Source: Candidatus Nanopelagicaceae bacterium
GTDB taxonomy: Bacteria > Actinomycetota > Actinomycetes > Nanopelagicales > Nanopelagicaceae
Reading direction: 5' to 3'
Assembly (NCBI GenBank): GCA_009694285.1
Contig: SHVK01000002.1
Location: 1-64,000 of the forward strand
DNA: 64,000 bases
Shown: piece by piece, positions 1 to 64,000 of the stretch
How the letters are laid out: each line of letters begins with the position of its first letter
How positions within the stretch are numbered: the stretch's first letter is position 1
Position numbers and translations under genes: made by a program
The notes under the pieces: model-generated
Databases searched by the model: none
What the model saw: the letters and a program-made list of their open reading frames with translations, nothing else
What the model was told of the DNA's origin: nothing

Positions 1-1188
1 GGCAAAGTAACAATCCCAGGTTTTCGGAAAGGCAAAGTTCCATCACATCTAATTGATCAACGTGTTGGACGCGCTGCAGTGCTTGATGAAGCAATCAATA
101 TTGCAATCCCAGTTCTTTATATGGAAGCTGCTCGCGAACATGAAGTGCGGGTGATTGGTCGACCAGAAGTTGATATCACTGAACTGGTTGATAATGAAAA
201 ATTAGCATTCACCATAGAGGTTGATGTTCGTCCTAAATTAGATTTACCTTCACTTGAAGGAATCAAATTAACTGTTGATCCTGTTGATGTTTCTGAAAAA
301 GATATTGATGAGCAAGTAGAAGCTCTTCGTGTTCGTTTCGGAACTCTTTCAACTGTAGAAAAAACAGTTGAGAACGGCAATTTTGTTTCAATCGATTTGA
401 TTGCCCGCATTGATGGAAAAGAAGTAGATGGTGGCAGTGCAAATAATCTTTCCTACGAAGTCGGAACCGATCGAATGATTCCTGGCCTTGATGCAGCACT
501 TATCGGATTAAATGCAGCAGAGAGCAAGATTTTTAAATCAGAACTTTACGGAACTGAAGTCGGTCAATTAGCTGATATCGAAGTTAAATTAAATGCCGTC
601 AAACACCGTGAACTTCCACCACTTGATGATTCATTTGCCCAACTTGCAAGTGAGTTCGACACACTCGCTCAACTGCGCGATGATGTTAAATCTCGTTTAG
701 CGCGTTTGAAATCTCTTGAGCAAGGAACACAAGCTCGCGACAAGTTACTCGAGTACTTATTAGCGAATACAAAAGTGCCTCTGCCAGAAAAATTCGTTGA
801 AGCAGAAGTAAATGCTCACTTAGAACCAGAAGGACGATTAGAAGATGCAGCACACCGTGTTGAAGTTGAAGCAGATGTGCGCAAATCACTAACAAATAAT
901 TTCTTGCTTGATTCAATTGTTGATGCTGAAAAAGTTGATGTTTCAGAAGCAGAGTTAACTGAATTCATTATTCGTTCAGCGATGCGTTATGGAATGCCTC
1001 CTGAACAGTTTGCGCAAGAAGTTGCCCAAGCCGGTCAGATCTCATCTCTGGTGGCTGATGTAGCGCGCACCAAAGCGTTGGCAGTAATTCTTGAGCAGTG
1101 CAAAGTGGTTGATAGCAAAGGCAAGGTGGTAGATCTTGAAGCCCTTCGTCCGCCAGCAGCCATCGAAAGCGCACCTGCCGAGAGTTAA
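1..1188 (+). CDS. tig: Trigger factor, 5'-truncated by the window edge
   Basis: Ribosome-associated peptidyl-prolyl isomerase and chaperone that meets nascent chains at the exit tunnel. The reading frame is open from base 1 and begins inside the ribosome-binding signature (GFRKGKVP is visible at codons 7-14), so roughly the first 40 residues lie outside the window. A central FKBP-like PPIase domain (around codons 150-250) and the helical C-terminal chaperone domain follow, ending at TAA. About 395 codons are present, consistent with a full protein near 430-440 residues. The adjacent clpP1-clpP2-clpX genes form the usual actinobacterial proteostasis neighbourhood. Identity is secure; only the start is missing. 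Confidence 0.96.
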   Translation, partial: GKVTIPGFRKGKVPSHLIDQRVGRAAVLDEAINIAIPVLYMEAAREHEVRVIGRPEVDITELVDNEKLAFTIEVDVRPKLDLPSLEGIKLTVDPVDVSEKDIDEQVEALRVRFGTLSTVEKTVENGNFVSIDLIARIDGKEVDGGSANNLSYEVGTDRMIPGLDAALIGLNAAESKIFKSELYGTEVGQLADIEVKLNAVKHRELPPLDDSFAQLASEFDTLAQLRDDVKSRLARLKSLEQGTQARDKLLEYLLANTKVPLPEKFVEAEVNAHLEPEGRLEDAAHRVEVEADVRKSLTNNFLLDSIVDAEKVDVSEAELTEFIIRSAMRYGMPPEQFAQEVAQAGQISSLVADVARTKALAVILEQCKVVDSKGKVVDLEALRPPAAIESAPAES

Positions 1189-1194
1189 TTTCTG

Positions 1195-1212
1195 CTTGCG
1201 CTCAGAGCGAAC
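1195..1212 (+). promoter_or_regulatory. Candidate ClgR operator upstream of clpP1P2
   Basis: CGCTCAGAGCGAAC at 1199-1212 fits, base for base, the core and right flank of the ClgR consensus recalled for corynebacteria (CGCYNANRGCGWWS); the left flank fits less well. ClgR is the activator of clp genes in Actinobacteria. The site lies about 130 bases before clpP1, a reasonable activator position. No ClgR gene is in the window, so this rests on motif and context only. Confidence 0.5.
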
Positions 1213-1301
1213 ATTGGTCAATATCAGCGCCTTTTAGGGCAGTTTTGAGTTAACTAACCTTTGCTGCGGAAGTAAAACCCTGCGCCAATTGTTAAGGTAG
1301 A

Positions 1302-1307
1302 TATAAC
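1302..1307 (+). promoter_or_regulatory. Putative -10 element for clpP1P2
   Basis: TATAAC lies 32 bases before the clpP1 GTG, giving a predicted start of transcription near 1314 and a short leader with the AGGAGG ribosome site. No convincing -35 hexamer stands 16-19 bases upstream, which would be compatible with activator dependence (see the ClgR box). Confidence 0.35.
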
Positions 1308-1339
1308 GTTCACGTACTCAATAACTGCAGGAGGATTTT

Positions 1340-1966
1340 GTGGGAATTATTACTCCCGATAGCCAGATCTCAAACGCTAGCCGTTCAAGTGGTGGCGGAT
1401 TAGATGATGAGGTCTACCAACGCTTACTTCGTGAGCGAATCATCTTCCTTGGTTCGGTAGTCGAAGATTCAATGGCAAACGCCATTGCAGCTCAGATGTT
1501 GTTGCTATCTGCTGAAGATTCTGAAAAAGATATTTATCTTTACATCAACTCACCTGGTGGTTCAGTAACAGCAGGTATGGCAATTTACGACACCATGCAA
1601 TACATCAAAAATGATGTCGCAACTGTTGCAATGGGACTTGCTGCATCAATGGGTCAATTCCTACTTTGTGCGGGTGCACCTGGAAAACGTTATGCACTTC
1701 CACATGCACGCATCATGATGCACCAACCTTCTGGTGGAATCGGTGGAACTGCAAGCGATATTAAAATTCAAGCAGAGCAAATGGCTTACACCAAAAAAAC
1801 TTTAGCAGATTTGATCGCTGAACACACCGGACAAAAAGCCGAAACTATTCAAGCTGATTCTGATCGTGATCGTTGGTTTACCGCAGACGCAGCCAAAGAG
1901 TATGGCTTTGTAGATCACGTGGTTCGCTCTGCTAATCAAGTTTCTGGAAATGGTGGAACCGCCTGA
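1340..1966 (+). CDS. clpP1: ATP-dependent Clp protease proteolytic subunit 1
   Basis: Serine protease subunit of the Clp barrel; degrades unfolded or tagged proteins fed by ClpX or ClpC. The catalytic triad is readable as S103 (in AASMGQ), H128 (in MMHQPS) and D177 (in SDRDRWF). Length 208 residues is typical. The start is a GTG set by a strong AGGAGG at 1329-1334. The stop overlaps the clpP2 start by one base (TGATG), so the two subunits are translationally coupled. Actinobacteria usually carry two paralogous ClpP subunits that form a mixed ClpP1P2 tetradecamer; the tandem pair here fits that. Confidence 0.96.
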
Positions 1967-2631
1967 TGAATAACAATTTTGAATCGAAGGGAAGCAATCA
2001 GATGCAAGAAAATATTGGTCAGATAACCAGTCGTTATGTGCTTCCAGTAATTGAAGAAAAAACTTCATATGGATATAAGCGCATGGATCCATATACAAAA
2101 TTATTTGAAGAGCGAATTATCTTTATTGGAACACCAATTGATGACACAGTTGCGAACGATGTGATGGCGCAATTACTAACTCTTGAATCAATGGATCCAG
2201 ATCGTGACATTATGCTTTACATAAATTCACCAGGTGGATCATTCACAGCGTTAACCGCGATCTATGACACGATGCAATTTGTACGCCCAGACATCATGAC
2301 AATCTGTCTTGGACAAGCCGCATCTGCAGCAGCAATCATTCTTACCGGTGGAACAAAAGGTAAGCGTTATGCCCTAGAAAATTCACGAATCTTGTTACAT
2401 CAACCTTCAAGTGAAGGTGGCGGACAGGGATCTGATATTGAAATTCAAGCAGCTGAAATCATGAGAATGCGTGGCTTACTTGAGACGATGTTGGCAAAAC
2501 ACTCTTCTCGCTCAGTAGACCAAATTGCAAAAGATATTGATCGCGACAAGATTCTTACCGCAGCCGAAGCCGTTGAGTGGGGCTTAATTGATCAAGTACT
2601 TGCAACTCGCAAAGCTGGCGCTCCTAAATAA
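1966..2631 (+). CDS. clpP2: ATP-dependent Clp protease proteolytic subunit 2
   Basis: Second ClpP subunit, 221 residues from the first ATG. Triad residues appear as S120 (in GQAASAAA), H145 (in LLHQPSS) and D194 (in IDRDK). The N-terminal extension before the conserved core contains another ATG (2002, preceded by AAGGGAAG), so the mature protein could be about 12 residues shorter. It starts on the last base of the clpP1 stop and is followed two bases later by the MFS gene, so the three may share a transcript. It is probably the partner ring of a ClpP1P2 complex. Confidence 0.95.
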   Translation: MNNNFESKGSNQMQENIGQITSRYVLPVIEEKTSYGYKRMDPYTKLFEERIIFIGTPIDDTVANDVMAQLLTLESMDPDRDIMLYINSPGGSFTALTAIYDTMQFVRPDIMTICLGQAASAAAIILTGGTKGKRYALENSRILLHQPSSEGGGQGSDIEIQAAEIMRMRGLLETMLAKHSSRSVDQIAKDIDRDKILTAAEAVEWGLIDQVLATRKAGAPK

Positions 2632-2633
2632 AG

Positions 2634-3893
2634 ATGAGTATTGAAAAGGGCGATACAACTTCTGCACAACTTTCGCTCTTCTCGTACCCTGATTTTCGAA
2701 CTCTCTGGATCTCTGGTTTATTTGTAAATCTTGCTGCCGCTGCATTTCCAGTCGCACTCGCAATTGCGGTTTTAGATGCTGGCGGTGATGCAGCTGCTCT
2801 TGGTTTAATTCTCGCGGCAAGACTCACCTCTTCAGTTTTGTTTGCCTTACTTGCTGGAGTTTTAACTGATCGACTATCCCGCAAAAAAGTAATGTTCTGG
2901 GCAGATTTTCTGCGCGGAATTCTCTCTGTCGTAATCGTTTTTACAACTGATGCTCCACTTTGGTTTTTTGCGGTAATTCTTTTTGTTATGGGTGCAGGAG
3001 AGGCGTTTATTTTTCCGGCATCTGGCGCGATACTCCCAAGTATTTTGCCTGAAGATAAATTGCCAAGTGGAAATGCATTTCGAAGTATTTCAATTCGCTT
3101 AACTGCAATTGTTGGACCAGGCATTGGTGGCGCATTGATTGCATTGACTGGAAGCAAAGTAACATTTTTAGCATTAGGAATTCTCTTTTTTGTGGGTTCA
3201 ATTTTGATTTTGCCAATTAAAGAAAACCGCGAAGGTGAAACTCCACACGATAGTGGTTCTATGTTTCACGAAATTCGCGAAGGAATTAGATTAGTTAAAT
3301 CAATTCCTTGGATTGCCGCCTGTTTGCTGGGTGTTTCGATTCCATTGATGTTAATTATTGGGGTTGAAAGTGTTTTCTTGCCAATTATCAGTCGCCGTGA
3401 ATTTGGTGGTGATCAGGTATTTGCGATATCACTAATTGCTTTCAGTGTCGGTGCAACTATTACGGCAATTATTGGCTCAAAATACAAAACCAATCGCCCC
3501 GGATTAATTTCCAACATCTCTTGGATGTTTTTTATAGCAATACCAATTTCACTTGCATTTCCATTTGCTCCATGGTTTGTAATTTTTTGTTATTTCATAG
3601 CAGGTGCTGCCACTGAACCATATGGAATCCATTGGCCAAGTGCGATTCAACGTGAAGTGCCGCGCGAATTTCAAGGGCGGGTATTTAGTCTTGATTACTT
3701 AGTCTCTCTTGGTTTGATTCCAATTGGAATGGCGTTGGCTGCTCCAATGACATCAGCCGTCGGAGAAACCAGATATTTTATAATTGCTGCTGCAGTTCAT
3801 TTGGTCTGCATCGGAGCAACGCTTTGTGTGCCAGGCGTCTGGGAGTTGAAAAATCCCGCTAAGTCCTCTCAGAGCGAACAGGATTTACCCTAA
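2634..3893 (+). CDS. MFS transporter, DHA3/MFS_3-like
   Basis: Integral membrane transporter of 419 residues with about 12 hydrophobic segments. The loop after the second helix reads GVLTDRLSRKKV, the major-facilitator motif A region (D-R-x-x-R/K). The layout resembles the MefA/enterobactin-exporter branch of MFS, whose members export small molecules by proton antiport; the substrate cannot be read from sequence. It begins two bases after clpP2 with no good ribosome site of its own, implying coupling to the clp transcript, an unusual position between clpP2 and clpX. Assignment to the superfamily is firm, the substrate unknown. Confidence 0.85.
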   Translation: MSIEKGDTTSAQLSLFSYPDFRTLWISGLFVNLAAAAFPVALAIAVLDAGGDAAALGLILAARLTSSVLFALLAGVLTDRLSRKKVMFWADFLRGILSVVIVFTTDAPLWFFAVILFVMGAGEAFIFPASGAILPSILPEDKLPSGNAFRSISIRLTAIVGPGIGGALIALTGSKVTFLALGILFFVGSILILPIKENREGETPHDSGSMFHEIREGIRLVKSIPWIAACLLGVSIPLMLIIGVESVFLPIISRREFGGDQVFAISLIAFSVGATITAIIGSKYKTNRPGLISNISWMFFIAIPISLAFPFAPWFVIFCYFIAGAATEPYGIHWPSAIQREVPREFQGRVFSLDYLVSLGLIPIGMALAAPMTSAVGETRYFIIAAAVHLVCIGATLCVPGVWELKNPAKSSQSEQDLP

Positions 3894-3921
3894 AAGCAGC
3901 GCTTAAAAGTTGCGATTGATT

Positions 3922-3933
3922 TACTATTTATCT
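3922..3933 (+). promoter_or_regulatory. -10 element placed for leaderless clpX mRNA
   Basis: TACTAT (3922-3927) ends six bases before the ATG at 3934, which puts the predicted transcription start on or next to the start codon. There is no Shine-Dalgarno sequence before this ATG, which supports leaderless translation. A -35 is not evident. Confidence 0.5.
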
Positions 3934-5196
3934 ATGACTCGCATCGGTGAAAGTAGCGAACTGCTCAAATGTTCTTTCTGTGGCAAATCCCAGAAACAAG
4001 TTAAGAAGTTAATCGCCGGCCCTGGTGTTTATATCTGCGATGAGTGCATTGAACTTTGTAATGAAATTATTATTGAAGAGTTGAGTGAGAGTTCAAATTT
4101 CACTCTAACGGAGTTACCTAAACCTCATGAGATTTTTGAATTTCTAAATCAATATGTAATCGGACAAGACCGGGCCAAGAAATCCCTCTCTGTTTCTGTT
4201 TACAATCACTATAAGCGGATTCAAGCCGGAGATGGCAAAAAAGATGATTCAATTGAGATCGCAAAAAGCAATATTTTATTGTTGGGACCTACCGGCTGTG
4301 GCAAAACTTTATTGGCCCAAACTTTAGCGCGCATGTTAAATGTTCCATTTGCTATAGCTGATGCAACTGCTTTGACTGAAGCAGGTTATGTTGGCGAAGA
4401 TGTAGAAAATATTTTGCTTAAATTAATTCAAGCCGCAGACTTTGATGTTAAACGAGCTGAGCGCGGAATTATTTATATAGATGAGATTGATAAAGTTGCC
4501 CGCAAAAGTGAAAATCCTTCAATTACCCGCGATGTTTCTGGTGAAGGTGTGCAACAAGCACTGCTCAAGATTATTGAAGGAACAACCGCTTCAGTTCCTC
4601 CACAAGGCGGACGAAAGCATCCACATCAAGAATTTATTCAAATCGATACAACAAATGTTTTATTTATTGTTGGTGGTGCATTTTCTGGATTAGAAAAGAT
4701 TATCGAATCGCGATTGGGTGCAAAAGGGCTTGGCTTTAATGCGACCTTGCAAAGTGCCGAAGAACGCAAAGCAGTAGATATTTTTAGCAGTGTCATGCCT
4801 GAAGATTTATTAAAATTTGGCATGATTCCAGAATTTATTGGTCGCTTACCGGTAATCACAAATGTTGACAGCCTTGATCACGAGGCGCTGATGCAGATTT
4901 TGACGGAACCAAAAAATGCCCTCATCAAACAATATGTGCGACTTTTCGAACTTGACGATATAGATCTTGCTTTTGAACCTAAAGCTTTGACATCAATTGC
5001 AGATTTGGCGATCAAGCGGGGAACAGGTGCCCGAGGATTACGTGCAATTCTTGAAGAGGTTTTATTACCAGTGATGTTTGATGCGCCGAGTGCAAAAAAC
5101 ATTGCAAAAGTAATTGTGACCCAAGCGGTTGTGATTGATCACGCCGCCCCGACTTTGATTCCACGTACAGGTGATGCGCAGGAGAAAAGCGCTTAA
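3934..5196 (+). CDS. clpX: ATP-dependent Clp protease ATPase subunit ClpX
   Basis: AAA+ unfoldase that delivers substrates to ClpP. From the ATG at 3934 the protein is 420 residues. It carries an N-terminal zinc-binding domain (Cys13, 16, 35, 38), Walker A GPTGCGKT (118-125), Walker B with IIYIDEID, the pore RKH motif in GGRKHPHQ and a ClpP-docking loop of the IGF type, here LGF in GLGFNA. A TTG codon at 3910 would add eight residues, but the CxxC region is preceded normally from 3934 and a -10 element sits just upstream. It is separated from clpP1P2 by the MFS gene, so it probably has its own promoter. Confidence 0.95.
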
Positions 5197-5200
5197 GCCC

Positions 5201-5212
5201 TAAGATTGCCCC
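5201..5212 (+). promoter_or_regulatory. -10 element placed for leaderless valS mRNA
   Basis: TAAGAT (5201-5206) is followed by six bases and then the valS ATG. No ribosome-binding site fits between. The element lies in the 16-base gap after the clpX stop. Confidence 0.5.
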
Positions 5213-7816
5213 ATGAGCGGACAGGGCAATGAACTAGCAGCACATTTTGACCCTGCTGAAATAGAAGCGCCTTTATACGCATCTTGGGTGGAACGCGGTT
5301 ATTTCAAAGTAGATGCAAACTCGCAGCGGCCACCATTTTGCATTGTTATCCCGCCGCCCAATGTGACTGGCAGTTTGCATATTGGTCACGCTCTCGATCA
5401 CACCTTGCAAGATATTTTAATTAGACGCCGACGAATGCAAGGTTATGAAGCACTGTGGTTGCCAGGAATGGACCACGCTGGAATTGCAACTCAAAATGTT
5501 GTTGAAAAACAATTAGCAGCAGATGGTTTATCACGTCATGACTTGGGGCGCGAAAAATTTCTTGAAAAAGTTTGGAGTTGGAAAGCCGAATCTGGCGGAG
5601 CAATCTTGGACCAAATGCGTCGGTTAGGTGACAGTGTTGATTGGAGCCGTGAACGGTTCACCATGGATCCCGGACTGTCCGAGGCTGTGCTGACCATCTT
5701 CAAAAAGTTATATGACCATGAGTTAATTTATCGCGCTGAGCGAATTATTAACTGGTGTCCTCGTTGTTTGACGGCATTGTCAGATATTGAAGTAGAACAT
5801 CAAGATGATTCAGGTGAATTTGTTTCCATTAAATATGGAGAAGGTGACGCAACAATAACTGTCGCGACCACAAGACCGGAAACAATGCTGGGAGATGGTG
5901 CGGTAGCGGTGCACCCTGATGATCCACGTTACAAGTCAATGATCGGCACTAAAATTTTATTGCCGCTTGTTAACCGAATGATTCCGATCATCGCTGATGA
6001 ATTAGTGGATCCAGATTTCGGAACCGGAGCAGTAAAAGTTACCGCCGCTCATGACCCTAATGACTTTGAAATGGCGATTCGTCACAATGTTCCTTTTGTA
6101 GTGATCATGAATGAACATGGGATTATGGATGGCACTGGCACTGAGTTTGATGGAATGGATCGCTTTGTTGCTCGAGTTGCCGTTGTTGCAAAATTAAAAG
6201 AGATGGGTCGAGTTGTTTCTGAAAAACGTCCATATATTCATGCGGTTGGACACTGCTCGCGTTGCGAAACAACTGTCGAACCAAGACTGTCAAAGCAATG
6301 GTTTGTGAAAGTTGCACCACTTGCAAAAGCAGCCGGAGATGCGGTTCGGAGTGGTCAAGTAAAAATCGAACCACCTGAATTAGCACCGCGATACTTTGAT
6401 TGGGTCGACAATATGCATGACTGGTGTATCTCACGCCAACTTTGGTGGGGACATCGAATTCCAGTTTGGTATGGACCAAGTGGTGAAGTCGCAGTTGTCG
6501 GGCCTGGGGAAGTAGCACCAACTGGATGGGAACAAGATCCAGATGTTTTGGATACCTGGTTCTCATCAGCCCTTTGGCCATTTTCAACATTAGGTTGGCC
6601 ACAGCAAAGTGCTGATTTAAAGAAGTTTTATCCAACAAGTGTTTTAGTAACTGGGTATGACATTTTATTTTTTTGGGTAGCAAGAATGATGATTTTTGGT
6701 TTATTTGCGATGGATGGCGAGCAACCATTTGATGTAATTGCACTTCATGGATTAGTTCGCGATAAAAATGGTAAGAAAATGAGCAAGAGCCGTGGCAATA
6801 CGATAGATCCGATTGAGTTTATGGATCGTTACGGTGCAGATGCATTGAGATTTACTCTTGCTAGAGGTGCAAATCCAGGAACTGACCAAGCACTTGCAGA
6901 AGAGTGGGTTGGCGGTTCACGAAATTTTGCAACAAAACTATGGAATGCAACCAGATTTGCACTTATGAATGGCGCCACTGTTGATCGTCCACTGCCAAAG
7001 CTAAGTGAATTGAGCGCGATTGATTCTTGGATATTGAGTCGTTGCAATGAAACAGTTGCTGAAGTCGATCAATTATTAGAAAAATTTGAATTTAGTAGAG
7101 CTTGTGAAATTTTGTATCACTTTGCTTGGGATGATTTTTGCGACTGGTATTTAGAGCTATCTAAATCTGCGATAGCAGAAGGTGGCGCAGGGGCCAGCAA
7201 TGCGCAAGCGGTGATTGGTCATGTCTTAGATACTTTGTTGCGATTGTTGCACCCAGTAATGCCATTTATTACTGAAACTTTGTGGGTTCGCTTAACTGGC
7301 GGAGAGTCACTTGTTATTGCAAAATGGCCGTCAGCAGATAATTCATATATTGATTCAACTTCAACCATTGCAATGGATAAAGTAAAAGCAGTAATTACAG
7401 AGGTGCGCCGTTTTAGAAGTGACCAAGGGTTAAAGCCAACGCAATTTATTCCAGGAAGTTTTGCAAATCTTTCGAGTGATGGTATTGATAAATTTGAATC
7501 AGCACTCAGAAATGTTTTGAAACTATCTACCCCTGAGAGTTCTTTTGCAGCATCAGCATCTCTGGCGATAGGTGCAGTAACAATTGATCTTGATTTATCT
7601 GGAACTGTAGATGTAGTGGCCGAACGGGCGAGATTGACTAAAGATCTAGCAACTGTAAGTAAAGATCGTGAAACTGCAATTTCAAAATTAGAAAATTCTG
7701 ATTTCATGGCGAAGGCGCCCGAGAAGGTTGTAGCCACAATTAGAGAGCGGCTAGCAACCTGTGATGCTGAAATTTCACGAATCAACGAGCGGCTTAGCGC
7801 TTTAGCAGGTTCATAA
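5213..7816 (+). CDS. valS: Valine--tRNA ligase
   Basis: Class Ia aminoacyl-tRNA synthetase charging tRNA-Val in the cytoplasm. At 867 residues it has the HIGH signature at 56-59, an editing (CP1) domain in between with the TTRPET motif, the KMSKS loop near residue 522, an anticodon-binding helical domain and a C-terminal coiled-coil arm rich in Lys/Glu/Arg. Overall architecture matches ValRS rather than IleRS or LeuRS. The gene is followed after three bases by folC, the usual actinobacterial order. The start follows a -10 element directly (see 5201). Confidence 0.97.
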   Translation: MSGQGNELAAHFDPAEIEAPLYASWVERGYFKVDANSQRPPFCIVIPPPNVTGSLHIGHALDHTLQDILIRRRRMQGYEALWLPGMDHAGIATQNVVEKQLAADGLSRHDLGREKFLEKVWSWKAESGGAILDQMRRLGDSVDWSRERFTMDPGLSEAVLTIFKKLYDHELIYRAERIINWCPRCLTALSDIEVEHQDDSGEFVSIKYGEGDATITVATTRPETMLGDGAVAVHPDDPRYKSMIGTKILLPLVNRMIPIIADELVDPDFGTGAVKVTAAHDPNDFEMAIRHNVPFVVIMNEHGIMDGTGTEFDGMDRFVARVAVVAKLKEMGRVVSEKRPYIHAVGHCSRCETTVEPRLSKQWFVKVAPLAKAAGDAVRSGQVKIEPPELAPRYFDWVDNMHDWCISRQLWWGHRIPVWYGPSGEVAVVGPGEVAPTGWEQDPDVLDTWFSSALWPFSTLGWPQQSADLKKFYPTSVLVTGYDILFFWVARMMIFGLFAMDGEQPFDVIALHGLVRDKNGKKMSKSRGNTIDPIEFMDRYGADALRFTLARGANPGTDQALAEEWVGGSRNFATKLWNATRFALMNGATVDRPLPKLSELSAIDSWILSRCNETVAEVDQLLEKFEFSRACEILYHFAWDDFCDWYLELSKSAIAEGGAGASNAQAVIGHVLDTLLRLLHPVMPFITETLWVRLTGGESLVIAKWPSADNSYIDSTSTIAMDKVKAVITEVRRFRSDQGLKPTQFIPGSFANLSSDGIDKFESALRNVLKLSTPESSFAASASLAIGAVTIDLDLSGTVDVVAERARLTKDLATVSKDRETAISKLENSDFMAKAPEKVVATIRERLATCDAEISRINERLSALAGS

Positions 7817-7819
7817 AAA

Positions 7820-9175
7820 ATGGCTAAAAGTTTGGATGCACAAGAAGAAGAAAAATTCATTCAGATTATGAAAGTTTTAGATGCCAAATGGCCAGAAAGT
7901 AAAATAGAACCATCGCTAGATCGCATTAAAGCACTCGTTGATATTCTTGGATCTCCACAAGATACTTTTCGATCAATTCATATTGCAGGTACAAATGGTA
8001 AAACTAGTACTTCACGGATGATCGACTCGCTCTTACAGGCATTTGAACTTCGGACTGGCAGATTTACCAGCCCACATCTTGAAACCCCCCTTGAGCGAAT
8101 TTCATTAAATGGAACTCCCATAACACCGACATTTTTCAATTACACATACACCGATATTGCCTCATATATTGATTTGATAGATCAACGAAGTGATAGCAAT
8201 GGAATACCACTTTCTTATTTTGAAGTAATGACAGCGATAGCTTTTGCGGCTTTTGCTGATGCACCAATAGATGTAGCAGTTTTAGAAGCAGGCATGGGTG
8301 GGGAGTGGGATGCCACCAATGTTGTCTCATCTGATGTGGCTGTCATGATGCCAATTGGCTTAGACCATCAAGAATATTTAGGTGAAACTATTGCTGAAAT
8401 TGCCGAAACAAAGGCTGGAATATTTGAAAGTGGAAAGCCGGTAGTTATGGCACATCAAGAAATGGAAGCGGCCCAAGTTTTGATGCGAAAAGCTGCCGAA
8501 ATGGAAGCGATTCCACTTCGTGAGGGACTTGATTTTGGAATTGAAAAACGATCCCTTGCTATTGGCGGTCAATTGCTCACAATCCAAGGGATCGGTGGCA
8601 CATATGAAGACATATTTTTGCCACTACATGGCAGGCACCAAGGTTCAAATGCCGCAGTTGCATTAATTACTATTGAAGCATTTCTAGGTGGTGGCTCAAA
8701 TGCATTAGATAGTGATGTAATTCGTGAGGGTTTTGCAAATGCATCATCTCCTGGCCGACTCGAAATTATGCGCCGGAATCCAACAGTCATGATTGATGCA
8801 GCGCACAATGCCCACGGTGCAATTGCGTTGTCGCAAGCGTTAGCTGAAGAGTTTACTTTTGATCGGGTCATTGCTGTTGTGGCAATTCTCGGTGATAAAG
8901 ATGTAGTTAAATTTTTAAATGAACTCTCTAAAGTTGCCGATGAAATTATTGTTACGCGCAACTCATCACCCCGTGCGATGCCGATCGAAGATTTAAAGCG
9001 AATTGCAGTTGATATTTTTGAAGAAGGAGCCGTTTCTGCGGCGCCATCTATTGCTGCTGCGATACAAGAGGCAGTTGAAAAGGCTAGCCAACCAAATGTT
9101 TCTATCGGAGTAGTTGTAACTGGGTCGGTTGTGACCGCAGGTGCTGCGCGGGCATTACTTAAAAGAGATAAGTAA
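7820..9175 (+). CDS. folC: Bifunctional folylpolyglutamate / dihydrofolate synthase
   Basis: Mur-ligase-family enzyme that adds glutamate to folates (and in many bacteria also to dihydropteroate). The 451-residue protein shows the ATP-binding loop GTNGKT at 57-62, the central-domain signature LEAGMGGEWDATN and the C-terminal DAAHNAHGA motif. The start codon is three bases after the valS stop, so it is very likely cotranscribed and perhaps translated by re-initiation. Which folate substrate is favoured cannot be told from sequence. Confidence 0.93.
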   Translation: MAKSLDAQEEEKFIQIMKVLDAKWPESKIEPSLDRIKALVDILGSPQDTFRSIHIAGTNGKTSTSRMIDSLLQAFELRTGRFTSPHLETPLERISLNGTPITPTFFNYTYTDIASYIDLIDQRSDSNGIPLSYFEVMTAIAFAAFADAPIDVAVLEAGMGGEWDATNVVSSDVAVMMPIGLDHQEYLGETIAEIAETKAGIFESGKPVVMAHQEMEAAQVLMRKAAEMEAIPLREGLDFGIEKRSLAIGGQLLTIQGIGGTYEDIFLPLHGRHQGSNAAVALITIEAFLGGGSNALDSDVIREGFANASSPGRLEIMRRNPTVMIDAAHNAHGAIALSQALAEEFTFDRVIAVVAILGDKDVVKFLNELSKVADEIIVTRNSSPRAMPIEDLKRIAVDIFEEGAVSAAPSIAAAIQEAVEKASQPNVSIGVVVTGSVVTAGAARALLKRDK

Positions 9176-9184
9176 GGAGTTATT

Positions 9185-9514
9185 GTGCGAATTTTAGGCG
9201 CCACAGTTTTAGTGATGGAGGCATTGACTCTTTCATTTGGATTATTACTTGCCATGTCTGCCACTACTTCAGTCCACGCCATCTGGCTATGGGCTGGTGG
9301 GGCATTAGCGCTGCTCTTAATTTTGACTGCCGGCCTTTTGAAGCGCAAAAGTGGCTGGATTATTGGCTCAATACTGCAGGTTGGTGTGCTCGCATATGGC
9401 TTTGTGGTCACGGCGATGTTTGCAATGGGGGCGCTCTACACCGCGCTCTGGATCGCTGCGATTGTGGTGGGGCGAAAGGGTGAGGCGGCCCGGGCTCGTC
9501 TGAGTGGAAGGTGA
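9185..9514 (+). CDS. Small membrane protein, DUF4233-like
   Basis: A 109-residue protein with about four hydrophobic segments and a basic C-terminal tail. Its position between folC and ndk and its hydropathy pattern fit the DUF4233 family, which occupies this slot across Actinobacteria and has no established function. The start is a GTG with AAGGAG a few bases upstream. I make no functional claim beyond membrane location. Confidence 0.8.
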   Translation: MRILGATVLVMEALTLSFGLLLAMSATTSVHAIWLWAGGALALLLILTAGLLKRKSGWIIGSILQVGVLAYGFVVTAMFAMGALYTALWIAAIVVGRKGEAARARLSGR

Positions 9515-9519
9515 GCCGA

Positions 9520-9532
9520 TACGCTTGCTCCC
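9520..9532 (+). promoter_or_regulatory. -10 element placed for leaderless ndk mRNA
   Basis: TACGCT (9520-9525) ends seven bases before the ndk ATG at 9533, without a ribosome site between. This supports the 9533 start over the internal ATG at 9542. Confidence 0.45.
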
Positions 9533-9958
9533 ATGACTGCTATGGAGCGCACCTTAATTCTCGTTAAGCCAGATGGAGTACGTCGGGCATTAGTCGGCGA
9601 AGTAATTTCCCGGATTGAATCCAAGGGATATCAGATCACTGATTTGAAGTTGATGAGTGCAACTCGTGCGTTACTCGAAGAGCATTATGCAGAACATAAA
9701 GGCAAACCTTTTTTTGAGCCTTTAGTTGAATTCATGCTTTCCGGTCCAATTGTTGCAATGGTCGCAGAAGGAGAACGGGTAATTGAAGGTTTCCGTTCAC
9801 TTGCTGGAGTTACTGATCCAACCGTTGCGGCCCCGGGAAGTATTCGTGGAGATTTAGCTCGCGACCAAGGAACAAAAGTTGTTCAAAATTTAGTGCACGG
9901 ATCTGATTCGCCAGAATCAGCAAATCGAGAAATAGCAATTTTCTTTGGAGGAAAATAA
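9533..9958 (+). CDS. ndk: Nucleoside-diphosphate kinase
   Basis: Transfers the gamma phosphate of NTPs to NDPs through a phosphohistidine. At 141 residues it is of normal length. The N-terminal strand reads [11 protein letters not shown] and the active-site histidine is H122 in NLVHGSDS. The family core starts at the internal ATG (residue 4), so the first three residues are optional. It ends two bases before mreB, and the GGAGG of mreB lies inside its last codons. Confidence 0.96.
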
Positions 9959-9960
9959 TA

Positions 9961-10992
9961 ATGGCGGCTAACTTATCTTTCATGGGTCGCGATATGGCGA
10001 TTGATTTAGGAACTGCAAACACTTTGGTTTACGTACGTGGACGTGGAATTGTTTTAAATGAGCCAAGTGTTGTGGCAATTAATCAAACCACTGGTGGAAT
10101 TCTTGCTGTTGGAATTGAAGCTAAGAAAATGATTGGACGTACCCCCGGAAATATTGTGGCAATTCGCCCGCTAAAAGATGGCGTGATCTCTGATTTTGAT
10201 ACAACTGAGCGGATGTTGCGTTACTTCATTCAAAAAGTGCATAAACGTCGCCACTTTGCCAAGCCTCGACTAGTTGTTTGCGTGCCATCTGGAATTACCG
10301 GAGTCGAACAAAGGGCGGTTAAAGATGCTGGCTATGCCGCCGGCGCTCGCAAGGTTTACATAATTGAAGAGCCAATGGCTGCTGCAATTGGAGCCGGTCT
10401 TCCGATCCATGAGCCAACTGGAAATATGGTTGTTGATATCGGTGGAGGAACTACTGAAATCGCAGTTATCTCACTCGGTGGAATTGTTGCTGTCCAATCA
10501 ATTCGAGTTGGTGGCGATGAGTTAGACCAAGCGATTATTGCTTGGGTGAAACGTGAATACTCATTATTGCTAGGTGAGAGTACTGCAGAACAAATAAAGA
10601 TATCTATTGGATCTGCTTTCCCAAGTGCTGGTGAACCAGATGCTGAAATTCGCGGTCGCGATTTAGTATCAGGACTTCCCAAAACAATTTTGGTTACTGC
10701 AGAAGAGATTCGTAAAGCGATTGAAGAACCAGTTTCTCGAATTATCGAAGCGGTAAAAAGTACACTTGATACCTGTCCTCCAGAATTGTCTGGCGACATC
10801 ATGGATCGCGGAATCGTACTTACTGGCGGTGGAGCGTTGCTTCATGGGATAGATGAACGTCTGCGCCACGAGACTGGTATCGCAGTCAATATTGCAGAGA
10901 ATCCTTTACATGCAGTTGTAATGGGTACCGGAAGATGTATCGAAGAGTTTGAAGCTCTCGAGAAAGTTCTTATCTCCGAACCGCGTCGATGA
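9961..10992 (+). CDS. mreB: Rod shape-determining protein MreB
   Basis: Bacterial actin homologue that organises lateral wall synthesis on the inner face of the membrane. The 343-residue protein begins with the actin phosphate-1 loop (AIDLGTANT) and contains the phosphate-2 motif [12 protein letters not shown] and the adenosine motif [12 protein letters not shown]. Start chosen at the ATG following GGAGGAAAATAATA. It heads the mreB-mreC-mreD-mrdA-rodA block, the elongasome set; presence of the full set predicts rod-like or at least elongating growth. Confidence 0.97.
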
Positions 10993-11025
10993 CATCCTGT
11001 GGTTTGAAAAGTACGCAAAATTTAG

Positions 11026-11037
11026 TGAGGTGAGAAC
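11026..11037 (+). promoter_or_regulatory. Ribosome-binding site that decides the mreC start
   Basis: TGAGGTGAG (11026-11034) is the only purine-rich ribosome site ahead of the conserved MreC coding sequence. With seven bases between GAGG and 11038 it points to an ATC codon as initiator. Confidence 0.5.
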
Positions 11038-11979
11038 ATCGGCAATGATAAGGCTCGTTCACGCTTTTTCTTAAGCGCACTTCTGATCACTTCTCTTCTT
11101 TTGATTACCTTAGATTTGCGTGGAAATTTACCAAGTGAAGGATTACGAAAAGTTTCAGCAACCGTTAGTTCGCCGTTCCAAAGTGTTTTTAATTCAATTT
11201 ATCGCCCCATAAGTACATTTACTGGAGATATATTTAGTTTAGGACGCACTCGCAATAAAATTTCAAATTTACAAAAAGATAACGCGGCGCTTAAAGAAGA
11301 GTTAAGTCGAAAAAATGCCATCACAAATGAAGTTAAAGATTTAAAATCAGTCCTTGATTTGGCTGGGGCGGGTAGATACAAAATTGTGCCAGCTCGAATT
11401 ATCGCAGTCGGCTCGGCTGCAAGTTTTTCACGCACAATTCAATTAGATGTTGGCAGCGCAGATGGAATTAAAAAAGATATGTCAATTATCGCAGGAGGCG
11501 GTTTAGTTGCCCGCATCCTTTCAGTAGCGCAAAGTACATCTATTGCATTACTTATGGATGATGAAACTTTTAAAGTAGGCGTAAGGCTGGAAAGTTCTGG
11601 AACGTCAGGTGTTGTAAGTGGTACCGGAGGAAGTGATCTCGAATTAATTTTGCTTGATTCAACCTCTGATTTGCGTGTAGGGCAGAGAGTTGTTGCTCGC
11701 GGAAGTGTAAACAGTCAACCTTTTTTACCGGGAGTCCCGGTTGGAGTGATTACGCAAGTTAATCAAATCGCAGGTGCGCTTACTAAGAGCGCTGTGGTCA
11801 AACCTTTTGTTGATTTAAATCGGATTTCAGTTGTTGCGGTAATCGTAAGTAAAGGGAAAACCGATCCACGAGATGCGCTACTTCCAGCACCACCGAAACC
11901 AATCCCAACTCCGACTGTGACCGTATTTGTTACTCCTACTCCAGCGCCAACTCCAAGTAGTTCAGATGCGACGCAGTAA
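11038..11979 (+). CDS. mreC: Cell shape-determining protein MreC, apparent ATC start
   Basis: Periplasmic-side scaffold of the elongasome: an N-terminal transmembrane helix, a coiled coil (about residues 65-105) and a beta-rich C-terminal domain, then a Pro/Thr-rich tail. Coding sense clearly begins before the transmembrane helix, but the frame holds no ATG, GTG or TTG between the in-frame TGA at 11026 and the TTG at 11101, which lies inside that helix. A good GAGG ribosome site at 11027-11030 is spaced correctly for the ATC at 11038, giving 313 residues. The start at 11101 would delete half the membrane anchor. The gene is certain; the start is inferred and may hide a sequencing error. Confidence 0.85.
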   Translation: MGNDKARSRFFLSALLITSLLLITLDLRGNLPSEGLRKVSATVSSPFQSVFNSIYRPISTFTGDIFSLGRTRNKISNLQKDNAALKEELSRKNAITNEVKDLKSVLDLAGAGRYKIVPARIIAVGSAASFSRTIQLDVGSADGIKKDMSIIAGGGLVARILSVAQSTSIALLMDDETFKVGVRLESSGTSGVVSGTGGSDLELILLDSTSDLRVGQRVVARGSVNSQPFLPGVPVGVITQVNQIAGALTKSAVVKPFVDLNRISVVAVIVSKGKTDPRDALLPAPPKPIPTPTVTVFVTPTPAPTPSSSDATQ

Positions 11980-12492
11980 ATGACAAAAAGTTTATTTTTT
12001 GTCATTTCAGCAAGTGTTATTTTAACTTTTCAAGAGGTGGTTATTTCTCGCATTGCTTTTCCATTTGCAAATCCATCAATCTTTTTGATTTTTGTTATCT
12101 CTTGGGCATTTCTTGAGGATCAATGGCTTGCTGCATTGCAAGGATTTCTTGCCGGCTTTATTTTAGACATTTCTCCATTATCGGTTGGAGTGATCGGCCA
12201 TTGGGCTTTTGTGCTTGCTGCTGTTTCTTACGGAGTTTCCGAATTGGGAGTGCAATTACGCGGAAGTAGAAGATCCCCATTGACATTGACAGTTGTGGTT
12301 ACTGCGGGCATATTTTTCACATTAGTATTTTTCGTCATCTCGGGCGCATTAATTAGTTTAAATCAAGGATATGGTTTTACGCAGACTGTTCCAGGGGTTG
12401 TGTTTTGGTCTTTAGTATTTACACCGTTAATTTCACCATTGATAATTAAATTAAAAAGAGTTGCCGATGGCGTAGGTACATCAGTTGAGTGA
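11980..12492 (+). CDS. mreD: Rod shape-determining protein MreD
   Basis: Small integral membrane protein of the elongasome, 170 residues with about five hydrophobic segments. It has little sequence conservation in general; the call rests on position directly after mreC (ATG immediately after its stop), size and hydropathy, plus the FLEDQWLAALQGFLAGFILD stretch typical of MreD. It overlaps the mrdA start by eight bases. Confidence 0.88.
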   Translation: MTKSLFFVISASVILTFQEVVISRIAFPFANPSIFLIFVISWAFLEDQWLAALQGFLAGFILDISPLSVGVIGHWAFVLAAVSYGVSELGVQLRGSRRSPLTLTVVVTAGIFFTLVFFVISGALISLNQGYGFTQTVPGVVFWSLVFTPLISPLIIKLKRVADGVGTSVE

Positions 12493-14593
12493 GCGCTCCC
12501 GTTTATCACTGATAGTTATTCAAATATTTTTATTCTCTTTAATGATCGCACTTGCTGGCAGACTTTTCTACCTTCAAGTCGCGGCAGCGCCTAAATACAA
12601 AACAGCAGCGCTTGAGATTCAGAGTCGAAATATAGTAACTCCTGCAATTCGAGGAATGATTCTTGATAGCAGTGGGAAGCCACTTGCGGTAAATCAAGTA
12701 GGTTTGGTAATAACAGTAGATCGATCAAAAATTGATGGCTTGGAAGACAAAGGTGAGTCAGTTCTTCGCAAACTAGCCAAGACCTTGAAAGTTGATTACC
12801 CAAGCCTTTACGGAAAAACGCGGCTATGTGGTGAAAAAATTGCACCAGAATTGACTGGGAAAGCCCGTTGTTGGAATGGTTCTAGATACCAACCAATTCC
12901 AGTCACATTAACGGCAACTGAAGATATAGCGTTGCAAATTGCCGAACATAGTGAAATCTATTTTGGCGTAGAAGCCAGCCCGCAGGGATTTCGTTTTTAT
13001 CCTGCTCCAGATGGCTCAAACTCAGCACACGTCCTTGGATATGTTGGTCCCGTCAGTGAGAAAGATTTACTTAAAAAACGTGATCGCCCGCTATTTGTAA
13101 ATGAAGTTTTGGGTAAAGCCGGACTTGAATATCAATACGATGATTTACTTCGCGGAACACCTGGAGTAAAAACAATTGTGGTGGACAGGCGCGAAGCCGC
13201 AACAAGTGTGCTTAAAGAAAATCCACCGATTTCTGGCGATCATTTAGTAACTAGCATCGATGCAAAGCTGCAAGCTGTTGTGGAGGAGCAGTTGCTTGCT
13301 GCGATCGCGCGGGCTCGTGAGGGAAGCGTTGATAAAAAAGGAGCACGCAAGGCTGACTCGGGAGCAGCGATAGTCATGGATGTTAAAACCGGGCGCATAT
13401 TAGCGATGGCCTCTTACCCAACTTATGATCCGAATATTTGGGAGAATGGAATCTCACAAAAGCAAGCAACTGATTTATATAGTGATGCAAAATCTGTTCC
13501 TGCACTTTCACGGGCCTTACAAGGGACCTTTGCACCTGCTTCTACATTTAAAGTCGTTTCGGTTGTGGCCGCAGATCGCGCGGGGTATGACTTAAATGGT
13601 ACTTACGATTGTCCAGCACAGTTCAAAGTAGGAAATCGCATCTTTAAAAATTACGAAAGCAAAGGCGTTGGTTTAGTAAAATTACAACAAGGAATTGCAA
13701 TCTCTTGTGACACACTTTGGTACAAAATCGCTTTTGATGAATGGCTAAAAGATGGTGGGTTGAAACCTAAAAGTGGAGCAAAAAATTATTTCTATACCGC
13801 AGCAAAGGATTTTGGAATTGGGAAAAAAACTGGGATTGATTTACCTTCTGAATCTAGTGGCCGTTTAGCAGATCGCCAATGGCGGGCGAATTGGTACGAA
13901 CGGAATAAAAATTACTTCTGCGATTATCAAAGACGCGCCACTAAAGCTCAATTAACTCCATACTTGATTGCAATAGCAAAAGAAAATTGTGTAGATGGCG
14001 ACAAAGTTCGTGCGGGTGATGCTGTTAACTTTGCAATTGGTCAAGGAGATACAACCATGACGCCGCTACAAATGGTACAAATATATGCAGCGCTTGCTAA
14101 TGGGGGAACAGTTTGGAAACCAACGGTAGCTTGGGGAGTAGTCACGCCTGCCGGCGAGAAAGTGCGAGAGATAACTCCAGAAAAAATTGGAAAATTACCT
14201 ATCTCTAAAAAAACTTTAACTTTCTTAAACAGGGCTTTGCGTTCGGTAATCACAGACGGAACGGCAAAATGGCGTTTTGATGGCATGCCAGTTGCCATAA
14301 GTGCAAAAACCGGAACAGGTGAGGTTTACGGTAAAAATTTAGATGGATCAGCAAAAGATACGACCTCATGGCTCGCCTCTTATGGTCCAACTGAAAAACC
14401 AAAATACGCTGTTGTAATGATGGTAAGTCAAGGAGGAACGGGCTCTGGTACCTCTGGACCATCTGTACGGAAAATCTATGAAGCAATTTTTGGTATTCAA
14501 GGATCCAAAATTGATAGCACCACAGCGATTTTCCCCTCAGGGCCACCAAGAGTTATTCCATTGCGGATTATTCCTAATGTGAGCGCAAAATGA
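12485..14593 (+). CDS. mrdA: Penicillin-binding protein 2 (elongation transpeptidase)
   Basis: Class B PBP that crosslinks peptidoglycan during lateral growth with RodA. The 702-residue protein has an N-terminal membrane anchor (about residues 9-28), a dimerisation domain, and a transpeptidase domain with S353-T-F-K, S407-C-D and K608-T-G motifs in the right order. The start is TTG within the end of mreD; no ATG or GTG suits the conserved N-terminus better. It overlaps rodA by four bases (ATGA). Cotranscription with mreBCD is nearly certain. Confidence 0.95.
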   Translation: MSERSRLSLIVIQIFLFSLMIALAGRLFYLQVAAAPKYKTAALEIQSRNIVTPAIRGMILDSSGKPLAVNQVGLVITVDRSKIDGLEDKGESVLRKLAKTLKVDYPSLYGKTRLCGEKIAPELTGKARCWNGSRYQPIPVTLTATEDIALQIAEHSEIYFGVEASPQGFRFYPAPDGSNSAHVLGYVGPVSEKDLLKKRDRPLFVNEVLGKAGLEYQYDDLLRGTPGVKTIVVDRREAATSVLKENPPISGDHLVTSIDAKLQAVVEEQLLAAIARAREGSVDKKGARKADSGAAIVMDVKTGRILAMASYPTYDPNIWENGISQKQATDLYSDAKSVPALSRALQGTFAPASTFKVVSVVAADRAGYDLNGTYDCPAQFKVGNRIFKNYESKGVGLVKLQQGIAISCDTLWYKIAFDEWLKDGGLKPKSGAKNYFYTAAKDFGIGKKTGIDLPSESSGRLADRQWRANWYERNKNYFCDYQRRATKAQLTPYLIAIAKENCVDGDKVRAGDAVNFAIGQGDTTMTPLQMVQIYAALANGGTVWKPTVAWGVVTPAGEKVREITPEKIGKLPISKKTLTFLNRALRSVITDGTAKWRFDGMPVAISAKTGTGEVYGKNLDGSAKDTTSWLASYGPTEKPKYAVVMMVSQGGTGSGTSGPSVRKIYEAIFGIQGSKIDSTTAIFPSGPPRVIPLRIIPNVSAK

Positions 14594-15711
14594 AAAATAT
14601 TCGATTGCTGAGAGACAGATTTGATTTGCCATTATTGGTAGCAACTTCACTCTTATTGGGAATTGGCGTCTTGTTGGTTTACGCGGCAACGCGAGATTGG
14701 TATGCCTCAGCAGGAGAAGATCCACAATTTTATTTAAAGCGGCAGATTTTAAATATAATTATTGGATTGCTACTTGCTGCCGGTGCGATGTCAATAGATT
14801 ATCGATTGCTTCGCGCCTATACCCCTATCCTGTGGGGATTATCAGTTATCGGATTAATCGCAGTCCTAATTCCAGCTTTTGGTGACTCCGTTAATGGTGC
14901 ACGTGCATGGATTGCACTTCCTGGCGGATTACAAATTCAACCAGCAGAGTTTGCAAAGATTGCAATAATCGTAGGAATGTCGATGATTTTGGCTGAAAAG
15001 CGCGAAGGATCGCAAGACCCAACATCGTTAGATGTATTGCAATCTCTTGCTGTTGCTGCAATTCCATTGCTGCTGATCGTTGCACAGCCAGACCTTGGTA
15101 CTACCGTAATTATTAGTGCAGCAGTTGTAACAATTATTGCAGCATCTGGTGCGCAAACTCGCTGGCCCATTGGACTTTTATCTTTAAGCGCCATTGGTGC
15201 CTATGTTGTAATAAGAATTGGTGTGCTAGATGAATATCAATTAAAGCGATTGCAATCATTTGTTGATCCAACTGCTGATCCGCAAAGTTCTGGATATCAA
15301 TTGCGCCAAGCCCGCATCACAATTGGTTCAGGTGGATTTTTCGGAAAAGGTTTGTTTAACGGACCACAAACAAATGGACGATTTGTTCCTGAACAACACA
15401 CCGATTTTATCTTCACAGTTGCGGGCGAAGAGTTGGGTTTTCTCGGTTGTATTTTCATTCTTGTTCTTTACTCAATCATTTTGTGGAGAGCGCTCGTCAT
15501 TGCCAGAAGATCAAATGACATCTTTGGTCGATTAGTCTGTATCGGGGTAATGGCATGGTTTGGTTTCCAGATCTTTGAAAATATCGGGATGGCGGTAGGC
15601 CTAGCTCCGATGACTGGGGTCCCGCTGCCCTTCCTCTCATATGGTGGATCGAGCATGTTTGCCACCCTCATGGCGGTTGGATTATTACTAAACGTTCACT
15701 CAAGACGGTAA
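14590..15711 (+). CDS. rodA: Peptidoglycan glycosyltransferase RodA
   Basis: SEDS-family polymerase that makes glycan strands from lipid II, partnered with PBP2. 373 residues with about ten membrane segments; the extracellular loop with GWxxxxTxxGxQ-type character appears as NGARAWIALPGGLQIQPAEF, containing the conserved E/D region, and the C-terminal GVPLPFLSYGGSS signature is present. FtsW is the alternative, but the mrdA neighbour and the mre block favour RodA. Last gene of the elongasome operon. Confidence 0.94.
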   Translation: MKNIRLLRDRFDLPLLVATSLLLGIGVLLVYAATRDWYASAGEDPQFYLKRQILNIIIGLLLAAGAMSIDYRLLRAYTPILWGLSVIGLIAVLIPAFGDSVNGARAWIALPGGLQIQPAEFAKIAIIVGMSMILAEKREGSQDPTSLDVLQSLAVAAIPLLLIVAQPDLGTTVIISAAVVTIIAASGAQTRWPIGLLSLSAIGAYVVIRIGVLDEYQLKRLQSFVDPTADPQSSGYQLRQARITIGSGGFFGKGLFNGPQTNGRFVPEQHTDFIFTVAGEELGFLGCIFILVLYSIILWRALVIARRSNDIFGRLVCIGVMAWFGFQIFENIGMAVGLAPMTGVPLPFLSYGGSSMFATLMAVGLLLNVHSRR

Positions 15712-15776
15712 ACCTCTGCCATACTGGTACCTGCGCTGCCGGGATTGGCCCTAAATCAATCTGCTGGCGCGCGACC

Positions 15777-15821
15777 CCCGGAAGCTTCCGGGCCACAGGC
15801 TTCGTTCTGTTAATTCAGAAC
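15777..15821 (+). promoter_or_regulatory. Two hairpins in the rodA-rne spacer (putative rne leader)
   Basis: A perfect 16-base palindrome CCCGGAAGCTTCCGGG (15777-15792) is followed by a second hairpin, GTTCTG-TTAATT-CAGAAC (15804-15821). Neither is followed by a T-run, so they do not look like terminators. They would sit in the 5' leader of the RNase E/G gene; RNase E in enterobacteria autoregulates through its leader, and a similar role here is inference. No promoter could be placed confidently in the 15712-15867 spacer. Confidence 0.45.
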
Positions 15822-15867
15822 ATTAGAAAAGTGTTTCAATTATTTGGAGCACGTGAGAGTTGATGTC

Positions 15868-18171
15868 ATGGCTGCAACGCCACGTAAAGGCGGGTCTAAG
15901 AAGATCACACCTTCCACCCTTAAACCAGCTGGCAAAGCTGGCAAAGCTGGCAAAGCTGGCAAACTTGAAAAAGTTGAAAAAGTTGAAAAAGCTGTTCCGG
16001 TTAAGAATAGTGCTATTAAAAAAGCAGTCACTCCGGTTGGCACCAGCAGCGCAGCAGCGCCGGTAAAGGCGAAGAAAGCCAGCGCGGCAGTTCCGGTTCC
16101 GTTATTTCAAGCCCCAACCAAAGCAAAGAGTGCACCTAAAAAAATCAGTGCTGTCGGTGCAACCAGTGCAGTAAATAGCGTTGATAGCAATGAGGTTTCC
16201 GAAAAAGTTAAAGGAAGTACCGAGCGTTCTCGCAGCGGACGTACCCGCGGAAGTCGTGGTGGTCGCGGACGTGGTCGCGGACGTAATGAAGAAAGCCAAG
16301 TCGAGTCAGAGTCAACTGCTGCAGAAGCAGATGAAGAAAATTTCGAAGGCGGGGTTCATCGCCGCCGCCGTCGAGTTGTCGGTGCAGATGTAGAAGGTGC
16401 AGCAGGTCAGACTGTCGATGAAGATGGTGTTGTCACAACTATTCGTGTTCGTGAACCGCGGGAACGCAAAGTTCCAGTCACGCGTGTTGATGCAAAAAGA
16501 GATCGGGATTCTCGCGACGGTCGTGTTCGAAGCAGCCGCAATTCGCGTGATCGCAATGACAAAAATGATCGCGGAGACCGGAATGATCGACATGAACGTC
16601 ATGATCGCCGACGTACGCCAGTTATTACCGAAGCCGAGTTTTTAGCCCGCCGTGAATCAGTTGATCGCGTAATGCTTGTTCGTCAAAGTGGAGACAGAAC
16701 TCAGATCGCAGTTCTTGAAGATAATATTTTAGTTGAGCATTATGTAAATAGAAATACAAATGCATCTTACGTGGGAAACGTTTACTTGGGTCGCGTTCAA
16801 AATGTGCTGCCAAGTATGGAAGCAGCATTTGTTGACATTGGGAAAGGCCGCAACGCAGTTTTGTATGCGGGAGAAGTGAATTGGGATGCGGCTGGATTAG
16901 CTGATGGAACTCCACGCAAAATCGAGACTGCATTAAAAAGTGGGCAACCGGTACTTGTGCAAGTTACTAAAGATCCAATTGGTCAAAAAGGTGCTCGTTT
17001 AACCAGCCAAGTAAGTCTTCCTGGTCGGTATTTAGTTTATGTTCCTGGTGGCGGAATGAGCGGTATCAGTCGACGTCTTCCTGATCAAGAGCGCTCACGT
17101 CTTAAAGCAATTTTGGCAAACCTAGTCCCAGAAGAAGCGGGAGTTATTGTTCGCACCGCAGCAGAAGGTGCAACTGAAGAAGAATTAACTCGCGATGTAA
17201 CTCGATTACAAGCTCAATGGGAAGATATTGAGAAGAAAACAAATGACTCAAATGCAACCGCCCCATCATTGCTTTATGGAGAGCCTGATCTAAACATTCG
17301 CGTTGTTCGCGATATCTTCAATGAAGATTTTAATAAATTAATTGTTGAAGGTTCAGATGCTTGGGATGAAATTAATAATTATCTAGGCTTTGTTGCTCCT
17401 GATTTGTTAACTCGTCTTGAGAAATGGCACAAGAACACTGACATCTTTGCTGAGCACCGCATCGATGAGCAGTTAGCAAAGGGTCTTGATCGAAAAGTTT
17501 ATTTGCCATCAGGTGGATCGCTGGTAATTGATCGAACTGAAGCAATGGTGGTAGTAGATGTGAACACTGGAAAATTCATTGGCAAAGGCGGAAACCTTGA
17601 AGAGACTGTTACTAAGAATAATTTAGAAGCAGCCGAAGAGATCGCTCGCCAACTTCGTTTACGCGACTTAGGTGGAATTATCGTTGTTGACTTTATCGAC
17701 ATGATTCTTGAATCTAATCGAGATTTAGTATTGCGTCGCTTAACAGAATGTTTAGGTCGCGATCGAACTAAGCATCAGGTTGCTGAAGTGACATCACTTG
17801 GTTTAGTTCAGATGACCCGTAAACGTGTTGGACAAGGATTGATTGAAGCGTTCTCAACCACTTGCGAAAGTTGCAATGGTCGCGGAATCCATATCCATGT
17901 GGATCCAGTTCCGGTTTCACCAGAGAATTTACGCCGGGATGAAGTTGCTGCCACCCCTGGGGCTAGAGATGAAGATGAGGAAGAGCGAGCTAAGATTGCC
18001 GGAGATGAGGATGTTTTGATGGTGGCCGCTGCTGAACAAATCGAGCCAGAAACAGCTCCGGAAGGCGAAGTTGAACCTGGAATTGCTCCAGTTTCTCCAG
18101 TTTCTTCAGCCAGACGAGGTCGTCGCCGGGTTACCAGCGGCGGAATCATCACTCTGGGGGCCCAAGAATGA
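15868..18171 (+). CDS. rne: Ribonuclease E/G family endoribonuclease
   Basis: Single-strand endonuclease for mRNA decay and rRNA processing. 767 residues from ATG 15868: a disordered Lys/Ala then Arg-rich N-terminal extension (1-250), the S1 RNA-binding domain with LGRVQNVLPSMEAAFVDIG, the catalytic DNase-I-like domain with metal ligands D564 (VVDVNTGK) and D608 (VVDFIDM), and the Zn-link CESCNG near 670. An N-terminal rather than C-terminal unstructured extension is common in actinobacterial RNase E. Earlier starts TTG 15844 and GTG 15853 are open. Neighbouring rplU and rpmA are in the usual order. Confidence 0.93.
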   Translation: MAATPRKGGSKKITPSTLKPAGKAGKAGKAGKLEKVEKVEKAVPVKNSAIKKAVTPVGTSSAAAPVKAKKASAAVPVPLFQAPTKAKSAPKKISAVGATSAVNSVDSNEVSEKVKGSTERSRSGRTRGSRGGRGRGRGRNEESQVESESTAAEADEENFEGGVHRRRRRVVGADVEGAAGQTVDEDGVVTTIRVREPRERKVPVTRVDAKRDRDSRDGRVRSSRNSRDRNDKNDRGDRNDRHERHDRRRTPVITEAEFLARRESVDRVMLVRQSGDRTQIAVLEDNILVEHYVNRNTNASYVGNVYLGRVQNVLPSMEAAFVDIGKGRNAVLYAGEVNWDAAGLADGTPRKIETALKSGQPVLVQVTKDPIGQKGARLTSQVSLPGRYLVYVPGGGMSGISRRLPDQERSRLKAILANLVPEEAGVIVRTAAEGATEEELTRDVTRLQAQWEDIEKKTNDSNATAPSLLYGEPDLNIRVVRDIFNEDFNKLIVEGSDAWDEINNYLGFVAPDLLTRLEKWHKNTDIFAEHRIDEQLAKGLDRKVYLPSGGSLVIDRTEAMVVVDVNTGKFIGKGGNLEETVTKNNLEAAEEIARQLRLRDLGGIIVVDFIDMILESNRDLVLRRLTECLGRDRTKHQVAEVTSLGLVQMTRKRVGQGLIEAFSTTCESCNGRGIHIHVDPVPVSPENLRRDEVAATPGARDEDEEERAKIAGDEDVLMVAAAEQIEPETAPEGEVEPGIAPVSPVSSARRGRRRVTSGGIITLGAQE
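15928..15990 (+). repeat. Seven in-frame 9-bp tandem repeats in rne
   Basis: Four exact copies of GCTGGCAAA (15928-15963) are followed by three copies of [C/G]TTGAAAAA (15964-15990). They encode AGK x4 then LEK-VEK-VEK in the disordered, basic N-terminal tail of RNase E. Exact repetition at DNA level suggests recent expansion by slippage, and copy number may vary between strains. Confidence 0.9.
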
Positions 18172-18196
18172 GCCTGGCCGGGAAATTGATCTCAGT

Positions 18197-18226
18197 TTGA
18201 CCCAAAGGTGCGTGAATCCGTACCCT
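18197..18226 (+). promoter_or_regulatory. Promoter for rplU-rpmA
   Basis: TTGACC (18197-18202), an 18-base spacer and TACCCT (18221-18226) form a good housekeeping sigma promoter. Predicted start of transcription is near 18233, leaving a short leader with the GAGGAG ribosome site for rplU. Confidence 0.6.
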
Positions 18227-18254
18227 TAGCACTTCAATTAGAGGAGTTCCCATC

Positions 18255-18560
18255 GTGTATGCAATTGTTAAAGCTGGCGGCCGCCAGGAAAAAGTAGCGG
18301 TCGGCGACACCCTGCTCGTTGATCGGGTAGCTGCGGCTACCGGCACGACGCTTAGGTTGCAAGCTCTTTTGCTCGTCGATGGTGCAAAAGTTACAACAGA
18401 TACTGCCGGCATTAATGTCAGCGTCGAAGTTCTTGAAGAGATTAAAGGTCCAAAGATCGACATCCTTCGTTACAAGAGCAAGACCGGTTATCGCCGCCGC
18501 CAAGGTTTTCGGGCAAAATTAACTCGCGTTAAAGTCACATCCATCAACGGTGTGAAATAG
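18255..18560 (+). CDS. rplU: 50S ribosomal protein L21
   Basis: Large-subunit protein that binds 23S rRNA near L20. 101 residues, normal length. N-terminus [14 protein letters not shown] and the C-terminal [13 protein letters not shown] segment are characteristic. The GTG start follows GAGGAG at 18241-18246. rpmA follows 19 bases later and a strong terminator closes the pair. Confidence 0.97.
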
Positions 18561-18579
18561 GAATTGGGGGAACTTTCAA

Positions 18580-18831
18580 ATGGCCAGTAAAAAGGGAGTT
18601 TCGTCAACACGTAACGGTCGCGATTCAAACGCGCAGTACCTAGGCGTAAAACGCTACGCAGGACAGATCGTCAAGAGTGGTGAAATTCTTATTCGCCAAC
18701 GTGGAACTCATTTTCACCCAGGATTAAATGTTGGCCGCGGCAAAGATGACACACTATTCGCACTTGCTGCAGGAATTGTTGAATTCGGACAAGCACGTGG
18801 CCGTCGCGTTGTAAAAGTTGTACCGCAATAA
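18580..18831 (+). CDS. rpmA: 50S ribosomal protein L27
   Basis: Large-subunit protein whose N-terminus reaches toward the peptidyl-transferase centre. 83 residues beginning [16 protein letters not shown], with the GGxxxxGxxxxR-type core represented by [25 protein letters not shown]. It lacks the long cleaved N-terminal extension found in Firmicutes. The ribosome site GGGGGA lies eight to nine bases upstream. Confidence 0.97.
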
Positions 18832-18844
18832 ATTTACCCGTATT

Positions 18845-18878
18845 AAAAAAGCGGGTCCGATTACGGACCCGCTTTTTT
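18845..18878 (+). terminator. Intrinsic terminator after rpmA
   Basis: Nine-base-pair GC-rich stem GCGGGTCCG / CGGACCCGC with an ATTA loop (18851-18872), extended by A6/T6 arms and a T-run to 18878. It is the clearest rho-independent terminator in the window and ends the rplU-rpmA transcript; obgE must have its own promoter or be reached by read-through. Confidence 0.93.
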
Positions 18879-18903
18879 ATTTTCATGAGAAGGAGCGATC
18901 AAA

Positions 18904-20352
18904 ATGACCACCTTTGTTGATCGCGCGCTCTTAATTGCAACTGCTGGAAATGGTGGCGATGGATGTTCATCGGTTCATCGTGAAAAATTTAAACCACTTG
19001 GCGGACCTGATGGTGGCACAGGTGGACGAGGTGGCGACGTAATTCTGGTTGTAGATCAGAGCATCACAACTCTGCTTGATTTTCATTACAGCCCACACCG
19101 TCGAGCCACATCTGGCCGCTTAGGTAAAGGTGGACACAAAGACGGTCCAGATGGAGAAGATTTAATAGTTCCAGTTCCTGAGGGAACGGTTATTCGCGGC
19201 GCAGATGGCGAACTCATTGCAGATTTGTTAGGTAATGGTACAAAGTTTATTGCTGCACGTGGTGGCGCTGGCGGATTAGGAAATGCCGCACTCTCTTCTT
19301 CAAAAAGACGAGCACCAGGTTTTGCTTTACTTGGTGAACCAGGTGAAGACGCCCAACTCTCACTTGAATTAAAAAGTGTTGCAGATATTGCGCTAGTTGG
19401 ATATCCAAGTGCTGGTAAATCATCATTAATTGCTGCGATCTCTGCTGCACGTCCAAAAATTGCTGAGTATCCATTCACTACGTTGGTTCCTAACTTGGGC
19501 GTTGTTGAAATAGGTGAACACCGTTTTACGGTGGCAGATGTCCCAGGATTAATTCCTGGCGCAAGTCAAGGTAAAGGATTAGGCCTTGAGTTTTTACGCC
19601 ATGTCGAACGTTGTGCTGCACTCGTACAAGTGTTGGATTGCGGAACACTTGAATCTGATCGAGATCCAATCCATGATTTTGATGTAATCGAAGCAGAACT
19701 TGCACTTTATGGCGGTCTCGAAGATCGGCCAAGAATTGTTGCGTTAAATAAAGTTGATCTTCCTGATGGGCGCGTGATGGCTGACATGGTTGAAGCAAAA
19801 TTGCGCGAACGTGGACTCGAGGTTTATCAAGTATCTGCAGCGACTCACGAAGGTTTAAATGATCTGCTATATGCGATGGCAAGATTAATTAAACGAACTC
19901 CAAAAGAGAGTATAGATCCAGTTCGAATTATTTTGCGTCCACGCGCAGTGGATGAATCAGATTTCAGCACCTTTAAAAATGATGCTGGTATTTATGTAGT
20001 CCAAGGTATTAAACCTGAGCGTTGGGTTAGACAAACAAATTTCAGCAATGCTGAAGCGATTGGATACTTAGCTGACCGATTAGCACGCCTCGGAGTTGAA
20101 AAAGAATTATTCAAACTCGGTGCACGTGGAGGTAGTGAAGTTCAAATCGGACTCGGGGAAGATGCGGTCAGTTTTGATTGGGAACCAACTCTTGAAGCCG
20201 GCGCTGAAATTTTGCTTGGACCACGAGGACAAGATTTGCGTTTAGATATGCGCCACGCCTTGTCTGGAAGCACTGGGAGTGCTGGTGAAGGTGGATCATG
20301 GGAAGAGATCGGCGCATTACTAGTTGGTGATGGCGAAGATGACCTCCAATAA
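18904..20352 (+). CDS. obgE: GTPase Obg/CgtA
   Basis: Ribosome-associated GTPase for 50S maturation and stress signalling. 482 residues: a glycine-rich Obg fold (about 1-155), a G domain with GYPSAGKSS (G1), DVPGLIPGA (G3) and NKVD (G4), and a C-terminal OCT domain with the typical Gly/Ser-rich acidic end seen in Gram-positive Obg. ATG follows AGGAGCGATCAAA. The end overlaps the proB start region, a common coupling in Actinobacteria. Confidence 0.96.
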
Positions 20353-21466
20353 ATTACGGGATGAAGTATTAAAAGCAAAACGTGTTGTGCTTAAAGTGGG
20401 TTCATCTTCATTGACCGGAAGTGCTGGGGCTGGGCTAGACATAAGTGCAGTGGACAAATTAGTTGACGGCGTAGCGATATTGAAAAAACGTGGAGTAGAA
20501 GTTTTAGTTGTTTCATCTGGCGCAATAGCAGCAGGTCTTGCTCCACTTGGGTTAACCACCCGTCCCAAAGATTTAGCAACACAACAAGCTGCTGCATCTG
20601 TTGGGCAAGGAGTTTTGATTTATCGATACTCCGAATCTTTTGCCAGATATGCAATTACCGCTTCACAGGTTTTAATAACAAGTGATGATGTGATTAGACG
20701 CAGTCATTATCGGAATGCCCAACGTACTTTTGATCGACTTTTGGCCCTTGGAGTAGTACCTGTAATTAATGAAAATGACACAGTAGGGACTCAAGAGATT
20801 AGATTTGGAGATAATGATCGACTTGCTGCGTTGGTATCTCATTTAGTTCAAGCAGATTTATTAATATTGCTCTCAGATATTGACGCTCTTTATGATGCGC
20901 CACCAACTTCTGCGAATGCAAAACAAATAATCGATGTTAGGGATTTTGCACTACTTGGCGATCTTCAAATTGGTGGTGCTGGAACGGCCGGAGTTGGCAG
21001 TGGGGGAATGGTTACCAAAGTCGAGGCCGCCCGCATTGCAACAGGTGCGGGGATTCCAGTAGTTCTTACATCTCTTGCGAACATCGAAGCAGCGGTCACC
21101 GGTACAGAGATTGGAACTTTATTTCACGCAAACGGTGTCCGCACCCCATCACGTGCACTTTGGTTAGCACATGCATCTTCTCCAAAGGGAAAGTTGCATC
21201 TAGATGCTGGAGCAACTACGGCAATTCGTGAACGTGGAACTTCATTGCTTCCAGCAGGTGTTACCAAAGTTGAAGGAGATTTTTCTGCTGGCGACCCTGT
21301 CGATTTACTTTCGCCAGAAGGCAAAGTAATTGCCCGTGGCTTAGTTGCTTTTGACGCTGATGAAATTCCGCAACTGCTTGGAAAATCTACTAAAGAGTTA
21401 GGTGCATCTTTAGGGGCAGAGTACGAACGCGAATTGGTGCACCGCGACGACCTGTCCTTACTTTAA
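20336..21466 (+). CDS. proB: Glutamate 5-kinase
   Basis: First step of proline synthesis: ATP-dependent phosphorylation of glutamate. Amino acid kinase fold with KVGSSSL near the N-terminus, ENDTVG and the SDIDALYD signature, then a C-terminal PUA domain (about the last 80 residues). From ATG 20336 it has 376 residues; GTG 20324 and ATG 20327 are open alternatives, all overlapping the end of obgE. The partner proA lies downstream, separated by an opposing serine hydrolase. Confidence 0.94.
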
Positions 21467-21472
21467 TTATTT

Positions 21473-22630
21473 TTAACTTATTTTAGTAGCAAGTGCTTCC
21501 AAAATTGCCGCAGTTGGCTCTTCATCGGAATCCACCAAACTGTCACTCAATTTTACGATCACAGTTCTAGTTTTCGGAACTACATAAACAAATTGACTAT
21601 GCAATCCAAGCATCATTAGAGAACCTGGATACGGATGATAAATCTGAGCACCGTATCCCCAATTATGATCAAGAGTTTCAACCGGATTTGATAAACGGGT
21701 AATCCATGATGCGCTGATGAGTTGTTTATCTCCGACGAAACCACCCATTGCTAAAAGATTTCCAATTCGCGCATAATCCCGAGCTGCTGCGTTGAAGCAA
21801 CAAAAAGTTTTTTCTTGTCCGCCTATATGATCAACGTTCCAAGTTGCCGGATATTGAGCGCCGATTGGTTGCCAAAAATTAGCAGAGAAGTAATCAGCAA
21901 CTTTTTCACCTGTAACTTTTTTAATAATCATGCCGAGCATTTGAGTATCAACACTTCGATATTCCGTATCAGTACCTGGTTCAAATTTCATCTTACGGTT
22001 GTTGCCTATGAACCACGGAATATCTGTGGAGGCATACATCTGAGCGATTGCAACGCCCCAACCAGAGGGTCCTGTTGGGTAGTTGTCGCTAACTCCGACA
22101 CCACTACGCATATCGAGAAGTTGGCTGATTGTCACTTTGTCAAAAGATGTTTCATTGGATAACTCTGGAAAGTACTTAATGAAAGTATCACTTTCACTTA
22201 TTTTACCTTCAGAGATTAATTTTCCAATTATTAAAGATGTTAAAGTTTTCGCAACGGAGTACGAAGGAAATTGAAATTCGGGCGTAAATTTTTTGTTGTA
22301 CCACTCATAAGTTATGGTGCCATTTCGCATAACCAGAAAAGCATTCGTCTTTGTCTGCTTTAAAAATTTCTCAAATTCAATTTGGCGACCATTGAAAAGC
22401 ACTCCAAAAGGCATCTCTTCCTGCACAACTTGAAGTTGGGTGGGAGCTACGGCGGGTGCTACCAAATGGGCTGGAAGCAATTTTGGCGTCGCAGATGGAG
22501 CGGCAAGTCCCAGACGAACGGTGGCTATTGGGTTTGGGTAGTTGGCCACCCGCAATCCGCTAAAGGCCAATAAAAAGATTCCAATTAGGCCAATTGCAAC
22601 AATTCGACTCCAACGCAAAAGTACTTTCAT
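21473..22630 (-). CDS. Serine hydrolase, class C beta-lactamase related
   Basis: 385-residue protein with an N-terminal membrane or signal segment (about 8-28), a low-complexity linker and a beta-lactamase-like domain. The nucleophile motif is S125-V-A-K (SxxK), followed by a YRSVD segment in the position of the YxN tyrosine. The family includes esterases, 6-aminohexanoate-dimer hydrolases and D-amino peptidases; the sequence does not tell which, and resistance should not be assumed. It converges on proB with a 6-base gap and diverges from proA across only 34 bases. Confidence 0.82.
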   Translation of the reverse strand: MKVLLRWSRIVAIGLIGIFLLAFSGLRVANYPNPIATVRLGLAAPSATPKLLPAHLVAPAVAPTQLQVVQEEMPFGVLFNGRQIEFEKFLKQTKTNAFLVMRNGTITYEWYNKKFTPEFQFPSYSVAKTLTSLIIGKLISEGKISESDTFIKYFPELSNETSFDKVTISQLLDMRSGVGVSDNYPTGPSGWGVAIAQMYASTDIPWFIGNNRKMKFEPGTDTEYRSVDTQMLGMIIKKVTGEKVADYFSANFWQPIGAQYPATWNVDHIGGQEKTFCCFNAAARDYARIGNLLAMGGFVGDKQLISASWITRLSNPVETLDHNWGYGAQIYHPYPGSLMMLGLHSQFVYVVPKTRTVIVKLSDSLVDSDEEPTAAILEALATKIS

Positions 22631-22643
22631 GCAAGCGATCTTA
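22631..22643 (-). promoter_or_regulatory. -10 element placed for leaderless serine hydrolase mRNA
   Basis: On the minus strand TAAGAT (plus-strand 22638-22643) is followed by seven bases and the ATG. It points opposite to the proA -10 ten bases away, so the two promoters face across the same 34-bp spacer. Confidence 0.5.
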
Positions 22644-22652
22644 TCTCTTGGT

Positions 22653-22664
22653 TAGGCTATCTCT
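22653..22664 (+). promoter_or_regulatory. -10 element placed for leaderless proA mRNA
   Basis: TAGGCT (22653-22658) ends six bases before the proA ATG at 22665 and no ribosome site is present. The -35 region of this promoter would fall on the first codons of the opposing serine hydrolase. Confidence 0.5.
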
Positions 22665-23927
22665 ATGACTACGCAGATCGAAACTATTGCTATCGCGGCG
22701 AGATCAGCTGCTCGAGTATTAGCGGGAGCCAGCCGCGAGGATAAAGATCGTGCTTTGAATGCGATAGCAGATCATCTTCTTGCTAACGAGAAGGAAATTT
22801 TGGCAGCAAATAGTGAAGATGTACTTAGGTCGCAAGCCGAAGGAATAAGCGAATCGTTAATTGATAGACTGAAATTAAATCCAAAGAGAATTGCTGAAAT
22901 CGCAAATGGTGCAAGACAAATCGCCGCACTTCCCGATCCAGTTGGTCGAGTGATTAGAGAGCGTACTCTCGAAAATGGTTTGCATTTAAAACAAGTTGCC
23001 GTGCCATTTGGTGTTGTAGGAATGGTTTATGAAGCAAGACCAAATGTGACTGTTGATGCGGCAGTGATTTTGATTAAGGCAGGAAGCGCAGCATTATTGC
23101 GTGGATCGTCAACGGCTGCAAAAAGCAACGATGTATTAGTTAATGTGATGAGAAGTGCAATCACTTCAGTCGGACTTCCTGCAGATATTGTGCAAGTAGT
23201 TTCATCACATGATCGATCCACTGTGCGCGAACTATTAAACGCTCGTGGCTTAGTTGATTTGGTAATTCCGAGGGGAAGTGCGGCATTAATTAGGACAGTT
23301 GTAGATGAATCGTCAGTTCCTACAATTGAAACTGGTGCTGGAGTTTGCCATGTTTACATAGATATAGATGCTGATTTCAATAAAGCCATTCCAATTATCA
23401 TTAATTCAAAATGTCATCGACCAAGTGTTTGCAATGCAGCTGAAACGCTATTAGTTCATCAAGCAGTGGCTGCCGAATTTTTACCGTTAGCCCTATATGC
23501 TTTAGTTAAGCAAGGAGTTCGCCTGCACGGTGATGCACAATCAATTCAGATTGCCAAAAGCTGTGGTGTAGAAATGGTCTTAGCAACTGAAGAAGATTGG
23601 TCAACAGAGTATGGAACTCTAGAAATGAATATTGGCATTGTGGCAAACCGACAAAGCGCAAATGACCATATAAACAAATATGGAACTCAACATACCGAAT
23701 CTATTGTTACTGAATCACAAAGCACCGCAGCTGCTTTCATTGCAAATGCAGATGCGGCAGCGATTATGGTAAATGCATCCACTCGATTCACCGATGGCGA
23801 GCAGATGGGTTTTGGCGCTGAGATTGGTATCTCGAATCAGAAGTTGCATGCACGTGGACCGATGGGCCTTGAGGAGATGACCACTACAACATGGATTGTG
23901 ACTGGAAGCGGTCAAATCCGCGAGTAA
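22665..23927 (+). CDS. proA: Gamma-glutamyl phosphate reductase
   Basis: Second step of proline synthesis: NADPH-dependent reduction of glutamyl-5-phosphate to the semialdehyde. 420 residues of the aldehyde dehydrogenase superfamily. The catalytic cysteine lies in SKCHRPSVCNAAETLL, and the family signature with GVVGMVYEARPNVTVDA is clear. The start codon directly follows a -10 element. The C-terminal block with HARGPMGLEEMTTTTW matches the ProA signature. Confidence 0.96.
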   Translation: MTTQIETIAIAARSAARVLAGASREDKDRALNAIADHLLANEKEILAANSEDVLRSQAEGISESLIDRLKLNPKRIAEIANGARQIAALPDPVGRVIRERTLENGLHLKQVAVPFGVVGMVYEARPNVTVDAAVILIKAGSAALLRGSSTAAKSNDVLVNVMRSAITSVGLPADIVQVVSSHDRSTVRELLNARGLVDLVIPRGSAALIRTVVDESSVPTIETGAGVCHVYIDIDADFNKAIPIIINSKCHRPSVCNAAETLLVHQAVAAEFLPLALYALVKQGVRLHGDAQSIQIAKSCGVEMVLATEEDWSTEYGTLEMNIGIVANRQSANDHINKYGTQHTESIVTESQSTAAAFIANADAAAIMVNASTRFTDGEQMGFGAEIGISNQKLHARGPMGLEEMTTTTWIVTGSGQIRE

Positions 23928-23935
23928 GACGCCGG

Positions 23936-23948
23936 TAGGATTGGGGAT
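23936..23948 (+). promoter_or_regulatory. -10 element placed for leaderless gatC mRNA
   Basis: TAGGAT (23936-23941) is followed by seven bases and the gatC ATG at 23949. The GGGGA run between them is too close to the start to act well as a ribosome site. Confidence 0.45.
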
Positions 23949-24248
23949 ATGTCCCGGATTTCGAATGAGGAAGTGGCGCGTATCGCGCATTTAGCTCGTC
24001 TTGAATTGAGTGCCAATGAGATTGCAGAATTAGCGGGCGAGATGGAAGCAATTTTAGGTGCTGTAGCAAGAGTTCAAGAGGCAGCAAAAAGTGATGTTGT
24101 ACCAACTTCACATCCACTTGCATTGGTAAATGTGACCCGTCCAGATGTAGTTCGTCCTAGTTTAACTCCAGAGAGTGCCTTATCTGGAGCACCAGCAAGT
24201 GAAGAGAATCGATTTAGAGTTCCACAAATTTTAGGCGAAGAAGCATGA
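23949..24248 (+). CDS. gatC: Asp-tRNA(Asn)/Glu-tRNA(Gln) amidotransferase subunit C
   Basis: Small stabilising subunit of the GatCAB amidotransferase. 99 residues beginning with the [15 protein letters not shown] helix that wraps around GatA. It overlaps gatA by four bases (ATGA), giving translational coupling. Presence of gatCAB predicts that Gln-tRNA (and possibly Asn-tRNA) is made by transamidation. Confidence 0.94.
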
Positions 24249-25750
24249 GTGAATTAATTTACAAGAGTGCAGCGCAATTATCAGAAAGTTTGGCTAAGAA
24301 GGAAGTTTCTGCACGTGAGGTAACTCAAGCGCACCTGGATCGAATTGCAAAAGTAGATAAAGCGGTGCATGCATTTTTATTTGTAGATACAGAGGGCGCA
24401 TTAGCTCAAGCCGATCAAGTTGATGCTGCTCGCGCCAAGGGTGAAAATTTAGGACCGCTTGCCGGTGTTCCACTCGCACTTAAAGATATTTTGGCGCAAG
24501 AAGGAATTCCGACAACTTGCGGTTCAAAAATATTAGCAGGATGGCGCCCGCCTTACAGTGCAACAGTAGTAAAAAAATTACGTACTGCAGGTGTGGTAAT
24601 TCTTGGCAAGACAAATATGGATGAGTTTGCGATGGGATCATCAACCGAGAATTCTGCATACGGTACAACTCAAAACCCATGGGATTTAAAGCGGATACCT
24701 GGTGGTTCTGGCGGAGGTTCAGCAGCTGCTCTTGCTGCCTTTGAGGCACCTCTTGCGATTGGTAGCGACACTGGTGGATCGATCAGACAACCTGCAGCAC
24801 TAACTGGCACTGTCGGAGTAAAACCAACTTACGGTGGTGTTTCTCGGTACGGAGTCGTCGCATTCTCTTCTTCATTAGATCAAGTTGGTCCCTGCGCACG
24901 TACTGTTTTAGATACCGCATTGCTACATGAAGTTATTGCCGGCCATGATGATTACGATGCAACAAGTATTAATGCTCCAACTCCACCTGTAGTTGCTGCC
25001 GCAAAACGTGCAGATGTAAAAGGGATGAAAATCGGCGTAGTTAAAGAGTTGTCTGGTGATGGATATGAAAGTGGAGTTAGTGAAAGATTTGAAGAATCTC
25101 TTGAAATTTTGCGTAGCCAAGGCGCAACAATTGAAATGGTTTCATGCCCAAATTTCGATTACGGATTAGCTGCTTACTATCTGATTGCACCAAGTGAAGC
25201 TTCTTCAAACTTAGCCCGTTTTGATGCGATGAGATATGGCTTACGTGTTGGAGATGATGGCTCACGTAGTGCTGAAGAGGTTATGAGTATGACTCGTGCG
25301 GCAGGATTTGGACGTGAAGTAAAACGCCGAATCATTCTTGGAACTTACGCACTTTCTGCCGGATATTACGACGCATATTATGGAAGCGCCCAGAAAGTTC
25401 GAACATTGATCACTCAAGATTTTGCTAAAGCATTTTCTTCAGTAGATGTATTGGTTTCACCTACAACGCCAACAGTTGCATTTCCTATCGGTGAAAAAAG
25501 TAATGACCCAGTAGCGATGTACTTAAGTGATGTTGCAACCATTCCGGTAAACCTTGCCGGAGTTGCCGCAATGTCCCTTCCTGCTGGCCTATCTGAAGGA
25601 TTGCCCGTAGGTTTTCAAATTATTGCACCGGCAATGAAAGATGATCGCCTTTATTTAGTGGGGGCAGCCCTCGAGCGCGAGTTAGCAGCAAAATGGGGTG
25701 GAGTGCTTACTACTAAGGCACCTAAATTAATTTCTGCGGCAGGTGCATAA
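24245..25750 (+). CDS. gatA: Asp-tRNA(Asn)/Glu-tRNA(Gln) amidotransferase subunit A
   Basis: Amidase subunit that releases ammonia from glutamine for transfer to misacylated tRNA. 501 residues of the amidase-signature family: the LKDI lysine, then [12 protein letters not shown] and [13 protein letters not shown] supply the Ser-cisSer-Lys triad. The GatA-specific context (gatC before, gatB after) excludes generic amidases. gatB starts two bases after its stop. Confidence 0.96.
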
Positions 25751-25752
25751 AG

Positions 25753-27252
25753 ATGTTGAGCTATGAAGAGATAATTGAAAAATATGAGCCGGCCCTGGGT
25801 CTTGAAGTGCATGTTGAACTTGGAACTAAAACCAAAATGTTCTGTGGCTGTCCAACTGAATTTGGCGCCGAACCTAATACCCAAGTATGTCCAGTCTGTT
25901 TAGGAATGCCTGGGGCATTGCCATTTGTCAATGAACGGGCAATTGAGAGCACCATATTAATTGGCTTAGCACTCAACTGTTCGATCGCACCTTGGTCTCG
26001 TTTTGCCCGTAAAAATTATTTCTATCCAGATATGCCAAAGAATTTTCAGATTTCTCAATACGACGAACCTATTTGTACTGATGGTTATTTAGATGTTGAG
26101 TATGAAACTCCAGAAGGTATGAAAACTTTTCGAATTGAAATAGAACGGGTCCACATGGAAGAGGACACCGGAAAATCTTTACATGTTGGGGGAGCGACAG
26201 GTCGGATTCATGGTGCCGAATATTCACTCTTGGATTACAACCGCGCCGGCATCCCACTAGTAGAAATTGTTACTAAAACTGTTTTAGGAACTGAAAGTTA
26301 TGCACCGCAAATCGCGAAGGCGTATGTAAAAGAGTTACGGGATATTTTGCGAGCTCTCGGTGTGAGTGATGTGAAGATGGAGCAAGGTTCACTTCGTTGT
26401 GATGCAAATATTTCATTGTCACCACGCGGAAGTGGAAAACTTGGCACTCGCAGTGAAACAAAAAATGTGAACTCACTTCGTTCAGTAGAACGCGCAATAA
26501 CTAGCGAAATGCATCGTCATGCACAAAGACTTGAAGCAGGGGAGCGAGTCGTACAAGAGACGCGCCATTTTCAGGAAGATTCTGGAACTACCCGCTCGGG
26601 ACGTTCGAAAGAACAAGCGGAGGATTACCGATATTTCCCTGAGCCAGATTTATTGCCAGTTGCACCTTCCGCGGAATGGATCGAGCAATTAAGAGCCCAA
26701 CTCCCGGAGCGACCTTCTGCGCATCGAGCAAGATTGCAACAACTTTGGCAAGTTCCCGATAAAGAGATGGCCGCGATGATTAACGCAGGGGTCGTTGGAG
26801 TTGTTGAAGAAACAGTTGCGGAAGGTGCAGACCCAACTAAAGCGCGAACTTGGTGGCTTGGAGAAATTTCAAGAGTTGCAAATGAGCGCGAAGTTGAAGT
26901 TGTTGAAATGCCAATCACTCCAAAAGATGTTGCCGAAATTATTGCCTTAGTAGCAGCTGGAGATTTAACAGATAAATTAGCCAGACAAGTAGTTGAAGGT
27001 GTAATTGCCGGTGAGGGAAATCCTGCAGAGGTCATCGCAGCACGTGGAATCAAAGTTGTATCTGATGAAGGAGAGTTAGTTGCAGCCATTGAGCGGGCAA
27101 TAGCGGCACAACCAGATACTGCACAAAAAGTTAGAGATGGAAATATCCCAGCAGCAGGTGCATTAATTGGCGCGGTCATGAAAGATACTAAAGGTCAAGC
27201 AGATGCAGCGCGGGTACGTGAGCTCCTACTTGGCTTATTAGGACAGAGCTAA
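25753..27252 (+). CDS. gatB: Asp-tRNA(Asn)/Glu-tRNA(Gln) amidotransferase subunit B
   Basis: Activates the glutamyl or aspartyl-tRNA by phosphorylation and accepts ammonia from GatA. 499 residues. The zinc site is seen as CGCPTEFG...CPVCLGMPG near residues 34-55, and RxDANIS-type signature [13 protein letters not shown] is present, followed by the helical and YqeY-like tail domain. Its TAA overlaps the stop of the converging MFS gene (shared CTAA). Confidence 0.96.
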
Positions 27253-28700
27253 GCTTTTTCGGCTAGGGATTCTTTCCCAATTTTTAAAAGTACCGCCATC
27301 ACCACTGCTGCGATAAGCAAGAAGGTAGCACCAGTTTTAAATGCAGTGGTGTAACCGTGGGTTAAAGCAAAAAATTGCGCTTTATCTCCTAATTCAGGAT
27401 GGGTTATTAGGTAATTTGCAGCGGAAGTTGCCGCGATGGTATTTAACAAAGCAGTGCCAAGAGATCCACCAACCTGCTGACTGGTATTGAGTGCAGCACT
27501 TGCTACTCCAGAATCACGCCCACCGATTCCATGGAGTGCTGTTGTTGAAATTGAAATAAAAACTAAAGCCATACCAGTACTTATTATTACTAACATTGGA
27601 AGTACATGTGTCGCATAACTTGTATCCGGGGTAATAGTTGATAAAAGCAGTAATCCAATTGACCCTTGAATTAATCCCCAAACAATCAACGGCTTTGGCC
27701 CGACGCGGGGTAATAGTTGAGTGGTGACTCCTGCAGATGCAATTACTCCGAGCGAGAATGGCAAAAAGGCAAAACCAGTCTTTAGGGGGGAGTAGCCCAT
27801 AATTACTTGGAGGTATAAGCCGAGAAATAAGAACATCGAAAATAAACCAGCACCAACCATCATTGAACCAAGATATGAACCACCGCGATTTCGTTCGGTG
27901 ATAATGCGTAACGGAAGCAGCGGATTTTTAACATTTTTTTCAATCATGAAAAAAGCGAGCAATAAGATGGCGGCGATGGCAAGGAAGCAAAGAGTTGAAC
28001 CTGTTACCCAACCAACTTTAGCCGCTTGCGTAAACCCATATACCAAACTAAGTAAACCAAGTGTCGCAGTTATCGTCCCAGGCAGATCATAAGAGTGATC
28101 TCCTCCGGCTTTTGATTCGTGCACAAAAGGATAGGCAAGAAGGGCGGCGATAATTGCGATTGGAACATTGACCCAGAGACACCATCTCCATGAAGCAAAT
28201 TCGGTGAGTGCTCCGCCAAGAATTAATCCAATCGCAGCGCCGCCGCCGGCAATAGCACCGTAAACACCAAATGCTTTTGCCCGCTCTTTAGGAATGGTAA
28301 ATGTTACGTTAATTAGCGAAAGCGCCGATGGCGTCAGTAACGCCCCAAATGCACCTTGCAATGCGCGCGAAGCAAATAAAATCTCCTGTGATTGTGCTAT
28401 TCCACCAAGTGCTGATGCACCGGCGAAACCAAGTAGGCCGATAATAAAACTTTTCTTCCGTCCAATAAAATCGGCGATTCGACCGCCGAGAAGCAGCAAA
28501 GAGCCAAAAGCAAGAGTGTACGAAGTTACCACCCAACTTTGATTTGCATCACTGATTCCTAAATCAATTTTGGCACTGGGTATTGCAATATTTACGATTG
28601 AGGAGTCAAGCACCACCATCAACTGGGCGATTGCGATTACAAATAGGGCCCTCCATCTAGTTGGATCTGGAGTTTGGGTTGGTGGTTGGGCGAAACTCAT
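27249..28700 (-). CDS. MFS transporter, DHA2 (EmrB/QacA) family
   Basis: 483-residue membrane protein with about 14 hydrophobic segments, the count typical of DHA2 drug:proton antiporters. Motif C-like [11 protein letters not shown] lies in the first helix region and motif A appears as [12 protein letters not shown] after helix two. Substrate range cannot be read; members export antibiotics, dyes or metabolites. It runs against gatB, sharing four bases at the stops, and diverges from ilvD over a spacer of about 40 bases. Confidence 0.87.
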
Positions 28701-28704
28701 ATCT

Positions 28705-28734
28705 TTGGCTGCTTTCCAATTTGTTGCTTATAGT
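28705..28734 (+). promoter_or_regulatory. Promoter for ilvD
   Basis: TTGGCT (28705-28710), 18-base spacer and TATAGT (28729-28734). The in-frame ATG at 28744 is nine bases after the -10, so the mRNA would be nearly leaderless. On the opposite strand the same bases read TACTAT, so the divergent MFS gene may use an overlapping -10. Confidence 0.5.
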
Positions 28735-28743
28735 ATGAGCACC

Positions 28744-30435
28744 ATGAGCCAGACCGCTAACTCTAACCCAATGAAGCCTCGATCAGGGATGGTTACTGAT
28801 GGCCTTGAGCGTGCACCTGCGCGCGGAATGTTACGGGCTGTTGGAATGGGTGATGCTGACTGGGTTAAGCCACAAATCGGAATTGCATCTTCATGGAATG
28901 AGATCACTCCGTGCAACCTTTCACTAAATCGACTTGCATCTGCTTCAAAAGAAGGTGTGCATGCTGCTGGTGGTTTTCCGATGCAATTTGGAACCATTTC
29001 AGTTTCTGATGGAATTTCAATGGGTCATGAAGGAATGCACTTCTCGTTAGTTTCTCGTGAAGTTATTGCCGATTCCGTTGAAACAGTTATGCAAGCAGAG
29101 CGACTTGATGGAATGGTTTTGTTAGCCGGTTGCGATAAATCTTTGCCAGGCATGATGATGGCGGCAGCGCGCATAGACGTCGCAAGTGTTTTTATTTACG
29201 CGGGAACAACTTTGCCAGGAAGTGTTGACGGAAAAGATGTCACGCTGATCGACGCGTTCGAGGCAGTAGGTGCTTGCGCACGTGGATTAATTACCCGTGA
29301 TGAAGTGGATCGGATTGAACGAGCAATTTGTCCAGGAGAAGGTGCATGCGGAGGTATGTACACCGCTAACACCATGGCATCGATCGCTGAAGCAATCGGA
29401 ATGTCATTACCAGGATCAGCCGCACCACCAGCGGTGGATCGTCGTCGTGAAAGTTTCTCGCGCCAATCTGGTGAAGCAGTTGTTGAATTAATTCGTCAAG
29501 GAATAACAGCGCGCGACATTATGACTAAGAGAGCTTTTGAAAATGCGATAACAATTCTCATGGCGCTGGGCGGATCAACAAATGCGGTTTTACATCTTTT
29601 AGCTATGGCACATGAAGCAGATGTAGAATTGGAACTTCATGATTTTCATCGCGTCGGATCTAAAGTTCCATTACTCGGAGATTTAAAGCCTTTCGGTAAA
29701 TTTGTCATGAGCGATGTTGACAAAGTTGGTGGAATTCCAGTCGTACTGCGTGCTCTCCTTGATGCAAAACTTTTACATGGCGATTGTTTAACTGTCACTG
29801 GCAAAACCATGGCTGAGAATTTAGCAAATCTCGCACCACCAGGTGCTGACGGTGAAGTTCTATATGAAACAAAGGCTCCATTTTCATCAAGTGGTGGAAT
29901 CACAATTCTTGGCGGTTCGTTAGCCCCACAAGGTGCGGTAACAAAAGTTGCTGGAATTGGCGTTGATGTATTTGAAGGACCGGCACGAGTTTTTGAGCGC
30001 GAGCAGAGCGCGATGGAAGCACTTGAAGATGGAACCATTCAAGCCGGTGACGTAGTTGTAATCCGTTACGAAGGTCCAAAAGGTGGACCTGGAATGCGGG
30101 AGATGTTGATGATCACCGGTGCAATCAAAGGTGCTGGCCTGGGTAAATCTGTCCTTTTGCTCACCGATGGTCGCTTCTCAGGCGGAACTACTGGATTATG
30201 TGTTGGCCATGTTGCCCCTGAGGCGGTTGATGGTGGCCCGATAGCACTGGTTAGAGATGGGGATCGAATCAAGATCGACACCATCGCGCGCACCTTGGAC
30301 CTATTAGTAGCGCCAGCTGAATTAGCCGAACGGGCCAAATCATTTAAGCCTTTACCGAACAGATATACCCGCGGCGTTTTGGCTAAATACGCCAAATTGG
30401 TTGGCAGCGCCTCGAAAGGCGCAGTCTGCGATTGA
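28744..30435 (+). CDS. ilvD: Dihydroxy-acid dehydratase
   Basis: Fe-S dehydratase converting dihydroxy acids to 2-oxo acids in valine, leucine and isoleucine synthesis. 563 residues from ATG 28744 (ATG 28735 adds three). Cluster-ligand cysteines appear in [15 protein letters not shown] and [12 protein letters not shown], the pattern of IlvD. An upstream open frame reaches back into the divergent MFS gene but has no coding sense. It is followed by the ilvB attenuator region, so it is probably a separate transcript from ilvBNC. Confidence 0.95.
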
Positions 30436-30467
30436 TAGATAGGTCAGTTTTTAACTGAATGAGGTAG

Positions 30468-30499
30468 CCCACATAAATTGGGGTTGACCAAAATGTGGG
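30468..30499 (+). repeat. Inverted repeat flanking the ilvB -35 region
   Basis: CCCACAT (30468-30474) and ATGTGGG (30493-30499) are perfect inverted arms separated by 18 bases; the -35 TTGACC lies between them. It could be an operator, or a weak hairpin at the end of the ilvD transcript (no T-run). A second small palindrome, CAGTT-TTT-AACTG, lies at 30445-30457. Confidence 0.4.
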
Positions 30500-30513
30500 T
30501 AAGAGAGGACAAT
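30484..30513 (+). promoter_or_regulatory. Promoter of the ilvB leader
   Basis: TTGACC (30484-30489), 18-base spacer, GACAAT (30508-30513). The predicted start of transcription, about seven bases downstream, coincides with the A of the leader-peptide ATG at 30520, so the leader peptide would be translated from a leaderless RNA end. Confidence 0.55.
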
Positions 30514-30519
30514 AGAAAC

Positions 30520-30558
30520 ATGTCAAAAATTCTCGTGGTAGGACAGCGCGCGATCTAG
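30520..30558 (+). CDS. ilvBNC leader peptide (attenuation)
   Basis: A 12-residue open frame reading MSKILVVGQRAI then TAG. Five of its twelve residues are isoleucine, leucine or valine, the end products of the operon that follows. It precedes a terminator hairpin by 22 bases. This is the layout of branched-chain attenuation known for ilvBNC in Corynebacterium. The AGAGGA upstream could be a ribosome site, or part of the promoter if the RNA is leaderless. It is too short for automatic gene callers. Confidence 0.8.
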   Translation: MSKILVVGQRAI

Positions 30559-30606
30559 CATCTCTTGGATCGTGTGCCACCCCTCAGTGCAGACACTGAG
30601 GGTTTT
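30546..30606 (+). terminator. Transcription attenuator ahead of ilvB
   Basis: First helix: GCGCGCGATC (30546-30555, within the last leader codons and up to the stop) pairs with GATCGTGTGC (30568-30577), 10 bp with two G-U pairs. Terminator: CCCTCAGTG (30581-30589), loop CAGA, CACTGAGGG (30594-30602), then TTTT. Ribosome stalling on the Ile/Leu/Val codons would cover the first arm and free the second to compete with the terminator; that antiterminator fold was not computed. Confidence 0.8.
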
Positions 30607-30664
30607 CGCATTAAATGGGAGCTTTTGCACTTACCCCCGATAGCAAGGAAAAGGAGCGTGAACG

Positions 30665-32407
30665 ATGAGCGATAAGAAGATGAATGGGGCAACTAGCCTG
30701 GTGCGGTCATTAGAGCACGCCGGCGTTGATGTGATCTTTGGAATTCCGGGCGGTGCAATATTGCCAGCTTATGATCCGCTTTTCGACAGCACTATTCGCC
30801 ACATTCTGGTTCGTCATGAACAAGGAGCCGGACATGCTGCAACCGGCTATGCACAAGCAACTGGTCGAGTTGGCGTTTGCATGGCCACTTCAGGCCCAGG
30901 TGCAACAAATTTAGTTACCCCTATTGCAGATGCACAGATGGATTCAGTCCCGATGGTTGCCATTACTGGCCAAGTTCCATCAGGCGCAATTGGAACTGAT
31001 GCATTTCAAGAAGCAGATATTCGTGGAATATCGATGCCAATTACAAAACATAATTATTTAGTAACAAATCCAGCAGATATTCCACAGGCGATTGCGGAAG
31101 CATTTCACATCGCCGCGACCGGTCGTCCCGGAGTTGTGCTTGTAGATATTGCCAAAGACGCACTAACTTCCGAAACTACTTTTAATTGGCCAACCTCTAT
31201 CTCGCTACCAGGTTATCGCGATCACTCGCAATCAAAACAGAGTGATGTTGATGATGCCGCAGCATTAATTGCGCAATCATCTCGGCCAGTTCTCTATGTT
31301 GGTGGAGGAGTAATCAAATCAAATGCGAGCCGCGAATTACTTGCGCTCGCCGAAGCAAGTGGAATTCCGGTTGTAACGACTTTGATGGCGCGCGGTGCTT
31401 TCCCAGATAGTCATCCGCTTCACTTAGGTATGCCGGGAATGCATGGCACCGTTGCTGCTGTTACTGCACTGCAAAAATCAGATTTACTTATAACTTTAGG
31501 CGCACGTTTTGATGATCGCGTTACTGGGAAACTTTCAACATTTGCCCCTGTTGCAAAAGTTATTCATGCCGATATTGATCCAGCAGAAATTGGAAAAAAT
31601 CGCAAAGCTGATGTGGCAATCGTTGGCGATGTAAGAAATACCATCAACTTGTTACTTCCTGCCGTAAAGGCTCAATATGCAAAAGCTCGACCAGATTTCA
31701 CTGCATGGATCAAGCAAGTTAACTCTTGGCGTTCTACATTCCCACTGGGTTATGACATTCCAAAAGATGGCTCGTTGTCACCACAATATGTCATTGAAAG
31801 ATTAGGGAAGATTTCTGGTCCGGATACGATCTTTACCGCGGGAGTAGGCCAGCACCAGATGTGGGCTTCGCAATTTATCTCATATGAAAAGCCACGCACT
31901 TGGCTTAACTCTGGTGGCTTAGGAACTATGGGTTACGCAGTTCCCGCAGCGATGGGAGCGAAAGTTGGCGCACCAGATAGCACCGTGTGGGCAATTGATG
32001 GGGATGGTTGTTTTCAAATGACCAATCAAGAGTTAGCTACTTGCGCTCTAAACAATATTCCGATCAAAGTTGCGATTATTAATAATGAAAGTCTTGGCAT
32101 GGTTCGTCAATGGCAGACATTGTTCTACAACGAGCGTTACTCAAATACAGATCTGCATTCAAAGCGAGTTCCTGATTTCACAAAATTAGCGGATGCAATG
32201 GGTTGTATTGGATTGCGCTGCGAGCGACCTGAAGATGTTGACAAGACAATTGAAAAAGCGATGTCAATTAATGATCAACCTGTCGTAGTTGATTTTGGAG
32301 TTTTTAGAGATGCAATGGTTTGGCCGATGGTTGCAGCCGGAACATCCAATGACGAAATAATGGTTGCGCGCGAACTTGCGCCCGACTGGGATTCGCAGGA
32401 TCTCTAA
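30665..32407 (+). CDS. ilvB: Acetolactate synthase large subunit
   Basis: Thiamine-diphosphate enzyme making acetolactate or acetohydroxybutyrate, the first common step of branched-chain synthesis. 580 residues: catalytic Glu in [10 protein letters not shown], the [10 protein letters not shown] loop, and ThDP/Mg motif starting [12 protein letters not shown] and ending IINN. ATG preceded by AAAAGGAGCG. Regulated by the attenuator upstream. The stop overlaps the ilvN start (TAATG). Confidence 0.96.
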
Positions 32408-32898
32408 TGAATGTACAACGAACCTTTCATACAATCTCTGTTTTAGTTGAAAACCGTTCTGGAGTTTTAGCGCGCGTATCGGCGCTCTTCTCACGTCGCG
32501 GTTACAACATTGAAAGCTTGTCAGTTGGACCAACTCAAGATCCGCAATTTTCGCGAATCACAATCGTAGTAAGTGTTGAAGGTCATGCACTTGATCAAGT
32601 TATTCAGCAATTAGATAAATTGGTCAATGTAATCGCAATTGAAGAGATGCATGAAAGTTCTTCAGTTCAGATTGAACTGTTATTAGTAAGGGTTTCAGTT
32701 ACGGCCGCCAACCAAGAAAAGTTGCGGACACTAGTCGCCGAGCATGGAGGCAAAATGGCTGAGATGGGGTCAACTTCAGCAATCGTCTCGCTAACTGATA
32801 CTTCAACCAAGATTGAAGCCCTTGTGAACGCCCTTAACCCCTTCGGAATCCTCGAATTAACGCAGTCCGGGCTGGTCGCCATGAGGCGTACGATATAG
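32407..32898 (+). CDS. ilvN: Acetolactate synthase small (regulatory) subunit
   Basis: ACT-domain regulatory subunit that confers valine feedback on IlvB. 163 residues; the N-terminal ACT domain reads TISVLVENRSGVLARVSALFSRRGYNIESL and the C-terminal half matches the ALS_ss_C domain. The start shares one base with the ilvB stop, so stoichiometric coupling is likely. Confidence 0.96.
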   Translation: MNVQRTFHTISVLVENRSGVLARVSALFSRRGYNIESLSVGPTQDPQFSRITIVVSVEGHALDQVIQQLDKLVNVIAIEEMHESSSVQIELLLVRVSVTAANQEKLRTLVAEHGGKMAEMGSTSAIVSLTDTSTKIEALVNALNPFGILELTQSGLVAMRRTI

Positions 32899-32937
32899 CC
32901 CGATTCATATAGGAAAACCCAGTCCAGATCTAACTAG

Positions 32938-35560
<2,623 letters not shown>

Positions 35561-35564
35561 TGCT

Positions 35565-36599
35565 ATGAAAGAGATCAAATTAGGGGTTATCGGTGGCGAT
35601 GGGATCGGTCCCGAAGTTGTTGCTGAGGGCTTAAAAGTTCTCGATAAAATCGGAACTCAAATCGGCGTCTCATTTGATCGACAAAATTTTGACCTTGGCG
35701 CTGGATTGTGGCATCGCACTGGTGAAGTTTTACCAGAGAGCGTAATGACAGATCTCGCTAAATGCGATGTAATTTTATTGGGTGCAATTGGGGATCCATC
35801 TGTACCCAGTGGAATTCTTGAGCGCGGAATTTTACTAAAAATCCGTTTTGCTTTTGATCATTACATCAATTTGCGTCCTGCACGGCTATATCCAAATGTG
35901 CAATCACCTCTTTCAACTAAGGATGAAATTGATTTCGTCGTTGTGCGCGAAGGAACTCAAGGATCTTATGTTGGAGCAGGCGGATTATTAGCCGAAGGCA
36001 CTGCTCAAGAAATTGCAACTGAAGAGAGTCTTAATACTCGTTATGGCGTAGAACGAACAATTCGTTATGCATTTGAATTGGCCGGAACGCGTAAACGTAA
36101 AAAATTAACATTGGTTCATAAAAATAATGTTTTGGTACGCGCTGGATCTTTATGGACACGGGCATTTAATGAGGTTGCAAAGGAGTATCCAGGTATCACA
36201 ACAGATTACATTCACGTAGATGCCGCATCGATGTTTTTTGTCTCAAACCCAGGCAGATTTGATGTTGTAGTGACTGATAATTTATTCGGTGACATCTTGA
36301 CTGATATAGCAGCAGCAGTATGTGGTGGTATTGGATTAGCAGCCAGTGGAAACATCAATCCAACAGGCGCATTTCCTTCGATGTTTGAACCGGTGCATGG
36401 AACTGCTCCTGATATTGCCGGCAAAGGTATTGCAGATCCAACAGCAACAATTCTTTCGGTTGCGATGTTATTGAACCATCTCGGATATGCAGAAGCTGGC
36501 GCAAAAGTTGAAGCCGCCGTTGCCGCAGATTTGAAATCACGAAGTTCAGATCGTTCCACTTCACAGATCGGTGATGCAATCACTGCAGCACTTGCCTGA
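35565..36599 (+). CDS. leuB: 3-isopropylmalate dehydrogenase
   Basis: NAD-dependent oxidative decarboxylase of 3-isopropylmalate (leucine) and, when a citramalate pathway is present, of 3-methylmalate (isoleucine). 344 residues of the beta-decarboxylating dehydrogenase family: GGDGIGPEV at the N-terminus, [11 protein letters not shown], and the [20 protein letters not shown] signature. The specificity loop supports IPMDH over isocitrate or tartrate dehydrogenase; adjacency to ilvE and cimA agrees. Confidence 0.93.
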
Positions 36600-36621
36600 T
36601 AGTGATAAATAAGGAGAGCTC

Positions 36622-37710
36622 ATGCAGATCACGATAAATCCAAACCCTAACCCGGTGGCCGATGCAGAACGTGTTGCGCGAGTGGCTCAACCTGGATTTG
36701 GAAAGTATTTCACCGACAATATGTTTATTGCAGAATGGAACGAAGAAAAAGGTTGGCATGATGCTCGCTTGACCGCATATGCGCCACTTACTTTAGATCC
36801 AGCGACAATGGTTTTTCATTATGGTCAAGAGATATTTGAAGGCATGAAGGCATATCGCCAACCAGATGGTGCAATCTCTTTATTTCGCCCAGATGCAAAT
36901 GCAGTGCGATTTGCGCGCAGTGCCGCACGTATTGCACTCCCAGAACTTCCAGTTAAAGATTTTGTCGCTGCAGTTGAAGCATTAGTAAAAGCTGATGCTG
37001 GATGGGTGCCAAACAATCCAGGTGAGTCGCTCTACATTCGCCCCTTTATGATTGCAAGTGAAGTTGGCTTAGGAGTTCGTCCATCAAGCAGAGCAACTTT
37101 TTTAATTATTGCAACACCAGCTGCCGCCTATTTCAATGCAGCAAAGCCGGTATCGGTGTGGATATCAAATGAATATGTGCGTGCTTCAAAAGGTGGAACC
37201 GGTGAAGCGAAATGCGGTGGTAACTACGCAGCTTCATTGTTGGCCCAACGAGCAGCCGCAAAAGAAGGGTGTGATCAAGTTGTTTGGCTTGATGCCGTAG
37301 AGCGCAAATGGATTGAAGAGATGGGTGGCATGAACCTGTTCTTCGTTAAAGGAAAAGGCAAAGATGCCCGCATCGTTACTCCATCACTGACTGGCACCTT
37401 ACTTCCTGGAATCACGCGTGATTCATTGTTAACTGTTGCAGACGATCTTGGTTACAAAGTCGAGGAAGTAATGATCAGTGTCGAAGATTGGCGATCAGGA
37501 GCTGCAAGTGGTGAGATTTCAGAAACTTTTGCTTGCGGAACTGCAGCGGTCATTACTGGAATCGGCGAAGCTAAGAGTGCAAATGGAAATTGGCAGATCG
37601 GGGATGGACAACCTGGCCCAATAACTTTGGCATTGCGTGAGCGCTTACTTGGAATACAACATGGTTCACAAGTGGATACACATGGTTGGATGAGCAAAGT
37701 TATCTCATGA
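36622..37710 (+). CDS. ilvE: Branched-chain amino acid aminotransferase
   Basis: PLP-dependent fold-type IV enzyme for the last step of valine, leucine and isoleucine synthesis. 362 residues; the PLP lysine is in GEAKCGGNYAAS and the FHYGQEIFEGMKAYR block is typical of the longer (type II) BCAT. ATG is preceded by AAGGAGAGCTC. Overlaps cimA by four bases (ATGA). Confidence 0.95.
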   Translation: MQITINPNPNPVADAERVARVAQPGFGKYFTDNMFIAEWNEEKGWHDARLTAYAPLTLDPATMVFHYGQEIFEGMKAYRQPDGAISLFRPDANAVRFARSAARIALPELPVKDFVAAVEALVKADAGWVPNNPGESLYIRPFMIASEVGLGVRPSSRATFLIIATPAAAYFNAAKPVSVWISNEYVRASKGGTGEAKCGGNYAASLLAQRAAAKEGCDQVVWLDAVERKWIEEMGGMNLFFVKGKGKDARIVTPSLTGTLLPGITRDSLLTVADDLGYKVEEVMISVEDWRSGAASGEISETFACGTAAVITGIGEAKSANGNWQIGDGQPGPITLALRERLLGIQHGSQVDTHGWMSKVIS

Positions 37711-39305
37711 GTCCGTTAACTTCCCCAGACTCGTTTCATATCTATGACACAACATTGCGTGACGGCGCGCAGCAAGAGGGGCTAAATCTTTCGGTCCAAG
37801 ATAAATTGACCATTGCTAAACACCTTGATGATTTGGGTGTTGGATTTATTGAAGGTGGCTGGCCTGGCGCAAATCCAAAAGACACTGAATTTTTTGCTCG
37901 AGTAGCTAAAAAGATTAAATTTAAAAATGCGCAATTTGTAGCTTTTGGTGCCACACGTAGGCCGCTAGTGAAAGCTGGTGACGATCCACAAGTAAGTGCA
38001 CTTCTTGATTCAGAGGCCCCGATTGTCACTCTTGTAGCAAAATCTCATGACATTCATGTAGACCTTGCATTGAAAACGGATTTAACCGAAAACCTAGCGA
38101 TGATTCGGGACACGATTACACATTTAAAAAATCATGGTCGGCGAGTATTTTTAGATGCAGAACATTTCTTTGATGGTTTTCGATCTAATCGGGCGTACGC
38201 CCTTGAAGTTATTCAAACTTCAATGGCGGCCGGAGCTGATTTAGTTGCTCTTTGCGATACAAATGGTGGTGCGCTACCTGATGAGATCAGCGAAGTAGTC
38301 AATAATGTAATTGGCGCTACTTCAGCGCGAGTTGGAATTCATTGCCATAACGATGCTGGTTGCGCAGTTGCAAACTCCCTTGCAGCAGTTCATGCCGGGG
38401 CAACTCATGTGCAAGGAACTTTAAATGGTTATGGAGAACGAACTGGTAATGCAGATTTACTAACAATTATTGCAAATTTAGAGTTAAAACTTGGCAAAAA
38501 AGTATTACCTACTGGTTTGCTAAAAGAAGCTTTTAGAATTTCACATGCAGTTGCAGAGGTAACAAATATCGCACCAAGTGCGCGCCAGCCATACGTCGGT
38601 CTTTCAGCATTTGCTCACAAAGCTGGATTGCATGCAAGTGCAATTAAGGTTGATCCCGCTCTTTATCAACACACTGATCCAGCAGAAGTTGGAAATGATA
38701 TGCGGATGTTGGTCTCTGATATGGCTGGCCGTGCATCAATTGAATTAAAAAGCCAAGAACTTGGAATTGATATTGGACCAGATCGTGAAGTTTTAGGTCG
38801 GGTTGTTGAACGTGTCAAAGATTTAGAGTCGCATGGATATACCTTTGAAGCAGCTGACGCCTCTTTTGAACTTTTGTTACGTGCTGAAATCGCTGGCGCG
38901 AAGTTACATTTTTTCACAGTGGATGAGTGGTCAACTACAGTTTATAAGAGCGTAGACGGAGTAGTTACCAGCCGAGCATCAGTAAAAATAACTGCACGCG
39001 GTAAAAGTTATGAAGCCAATGGAAGTGGAAATGGACCAGTTAACGCGATTGACCGCGCACTGCGCAGCGGCCTTGAAAGTATTTACCCAGAACTTGCGAT
39101 TCTTGAATTAACTGATTACAAAGTCCGTATTTTGGAAGGCCGTCTTGGCACCGGAGCGGTAACACGCGTTCTCGTACAAACAAGTGATGGTAAAGCGGAA
39201 TGGACCACTTTAGGGGTTCACGAAAATGTTATCGCAGCCTCTGAAATGGCATTAGAGGATGCAGTTACTTATGGCTTACTGCGTCAAGGTATTAAACCCG
39301 AGTAA
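37707..39305 (+). CDS. cimA: Citramalate synthase
   Basis: Condenses pyruvate and acetyl-CoA to (R)-citramalate, the entry to threonine-independent isoleucine synthesis. 532 residues: a DRE-TIM barrel starting with IYDTTLRDGAQQEG, metal ligands in GIHCHNDAGCAVANSL, and a C-terminal LeuA-type regulatory domain. The domain signature and length fit the CimA (TIGR00977-like) branch rather than 2-isopropylmalate synthase; homocitrate synthase is less likely. Position in one block with leuB and ilvE supports the call. No ilvA or leuCD lies in the window. Confidence 0.88.
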   Translation: MSPLTSPDSFHIYDTTLRDGAQQEGLNLSVQDKLTIAKHLDDLGVGFIEGGWPGANPKDTEFFARVAKKIKFKNAQFVAFGATRRPLVKAGDDPQVSALLDSEAPIVTLVAKSHDIHVDLALKTDLTENLAMIRDTITHLKNHGRRVFLDAEHFFDGFRSNRAYALEVIQTSMAAGADLVALCDTNGGALPDEISEVVNNVIGATSARVGIHCHNDAGCAVANSLAAVHAGATHVQGTLNGYGERTGNADLLTIIANLELKLGKKVLPTGLLKEAFRISHAVAEVTNIAPSARQPYVGLSAFAHKAGLHASAIKVDPALYQHTDPAEVGNDMRMLVSDMAGRASIELKSQELGIDIGPDREVLGRVVERVKDLESHGYTFEAADASFELLLRAEIAGAKLHFFTVDEWSTTVYKSVDGVVTSRASVKITARGKSYEANGSGNGPVNAIDRALRSGLESIYPELAILELTDYKVRILEGRLGTGAVTRVLVQTSDGKAEWTTLGVHENVIAASEMALEDAVTYGLLRQGIKPE

Positions 39306-39314
39306 CCTTTACAT
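39303..39314 (+). promoter_or_regulatory. -10 element placed for leaderless xerC mRNA
   Basis: TAACCT (39303-39308), beginning on the cimA stop codon, is followed by six bases and the xerC ATG at 39315. No ribosome site is present. Confidence 0.4.
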
Positions 39315-40241
39315 ATGTCAGAAATGGTAAGCGAAGCTTTTGCTGGCCTCTTTGCTCAGTACGAGGAACATTTGCGATCGCAACGGGATCTTTCTGAACA
39401 CACAATCCGGGCTTATATCGGTGACTTAACATCATTAGCCGAGCATGCCCAACGGATGAAAATTTCAGAACCAAGTGCATTGACATTGGCGATCATCCGT
39501 TCTTGGTTAGCAAATCAACAAAGTAAAGGTGGCGCGCGAACCACAATTTCACGTCGCGCAGTTTCAGTTCGAACTTTCACTGCATGGGCGGCACGGAAAG
39601 GGATTTTGCCAACCGATGTGGGGGATCGATTAGCGACCCCAAGAGGCCATCGCACTCTTCCTCATGTGTTAACTATTTCCGAAGCGACAGAAGTTTTTGA
39701 TTCATTGGAATTGGCCGCTGGAGAAGAACAAACTCCACTCGCACTTCGAAATATCGCATTAGTTGAACTACTTTATGCAACAGGCATGCGAGTATCAGAA
39801 GCTTGTGGAATGGATTTGACTGATATAGATCGCAATCGAAATACAGTTCGCGTTTTTGGTAAAGGCAGAAAAGAGCGGACCTGTCCAATAGGTGCACCTG
39901 CATTACTAGCGATTGATAAGTGGATTAATCAGGCTCGTCCAGAGTTAACTGCGAGCAACTCGGGGCCGGCGCTTTTCTTGGGTGCTCGTGGAAAACGGAT
40001 TGATCCACGAACAGTGCGCGAAGTTGTTTACAAAGCGTTGGAAGCTTTACCTGGATCTCCAAAGATGGGTCCACATGGATTGCGCCATAGTGCAGCTACT
40101 CATTTACTTGAACGTGGTGCAGATTTGCGCGCAGTACAAGAACTTTTAGGTCATGCCTCATTGGCAACCACTCAAATTTATACACATGTTTCAGAGGATC
40201 GATTGCGAAGTGCATACCAACAAGCGCATCCGCGGGCCTAA
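39315..40241 (+). CDS. xerC: Tyrosine recombinase XerC
   Basis: Site-specific recombinase resolving chromosome dimers at dif. 308 residues: N-terminal SAM-like core-binding domain and a catalytic domain with Arg in ATGMRVSEACG, His-x-x-Arg in GPHGLRHSAATHL, His in LGHASLATT and nucleophile Tyr in QIYTHVS. Gene order xerC - M23 peptidase - rpsB is a standing actinobacterial arrangement, which favours housekeeping XerC over a mobile-element integrase. The stop overlaps that of the converging kinase gene. Confidence 0.92.
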   Translation: MSEMVSEAFAGLFAQYEEHLRSQRDLSEHTIRAYIGDLTSLAEHAQRMKISEPSALTLAIIRSWLANQQSKGGARTTISRRAVSVRTFTAWAARKGILPTDVGDRLATPRGHRTLPHVLTISEATEVFDSLELAAGEEQTPLALRNIALVELLYATGMRVSEACGMDLTDIDRNRNTVRVFGKGRKERTCPIGAPALLAIDKWINQARPELTASNSGPALFLGARGKRIDPRTVREVVYKALEALPGSPKMGPHGLRHSAATHLLERGADLRAVQELLGHASLATTQIYTHVSEDRLRSAYQQAHPRA

Positions 40242-40891
40242 CTTAAATTAATAATCACATCTGCTAATTCGCGCGTTTTAGCAACAATTCTTGCATTATT
40301 TTCATCGCTACCTGTCGCCCAGGAGTGCGCATCAGCTTTACTCTTACCAAATTTATGGTGACGATTAACTAATCTTGCAATTCGAATTTGATCATCAACT
40401 TCAATAAACCAACTTTCATCGAGTAACTCCTTAACCCCACCCCAATTATTTTCAATGCGCAGAAGGTAATTCCCTTCAGTGATTACTAATTTAACTTGAG
40501 GAGTAATAACTCCCTGGGCTGCAATAGATTCTTCAATAGACCGGTCAAACACTGGAAAGTAAATATGTTGATTAACTTCATTTTTTACTCTTTTTAAAAT
40601 CTCGGTAAACCCAAGTGCATCAAAAGTATCCGGTGCACCTTTGCGATCGGCACGACCTAATTCGCGCAAAGCCAAATTACTTAAGTGGTATCCATCCATA
40701 TTTAGGATGGCCGCTTGATCACCAAGCTGCTCAATCAACTGCGCAGATAATGTGGATTTACCAGCACCAGGTTTTCCGATCAAGCCAACAATCTTACGTT
40801 CTCCACTCGTCAAGGTCATTAAAGAGCGCGCACGGCTAACAACTGCTTCGATTGAAGTTAGCATAGTTGGTGATGTTAGTGATCTGGACAT
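40238..40891 (-). CDS. P-loop nucleoside/pantothenate-kinase-like protein
   Basis: 217-residue P-loop kinase: Walker A GKPGAGKST near residue 40, MDGYHLSN (the aspartate and tyrosine seen in uridine and pantothenate kinases) and YFPVFDRSIEES. The pattern fits the YggC / FrcK group of nucleoside triphosphate hydrolase-like kinases, whose substrates are often sugars or nucleosides. The true substrate is unknown. It is an insertion, in opposite orientation, between xerC and the M23 peptidase gene. Confidence 0.75.
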   Translation of the reverse strand: MSRSLTSPTMLTSIEAVVSRARSLMTLTSGERKIVGLIGKPGAGKSTLSAQLIEQLGDQAAILNMDGYHLSNLALRELGRADRKGAPDTFDALGFTEILKRVKNEVNQHIYFPVFDRSIEESIAAQGVITPQVKLVITEGNYLLRIENNWGGVKELLDESWFIEVDDQIRIARLVNRHHKFGKSKADAHSWATGSDENNARIVAKTRELADVIINLS

Positions 40892-40900
40892 TTACTTAGT

Positions 40901-41410
40901 TTAAGACAAACGTGGCAAAAGTACAGGTGCGCCTAACCGTCGTAAAGGGTTTTTATATTCTCTATTTAAACGCTCGCCCCAATGTAAAACTGTTCTGCCA
41001 GCAAGGTGAGTTTGTGCTCCAACCACTCCAATTAATTTCGACCGGCCAACTGTGTCCCCAACTATTAAATGAGTTTCAACTGGAAGGTAAGTTGTTCGTA
41101 ATCCTTTTTCAGTAGCCCCATTATTTGGATGCGCAATCACAACTATTGGGATTGAATTGATAACACCTACATATCCAACAACGCCATCGGCAGGTGCAAA
41201 AACTGGATCCCCAACTTCGCTCAACAGATCAACTCCACGATGGGCCCGTCCATAATGATTTGCTTGGTATGCGGCCCCATCAAAGCCGCGAACCACAATT
41301 AATTTGCCGGTAAGAGGGTTAGCCCATCGCTCCGACCGATAATTGGCATCTGCCGAAGCTGCGGGAAGTAAAGCCAGCAGAATTACGGTGCAGATTTTTA
41401 ACTGATTCAT
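40901..41410 (-). CDS. Secreted M23-family peptidase
   Basis: LytM/M23-type metallopeptidase of 169 residues from the ATG at 41410; a further upstream ATG (41446) would precede the signal peptide with an unlikely 12-residue tail. The signal sequence (about 1-22) ends near ASADA. Zinc ligands expected in the AHRGVDLLS segment (H and D) and the C-terminal LHWGERL (H). The short form without a coiled coil could be an endopeptidase or a degenerate activator. It occupies the xerC-rpsB interval as in other Actinobacteria. Confidence 0.8.
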   Translation of the reverse strand: MNQLKICTVILLALLPAASADANYRSERWANPLTGKLIVVRGFDGAAYQANHYGRAHRGVDLLSEVGDPVFAPADGVVGYVGVINSIPIVVIAHPNNGATEKGLRTTYLPVETHLIVGDTVGRSKLIGVVGAQTHLAGRTVLHWGERLNREYKNPLRRLGAPVLLPRLS

Positions 41411-41423
41411 GCGATTCACATCG

Positions 41424-41434
41424 GGCACTGTGCC
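41424..41434. repeat. Short inverted repeat before the M23 gene
   Basis: GGCAC-T-GTGCC lies 14 bases upstream of the M23 peptidase start, in a position where a repressor could act. Small enough to be chance. Confidence 0.2.
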
Positions 41435-41499
41435 AAAAATTGCCAAATCAAGGCGCCAAGCAGGGCAAATGTGGGGAAATTGGGGTGCTGTGGGTCAGG

Positions 41500-41532
41500 T
41501 AGGATTCGGCTCAGCACTTAAGCAATTAAGTG
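41500..41532 (+). promoter_or_regulatory. Possible rpsB -10 and GNRA-loop hairpin
   Basis: TAGGAT (41500-41505) is a candidate -10; the hairpin CACTTAA-GCAA-TTAAGTG (41515-41532), with a GNRA tetraloop, would stand at the very 5' end of the rpsB RNA. A -35 is not clear. The remaining leader to 41698 is about 170 bases, unusually long for this window. Confidence 0.35.
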
Positions 41533-41662
41533 ACTTCGCGTGGTTGAACTTCATCTACTCGGTCTGCATTAAATCCCATCGTTAAAAGCGGTGAGTTGAG
41601 TGCAGCAGATGACCAGCCACCAGGGGTAAGGCCGGCAAATTGCCACTTACCGTAAACCGAGA

Positions 41663-41689
41663 GCACAACTTCAAGTTGTGCGAAAGGAG
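41663..41689 (+). promoter_or_regulatory. Hairpin abutting the rpsB ribosome site
   Basis: GCACAACT-TCA-AGTTGTGC (41663-41681) ends one base before AAAGGAG (41683-41689), the ribosome-binding site that fixes the rpsB start at ATG 41699. A stem this close to the ribosome site could modulate translation, as in autoregulated ribosomal operons; that role is inference. Confidence 0.45.
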
Positions 41690-41698
41690 TGCGCAACC

Positions 41699-42520
41699 AT
41701 GTCGGTTGTCACCATGAGAGAACTCCTCGACAGCGGAGTCCATTTTGGACATCAAACCCGTCGTTGGAATCCAAAGATGAAGCGTTACATATTTACCGAA
41801 CGCAATGGCATCTACATTATCGATATCCAACAATCACTTGGAATGATCGATTCAGCCTATGAGTTTGTAAAGGAGACTGTCACACGTGGCGGTCACGTTC
41901 TTTTTGTAGGAACCAAGAAGCAAGCACAGGAGCCAATCTTGGCTCAAGCTGCTCGCGTTGGCATGCCATCAGTAACAGAGCGTTGGCTCGGTGGAATGTT
42001 GACCAACTTCAACACCGTGGCAAAACGTATTCAACGTTTGAAAGAGCTCGAAGGACTTGAGGGAGGCACCGATCAAGGTCGCACCAAAAAAGAACTTCTG
42101 ATGCAACGCCGCGAAAAAGATAAGTTAAAGAAAAACCTCGACGGTATTCGTAACATGACCAAACTTCCAAGTGCTATCTGGGTTGTTGATACCAAGAAAG
42201 AGCATTTAGCGGTTGCAGAAGCAAAAAAACTTGGAATTCCAGTTATCGGAATTCTTGATACAAACTGCGATCCAGATGAAGTTGATTATGGAATTCCAGG
42301 AAATGATGATGCTATCCGTTCAGTTGCATTGTTGACTCGCGTAATTGCAGATGCAATTGCTGCTGGTTTGCAAGCACGTTCAGGTGCTGCAAAAGTTAAA
42401 GAAGACGCAGCATTGGCAGCTCAAGCAGAAGCGCTCGCCGCTTCAGCAACTGCTGAACTTGAAGCCGCCGTTGCAGAACCTGTTGTAGCCGCTGGAGTTG
42501 CACCAATCGTGGAGGCTTAG
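41699..42520 (+). CDS. rpsB: 30S ribosomal protein S2
   Basis: Small-subunit protein needed for S1 (or equivalent) assembly. 273 residues; N-terminus [19 protein letters not shown] is the family start, so the longer frame from 41678 is rejected. The C-terminal 40 residues are an Ala/Glu-rich tail. AAAGGAG nine bases upstream supports the start. tsf follows after three bases, the conserved rpsB-tsf pair. Confidence 0.97.
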
Positions 42521-42523
42521 TAA

Positions 42524-43348
42524 ATGTCGTATACCGCATCTGATGTAAAGCGCCTGCGTGAATTAACTGCTGCAGGGATGATGGATTGCAAAAATGCACT
42601 TGAAGAATCTGGTGGAGATTTCGATAAAGCAGTTGAGATCATCCGCGTGAAAGGACAAAAAGGTGTTACCAAGCGCGAAGGTCGTACAGCTTTAAATGGT
42701 CTAGTAAGTGCGTCTGTCACAGGTGATACTGGCGTGATCTTAGAGTTGAACTGCGAAACCGACTTCGTTGCAAAAGGTGAACGTTTCCAGGAATTAGGAA
42801 ATGAGATTCTGGCTAAGTTGAGCACATCTGCAGCAACTGAGTTAGCTGCATTCCTTGCAAGTGATTTTGGTGGTGGAAAAACTGTGCAGGTACATATTGA
42901 TGAAGCCAATGCAACTTTGGGCGAGAAGATCGTCTTGCGTCGCATTGGTGTACTAAAAAACGGCCCAGTTTCAGTTTATTTACACCGCACTAGCCCTGAT
43001 CTACCTGCTCAAGTTGGCGTTCTTGTGCAATTAACAAAAGAGAATGCAATTGGTAAAGATGTAGCTCAACACATCGCAGCTTTTGCGCCTGCTTATGTTA
43101 AACGTGAAGATGTTCCCGCAGATTTAATCGAAAGCGAACGTCGTATCGCGCAAGAGACTGCCCGGAACGAAGGCAAGCCAGAAGCTTCACTTGCCAAAGT
43201 CGTTGAAGGCCGCGTCACTGGTTTTATCAAGGAAGTTTCCTTGATTGAACAGGCATTTGCGAAGGATTCCAAGAAGAGCGTTGCCCAAGTCCTCGAAGAA
43301 GCCGGCACAAATGTGAGCGCCTTCTTCCGTTTTCGCGTAGGACAGTAA
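42524..43348 (+). CDS. tsf: Elongation factor Ts
   Basis: Guanine-nucleotide exchange factor for EF-Tu. 274 residues: N-terminal UBA-like domain with [18 protein letters not shown], then the core exchange domain with the [10 protein letters not shown] motif. GGAGG overlaps the end of rpsB. Length is that of the actinobacterial form with two core subdomains. Confidence 0.97.
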
Positions 43349-43361
43349 GAGAATATTGACC

Positions 43362-44069
43362 ATGACCTACTCGAGAGTCCTACTAAAACTCTCAGGTGAG
43401 GTCTTTGGTGGGGGAGCCGGAATCGGCGTTGACCCTGATGTTGTTCAAGGAATTGCCGCGCAGATCGCCGATGTTGCTCGATCTGGTGTTGAGATTGCAA
43501 TTGTTGTCGGTGGTGGAAATTATTTCCGTGGTGCGGAATTGCAACAACGCGGAATGGATCGATCTCGTGCGGATTACATGGGAATGCTCGGAACAGTTAT
43601 GAACTGTTTAGCGTTACAAGATTTCCTAGAAAAAGAAGGCGTCGCAACTCGCGTGCAAACTGCTATTCATATGGGACAAGTTGCTGAGCCATATATTCCA
43701 CTGCGTGCAATCCGACATCTAAATAAAGGTCGTGTTGTTATATTTGGAGCAGGTGCTGGAATGCCATTTTTCACAACAGATACCGTTGCGGCACAACGCG
43801 CACTTGAGATTAATGCCGAAGCACTTCTCCTCGCCAAAAGTGGAGTTGATGGAGTTTATTCAGCAGATCCTAAGAAAGATCCAAATGCGAAGAAATATGA
43901 AAATATCTCTTTTGATGAAGTTCTAAGTAAATCTTTGGCAGTGGCGGATGCAGCTGCGTTCTCACTTTGCCGTGAGAATAAACTTCCGATAATCGTTTTT
44001 GATTTAATGAAAGAAGGAAATATTGCTCGTGCTGTAAGTGGCGAATCTATCGGAACATTAGTCTCGTAA
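43362..44069 (+). CDS. pyrH: Uridylate kinase
   Basis: UMP-specific kinase of the amino acid kinase fold, hexameric in bacteria. 235 residues from ATG 43362, which gives [13 protein letters not shown]; a TTG two codons earlier is open but less likely. Motifs GGGNYFRG and the [13 protein letters not shown] block identify PyrH. The pyrH-frr pair follows tsf in the usual order. Confidence 0.95.
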
Positions 44070-44082
44070 GGAGATGAAATAA

Positions 44083-44649
44083 ATGTCTGATCTAGCAAAT
44101 AAAATTCTCAGCGATGCTGATGAAAAAATGAGTAAAGCTGTGGAAGTAGCGAAAGAAGATTTCGGTGCAATTCGGACTGGTCGTGCACACCCATCGATGT
44201 TTGCAAAGATTATGGTGGATTATTACGGAACATTTACACCACTTTCACAATTAGCGTCCGTACAGGTTCCTGAAGCACGGATGGCAGTTGTCTCTCCTTA
44301 TGACAAAGGCGCGATGCCATTAATCGAAAAAGCAATTCGCGACTCAGATCTAGGTGTAAATCCGGCTTCAGATGGAGCGGTCATCAGAGTTGGTTTCCCA
44401 CAATTAACCGAGGAACGGCGCAAAGAGTTCATCAAAGTAGCCAGAACGAAAGCGGAAGAGTCCAGAGTTTCGATTCGAAATATTCGCCGCCATTCAAAAG
44501 AAGCGCTAGAAAAATTGGAAAAAGATGGAGAAGTTGGCAAAGATGACGTGGCTCGTGCAGAAAAGGATTTAGAAAAACATACTTCTGGGCATGTTGCCAA
44601 GATTGACGACTTATTACAGCATAAGGAGAGTGAACTTCTCGAGGTTTGA
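44083..44649 (+). CDS. frr: Ribosome recycling factor
   Basis: Splits post-termination ribosomes together with EF-G. 188 residues; three-helix and beta-domain pattern with RTGRAHPSMF near the N-terminus and RVSIRNIRRHSKEAL toward the C-terminus. ATG follows AAGGAGATGAAATAA. Confidence 0.97.
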   Translation: MSDLANKILSDADEKMSKAVEVAKEDFGAIRTGRAHPSMFAKIMVDYYGTFTPLSQLASVQVPEARMAVVSPYDKGAMPLIEKAIRDSDLGVNPASDGAVIRVGFPQLTEERRKEFIKVARTKAEESRVSIRNIRRHSKEALEKLEKDGEVGKDDVARAEKDLEKHTSGHVAKIDDLLQHKESELLEV

Positions 44650-44664
44650 GAGTTCCAACAATAA

Positions 44665-45501
44665 ATGTCGGATCTCCATGCTTTAAATGAAGCGATAAAT
44701 AAAAAAGCCGGACGAAAATTATTTCCTTCGATCGCTGTCGGATTAACTTTGCTAGGGCTTGTTATCGCATCTTTGGCATTTCAACGTGTCTTATTTCTTC
44801 CACTTGCAATCGCTGCAATTATTCGCGGAGTTTGGGAATTAGGTCAAGCTTTAGACCGAGCTAATATCGAGATCTCAGTACCAACGATCTCATTTTGTGC
44901 GGTAGCAATAATGACAAGTGCCTGGATAAAAGATGTAACTGGATTAGCGGTTGCGACTGCGATTTCAATTCCATTTTTGTTGATATCGGGATTGCCAAAA
45001 GGACATCATAATTTTGTAAAAAATGCCACCGCTACCGTTTTTGCAACTATATATCTTCCATTTCTAGCAGGTTTTCTGATTGTTCTGGCAAAGCCAGATG
45101 ATGGATTAGCTCGCGTAATGACTTTTGTAATTGTGGTTGGATGCAACGACACCTTTGGATACATATTTGGTGTTCTGCTTGGTAAGCACAAACTTGCGCC
45201 AGCAATCAGTCCTAAGAAAACATGGGAAGGGTTGATTGGTTCACTAATCTTCTCAATTCTCGGTGGTGGGTTAATGCTTTCACTTTTGTTTGAGAAACAT
45301 TGGCTGGTCGGTGCCGCGATTGGAGTTGCTGCAGTATTTACAGCTACATGCGGTGATTTGATTGAGAGTGCAATCAAGCGTGATTTAGATTTGAAAGATA
45401 TGGGAGTAATTTTGCCAGGCCATGGTGGAATGCTTGATCGTCTGGATTCAGTATTACTTTCAGCCCCAATTATCTGGGCAATTTTAACTTTGGTCGGATA
45501 A
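44665..45501 (+). CDS. cdsA: Phosphatidate cytidylyltransferase
   Basis: Membrane enzyme making CDP-diacylglycerol for phospholipid synthesis. 278 residues with about seven to eight membrane segments. The family signature is split as SPKKTWEGLIGS and KRDLDLKDMGVILPGHGGMLDRLDS, with the Asp residues that bind metal. Follows frr after 15 bases. Confidence 0.95.
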   Translation: MSDLHALNEAINKKAGRKLFPSIAVGLTLLGLVIASLAFQRVLFLPLAIAAIIRGVWELGQALDRANIEISVPTISFCAVAIMTSAWIKDVTGLAVATAISIPFLLISGLPKGHHNFVKNATATVFATIYLPFLAGFLIVLAKPDDGLARVMTFVIVVGCNDTFGYIFGVLLGKHKLAPAISPKKTWEGLIGSLIFSILGGGLMLSLLFEKHWLVGAAIGVAAVFTATCGDLIESAIKRDLDLKDMGVILPGHGGMLDRLDSVLLSAPIIWAILTLVG

Positions 45502-45507
45502 TTAAAT

Positions 45508-46638
45508 ATGCCCACTATAGAAATTTCACCACTTGTAAAAAAGCCACCACGTCACTTCGCAGATCTGTCGCCGGACAACCGGGCAATTGCAGTTACTGAA
45601 TTAGGTGAACCAGCCTTCAGGGCTAAGCAATTAGCGAATCATTATTTTGGGCGTCACAATGAAACTCCTGAACAGTGGAGTGACATCTCTAGTGAGAGTG
45701 CGAACAAATTGGCAGCCGGACTATTTCCAACCCTTTTGACCAAAGTGCGCAGTGTCACTTGTGACAGTGGAACAACCCGTAAGGATTTATGGAAATTGCA
45801 TGATGGCGTGATGGTCGAGAGCGTTTTAATGCGTTATCCAGATCGGGCCACATTATGTATCTCTTCTCAAGCGGGCTGTGGAATGGGCTGTCCATTTTGC
45901 GCTACCGGTCAAGCTGGATTAACTAGAAATTTAAGTGCTGGTGAAATTACTGCTCAAGTTTTTGCAGCATCCCGTGCGATGGAGTTGGGTGAGATGGGCG
46001 CTCCAATGCGTTTATCAAATATTGTTTTTATGGGGATGGGTGAACCTCTCGCAAATTACAACGCTGTTATGCAGACTATTAAAAATATTACGGCGCCAAC
46101 CCCAGATGGGTTTGGAATTAGTGCGCGCTCAGTGACGCTTTCTACAGTTGGCTTAGTAAGTGGAATTGAAAAGCTTATGGAAGAGGGAATTCCCGTAACG
46201 TTGGCGGTTTCGTTACATACACCTGATGATGAACTTCGCAATACTTTGGTGCCAATCAATACTCGTTGGAAAGTTCGTGAAGTATTGGCTGCAGCGGATA
46301 ATTACGCAACTCAGACTGGACGCCGTTATTCGATTGAATATGCAATGATTCGTGATATCAACGACCATGCATGGCGGGCAGATTTACTTGGACGTATGCT
46401 GAAAAGCCGCGCAGCACATGTGAATTTAATCCCACTTAATCCAACACCTGGATCTAAGTGGACCGCATCAAAACCAGAAGATGAAAAGAAATTTGTTGAA
46501 GTTCTGGAAAGTTATGGAGTTCCCGTAACTGTGAGAGATACTCGCGGCCGTGAAATTGACGGCGCCTGTGGTCAATTGGCTGCAGCGGAAAAAGTTAGTA
46601 AGCGAAATAAATTTAAAGTTATGAGTACTGAAAGTTAA
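45508..46638 (+). CDS. rlmN: Dual-specificity rRNA/tRNA methyltransferase RlmN
   Basis: Radical SAM enzyme that methylates C2 of adenine 2503 in 23S rRNA and A37 in tRNAs. 376 residues: the cluster motif CxxxCxxC as [17 protein letters not shown] for SAM binding, and the C-terminal mechanistic cysteine in DGACGQLAA. Cfr is excluded by context. It closes the rpsB-to-rlmN block and its stop overlaps that of the converging FAD oxidoreductase by four bases. Confidence 0.95.
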
Positions 46639-47921
46639 TTTCCGGTAACTCTGCTTAAAGCTTTAGCCAATAATGAAGGTTGATTTGTGGCAGCCTCTTC
46701 GCGATCAGCAAAATCAGTTAATTTAACAACCGAGTTTATAGCGACCCAACGCAGAGGTTCTGGCTCCCATAGCGGCGGAGCATGGTTCACAAATGGTAAT
46801 TTTGTTAACTCAGTATCTTTTTCTAAAATTAAATCGGCAAGTGCTTTAGCCGCCAAATAAGAAAGCGTTAATCCATCTCCTACATATCCGCCAGCTTTTG
46901 CTTGCCCTTTCGTTTGATCATAATTTGCAAAAGGTTGCCAATCTCGAGTCACACTTACGGCGCCACCCCAGCGATGGGTGAATTGGGTATTTGCCAGGGG
47001 TGGAAACCAAGCGCGCACCATTGCAATAATTTGATCATGTACTCGCGAATTATTTTCTGCAGCAGAGCGCATAAGTGAGCCAAATAGATATGGGGCTCCA
47101 CGTCCACCAACAGCCAAACGATTATCTTTAGTTCGCTGGCCATAAGTAACTAGATGACTGGCTTCAGCAAATGATTCACCATTAGATAAGCCAATCTGAT
47201 TCCAAAGTTTTTCATTTATCGGCTCTGTGGCAACCATGAGTGAGTAAAGCGGAATACGTTCACGGCTGCCCTTGGCAAAGGCTTCTGTCGCAGAAATTAC
47301 GGTGGTCGCAATTAGTGCACCTGACGGGGTAGTTACCTTATGGTCAGTAGTTCTAAGCGCTGGTGATTTTTCATAAATCCGTGCTCCTAGTTGTTCTACA
47401 TGATTGGCCAAAGCCCGGACAAATCTTCCAGGATGAATAGTTGCGCAATCAGGAGTAAACAAACTACCTAATGCGCCATTGAGTTGAACTTTGCTTAAAG
47501 TTTCACTTTGATTTAAGAAAGTAGCTGAACCAATATTATTTTTCAACCTTTTCAATTGCCCTTTATTACGAGCAATTGAAAGTGAACCACCCATTCGAAA
47601 ATTAGCGTCAGGTGCGTACTTGCTTGCAAAAACTCCAATCTCAGCTATTGATTGGACTAAGTGAGGGGTTACTAAATCTGCTCCCATTTCACTTGGATAA
47701 AGCGCACTAACCCATCCACCATTTCGACCACTTGCACCGAAGCCAACTCGCTCCTTTTCAATTATCGCAATCTTTAAATCAGGTTTATTACTCAGTAGGT
47801 GAAAGGCACTCCATAATCCAGTGAAACCTGCGCCAATAATTGCAACATCAACCTCTTCAGTTGCGCGCAGCGGCGCTCTTTCCACGGATTTACTATTTAA
47901 AGTGGCATCCCAAAGATTCAT
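46635..47921 (-). CDS. FAD-dependent amine oxidoreductase (DAO family), first copy
   Basis: 428 residues from ATG 47921 (ATGA overlap with the upstream FMN-barrel gene); a frame from 47939 would add six. Dinucleotide-binding motif [11 protein letters not shown], followed by GASGRNGGW, the pattern of glycine/D-amino-acid oxidase family enzymes such as gamma-glutamylputrescine oxidase (PuuB). The C-terminal [19 protein letters not shown] fits FAD contact. Location beside an aminoaldehyde dehydrogenase and a polyamine importer suggests an amine substrate, perhaps putrescine or a derivative; the exact one is unknown. Paralogous to the gene at 54381. Confidence 0.82.
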
Positions 47922-48574
47922 GTTCGCCCTTCTGGCCACCTTGAAATGTAATCAGGAATTGGAATTCCTGGAATCAAATTTGGATCTGGAATTGGTTCAC
48001 CATAAGTGTGTTTGATTGGTAAAACTCCAGCCCACATTGGAAGGGAATACTCTTCAACGGGATCTGCTGGAAATTTACTTGAGATCTTTACACTTGCTTC
48101 ATTTAGTGGCATTGAAACCATTAGTGTGGCTTTTGTCTCTTGCTCAGTGGTTAAACGCAATTCCTTACTTCGTTCTGGAAATAATTTCTCTGTTAAATGC
48201 AAAAATGCCTCCAACTTCTCGGAACCTTCTAGAGCGCGTGCACTTCCTAAAATCATGGCACTTCGATAATTCATTGAAGATTCAAATGCAGAACGCGCAA
48301 GAACTAATCCATCGAGAATTGTTAGCGTTACACAAATTGGCGCACCTGAAGCAATCGTCTTCATAAGGCGAGACACACTTGATCCATGTAAGAGCAATTG
48401 ATCTCCAACGCGAGCGGCAACTAGCGGTAAAACAAAGGGTTGGCCACCTTCAACAATTCCAACATGTGCTACTAAAGATTGATCTAGCAGGTCATATAGT
48501 GCGGCCGTATCTGTGGCCGCCTTGTGGGGGACGCGTTTTACCTTTGTCCGTTCGGTCGGGGATAATTCGCTCAT
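47918..48574 (-). CDS. Pyridoxamine 5'-phosphate oxidase-like FMN-binding protein
   Basis: 218-residue split-barrel flavin protein of the PNPOx-like / NimA-related group; LLLHGSSVSRLMKTI and the CVTLTILDGLVLARS strand are the readable family features. Such proteins bind FMN, F420 or heme and reduce diverse substrates; none is demonstrable here. It is coupled by ATGA to the FAD oxidoreductase, so a joint role in amine metabolism is likely. TCTAAT six bases before the start is a possible weak leaderless -10. Confidence 0.75.
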   Translation of the reverse strand: MSELSPTERTKVKRVPHKAATDTAALYDLLDQSLVAHVGIVEGGQPFVLPLVAARVGDQLLLHGSSVSRLMKTIASGAPICVTLTILDGLVLARSAFESSMNYRSAMILGSARALEGSEKLEAFLHLTEKLFPERSKELRLTTEQETKATLMVSMPLNEASVKISSKFPADPVEEYSLPMWAGVLPIKHTYGEPIPDPNLIPGIPIPDYISRWPEGRT

Positions 48575-48612
48575 CAGGCAATTAGATCACATCGAGAGTA
48601 ACTCTTGTTTTT

Positions 48613-48649
48613 GACCTTGCTGACAAGGTCGGGGTTTAGCGCGTAACCT
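48613..48649 (+). promoter_or_regulatory. Promoter of the aldehyde dehydrogenase with overlapping palindrome
   Basis: CTGACA (48620-48625), 18-base spacer and TAACCT (48644-48649) form a good promoter. The 18-base inverted repeat GACCTTGCTGACAAGGTC (48613-48630) covers the -35, the placement of a repressor operator. A smaller inverted repeat AGAGT-A-ACTCT is at 48595-48605. The divergent FMN-barrel gene starts at 48574, so one regulator might govern both directions. Confidence 0.5.
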
Positions 48650-48690
48650 GACCCCACTAGAACTCCAAAAAATAAAAGGGGCAAGTTACG

Positions 48691-50118
48691 ATGAAAGCGC
48701 TTAAGAATTTTGTTGGCGGAAAATCAATTGAGTCTAAGAGCGGCAAGAGTAGCCAATTAATAAATCCAGCCACGGGTCAGGCATATATGACTGCACCAAT
48801 TTCTGATGCGGCAGATGTAGACCACGCACTTAAAGTTGCTGAAAAAGCTTTTGGTGGATGGCGTGATTCCACACCAAGTGAGCGCCAACGCGCATTATTA
48901 AAAATTGCCGACGCCCTTGAATCTCGCGCAGAAGAGATAATTGCAATTGAATCAGAAAATACCGGAAAACCTCTTGCAGTAACTCGGTCTGAAGAAGTGC
49001 CGCCAATGATTGACCAAATTAGATTTTTCGCAGGTGCGGCAAGAAATTTAGAAGGTTTATCTGCCGGTGAATATATGCATGGTATGACTTCATTTATTCG
49101 CCGTGAGCCAATTGGGGTGTGTGCACAAGTAACTCCGTGGAATTATCCAATGATGATGGCAGTGTGGAAGTGGGCTCCAGCAATTGCGGCAGGCAACACT
49201 GTTGTTTTGAAACCAAGTGATACAACACCTGCATCCACAGTTTTCATGGCTGAAGTGATGTCTGAGTTCTTACCAGAGGGTGTTTTCAATGTTGTATGTG
49301 GAGATAGAGATACCGGCCGAGCGTTAATCAGCCATGAAATTCCGCAGCTGGTAGCGATTACTGGATCTGTCCGTGCTGGAATGGAAGTTGCATCAGTTGC
49401 ATCACAAGATGTGAAACGAGTGCACCTTGAATTAGGTGGCAAGGCACCTGTAGTTATATTTGATGATGCAGATTTAGAAGCGGCAGCAGCTTGGATTGCA
49501 GTTGCCGGATTTTTTAATGCTGGTCAAGATTGCACTGCAGCAACTCGAGTACTTGTAGGACCAAAAGCTTATGATGATTTTGTAGCTTTACTGACTGAGC
49601 AAGCCAAAAATGAAATCAAAATTGGTATGCCACATGAAGATGTATTAGTTGGGCCAGTAAATAACGAGGCGCAATTAAAACGCGTTGCTGGATTTTTAGA
49701 GCGCACACCAAGTCATGCGAAAATTATGACTGGCGGCGCACCGTTGAAACAACCTGGCTTCTTTTTCCCACCAACAGTTGTTGCTGGCCTTAAGCAAGAT
49801 GACGAGATGATCCAAAGTGAGATTTTTGGGCCGGTAATTACAGTGCAAAAATTTAGTGATGATGACGAAGCTTTGCGCTTTGCCAATGGAGTCAAATATG
49901 GATTGGCTTCGAGTGTCTGGACCAAAGATCATGGCCGGGCGATGCGGATGGCTAAAGCCTTTGATTTCGGATGCGTCTGGATCAATACCCATATTCCAAT
50001 TGTGGCTGAGATGCCACATGGCGGATTCAAGCACTCTGGCTATGGTAAAGATCTTTCAAATTACGGATTTGAGGATTACACCCGAATTAAGCACGTGATG
50101 ACCAACCTCGAGGCGTAA
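48691..50118 (+). CDS. Aldehyde dehydrogenase, gamma-aminobutyraldehyde type
   Basis: 475-residue NAD(P)-dependent aldehyde dehydrogenase. General base E247 (LELGGKAP) and nucleophile C281 (GQDCTAATR) are in place, with the TPWNYPMMMAVWKWAPAIAAGN cofactor block. Similarity in pattern to 4-aminobutyraldehyde dehydrogenase (PatD/Prr) and betaine aldehyde dehydrogenases. Neighbouring polyamine importer, FAD oxidases and GABA-type aminotransferase point to aminobutyraldehyde oxidation to GABA. ATG has AAAAGGGG nine bases upstream. Confidence 0.85.
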   Translation: MKALKNFVGGKSIESKSGKSSQLINPATGQAYMTAPISDAADVDHALKVAEKAFGGWRDSTPSERQRALLKIADALESRAEEIIAIESENTGKPLAVTRSEEVPPMIDQIRFFAGAARNLEGLSAGEYMHGMTSFIRREPIGVCAQVTPWNYPMMMAVWKWAPAIAAGNTVVLKPSDTTPASTVFMAEVMSEFLPEGVFNVVCGDRDTGRALISHEIPQLVAITGSVRAGMEVASVASQDVKRVHLELGGKAPVVIFDDADLEAAAAWIAVAGFFNAGQDCTAATRVLVGPKAYDDFVALLTEQAKNEIKIGMPHEDVLVGPVNNEAQLKRVAGFLERTPSHAKIMTGGAPLKQPGFFFPPTVVAGLKQDDEMIQSEIFGPVITVQKFSDDDEALRFANGVKYGLASSVWTKDHGRAMRMAKAFDFGCVWINTHIPIVAEMPHGGFKHSGYGKDLSNYGFEDYTRIKHVMTNLEA

Positions 50119-50143
50119 ATCTCAGATTATTGACAGCGAAATC

Positions 50144-50173
50144 TGGTCATTTGGGGCTTTGAAGTCCTACGAT
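50144..50173 (+). promoter_or_regulatory. Putative promoter for the Pot operon
   Basis: TGGTCA (50144-50149), 18-base spacer, TACGAT (50168-50173); start of transcription near 50180 and a leader of about 42 bases with AAGGAG. TCTGGTC (50142-50148) can pair with GATCAGA (50171-50177), making an imperfect dyad around the promoter. TTGACA at 50130 is not spaced to any good -10. Confidence 0.4.
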
Positions 50174-50222
50174 CAGACCCGCAACCGAAACTTAAAGATT
50201 CCCGAGATTAAGGAGAAATTCA

Positions 50223-51422
50223 ATGAAGCCAGACCTAACTCCGGAAGTGCGAGAAATCGTCCGCGCCCAACTCTCCCGCCGCCGCTTCATTGCTGGTGCT
50301 GGTGCAGTAGGCGGTGCAACTTTGCTTGCTGCCTGCGGTTCAAATGATGCTGAAAGCGGTAGTGCAGATGCAACTGCAAGTGCTCCCGTTGATGAGGGTG
50401 GCACAGTTCGTTGGGCCAACTGGCCTGCATATTTAGATTTTGATTCAGATAAAAAAACTTACACATCACTCGAAACCTTTAAAGCAGCATCTGGAATTAA
50501 TGTTGTTTATAAAGAAGATGTAAATGACAATGACGAATTTTATGGAAAAGTGCAAGGTCAATTAAAACTTGGCAAAGATATCGGTTACGACATTGTCACT
50601 CTTACTGACTGGATGGCTGGACGTTGGGTGCGTATGGGTTATACCCAAGCTTTTGATGAAGCAAACCTTCCAAACAAAGTAAATATCTTGCCAACTTTGG
50701 CAAATGTTGGTTTTGATCCGGGTCGTAAAAGCACCTTAACTTGGCAATCTGGTTTTGCTGGATTTGGTTGGAATAAAGAAAAAATTCCTGGTGGAATTCA
50801 AAGTATTGAACAACTTTTTGACAAGAAGAACAAAGGTCGCATTGAAGTTCTAAGTGAAATGCGCGACACGATGGGAATTATTTTACAAGCGCAAGGTGTT
50901 GACCCTTCTCAACCATTCACCGAGGATCAATTTATGAATGCGATTGATTTCCTTCAACAGAAAATTTCTGATGGATTTATCCGCCAGGTAAAAGGAAATG
51001 ATTACCTCGAAGATATGGTTAGTGGAGACGCAGTAGCAGTCATTGGTTGGAGCGGAGATATCTTCTCTCTCTCAAATGAAAATGGCGGAAAGTTTGGATT
51101 CCAAGTTCCAGAAAGTGGCGGAACTTTGTGGAGCGATAACTGCATTATTCCATCTACCTCAAAAAACAAGAAAAATGCAGAGACGGTACTTAATAATTAC
51201 TACGATCCAGCAGTTGCGGCTCAAGTTGCAGCATTTGTAAATTACATCTGCCCAGTGGTTGGCGCTCAAGCTGAAATGGAAAAAATTGATCCAGAGTTAG
51301 CTAAGAGTCCTTTCATTTTCCCTGATGATGCAACTTTGGCAAAGGTCCGGGTATTCCGCACTCTCACCGTAGACGAAGAGACTAAGTACGCAGAAGCTTT
51401 CCAAGCAGCAGCAGGAAATTAA
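50223..51422 (+). CDS. potD: Spermidine/putrescine-binding lipoprotein, PotD-like
   Basis: Extracytoplasmic substrate-binding protein of a polyamine ABC importer. 399 residues: twin-arginine-like signal with SRRRFIAG (18-25) and lipobox LLAAC with the lipidated cysteine at 38, so export may be by Tat before lipid anchoring. A Ser/Ala/Asp linker precedes the bacterial type-1 binding fold, with RWANWPAYLD and the WSGDIFSL segment typical of polyamine binders. First gene of the four-gene importer operon. Confidence 0.9.
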   Translation: MKPDLTPEVREIVRAQLSRRRFIAGAGAVGGATLLAACGSNDAESGSADATASAPVDEGGTVRWANWPAYLDFDSDKKTYTSLETFKAASGINVVYKEDVNDNDEFYGKVQGQLKLGKDIGYDIVTLTDWMAGRWVRMGYTQAFDEANLPNKVNILPTLANVGFDPGRKSTLTWQSGFAGFGWNKEKIPGGIQSIEQLFDKKNKGRIEVLSEMRDTMGIILQAQGVDPSQPFTEDQFMNAIDFLQQKISDGFIRQVKGNDYLEDMVSGDAVAVIGWSGDIFSLSNENGGKFGFQVPESGGTLWSDNCIIPSTSKNKKNAETVLNNYYDPAVAAQVAAFVNYICPVVGAQAEMEKIDPELAKSPFIFPDDATLAKVRVFRTLTVDEETKYAEAFQAAAGN

Positions 51423-51424
51423 TT

Positions 51425-52564
51425 GTGGCGAATCACCCTGATGCAGCAAAAACGGGAGATTTAAAGTTAAGTAGTATCACCAAAAGTTTTGGTGATTTCC
51501 TAGCAGTTGATGATTTAGATCTGGTGATCCCCAAAGGTTCGTTTTTTGCGCTTCTGGGGCCATCAGGTTGCGGAAAGACCACAACTTTGCGAATGATTGC
51601 AGGGCTAGAGGAACCAACTTCCGGAAAAATTTACCTGGGGGATACTGATTTAACGGATACCAAATCATATCGCCGGCCAGTCAATACGGTTTTTCAAAAT
51701 TACGCCTTATTTCCACATTTAACTATCTTTGAAAATGTGGCATTCGGATTGCGTCGCCGTGGAATCAAAGAGGTAAAAGAATCCGTGGAAAAAGTCTTAG
51801 CGTTAGTTGAATTAGCCCACTTGCGTGATCGCAAACCAACGCAACTATCTGGTGGACAACAGCAGCGCATCGCAGTTGCCCGAGCGATAGTAAATCGCCC
51901 AGCTTTATTGCTACTGGATGAACCACTTGGAGCACTTGATCTTAAGTTACGTCGCCAGATGCAGATTGAATTAAAATGGATTCAAACTGAAGTAGGAATT
52001 ACCTTCGTTCATGTAACGCATGATCAAGAAGAGGCCATGACAATGGCTGACACCATCGCGGTTATGAATGAAGGTCGGATTGAACAACTTGGTTCACCAG
52101 CAGATCTTTATGAGAATCCCAAAACTGCATTTGTGGCAAACTTTTTGGGCCAATCCAACTTCATTAAAGGAACGGTCGAATCAACCTCCGGTGCTGATCA
52201 ATTTGTGAATTTACAAGGCACGCGAATTGCAATTCCAGCTGCGCGTAATAGCAGTACGCACAAGAGCCTTCTGGTTGGAATCCGGCCTGAAAAATTTAGA
52301 ATTCACAATGTTGGAGATGCAACTACTGGAAATAAGTTAGAAGGTGGAGTTGTCACCGACATTTCATTCGTCGGAGTCAGTACGCAATACCAAGTCGAAA
52401 TGCCTTGGAAGCAAGAGTTGATGATCTTTGAGCAAAATGATGGTGGAGCTCCTAACCTCCGTAAGGGTGATGCAGTCACACTTTCTTGGGAACCACATTT
52501 TACTTTCGCTCTCGACGGCGATGAAGATGTCAAATCAGGTTTAGCAGGAGTGGACGGCGAATAA
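51425..52564 (+). CDS. potA: Polyamine ABC transporter ATP-binding protein
   Basis: Cytoplasmic ATPase that drives polyamine uptake. 379 residues: Walker A GPSGCGKT (45-52), Q-loop, signature LSGGQQQRIAVARA, Walker B LLLLDEPLGALD, and a C-terminal TOBE domain as in PotA and related importers. GTG start two bases after potD; CAGGAAA near the potD end can serve as ribosome site. Stop shares a base with potB (TAATG). Confidence 0.94.
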   Translation: MANHPDAAKTGDLKLSSITKSFGDFLAVDDLDLVIPKGSFFALLGPSGCGKTTTLRMIAGLEEPTSGKIYLGDTDLTDTKSYRRPVNTVFQNYALFPHLTIFENVAFGLRRRGIKEVKESVEKVLALVELAHLRDRKPTQLSGGQQQRIAVARAIVNRPALLLLDEPLGALDLKLRRQMQIELKWIQTEVGITFVHVTHDQEEAMTMADTIAVMNEGRIEQLGSPADLYENPKTAFVANFLGQSNFIKGTVESTSGADQFVNLQGTRIAIPAARNSSTHKSLLVGIRPEKFRIHNVGDATTGNKLEGGVVTDISFVGVSTQYQVEMPWKQELMIFEQNDGGAPNLRKGDAVTLSWEPHFTFALDGDEDVKSGLAGVDGE

Positions 52565-53457
52565 TGGCTTTTGCGCACGCTGGCACAGCAACAGCAAGTA
52601 AGCCTGGTCGCGCTGGAATGCGGATCCCGTACCTTTTATTGCTTCCTGGTTTGCTATGGCTGTTGCTGTTTTTTGTTTTACCATTGATAAATCTGGCTGA
52701 GACCTCCACCAAAACACCGATTGCCGGAGGTGAAACTGGCGCATATGAACAAACCTTTAGATTACAAAATTATGTAGATGCATTTTCAGAAAATAGTGCT
52801 CAATTTTCGCGCTCTTTTATTTACGCCCTTCTAGCCACGGTTTTAGCACTTGCTATCTCTTACCCCCTCGCTTACGCAATTGCATTCAAAAGCGGAAAGT
52901 ATAAAAACATTTTATTAGTTTTGGTTATTGCGCCATTTTTTACCTCTTTCCTACTCCGTACAATCGCGTGGAAGCAAATTCTTGGCGAAGAAGGTCCAGT
53001 TATTTCAATTTTACGAACTTTCCATTTGATAGGTGCTGACACTTCAATTACTGCGACCGCTCTTGCTGTTATCACTGGAATGACCTACAACTTTTTACCA
53101 TTTATGACTCTCCCGATATATGCAAGTTTGGAGCGAATTGATCCACGCTTAATGGAAGCTTCAGGGGATCTCTACGCAAATGGATTGACCACTTTTAGAA
53201 GAGTAACTTTTCCATTATCAATGCCTGGGGTAGTTGCTGGAACTTTGCTTACCTTTATCCCAGCAGCAGGTGATTATGTGAACGCGCAAATTCTTGGAAA
53301 TCCGACTACTAAAATGATCGGAAATGTCATTGATTCCCGATTCTTCCGAATAGTTGATTATCCAACAGCTGCCGCCCTCTCCTTCACTTTAATGGCAGCA
53401 ATTTTAATTTTAATTACTGTTTACATTCGTCGAGCCGGAACGGATGAACTGATATGA
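52564..53457 (+). CDS. potB: Polyamine ABC transporter permease, PotB-like
   Basis: Inner-membrane permease, 297 residues with about six membrane segments. The EAA loop that contacts the ATPase is seen around EASGDLYANGLTTFRRVTFP. N-terminal cytoplasmic tail is Ala/Gly-rich. Overlaps potA by one base and potC by four. Confidence 0.92.
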   Translation: MAFAHAGTATASKPGRAGMRIPYLLLLPGLLWLLLFFVLPLINLAETSTKTPIAGGETGAYEQTFRLQNYVDAFSENSAQFSRSFIYALLATVLALAISYPLAYAIAFKSGKYKNILLVLVIAPFFTSFLLRTIAWKQILGEEGPVISILRTFHLIGADTSITATALAVITGMTYNFLPFMTLPIYASLERIDPRLMEASGDLYANGLTTFRRVTFPLSMPGVVAGTLLTFIPAAGDYVNAQILGNPTTKMIGNVIDSRFFRIVDYPTAAALSFTLMAAILILITVYIRRAGTDELI

Positions 53458-54254
53458 CGCGCTGGTTATCTAAGAATTTGATCCGAATTTACGCAGCACT
53501 TGCATTTATTTATCTCTTTATCCCAGTCGCTTACACAATGGCATTTTCATTTAATGATTCCGGAAAACGAAATTTGATTTGGCAAGGATTTACTTTTAAA
53601 AATTGGTTAAATCCATGCGGCGCCCCTGAAGTTTGTACGGCTCTTGGAAATTCAATCAAGATTGGTTTCCTAGCGACTCTTTTTTCAACAATATTAGGAA
53701 CAATGATTGCATTTGCATTAGGGCGATACAGTTTCCGTGGTCGTAATACTACCAACTTGTTAATTTTCTTGCCGATGGCAACACCTGAAATTGTCCTTGG
53801 AGCATCATTACTCGCGATGTTTTTGAATCTAGGTATCAACCCAGGTTTTTGGACAACTGTTATTGCTCATGTGATGTTTTGTATCTCATTTGTGGTTGTT
53901 ACAGTGAAGGCCAGAATCGCCTCGCTAGATCCAAAGTTGGAAGAAGCCGCTCGAGATTTATATGCAACAGAGTGGCAAACTTTCCGTCGGGTAACTTTGC
54001 CTTTAGTGGCGCCAGGAATTGCCGCAGCAGCACTTCTTGCATTTTCATTATCTTTCGATGACTTCATCATTACTAATTTCAATTCAGGGACGGTCAACAC
54101 TTTCCCTAAATTTGTCTGGGTCTCATCCGCTCGCGGGGTCCCTGCTCAAGCCAACGTCATCGGCTCGGCAATGTTCTTGATCGCCCTCGCGATCGTAATT
54201 TCCGCTCAAATATATTCCAGTGCCAAAGCCCGCAGATTGCAGAAAAAGCACTAG
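53454..54254 (+). CDS. potC: Polyamine ABC transporter permease, PotC-like
   Basis: Second permease, 266 residues with about six membrane segments and an EAA loop EEAARDLYATEWQTFRRVTLP. Forms a heterodimer with the PotB-like subunit. Last gene of the importer operon; a structured, GC-rich interval follows before the second FAD oxidoreductase. Confidence 0.92.
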   Translation: MTRWLSKNLIRIYAALAFIYLFIPVAYTMAFSFNDSGKRNLIWQGFTFKNWLNPCGAPEVCTALGNSIKIGFLATLFSTILGTMIAFALGRYSFRGRNTTNLLIFLPMATPEIVLGASLLAMFLNLGINPGFWTTVIAHVMFCISFVVVTVKARIASLDPKLEEAARDLYATEWQTFRRVTLPLVAPGIAAAALLAFSLSFDDFIITNFNSGTVNTFPKFVWVSSARGVPAQANVIGSAMFLIALAIVISAQIYSSAKARRLQKKH

Positions 54255-54380
54255 ACTTCTGCTGTTCCACTACGAAAAGTTGGTCTCTTTGAGACCCGGT
54301 AGTGGGGTTGGACTCCGGAGGACCCGGGACAACCGAAATTGTTGGTTAAGGGGTGGCTCCGGTTACGGCCGGTTAGTGCG
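54255..54380 (+). promoter_or_regulatory. Structured GC-rich leader, possible cis-acting RNA
   Basis: Between potC and the next gene. A two-part hairpin: CCACTAC (54267-54273) pairs with GTAGTGG (54299-54305), enclosing GGTCTC-TTT-GAGACC (54282-54296). Next, GGTTG (54306-54310) can pair with CAACC (54330-54334), but AACC (54331-54334) can also pair with GGTT (54344-54347), two exclusive folds. A third element CCGG-TTACGG-CCGG is at 54359-54372. No T-run follows, so it is not an ordinary terminator, and the gene after it lacks a ribosome site. I do not recognise it as a known riboswitch class. Confidence 0.45.
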
Positions 54381-55793
54381 ATGTCTGACATCGACCCAAA
54401 GATTGTTCGCCATTTACGAGATGCACAACCTGATCTCTATTGGCTTGACTCAGATCCATTAGAACCACTGCCACATTCGGCATTGGTTGGAGAAGTGCAT
54501 GCTGATTTATTGATAGTTGGCGCCGGCTACACCGGATTGTGGGCTGCTATTCATGCCAAAGAACAAGATCCAAATCGCTCAGTTGTGATTGTTGAAATGC
54601 GTGAAACCGGTGCCGGTGCATCTGGCCGCAACGGTGGATTCTGCAACAGCTCACTAACTCATGGATATCAAAACGGTAAGAGAAGATTTCCAGATGAGAT
54701 GGAGACTATTGAAAGACTTGGTTGGGAAAATTTAGATGCAATTGAAGAAGCAATTAAGAAGTACAACATCGATTGCAGTTGGGAACGAACTGGTGAGTTG
54801 CGCGTTGCGATCGCCCCTTGGCAATTAGAAGGAATGCGCGAAGAAGCCGCTGAACGTAATGCACTTGGCGATGATGTGGAATTTTTAGACAAGGAAGCAA
54901 TTCAATCCCGAATCCACTCACCAATTTATGAGGGTGGCATCTTTGACCATGATGGAACCGCGCTAGTAGATCCAGCCCGACTTGTTTGGGGATTAGAGCG
55001 AGTTTGCCTCTCCTTGGGTGTGCAAATTTTTGAGAACTCACGTGTTGAAGAATTAATCGAAACTAAATCCGCAGTGATTGCTCATACCGCTTATGGAGAA
55101 GTGCATGCCCAAAAAGTTGCACTTGCTACAAATGTTTATCCAGCACTCATTAAGAAAACTCGCAAATATATTGTCCCCGTTTACGATTACCAAATAGTTA
55201 CCGAGCCGTTGACTCCAGCTCAATTAGAAAGCATTGGTTGGAAAGATCGTGAAGGAGTTTCAGATTCTGGTAATCAATTTCATTATTATCGCTTAACTGA
55301 TGATAATTGCATCGTTTGGGGTGGATGGGATGCCATCTACAACTTCCGCGGAAAAGTTCGGCAAGAGTATGAAGCCCGGCCGGAAACTTATGCAAAATTA
55401 GCATCGCATTTTCTACGTACTTTCCCACAACTTGAAGGAATTAAATTCACGCATGTTTGGGGTGGAGCAATTGACACCTGCACCCGCTTCTCGCCATTTT
55501 GGACGGTAAGTAAAGATAAGCGAATAGCAACAGTTCTGGGATATACCGGTTTAGGAGTTGCGGCAACAAGGTTTGGCGCGCAAGTAATGTTGGATTTGCT
55601 TGATGGTTTAGATAATGAACGGACTAGGTTAGAGATGGTCCGCAAAAAACCATTGGCATTCCCACCTGAACCCTTCCGCTATTTGATTATTCAAATTACC
55701 CGTTGGTCAATAAATAGAGCGGATGAGCACAGCGGTAAACGTAATTTATGGTTACGTTTCTTAGATCGACTCGGATTAGGTTTCGATTCCTAA
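54381..55793 (+). CDS. FAD-dependent amine oxidoreductase (DAO family), second copy
   Basis: 470 residues from ATG 54381 (in-frame TTG codons at 54339 and 54342 would add a Trp/Arg-rich tail read from the structured leader and are doubtful). FAD motif IVGAGYTGLWAA and GASGRNGGF are as in the first copy at 46635, but the C-terminal half differs and is longer. PuuB-like oxidase or dehydrogenase acting on polyamines or their glutamyl derivatives is the best guess. No puuA-type ligase was seen in the window, so direct amine oxidation may be more likely. Confidence 0.83.
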   Translation: MSDIDPKIVRHLRDAQPDLYWLDSDPLEPLPHSALVGEVHADLLIVGAGYTGLWAAIHAKEQDPNRSVVIVEMRETGAGASGRNGGFCNSSLTHGYQNGKRRFPDEMETIERLGWENLDAIEEAIKKYNIDCSWERTGELRVAIAPWQLEGMREEAAERNALGDDVEFLDKEAIQSRIHSPIYEGGIFDHDGTALVDPARLVWGLERVCLSLGVQIFENSRVEELIETKSAVIAHTAYGEVHAQKVALATNVYPALIKKTRKYIVPVYDYQIVTEPLTPAQLESIGWKDREGVSDSGNQFHYYRLTDDNCIVWGGWDAIYNFRGKVRQEYEARPETYAKLASHFLRTFPQLEGIKFTHVWGGAIDTCTRFSPFWTVSKDKRIATVLGYTGLGVAATRFGAQVMLDLLDGLDNERTRLEMVRKKPLAFPPEPFRYLIIQITRWSINRADEHSGKRNLWLRFLDRLGLGFDS

Positions 55794-55803
55794 GGCCGAG
55801 GGA

Positions 55804-55815
55804 TAGGCTTAACTC
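55804..55815 (+). promoter_or_regulatory. -10 element placed for leaderless ureohydrolase mRNA
   Basis: TAGGCT (55804-55809) ends six bases before the ATG at 55816, with no ribosome site between. Same hexamer and spacing as before proA and proS. Confidence 0.5.
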
Positions 55816-56823
55816 ATGGCAAACCATGGAAACCTTTATGGACCAAGTTTTACCTTTTTAGGAATTCCAGCTTGTGATTTGGAACAAGAAAAAAGTTATG
55901 CCGATGCCGATGTAGTAATTGTTGGCGCTCCGGTCGATGGCGGCACCTCACATCGCTCCGGAACTAAATTTGGACCAATGGCGATTCGCGCCGGAGATTA
56001 TTTACCTCATGATGGTTCCCGCCCGCACTTAGCGTTACGGGTAGATGCACTTCAACAATTAAAAGTAGTAGATGCTGGCGATTTAGCCATGCCTTCAAGT
56101 CACTTAGAAGAATCTTTAAATCTGCTTGAGTCTGAGAGTGAAAAAATAGCGAAGGCAGGCGCAATTCCACTGGTGCTTGGTGGAGATCATTCAATCGCAT
56201 CCGCCGATATTGCTGGCGTTGCCAAAGCTCTTGGTTGGGGCAAAATCGGAGTGATCCATTTTGATGCTCATGCAGATACTGGTGACAATCAGATGGGGCA
56301 ACTTTATGGACATGGAACACCGATGCGCCGGTTAATTGAGCGAGGCGCCGTTCGGGGCGATCGTTTTTTGCAAATCGGTTTACGAGGATATTGGCCAGAC
56401 GATGAAACATTAAAGTGGATGGCCGAACAAGAAATGCGTTCCTATGAGATGACTGAAATTAACGCTCGCGGATTGAATTCAATTCTTGATGAAGCGCTCA
56501 AAACTGTAATGCAAGATTGTGTTGGGGTTTTTCTCTCTGTAGATATAGATGTTGTTGATCCGGGAATGGCACCAGGAACTGGCACTCCTGAGCCAGGCGG
56601 ATTAACTAGTCGCGAATTACTTGAGGCAGTGCGTCGTATTGCACTTGAAGTTCCAGTTGTTGGAATGGATATTGTTGAAGTTTCTCCTCCATATGATTGC
56701 GCTGACATAACAGCAATCTTGGCAAATCGAGTAGCGCTTGAAGCTTTAAGCGCTCTTGCTCATAAGAAAAATAACAAAAATGGCGCTGCTTATAATTCAA
56801 AGCGCAACTTGTTAGACCGCTAA
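55816..56823 (+). CDS. Ureohydrolase, agmatinase-like
   Basis: Manganese (or nickel) ureohydrolase of 335 residues. Metal ligands: H125 in GGDHS, D150/H152/D154 in FDAHADTG, and D243/D245 in SVDIDVVDP. Members include agmatinase (SpeB), guanidinobutyrase, formimidoylglutamase and nickel guanidine hydrolases; sequence reading alone cannot separate them. Beside a polyamine importer and GABA-pathway genes, agmatine to putrescine plus urea, or guanidinobutyrate to GABA plus urea, both make sense. The C-terminal tail is Lys/Asn-rich. Confidence 0.85.
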   Translation: MANHGNLYGPSFTFLGIPACDLEQEKSYADADVVIVGAPVDGGTSHRSGTKFGPMAIRAGDYLPHDGSRPHLALRVDALQQLKVVDAGDLAMPSSHLEESLNLLESESEKIAKAGAIPLVLGGDHSIASADIAGVAKALGWGKIGVIHFDAHADTGDNQMGQLYGHGTPMRRLIERGAVRGDRFLQIGLRGYWPDDETLKWMAEQEMRSYEMTEINARGLNSILDEALKTVMQDCVGVFLSVDIDVVDPGMAPGTGTPEPGGLTSRELLEAVRRIALEVPVVGMDIVEVSPPYDCADITAILANRVALEALSALAHKKNNKNGAAYNSKRNLLDR

Positions 56824-56859
56824 TTTTTAAAGCCAAAGTTTTGTTCACCTAAAGTTTCC

Positions 56860-56865
56860 TAAAAT
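56860..56865 (+). promoter_or_regulatory. Possible -10 for the methyltransferase gene
   Basis: TAAAAT in the 98-base gap between the ureohydrolase and methyltransferase genes. No -35 at proper distance. The GGAGG at 56912-56916, five bases before ATG 56922, fixes the start of the next gene. Confidence 0.3.
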
Positions 56866-56921
56866 TGGGTTTTTAGCAATCTGACATAGAGATGATTTCC
56901 GCTTACCACCCGGAGGATTTC

Positions 56922-57578
56922 ATGGCTGCAGTAAAAAACACATTTGAGATTGCTGATATTACACGTGAATTTGGTTCAGTTAAATACATGAAAGAGGCAC
57001 AAGCTCTTATCATTCGCGATCTAGTAAAAGAGTACGATCTCTCCAACTTTCTAGAAATCGGATTTTTTCACGGTAAGTCTTCAATTTACATGGGTGCAAT
57101 CCTGCGCGAAATTGGCAAAGGACATTTATCAACAATCGATCTAGAAGGTGCGCGCAAGAAATCACCAAACATAATTGATCTCATTGACGCCACTGGATTC
57201 GCAGATTTGATCACTCCAGTCTTTGCGCATAGGTCCTACACATGGGAACTTGCAAAATTAATTCGTGATGGGAAGAGAGAGTTATTTGATTTTTGTTATT
57301 TAGATGGAGGACACACCTTTGATGTAACCGCTCTTGGAGTCATGTTGGTGAGTGCTTTGATGAAGCCTGGCGGAATTTTAGTTATTGATGATTTGGATTG
57401 GTCAATGGCAAATTCGAAGCATTACCAAGAACACCCTGAGCAGGCTGATAAATACTCAGTAGCTGAGCAAAATTCTCAAGGAATTAGAATCGTTTGGAAC
57501 AAATTACTTCCTGAAGTTGGATTTAAGAAGATCAGAGAAGTTCCAGAACATTCTTGGGGTATTGCTCAATATATGTAA
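56922..57578 (+). CDS. Class I SAM-dependent methyltransferase, unknown substrate
   Basis: 218 residues of the Methyltransf_24 type. The SAM-binding region is LEIGFFHGKSSIYMG (motif I), followed by TIDLEG and the acidic YLDGGHTFD and LVIDDLDW strands. The start at 56922 is set by GGAGG; an upstream ATG at 56892 is in frame but lacks a ribosome site. Family members methylate sugars, antibiotics or small metabolites. Its place inside the polyamine island between the ureohydrolase and aminotransferase may be meaningful, but no substrate can be named. Confidence 0.75.
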   Translation: MAAVKNTFEIADITREFGSVKYMKEAQALIIRDLVKEYDLSNFLEIGFFHGKSSIYMGAILREIGKGHLSTIDLEGARKKSPNIIDLIDATGFADLITPVFAHRSYTWELAKLIRDGKRELFDFCYLDGGHTFDVTALGVMLVSALMKPGGILVIDDLDWSMANSKHYQEHPEQADKYSVAEQNSQGIRIVWNKLLPEVGFKKIREVPEHSWGIAQYM

Positions 57579-57581
57579 TCT

Positions 57582-58946
57582 TTAAAGAGCTGCAAAAGCC
57601 TGATCGATAACATCGAGCGCTTCATTTAGTAAATGGGCAGGCATGACAAGTGGTGGAAGAAAACGTAATACGTTGCTATAAGTTCCAGCAGTTAATACTA
57701 AAACTCCATTTGCTTGGCAGAATTTAACAACTGCCGAAGTTGCACTTGAGTTTGGTTCGGCGCTCCCTGGGATTACCAGCTCAACTGCTTGCATCGCGCC
57801 ACGTCCACGCACTTCACCAATCACTGGATATTTTTTCTGCATTTCTAGAAGCCGGGCGCTCATGATTTTCCCGATTTCACTTGCGCGCTTAATTAGATCT
57901 AGATCTGCAATGGTTTGAATTGCACCAAGTGCTGCAGCACAAGCAACTGGTGAGCCACCAAATGTTCCGCCTAGACCGCTAGCGTGGACACTGTCCATTA
58001 CTTCAGCTCGACCGGTAAGCCCCGAAAGTGGAAGTCCACCGGCAATACCTTTTGCGGTCGTGATTAAATCGGGTACCACATTCTCATCTTCACATGCAAA
58101 CATCTGGCCGGTTCGAGCAAATCCGGTTTGCACTTCATCAGCAACAAAGAGAATTCCGTTGCTCTTAGCAAAGTTTGCCAAACCTGGAAGGAAGCCACGT
58201 GGCGGAACAATAAATCCACCTTCACCTTGGATAGGTTCAATCACAATGGCGGCAATATTTTGTAACCCGATCTCTTTCTCCATTTTATGAGTGATCAGAT
58301 CTAAAGTTTCTTCAGCACATCTTTGTGGATCGACGTGCGAACGGAATGGGTAAGCCATTGGCATTCGATAAATCTCTGGAGCAAATGGACCGAAGCCATC
58401 TTTATATGGCATATTTTTAGCGGTCATTCCCATAGTTAAATTTGTACGACCGTGATAACCATGTTCAAAAACAACGACAGCTGGACGCTTTGTATAAGCA
58501 CGCGCAACTTTTACTGCATTTTCAACCGCTTCAGCACCAGAATTAAATAGTGCAGATTTCTTTGGATGATCTCCGGGGGTTAGATGGTTTAGCGCTTCGC
58601 AAACTTCGACATAACCTTCATAGGGAACAACCATGAAGCAGGTGTGTGTAAATGCTTTAACTTGGTCAATAACTTTTTCAATTACTAAATCTGCCGAGTT
58701 TCCAACATTAACAACTGCGATTCCCGCACCCATGTCAATAATGGAGTTTCCATCTACATCGATAATGACTCCACCACCGGCACGTTCAACAAAAACTGGC
58801 ATTGCCATTCCGAGTGAGGCTGAGACCGCATTGGCACGTCTTGCAATTAACTCTCTAGATTTTGGCCCCGGAATCTCAGTTTGCAAATGGCGCACCTGCG
58901 GCAGGTTGCTGCCAGTTAGCCGGGTACCTTCATCTAGCGCGCTCAT
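57582..58946 (-). CDS. gabT: 4-aminobutyrate aminotransferase
   Basis: Class III PLP aminotransferase of 454 residues. PLP lysine K289 (TTAKGIAGG), D260 in ADEVQTGFARTG, and the SGAEAVENAVKVARA helix. Pattern fits GabT (GABA or 5-aminovalerate to semialdehyde), completing the putrescine to GABA to succinate semialdehyde line; ornithine-type aminotransferases are the alternative. No gabD lies in the window. It converges on the methyltransferase gene with a 3-base gap. Confidence 0.87.
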   Translation of the reverse strand: MSALDEGTRLTGSNLPQVRHLQTEIPGPKSRELIARRANAVSASLGMAMPVFVERAGGGVIIDVDGNSIIDMGAGIAVVNVGNSADLVIEKVIDQVKAFTHTCFMVVPYEGYVEVCEALNHLTPGDHPKKSALFNSGAEAVENAVKVARAYTKRPAVVVFEHGYHGRTNLTMGMTAKNMPYKDGFGPFAPEIYRMPMAYPFRSHVDPQRCAEETLDLITHKMEKEIGLQNIAAIVIEPIQGEGGFIVPPRGFLPGLANFAKSNGILFVADEVQTGFARTGQMFACEDENVVPDLITTAKGIAGGLPLSGLTGRAEVMDSVHASGLGGTFGGSPVACAAALGAIQTIADLDLIKRASEIGKIMSARLLEMQKKYPVIGEVRGRGAMQAVELVIPGSAEPNSSATSAVVKFCQANGVLVLTAGTYSNVLRFLPPLVMPAHLLNEALDVIDQAFAAL

Positions 58947-58959
58947 GAGAGTAAGAATA
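58947..58959 (-). promoter_or_regulatory. -10 element placed for leaderless gabT mRNA
   Basis: On the minus strand TATTCT (plus-strand 58954-58959) precedes the gabT ATG by seven bases, without a ribosome site. Confidence 0.45.
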
Positions 58960-59012
58960 GAACAAGTATCTATATGAATGAACTATCTGGCCCAACCTGA
59001 GAGGATTAGCCC

Positions 59013-60158
59013 ATGCGCGACATCTCGATATTGGGTTCAACAGGCTCAATTGGCGTACAGGCACTTGAGGTTATCGCCGCAAATCCAAATCAATTTCGGG
59101 TGGTCGCGCTGGCGGCAGGCGGGTCAAATATTCCACGATTAGTCGAACAGGTACGTGCTTTTGGAGTCAAAGTTGTAGGGGTTGAAGGAAATGGCGCACT
59201 GCTTCGCGAAGCGTTACCAGGTGTAAATGTTATTGATGGAAAAGGCGCCGCTGCACAAGTCGCAGCAATTCCGGTAGACGTGATGTTAAATGCGATAACT
59301 GGTTCACTTGGACTTGGTCCAACACTTAATGCCTTAGGCGTTGGAAATAAAGTTGCACTTGCAAATAAGGAATCACTAGTCGCCGGTGGAGATTTAGTTT
59401 TACGTGCTGCAAAACCAGGACAGTTGATCCCGGTTGATTCAGAGCATTCAGCCTTAGCGCAAGCGCTTCGAGCAGGAACAAAAAATGAAGTTTCTAAATT
59501 AATTCTTACTGCAAGCGGTGGTCCATTTAGAAATAGAAATGATTTGAGTGATGTCACAATAGAAGAAGCGTTAGCGCACCCAACTTGGAACATGGGGCCT
59601 GTAGTAACTATCAATTCAGCGACTTTGGTAAATAAAGGGTTAGAAATTATCGAGGCACATTACTTATTTGATATTCCTTACTCGAAGATTGATGCGGTGA
59701 TTCATCCACAATCAATTATTCATTCAATGGTGGAATTCCACGATGGATCAGTAATTGCACAAGCCAGTCCACCATCTATGAAGTTGCCAATTGCTTTGGC
59801 ACTTAGTTGGCCAGATAGAACCGTTGGCGCAATTCCACCGATCGATTGGAGCACCGCGCACACATGGGGTTTTGCGCCAATTGATAATGCAAAATTCCCA
59901 GCAATTGATTTAGCCAGACGGTGCGGTGAGATTGGTGGCGCTATGCCAGCGATCTTTAACGCAGCTAATGAGGAAGCGGTCGCTGCATTTTTGAAAGGTC
60001 AAATTAAATTCACTGAGATTATTGAGATTGTGGATGCAGTATTGCAACACTTGGCTGCGGAGGCTCCCGCTACGCTTAGTGATATCGCCGATGTCAGTGC
60101 CATCGAAGAGGATGCACGTGCAAGTGCAAATCAAAATATTAAGATGAGGGGCAATTAA
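59013..60158 (+). CDS. dxr: 1-deoxy-D-xylulose 5-phosphate reductoisomerase
   Basis: Second step of the MEP isoprenoid pathway, NADPH dependent. 381 residues: GSTGSIG at 8-14, the PVDSEHSA metal-site segment and ASGGPFR; C-terminal helical domain follows. GAGAGGA lies seven to eight bases before the ATG (GAGGAT there could also be a weak -10). With ispG downstream, two MEP genes bracket the site-2 protease, as in many Actinobacteria. Confidence 0.96.
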   Translation: MRDISILGSTGSIGVQALEVIAANPNQFRVVALAAGGSNIPRLVEQVRAFGVKVVGVEGNGALLREALPGVNVIDGKGAAAQVAAIPVDVMLNAITGSLGLGPTLNALGVGNKVALANKESLVAGGDLVLRAAKPGQLIPVDSEHSALAQALRAGTKNEVSKLILTASGGPFRNRNDLSDVTIEEALAHPTWNMGPVVTINSATLVNKGLEIIEAHYLFDIPYSKIDAVIHPQSIIHSMVEFHDGSVIAQASPPSMKLPIALALSWPDRTVGAIPPIDWSTAHTWGFAPIDNAKFPAIDLARRCGEIGGAMPAIFNAANEEAVAAFLKGQIKFTEIIEIVDAVLQHLAAEAPATLSDIADVSAIEEDARASANQNIKMRGN

Positions 60159-60162
60159 CTTT

Positions 60163-61380
60163 ATGTCGCTGCTAAATTTGATCGGGATCTTGGCATTTGT
60201 GGTGGCGTTACTAATTTCAGTTATGTTGCATGAGTTGGGCCACTTTCTAACTGCGCGTAAATTTGGCATGAAAGTTACTGAATTTTTCTTAGGGTTTGGG
60301 CCAAAAATCTGGTCCACTCAAAGAGGAGAGACGGAGTTTGGAGTCAAATCAATTCCAGCCGGTGGTTACTGCCGAATTGTTGGAATGTCGCCAAGTGAGC
60401 CTGTTGATCTGATTGATCAACCGCGATCTTTTTACAAAGCCAGTATTTTGCGCAGATTAATTGTTTTGGGTGCAGGATCAACCACCCATTTTGTACTTGG
60501 ATTTTTACTACTATTTACTTTTTTTGCTGCGATTGGAACTCCATTACAATCTCAAGTGCTTGATCAAATATTAAAATGCATTCCAGCAGATAGAACCCAA
60601 AGTACCTGCTTGCCCTCAGATCCAAAAACTCCAGCAATCTTAGCCGGGTTGAAACAAGGAGATAAGATTGTTTCAATTAATGGAGTTAAATTAAATTCAT
60701 GGGAAGAAGTTTCAAAAATTATCCGTAACTCTCCAAATAAAAAAATAGCACTAGGAATTTTGCGAGCTGAAACTTTGCTGGATGTAGAACTTACTCCTGT
60801 AGCACGTGCCCCAATTTCAGAATTAGGTGAAAGTGTGCCAGTTGGAGTTATTGGCGTTTTAAGTAAATCGGAATTACTCAGATCTAAACCATTAGCTGCA
60901 GTGAAAAATTCCTTTAAGGAGGGAAAAAATATTTTTACTGGATCTTTTAAAGCACTATTTGCGCTACCAGCAAAAATTCCAGCTCTAGTGCAAGCAACAT
61001 TTGGTGGGGGAGAGCGAGATCCAGAAGGATTGGTTGGTGTAGTAGGTGTAGCTCGAGTCTCTGGTGATGCGGCCGCATCTGAAAATGCTGGATGGGCTGC
61101 CAAAATTGGTTTCTTTTTATTAATTATTGCCAGTTTAAATATTTTTATCGGCATATTTAATCTACTGCCTCTTTTACCTCTTGATGGCGGTCATATGGCA
61201 GTTGCAATAATTGATGGGATCCGCCTGCAAATCGCACGCCGTCGCGGCAAGCCACTCCCCGAGCCGTACGATGTGGTCAAATTGGTGCCCTTAACCCTTG
61301 CGGTGATTGTTGTCATGGCCACCCTCTCATTGCTTTTGTTAGCAGCTGACATCATTAACCCGCTCAGAATTAATTTCTGA
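60163..61380 (+). CDS. rseP: M50 site-2 protease (RseP/Rip family)
   Basis: Intramembrane zinc metalloprotease that cleaves anti-sigma factors and other membrane proteins. 405 residues: HELGH (H23, E24, H27) in the first membrane helix, a PDZ domain with GLKQGDKIVSINGVKLNSW, and the second metal motif in LLPLLPLDGGHM near the end. Starts four bases after dxr. Position between dxr and ispG matches Rip1 of mycobacteria. Confidence 0.93.
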   Translation: MSLLNLIGILAFVVALLISVMLHELGHFLTARKFGMKVTEFFLGFGPKIWSTQRGETEFGVKSIPAGGYCRIVGMSPSEPVDLIDQPRSFYKASILRRLIVLGAGSTTHFVLGFLLLFTFFAAIGTPLQSQVLDQILKCIPADRTQSTCLPSDPKTPAILAGLKQGDKIVSINGVKLNSWEEVSKIIRNSPNKKIALGILRAETLLDVELTPVARAPISELGESVPVGVIGVLSKSELLRSKPLAAVKNSFKEGKNIFTGSFKALFALPAKIPALVQATFGGGERDPEGLVGVVGVARVSGDAAASENAGWAAKIGFFLLIIASLNIFIGIFNLLPLLPLDGGHMAVAIIDGIRLQIARRRGKPLPEPYDVVKLVPLTLAVIVVMATLSLLLLAADIINPLRINF

Positions 61381-61403
61381 GCGCTAACCGTCTCTATATA
61401 GGG

Positions 61404-61409
61404 CAAGAT
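61404..61409 (+). promoter_or_regulatory. Possible -10 for a leaderless ORF ahead of ispG
   Basis: CAAGAT followed by six bases and the ATG at 61416, the spacing seen at other leaderless candidates in the window. TATATA at 61395-61400 is an alternative -10. Confidence 0.35.
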
Positions 61410-61415
61410 AACACC

Positions 61416-61469
61416 ATGGTTGAAATGGTTGAAATGGTTGAAATGGTGGAAATGGTTGATCATGGTTGA
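61416..61469 (+). CDS. Repeat-built micro-ORF overlapping the ispG start
   Basis: Seventeen codons reading [17 protein letters not shown], then TGA. It is made by tandem 9-bp units and ends eight bases into ispG (start 61462), so ribosomes that finish it could restart on ispG. No homology can be claimed; it may be a coupling peptide or a by-product of repeat expansion. Confidence 0.4.
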
Positions 61470-61471
61470 TC
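61416..61471 (+). repeat. Tandem repeat at the ispG 5' end
   Basis: Units of ATGGTTGAA at 61416, 61425 and 61434, a variant ATGGTGGAA at 61443, then two 10-base units ATGGTTGATC at 61452 and 61462. Every unit starts with ATG; the 9-base ones keep one frame and the 10-base one shifts the last ATG into the ispG frame. Confidence 0.92.
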
Positions 61472-62601
61472 TTGGAATGCCGGCGATACCGGCAACACCC
61501 CTGGCTCCGCGCAAAGTTACGCGCCAACTTAAAGTTGGTTCAGTCTTGGTTGGCGGCGGCGCACCGGTAAGTGTGCAATCAATGACCACAACACTTACTG
61601 CAAATGTTGATGCAACTTTACAACAGATTGCGGAATTGACCGCTTCAGGATGTCAGATTGTTCGGGTTGCAGTTCCAAGTCAAGATGATGCCGATGTCCT
61701 TGCTGCCATCGCTAAGAAATCACAGATCCCAGTTATCGCCGACATTCATTTTCAACCAAAATATATTTTTGCAGCGATTGATGCCGGTTGTGCTGCAGTT
61801 CGAGTCAACCCTGGCAATATCAAACAATTTGATGACAAAGTAAAAGAGGTTGCCAAGGCAGCAGGTGCAGCAGGAGTCCCAATTCGAATCGGGGTAAACG
61901 CCGGTTCATTAGATCCACGGTTGATGGCGAAGTATGGAAAAGCAACACCTGAGGCGTTAGTGGAATCTGCTTTGTGGGAGTGTTCATTATTTGAAGAGCA
62001 CGGCTTTACCGATATCAAACTTTCAGTGAAGCATCATGATCCAGTAATTATGGTGCAGGCTTATCGTTTACTCTCTGAAAGATGTGATTATCCATTACAT
62101 CTGGGAGTAACCGAGGCTGGTCCACTTTTCCAAGGAACCATAAAATCGGCAGTTGCTTTCGGAATTTTATTGGCGGAAGGAATTGGAGATACGATTCGAG
62201 TTTCACTTTCGGCACCTCCTGTAGAAGAGGTTAAAGTTGGAATCTCAATTTTGGAATCATTAAATTTGCGTCAACGTAAGTTAGAGATTGTCTCTTGTCC
62301 GTCATGTGGACGGGCACAAGTAGATGTTTATACATTGGCTGAAAAAGTTCAAGCAGGACTTGAAGGAATGACTGTTCCACTTCGCGTTGCAGTTATGGGT
62401 TGTGTTGTAAATGGTCCTGGTGAAGCGCGAGAAGCAGATTTAGGTGTGGCATCTGGAAATGGAAAAGGTCAGATATTTGTAAAAGGAGTGGTTATTAAAA
62501 CCGTTCCAGAATCAATGATCGTAGAAGTTTTAATTGAAGAAGCGATGCGCCTTGCTGAAGAGATGGAAAGTTCTGGCGCTCCTTCGGTTGAAGTTCATTA
62601 A
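61462..62601 (+). CDS. ispG: 4-hydroxy-3-methylbut-2-enyl diphosphate synthase
   Basis: Fe-S enzyme of the MEP pathway. 379 residues from ATG 61462: TIM barrel starting near [17 protein letters not shown], and the C-terminal cluster domain with Cys in [11 protein letters not shown] and [13 protein letters not shown]. An in-frame TTG at 61420 would prepend a KWL-rich tail read from the repeat, which I consider non-native. Upstream micro-ORF and repeat may set expression. Confidence 0.94.
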
Positions 62602-62613
62602 GCGAAAATCTCA

Positions 62614-63441
62614 GTGAGCGTAGTTGGTTTAGAGGTTGTCCGCGGAGTAACTGTTAAAAGTGAAGTTTTAAATTATCTAGCGACGGCACCGGAAGTAAAT
62701 TGTTTTTTATCTTCACGGGCGCAACTTTTAGAGAAATCAAAAAATAGCACTCTGCTGATTTATCGAAATAGCCACAGTGAGATAGAAGGCGTTACATACA
62801 TTGGTGGCAATCTGATCCCAGCGATCTCTACACGAGCAGCATTACTTTCATTAGTTGACCACCTTCGGTCAAAGCAGTACAAATTTTCATCAATCGTAGG
62901 TGAATCAAGAACAGTCTTTGATTTGTGGGAGTTGATATCGCATCTATATTCCGAACCACGAGCTATTCGACAATCGCAACCTTTGTTGTCACTTCGGGGA
63001 GTTCCAAAAATTTCCGGAAATCCACTCGCGCTTCTAGCGACACTTGCCGATTTGGATGAAGTTGTTGAAGTCGGAATTACGATGTTCACTGCCGAGGTCG
63101 GCGAAGTTCCTGATTACGTTGATTATCGATCAAGGTCAATTGAATTAATTGAAGCCGGGCGAACTTTAATCTCTAGAGATTTGGATAATGGAAAGATAAT
63201 TTTCAAAAGTGATATCGGGGCTATTGGTGCTGGCGCCTATCAAATTCACGGAGTGTGGGTGGATCCGGCACATCGTGGCAAAGGGCTTGGATCGGCTGGC
63301 GTTGCCACTTTGGTGGAGTACGGAAATAGGTTTGCTCCGATCGCCTCACTGTATGTAAATGATTTCAATCATGCTGCCCGTGCCAGTTATCACAAAGTTG
63401 GCTTCGAAAAGGTGGCCGAACTAGCGACGATTTTTTTCTAA
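62614..63441 (+). CDS. GNAT-family acetyltransferase with DUF4081-like N-terminus
   Basis: 275 residues: an N-terminal GNAT-related domain (about 1-130, DUF4081 type) and a C-terminal GNAT domain with acetyl-CoA loop HRGKGLGSAG after the strand QIHGVWVDPA, ending LYVNDFNHAARASYHKVGF. It lies between ispG and proS, the slot this family holds in Actinobacteria. Substrate unknown. GTG start, 12 bases after ispG. Confidence 0.85.
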   Translation: MSVVGLEVVRGVTVKSEVLNYLATAPEVNCFLSSRAQLLEKSKNSTLLIYRNSHSEIEGVTYIGGNLIPAISTRAALLSLVDHLRSKQYKFSSIVGESRTVFDLWELISHLYSEPRAIRQSQPLLSLRGVPKISGNPLALLATLADLDEVVEVGITMFTAEVGEVPDYVDYRSRSIELIEAGRTLISRDLDNGKIIFKSDIGAIGAGAYQIHGVWVDPAHRGKGLGSAGVATLVEYGNRFAPIASLYVNDFNHAARASYHKVGFEKVAELATIFF

Positions 63442-63448
63442 CACTCGG

Positions 63449-63460
63449 TAGGCTCACGCT
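63449..63460 (+). promoter_or_regulatory. -10 element placed for leaderless proS mRNA
   Basis: TAGGCT (63449-63454) ends six bases before the proS ATG at 63461. Same hexamer and spacing as at proA and the ureohydrolase gene. Confidence 0.5.
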
Positions 63461-64000
63461 ATGTTGCAAATGTCCCGCCTCTTCCTGCGCACCTTGCGCG
63501 ATGACCCAGCGGATGCTGAAGTCGCAAGTCATCGGTTATTAGTTCGGGCTGGATATATTCGCCGTGTTACTGCTGGCATTTACTCATGGTTACCTTTGGG
63601 TTATATAACTTTGCGAAATATCGAACGAGTTGTACGCGAAGAGATGGACCATGCTGGATTTCAGGAAGTTCATTTTCCGGCGCTTTTACCGCGCGAACCA
63701 TATGAGGCGACTAACCGTTGGGATGATTACGGAAGCGATCTCTTTCGTTTGCAAGATCGTAAAGGTGGTGATTATTTACTAGGCCCAACACATGAAGAGA
63801 TGTTTACTTTGCTGGTGAAGGGTGAATGTTCCTCTTATCGAGATTTGCCACTAACTCTTTATCAGATCCAAACAAAGTATCGCGATGAGCCGCGTCCGCG
63901 TAGCGGAATTATCCGCGGTCGTGAATTTGTGATGAAAGATTCCTACTCATTTGATATTGATGAAGCAGGTTTGGAAAAATCTTATCAAGATCACCGCGCT
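63461..64000 (+). CDS. proS: Proline--tRNA ligase, 3'-truncated by the window edge
   Basis: Class II aminoacyl-tRNA synthetase for proline. 180 codons are present and the frame is open at base 64000. Motif 1 region [17 protein letters not shown], motif 2 with [23 protein letters not shown]-like features (read as [17 protein letters not shown]), and [10 protein letters not shown] are readable. The bacterial-type insertion domain would come later. Starts directly after a -10 element. Confidence 0.96.

Follow-up and report, generated by a model that had tools for sequence, protein, structure and literature searches.

Organization of the ilvB upstream region

The window, i.e., the whole stretch of DNA that was analysed, covers 64,000 nucleotides of a Candidatus Nanopelagicaceae genome of 1.28 Mb in 50 contigs. 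The nearest relatives of its ilvB gene, in the named records, were metagenome-assembled actinobacteria labelled Ca. Nanopelagicaceae or Nanopelagicales, together with related bins. All on the + strand, the genes are arranged in the order ilvD, leader region, ilvB, ilvN, ilvC, serA and leuB. The listed ilvD ORF opens with a TTG codon about 67 codons ahead of the region matched by IlvD families (28570-28770), and its true start probably lies further in. It ends at position 30435, 48 nt upstream of the -35 box of the leader promoter, and a terminator scan found none between ilvD and this promoter. At the other end of the cluster, the listed serA ORF begins within ilvC, 34 bases from the end of that gene (33947-33981; start codon as predicted), an overlap that suggests translational coupling within an ilvBNC-serA-leuB operon. 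The features considered here are the following.

30484-30489, + strand: -35 element TTGACC, read from the sequence; in 74/74 non-redundant family promoters, TTGAC precedes the leader start by 35-37 nt
30508-30513, + strand: -10 element GACAAT, read from the sequence; offset conserved in the 74 non-redundant family promoters
30520 (+/-1), + strand: predicted transcription start, from the position of the -10 element
30520-30558, + strand: ilvL leader peptide ORF, MSKILVVGQRAI, 12 codons, predicted leaderless; from translation and a conserved mini-ORF in relatives
30529-30540, + strand: presumed control codons Ile4 Leu5 Val6 Val7 (ATT CTC GTG GTA), matching a conserved Ile/Leu/Val run in relatives
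30546-30577, + strand: hairpin P1, 13 bp, presumed antiterminator; from folding, covariation and a class-wide placement flush against the terminator
30581-30606, + strand: intrinsic terminator, 9-bp stem (30581-30602) followed by TTTT; fold of -15.1 kcal/mol, conserved stem
30651-30656, + strand: Shine-Dalgarno sequence of ilvB, AAGGAG, read from the sequence
30665-32407, + strand: ilvB, acetolactate synthase large subunit; NCBIfam NF005860, 1081.7 bits for a cut-off of 881
32407-32898, + strand: ilvN, acetolactate synthase small subunit; NCBIfam NF008864, above cut-off
32953-33981, + strand: ilvC, ketol-acid reductoisomerase; NCBIfam NF004017, above cut-off

A sequence-only reading had proposed a promoter TTGACC-18-GACAAT, and it is present as described at 30484-30513, with an 18-nt spacer and only 6 nt (AGAAAC) between the -10 element and the ATG at 30520. 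A promoter scan of 30300-30700 returned this single site, the shuffled sequences giving 0.4 on average. The same reading correctly gave the 12-residue leader MSKILVVGQRAI at its coordinates, as well as a first helix overlapping the last leader codons. This helix, P1, was however longer than the 10 bp announced, the fold giving 13 bp with arms at 30546-30558 and 30565-30577 around a 6-nt loop, the 5' arm taking in the final codons of the leader, stop codon included. The 9-bp terminator with T-run placed ahead of ilvB was also recovered (arms 30581-30589 and 30594-30602, 4-nt loop), the T-run being limited to four T (TTTTCGCATT); as the strict scan requires five, the terminator was not listed by it. 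Three unpaired nucleotides, CAC, lie between P1 and the terminator. The fold of 30520-30606 reached -36.6 kcal/mol (z = -4.5), and none of 200 shuffled sequences was as stable.

Two further elements surround the promoter. A 7-bp inverted repeat, CCCACAT...ATGTGGG, flanks the -35 box (30468-30500) and is imperfect in the closest relatives, e.g., locus L003. Besides, an element resembling CAAATATTGAGAT-N4-ATCTCA is conserved directly upstream of GGGG-TTGAC, 45-65 nt before the leader start, in L014, L021, L022 and other family loci, and is degenerate in the window (30455-30475). It may be an operator; it did not match the published motif of NdgR, the IclR-type regulator that binds upstream of ilvB in Streptomyces coelicolor (PMC4340878).

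Conservation of the leader ORF and of its start

The regions upstream of ilvB were compared among 124 family loci (Nanopelagicaceae-type actinobacteria) and other Actinomycetes. A mini-ORF rich in branched-chain amino acids (BCAA), preceded by TTGAC at 35-37 nt and by a -10 element at 12-13 nt, was found before ilvB in 121 of the 124 family loci, one of the three others having a truncated upstream region, and BCAA-rich mini-ORFs were also present in 47 loci of other Actinomycetes. The leader ORF is thus conserved, with 72 distinct peptides over the 121 loci. A run of at least three Ile, Leu or Val was seen in 71 of these 72 peptides and in 30 of the 31 distinct peptides from other Actinomycetes, counts that are somewhat inflated since the starts were chosen partly by the same criteria; despite this selection, nearly all loci gave such a start. 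The five Ile, Leu or Val residues pointed out by the sequence-only reading were indeed counted, but among the 11 residues following Met their number does not reach significance by itself (P about 0.11, with the 25% of neighbouring proteins as background). Hence, the BCAA richness of the leader is significant because it is conserved and not from its own composition. Near the end of the peptide, a conserved Arg-Ala/Val may reflect a constraint on the RNA (CGCGCG) and not on the protein.

Among the 74 non-redundant family promoters, the -10 hexamer lies 12 nt (67/74) or 13 nt (7/74) upstream of the start codon. At the fixed offset, its second base is A in 93% and its sixth is T in 96%, percentages subject to the same inflation. 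A Shine-Dalgarno-like 4-mer (GGAG, GAGG or AGGA) occurred no more than 16 nt from the leader start in 27/74, versus 54/74 near the assumed ilvB start, as predicted for a leaderless leader gene. The leaderless reading of ilvL is well supported by this comparison, but unproved here. It was also considered that the attenuator is real while a longer RNA reading through from ilvD serves as an additional, or even the main, template for leader translation, most transcripts then not being leaderless and the purine stretch at -10 (GAGAGG here, GGAG in many relatives) acting as Shine-Dalgarno sequence. The closeness of ilvD with no terminator in between, and the 27 relatives carrying such a 4-mer, would agree with this. 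However, the other 47 relatives are without any, and the conserved positions fit a -10 element and a spaced TTGAC, not a Shine-Dalgarno core. Besides, mapped starts are leaderless or nearly so: in Streptomyces lividans, IlvL (MRTRILVLGKRVG) is leaderless by transcript mapping (PMC8079986; Craster 1999 cited there), and in Corynebacterium glutamicum transcription begins 1 nt before the leader ATG (PMC11857589). Translation from read-through RNA, whether additional or predominant, was judged unlikely.

Hairpin P1 and its spacing from the terminator

Covariation in P1 was evaluated in 58 non-redundant relatives with the arms anchored at the base of the hairpin. Within species, the arms were paired at 86% of 11 positions, a value that leans upward as the structures were folded from the same sequences and as part of the alternation comes from a base shifted by one position. 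When the 3' arms were swapped between species, pairing fell to 49% on average and 62% at maximum (500 trials). Hence, despite this upward lean, the two arms of P1 change together, and the covariation looked for was found in this stem. G-C, C-G, A-U and U-A interchange at most P1 positions, and clear compensatory cases are illustrated by GCTCGCGATC/GATCGCGAGC in L025 and GCGCGTGAAC/GTTCACGCGC in L044. RNAalifold run on a MAFFT alignment recovered only five P1 pairs with little covariation, as the variable loop misaligns the arms, which is why base-anchored arms were used instead. P1 includes the stop codon in 139 of 165 loci and begins 1-5 nt past it in 25 more, so that a ribosome at the stop codon would cover the 5' side of P1 in nearly all loci. 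In lineages with a shorter ORF (e.g., MSTTFVVVI), P1 still stands just past the stop codon, which indicates that the RNA helix is maintained independently of coding.

The terminator stem, CCCTCAG...CTGAGGG, was nearly invariant in the 58 relatives. The bases past the stem (30603-30612) are conserved beyond the T-run, as TTTTTGCATT in the family and TTTTTTGTTG in many other Actinomycetes. The span of P1 varied from about 17 to 70 nt, whereas its base and its adjacency to the terminator were conserved: the gap was 0-2 nt in 151/165 loci across the class, being 0-1 nt in 109/120 family loci and 0-2 nt in 41/45 other loci.

Thermodynamic exclusion between structures is the usual core of attenuation. 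In the window leader, no antiterminator excluding the terminator was found by folding, invasion energy or simulation of ribosome positions. Indeed, P1 and the terminator fold together without shared bases, invasion of the terminator 5' arm by upstream RNA gained only 0.6 kcal/mol, and the terminator stayed intact when the leader was masked. In the absence of a ribosome, the untranslated leader paired with 34% of the terminator 5' arm on average. It was set aside as an antiterminator since the pairing region would be hidden under a ribosome positioned at the control codons; such pairing is also expected by chance between G-rich Val codons and a C-rich arm.

These results bear on a classical trp-type attenuator, in which the P1 3' arm would pair with the terminator 5' arm as a competing antiterminator upon stalling at the control codons. 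Every other part of a classical attenuator is present. However, when leaders were folded with a ribosome placed either at the control codons or at the stop codon, the terminator 5' arm of the window was paired at 23% and 31%, respectively, i.e., in the order opposite to the classical model. For the control-codon position, the median share of this arm paired with upstream RNA was 2% over 103 family leaders, and in most of them this folding gave no classical 2:3 antiterminator. Only minority subgroups (e.g., the L012-L019 group and L156) reached 64-70%. Together with the persistence of the terminator after masking, this makes the classical arrangement improbable for the window. As for a plain terminator with an unrelated hairpin and a chance ORF without regulatory role, the unremarkable composition of the peptide and the short T-run could be cited in its favour, but it is hardly credible, since the ORF, the promoter spacing, P1 and the terminator are all conserved in the family and in other Actinomycetes.

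Proposed control of the operon and counterparts in Actinomycetes

In all likelihood, the region controls the ilvBNC operon by translation-dependent transcription attenuation, with a leaderless ilvL, P1 as antiterminator and the terminator as its parts; the BCAA attenuator with leaderless leader peptide suspected in the sequence-only reading is thus favoured by the comparative evidence. Such a switch would very probably turn amino-acid synthesis off at ample supply of isoleucine, leucine and valine. RNA polymerase would start on the leader ATG, or within 1 nt of it, and a 70S ribosome would load at the RNA end. Under shortage of Ile-, Leu- or Val-tRNA, the ribosome would stall at codons 4-7, P1 would fold downstream, the terminator would be inactive and ilvBNC would be transcribed. 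By positional reckoning, a ribosome at codons 4-6 leaves P1 free, and at Val7 it begins touching the P1 base. Instead, when the three amino acids are plentiful, the ribosome would reach the stop codon, cover the P1 5' arm and hold P1 open, so that the terminator would fold and transcription end at about 30606. The parts, their conservation, the covariation of P1 and the fixed promoter-to-ATG spacing are established as far as comparison of sequences goes; stalling, and the way in which P1 would block the terminator, are what we infer beyond these, while the direction of control is taken by analogy from C. glutamicum and Mycobacterium tuberculosis. P1 is by position the counterpart of the antiterminators of these two species and is thus most likely an antiterminator, formed at starvation and opened at sufficiency.

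Indeed, the leader belongs with systems already described. Leader peptides and terminators upstream of ilvB were predicted in 2005 for Corynebacterium, Mycobacterium and Streptomyces (PMC1262725). Of the features of actinobacterial leaderless ilvL leaders, the window shows a BCAA-rich mini-ORF before ilvB and a stop-codon hairpin directly followed by an intrinsic terminator; a transcription start at the leader ATG is predicted from the -10 element 6 nt before it and the conserved spacing. It shares with ilvL of the S. lividans and S. coelicolor ilvBHC operon the ILV core and the C-terminal R-[AV] motif (in S. lividans, MRTRILVLGKRVG), as well as a P1 base AGCGCG/CGCGCU around the stop codon followed by a flush terminator before ilvB, P1 spanning 53-69 nt in Streptomyces versus 32 nt here. 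According to the citation in PMC1262725, mutation of candidate regulatory codons was without effect in the ilvB leader of S. coelicolor. With the Corynebacterium ilvL, or ilvB-II motif, it shares the BCAA codons and a hairpin bordering the terminator; the Corynebacterium transcript starts 1 nt before the leader ATG, and a start within 1 nt of this codon is predicted here. In C. glutamicum, a Val-to-Ala change in the leader abolishes valine-dependent expression and ATG to AGG cuts expression by 80% (PMC11857589); the antiterminator hairpin borders the terminator, and the effect of start loss is explained by a further hairpin, H1 (PMC11857589, PMC10272879). In ilvB-II, a GCC trinucleotide is common to antiterminator and terminator, and H1 serves as anti-antiterminator, whereas here the gap is unpaired and neither feature is evident. 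The M. tuberculosis ilvB1 leader likewise combines a BCAA uORF, with LVVI codons, and a terminator: LVVI to AAAA abolishes induction, a terminated RNA of about 120 nt exists, and the antiterminator is masked once the ribosome stands at the stop codon (PMC13236596). In that model, antiterminator and terminator are mutually exclusive, unlike the adjacent hairpins without shared bases found here. Leaderless polycysteine uORF attenuators of mycobacteria (Canestrari 2020, as cited in PMC13236596) also rely on an amino-acid-sensing short ORF, but with cysteine instead of BCAA and at other genes. No Rfam 15 family scored above its gathering threshold in the window (best sub-threshold E = 5.9 in a permissive leader search), and a degenerate DNA pattern of the C. 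glutamicum leader gave no match in 395 genomes.

Against the proposed attenuator stand its short T-run, the ineffective codon changes in S. coelicolor, and the co-folding of P1 and terminator with little gain from invasion by upstream RNA, so that thermodynamic exclusion is absent here. Because the two hairpins share no bases and lie 3 nt apart, blocking of the terminator by P1 would most likely be steric or kinetic, which is what we infer from the conserved adjacency and favour. The conserved flush spacing suggests, without proving, antitermination by adjacency instead of sequence competition. As a tentative generalization, possible although on the doubtful side, in Actinomycete ilvB attenuators P1, folded while the ribosome stalls upstream and standing flush at the terminator base, might hamper terminator closure within or at the RNA exit channel without sequence competition, and a ribosome at the stop codon would lift the block by opening P1. 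In its simple version, such a mechanism predicts an operon that is on without translation, and the lowered expression upon start loss in C. glutamicum counts against it; no hairpin comparable in strength to H1 was seen in the window.

Leaderless ilvB attenuation is already known in kind, from the mapped starts of Streptomyces and Corynebacterium and from genetic proof in C. glutamicum and M. tuberculosis, and the literature searched contained no report of attenuation in Nanopelagicales. The unexpected point is mechanistic, in that P1 abuts the terminator and no excluding antiterminator was found. The present locus would extend the leaderless, translation-dependent BCAA attenuator to the streamlined freshwater actinobacteria of the Nanopelagicaceae. 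Besides, it points to one anatomy through much of the class Actinomycetes, with a fixed promoter-ATG spacing, a stop codon in P1 or just before it, and a terminator flush against P1. This shared anatomy offers a concrete reason why the way in which ilvB is regulated had not become clear from previous comparative studies.
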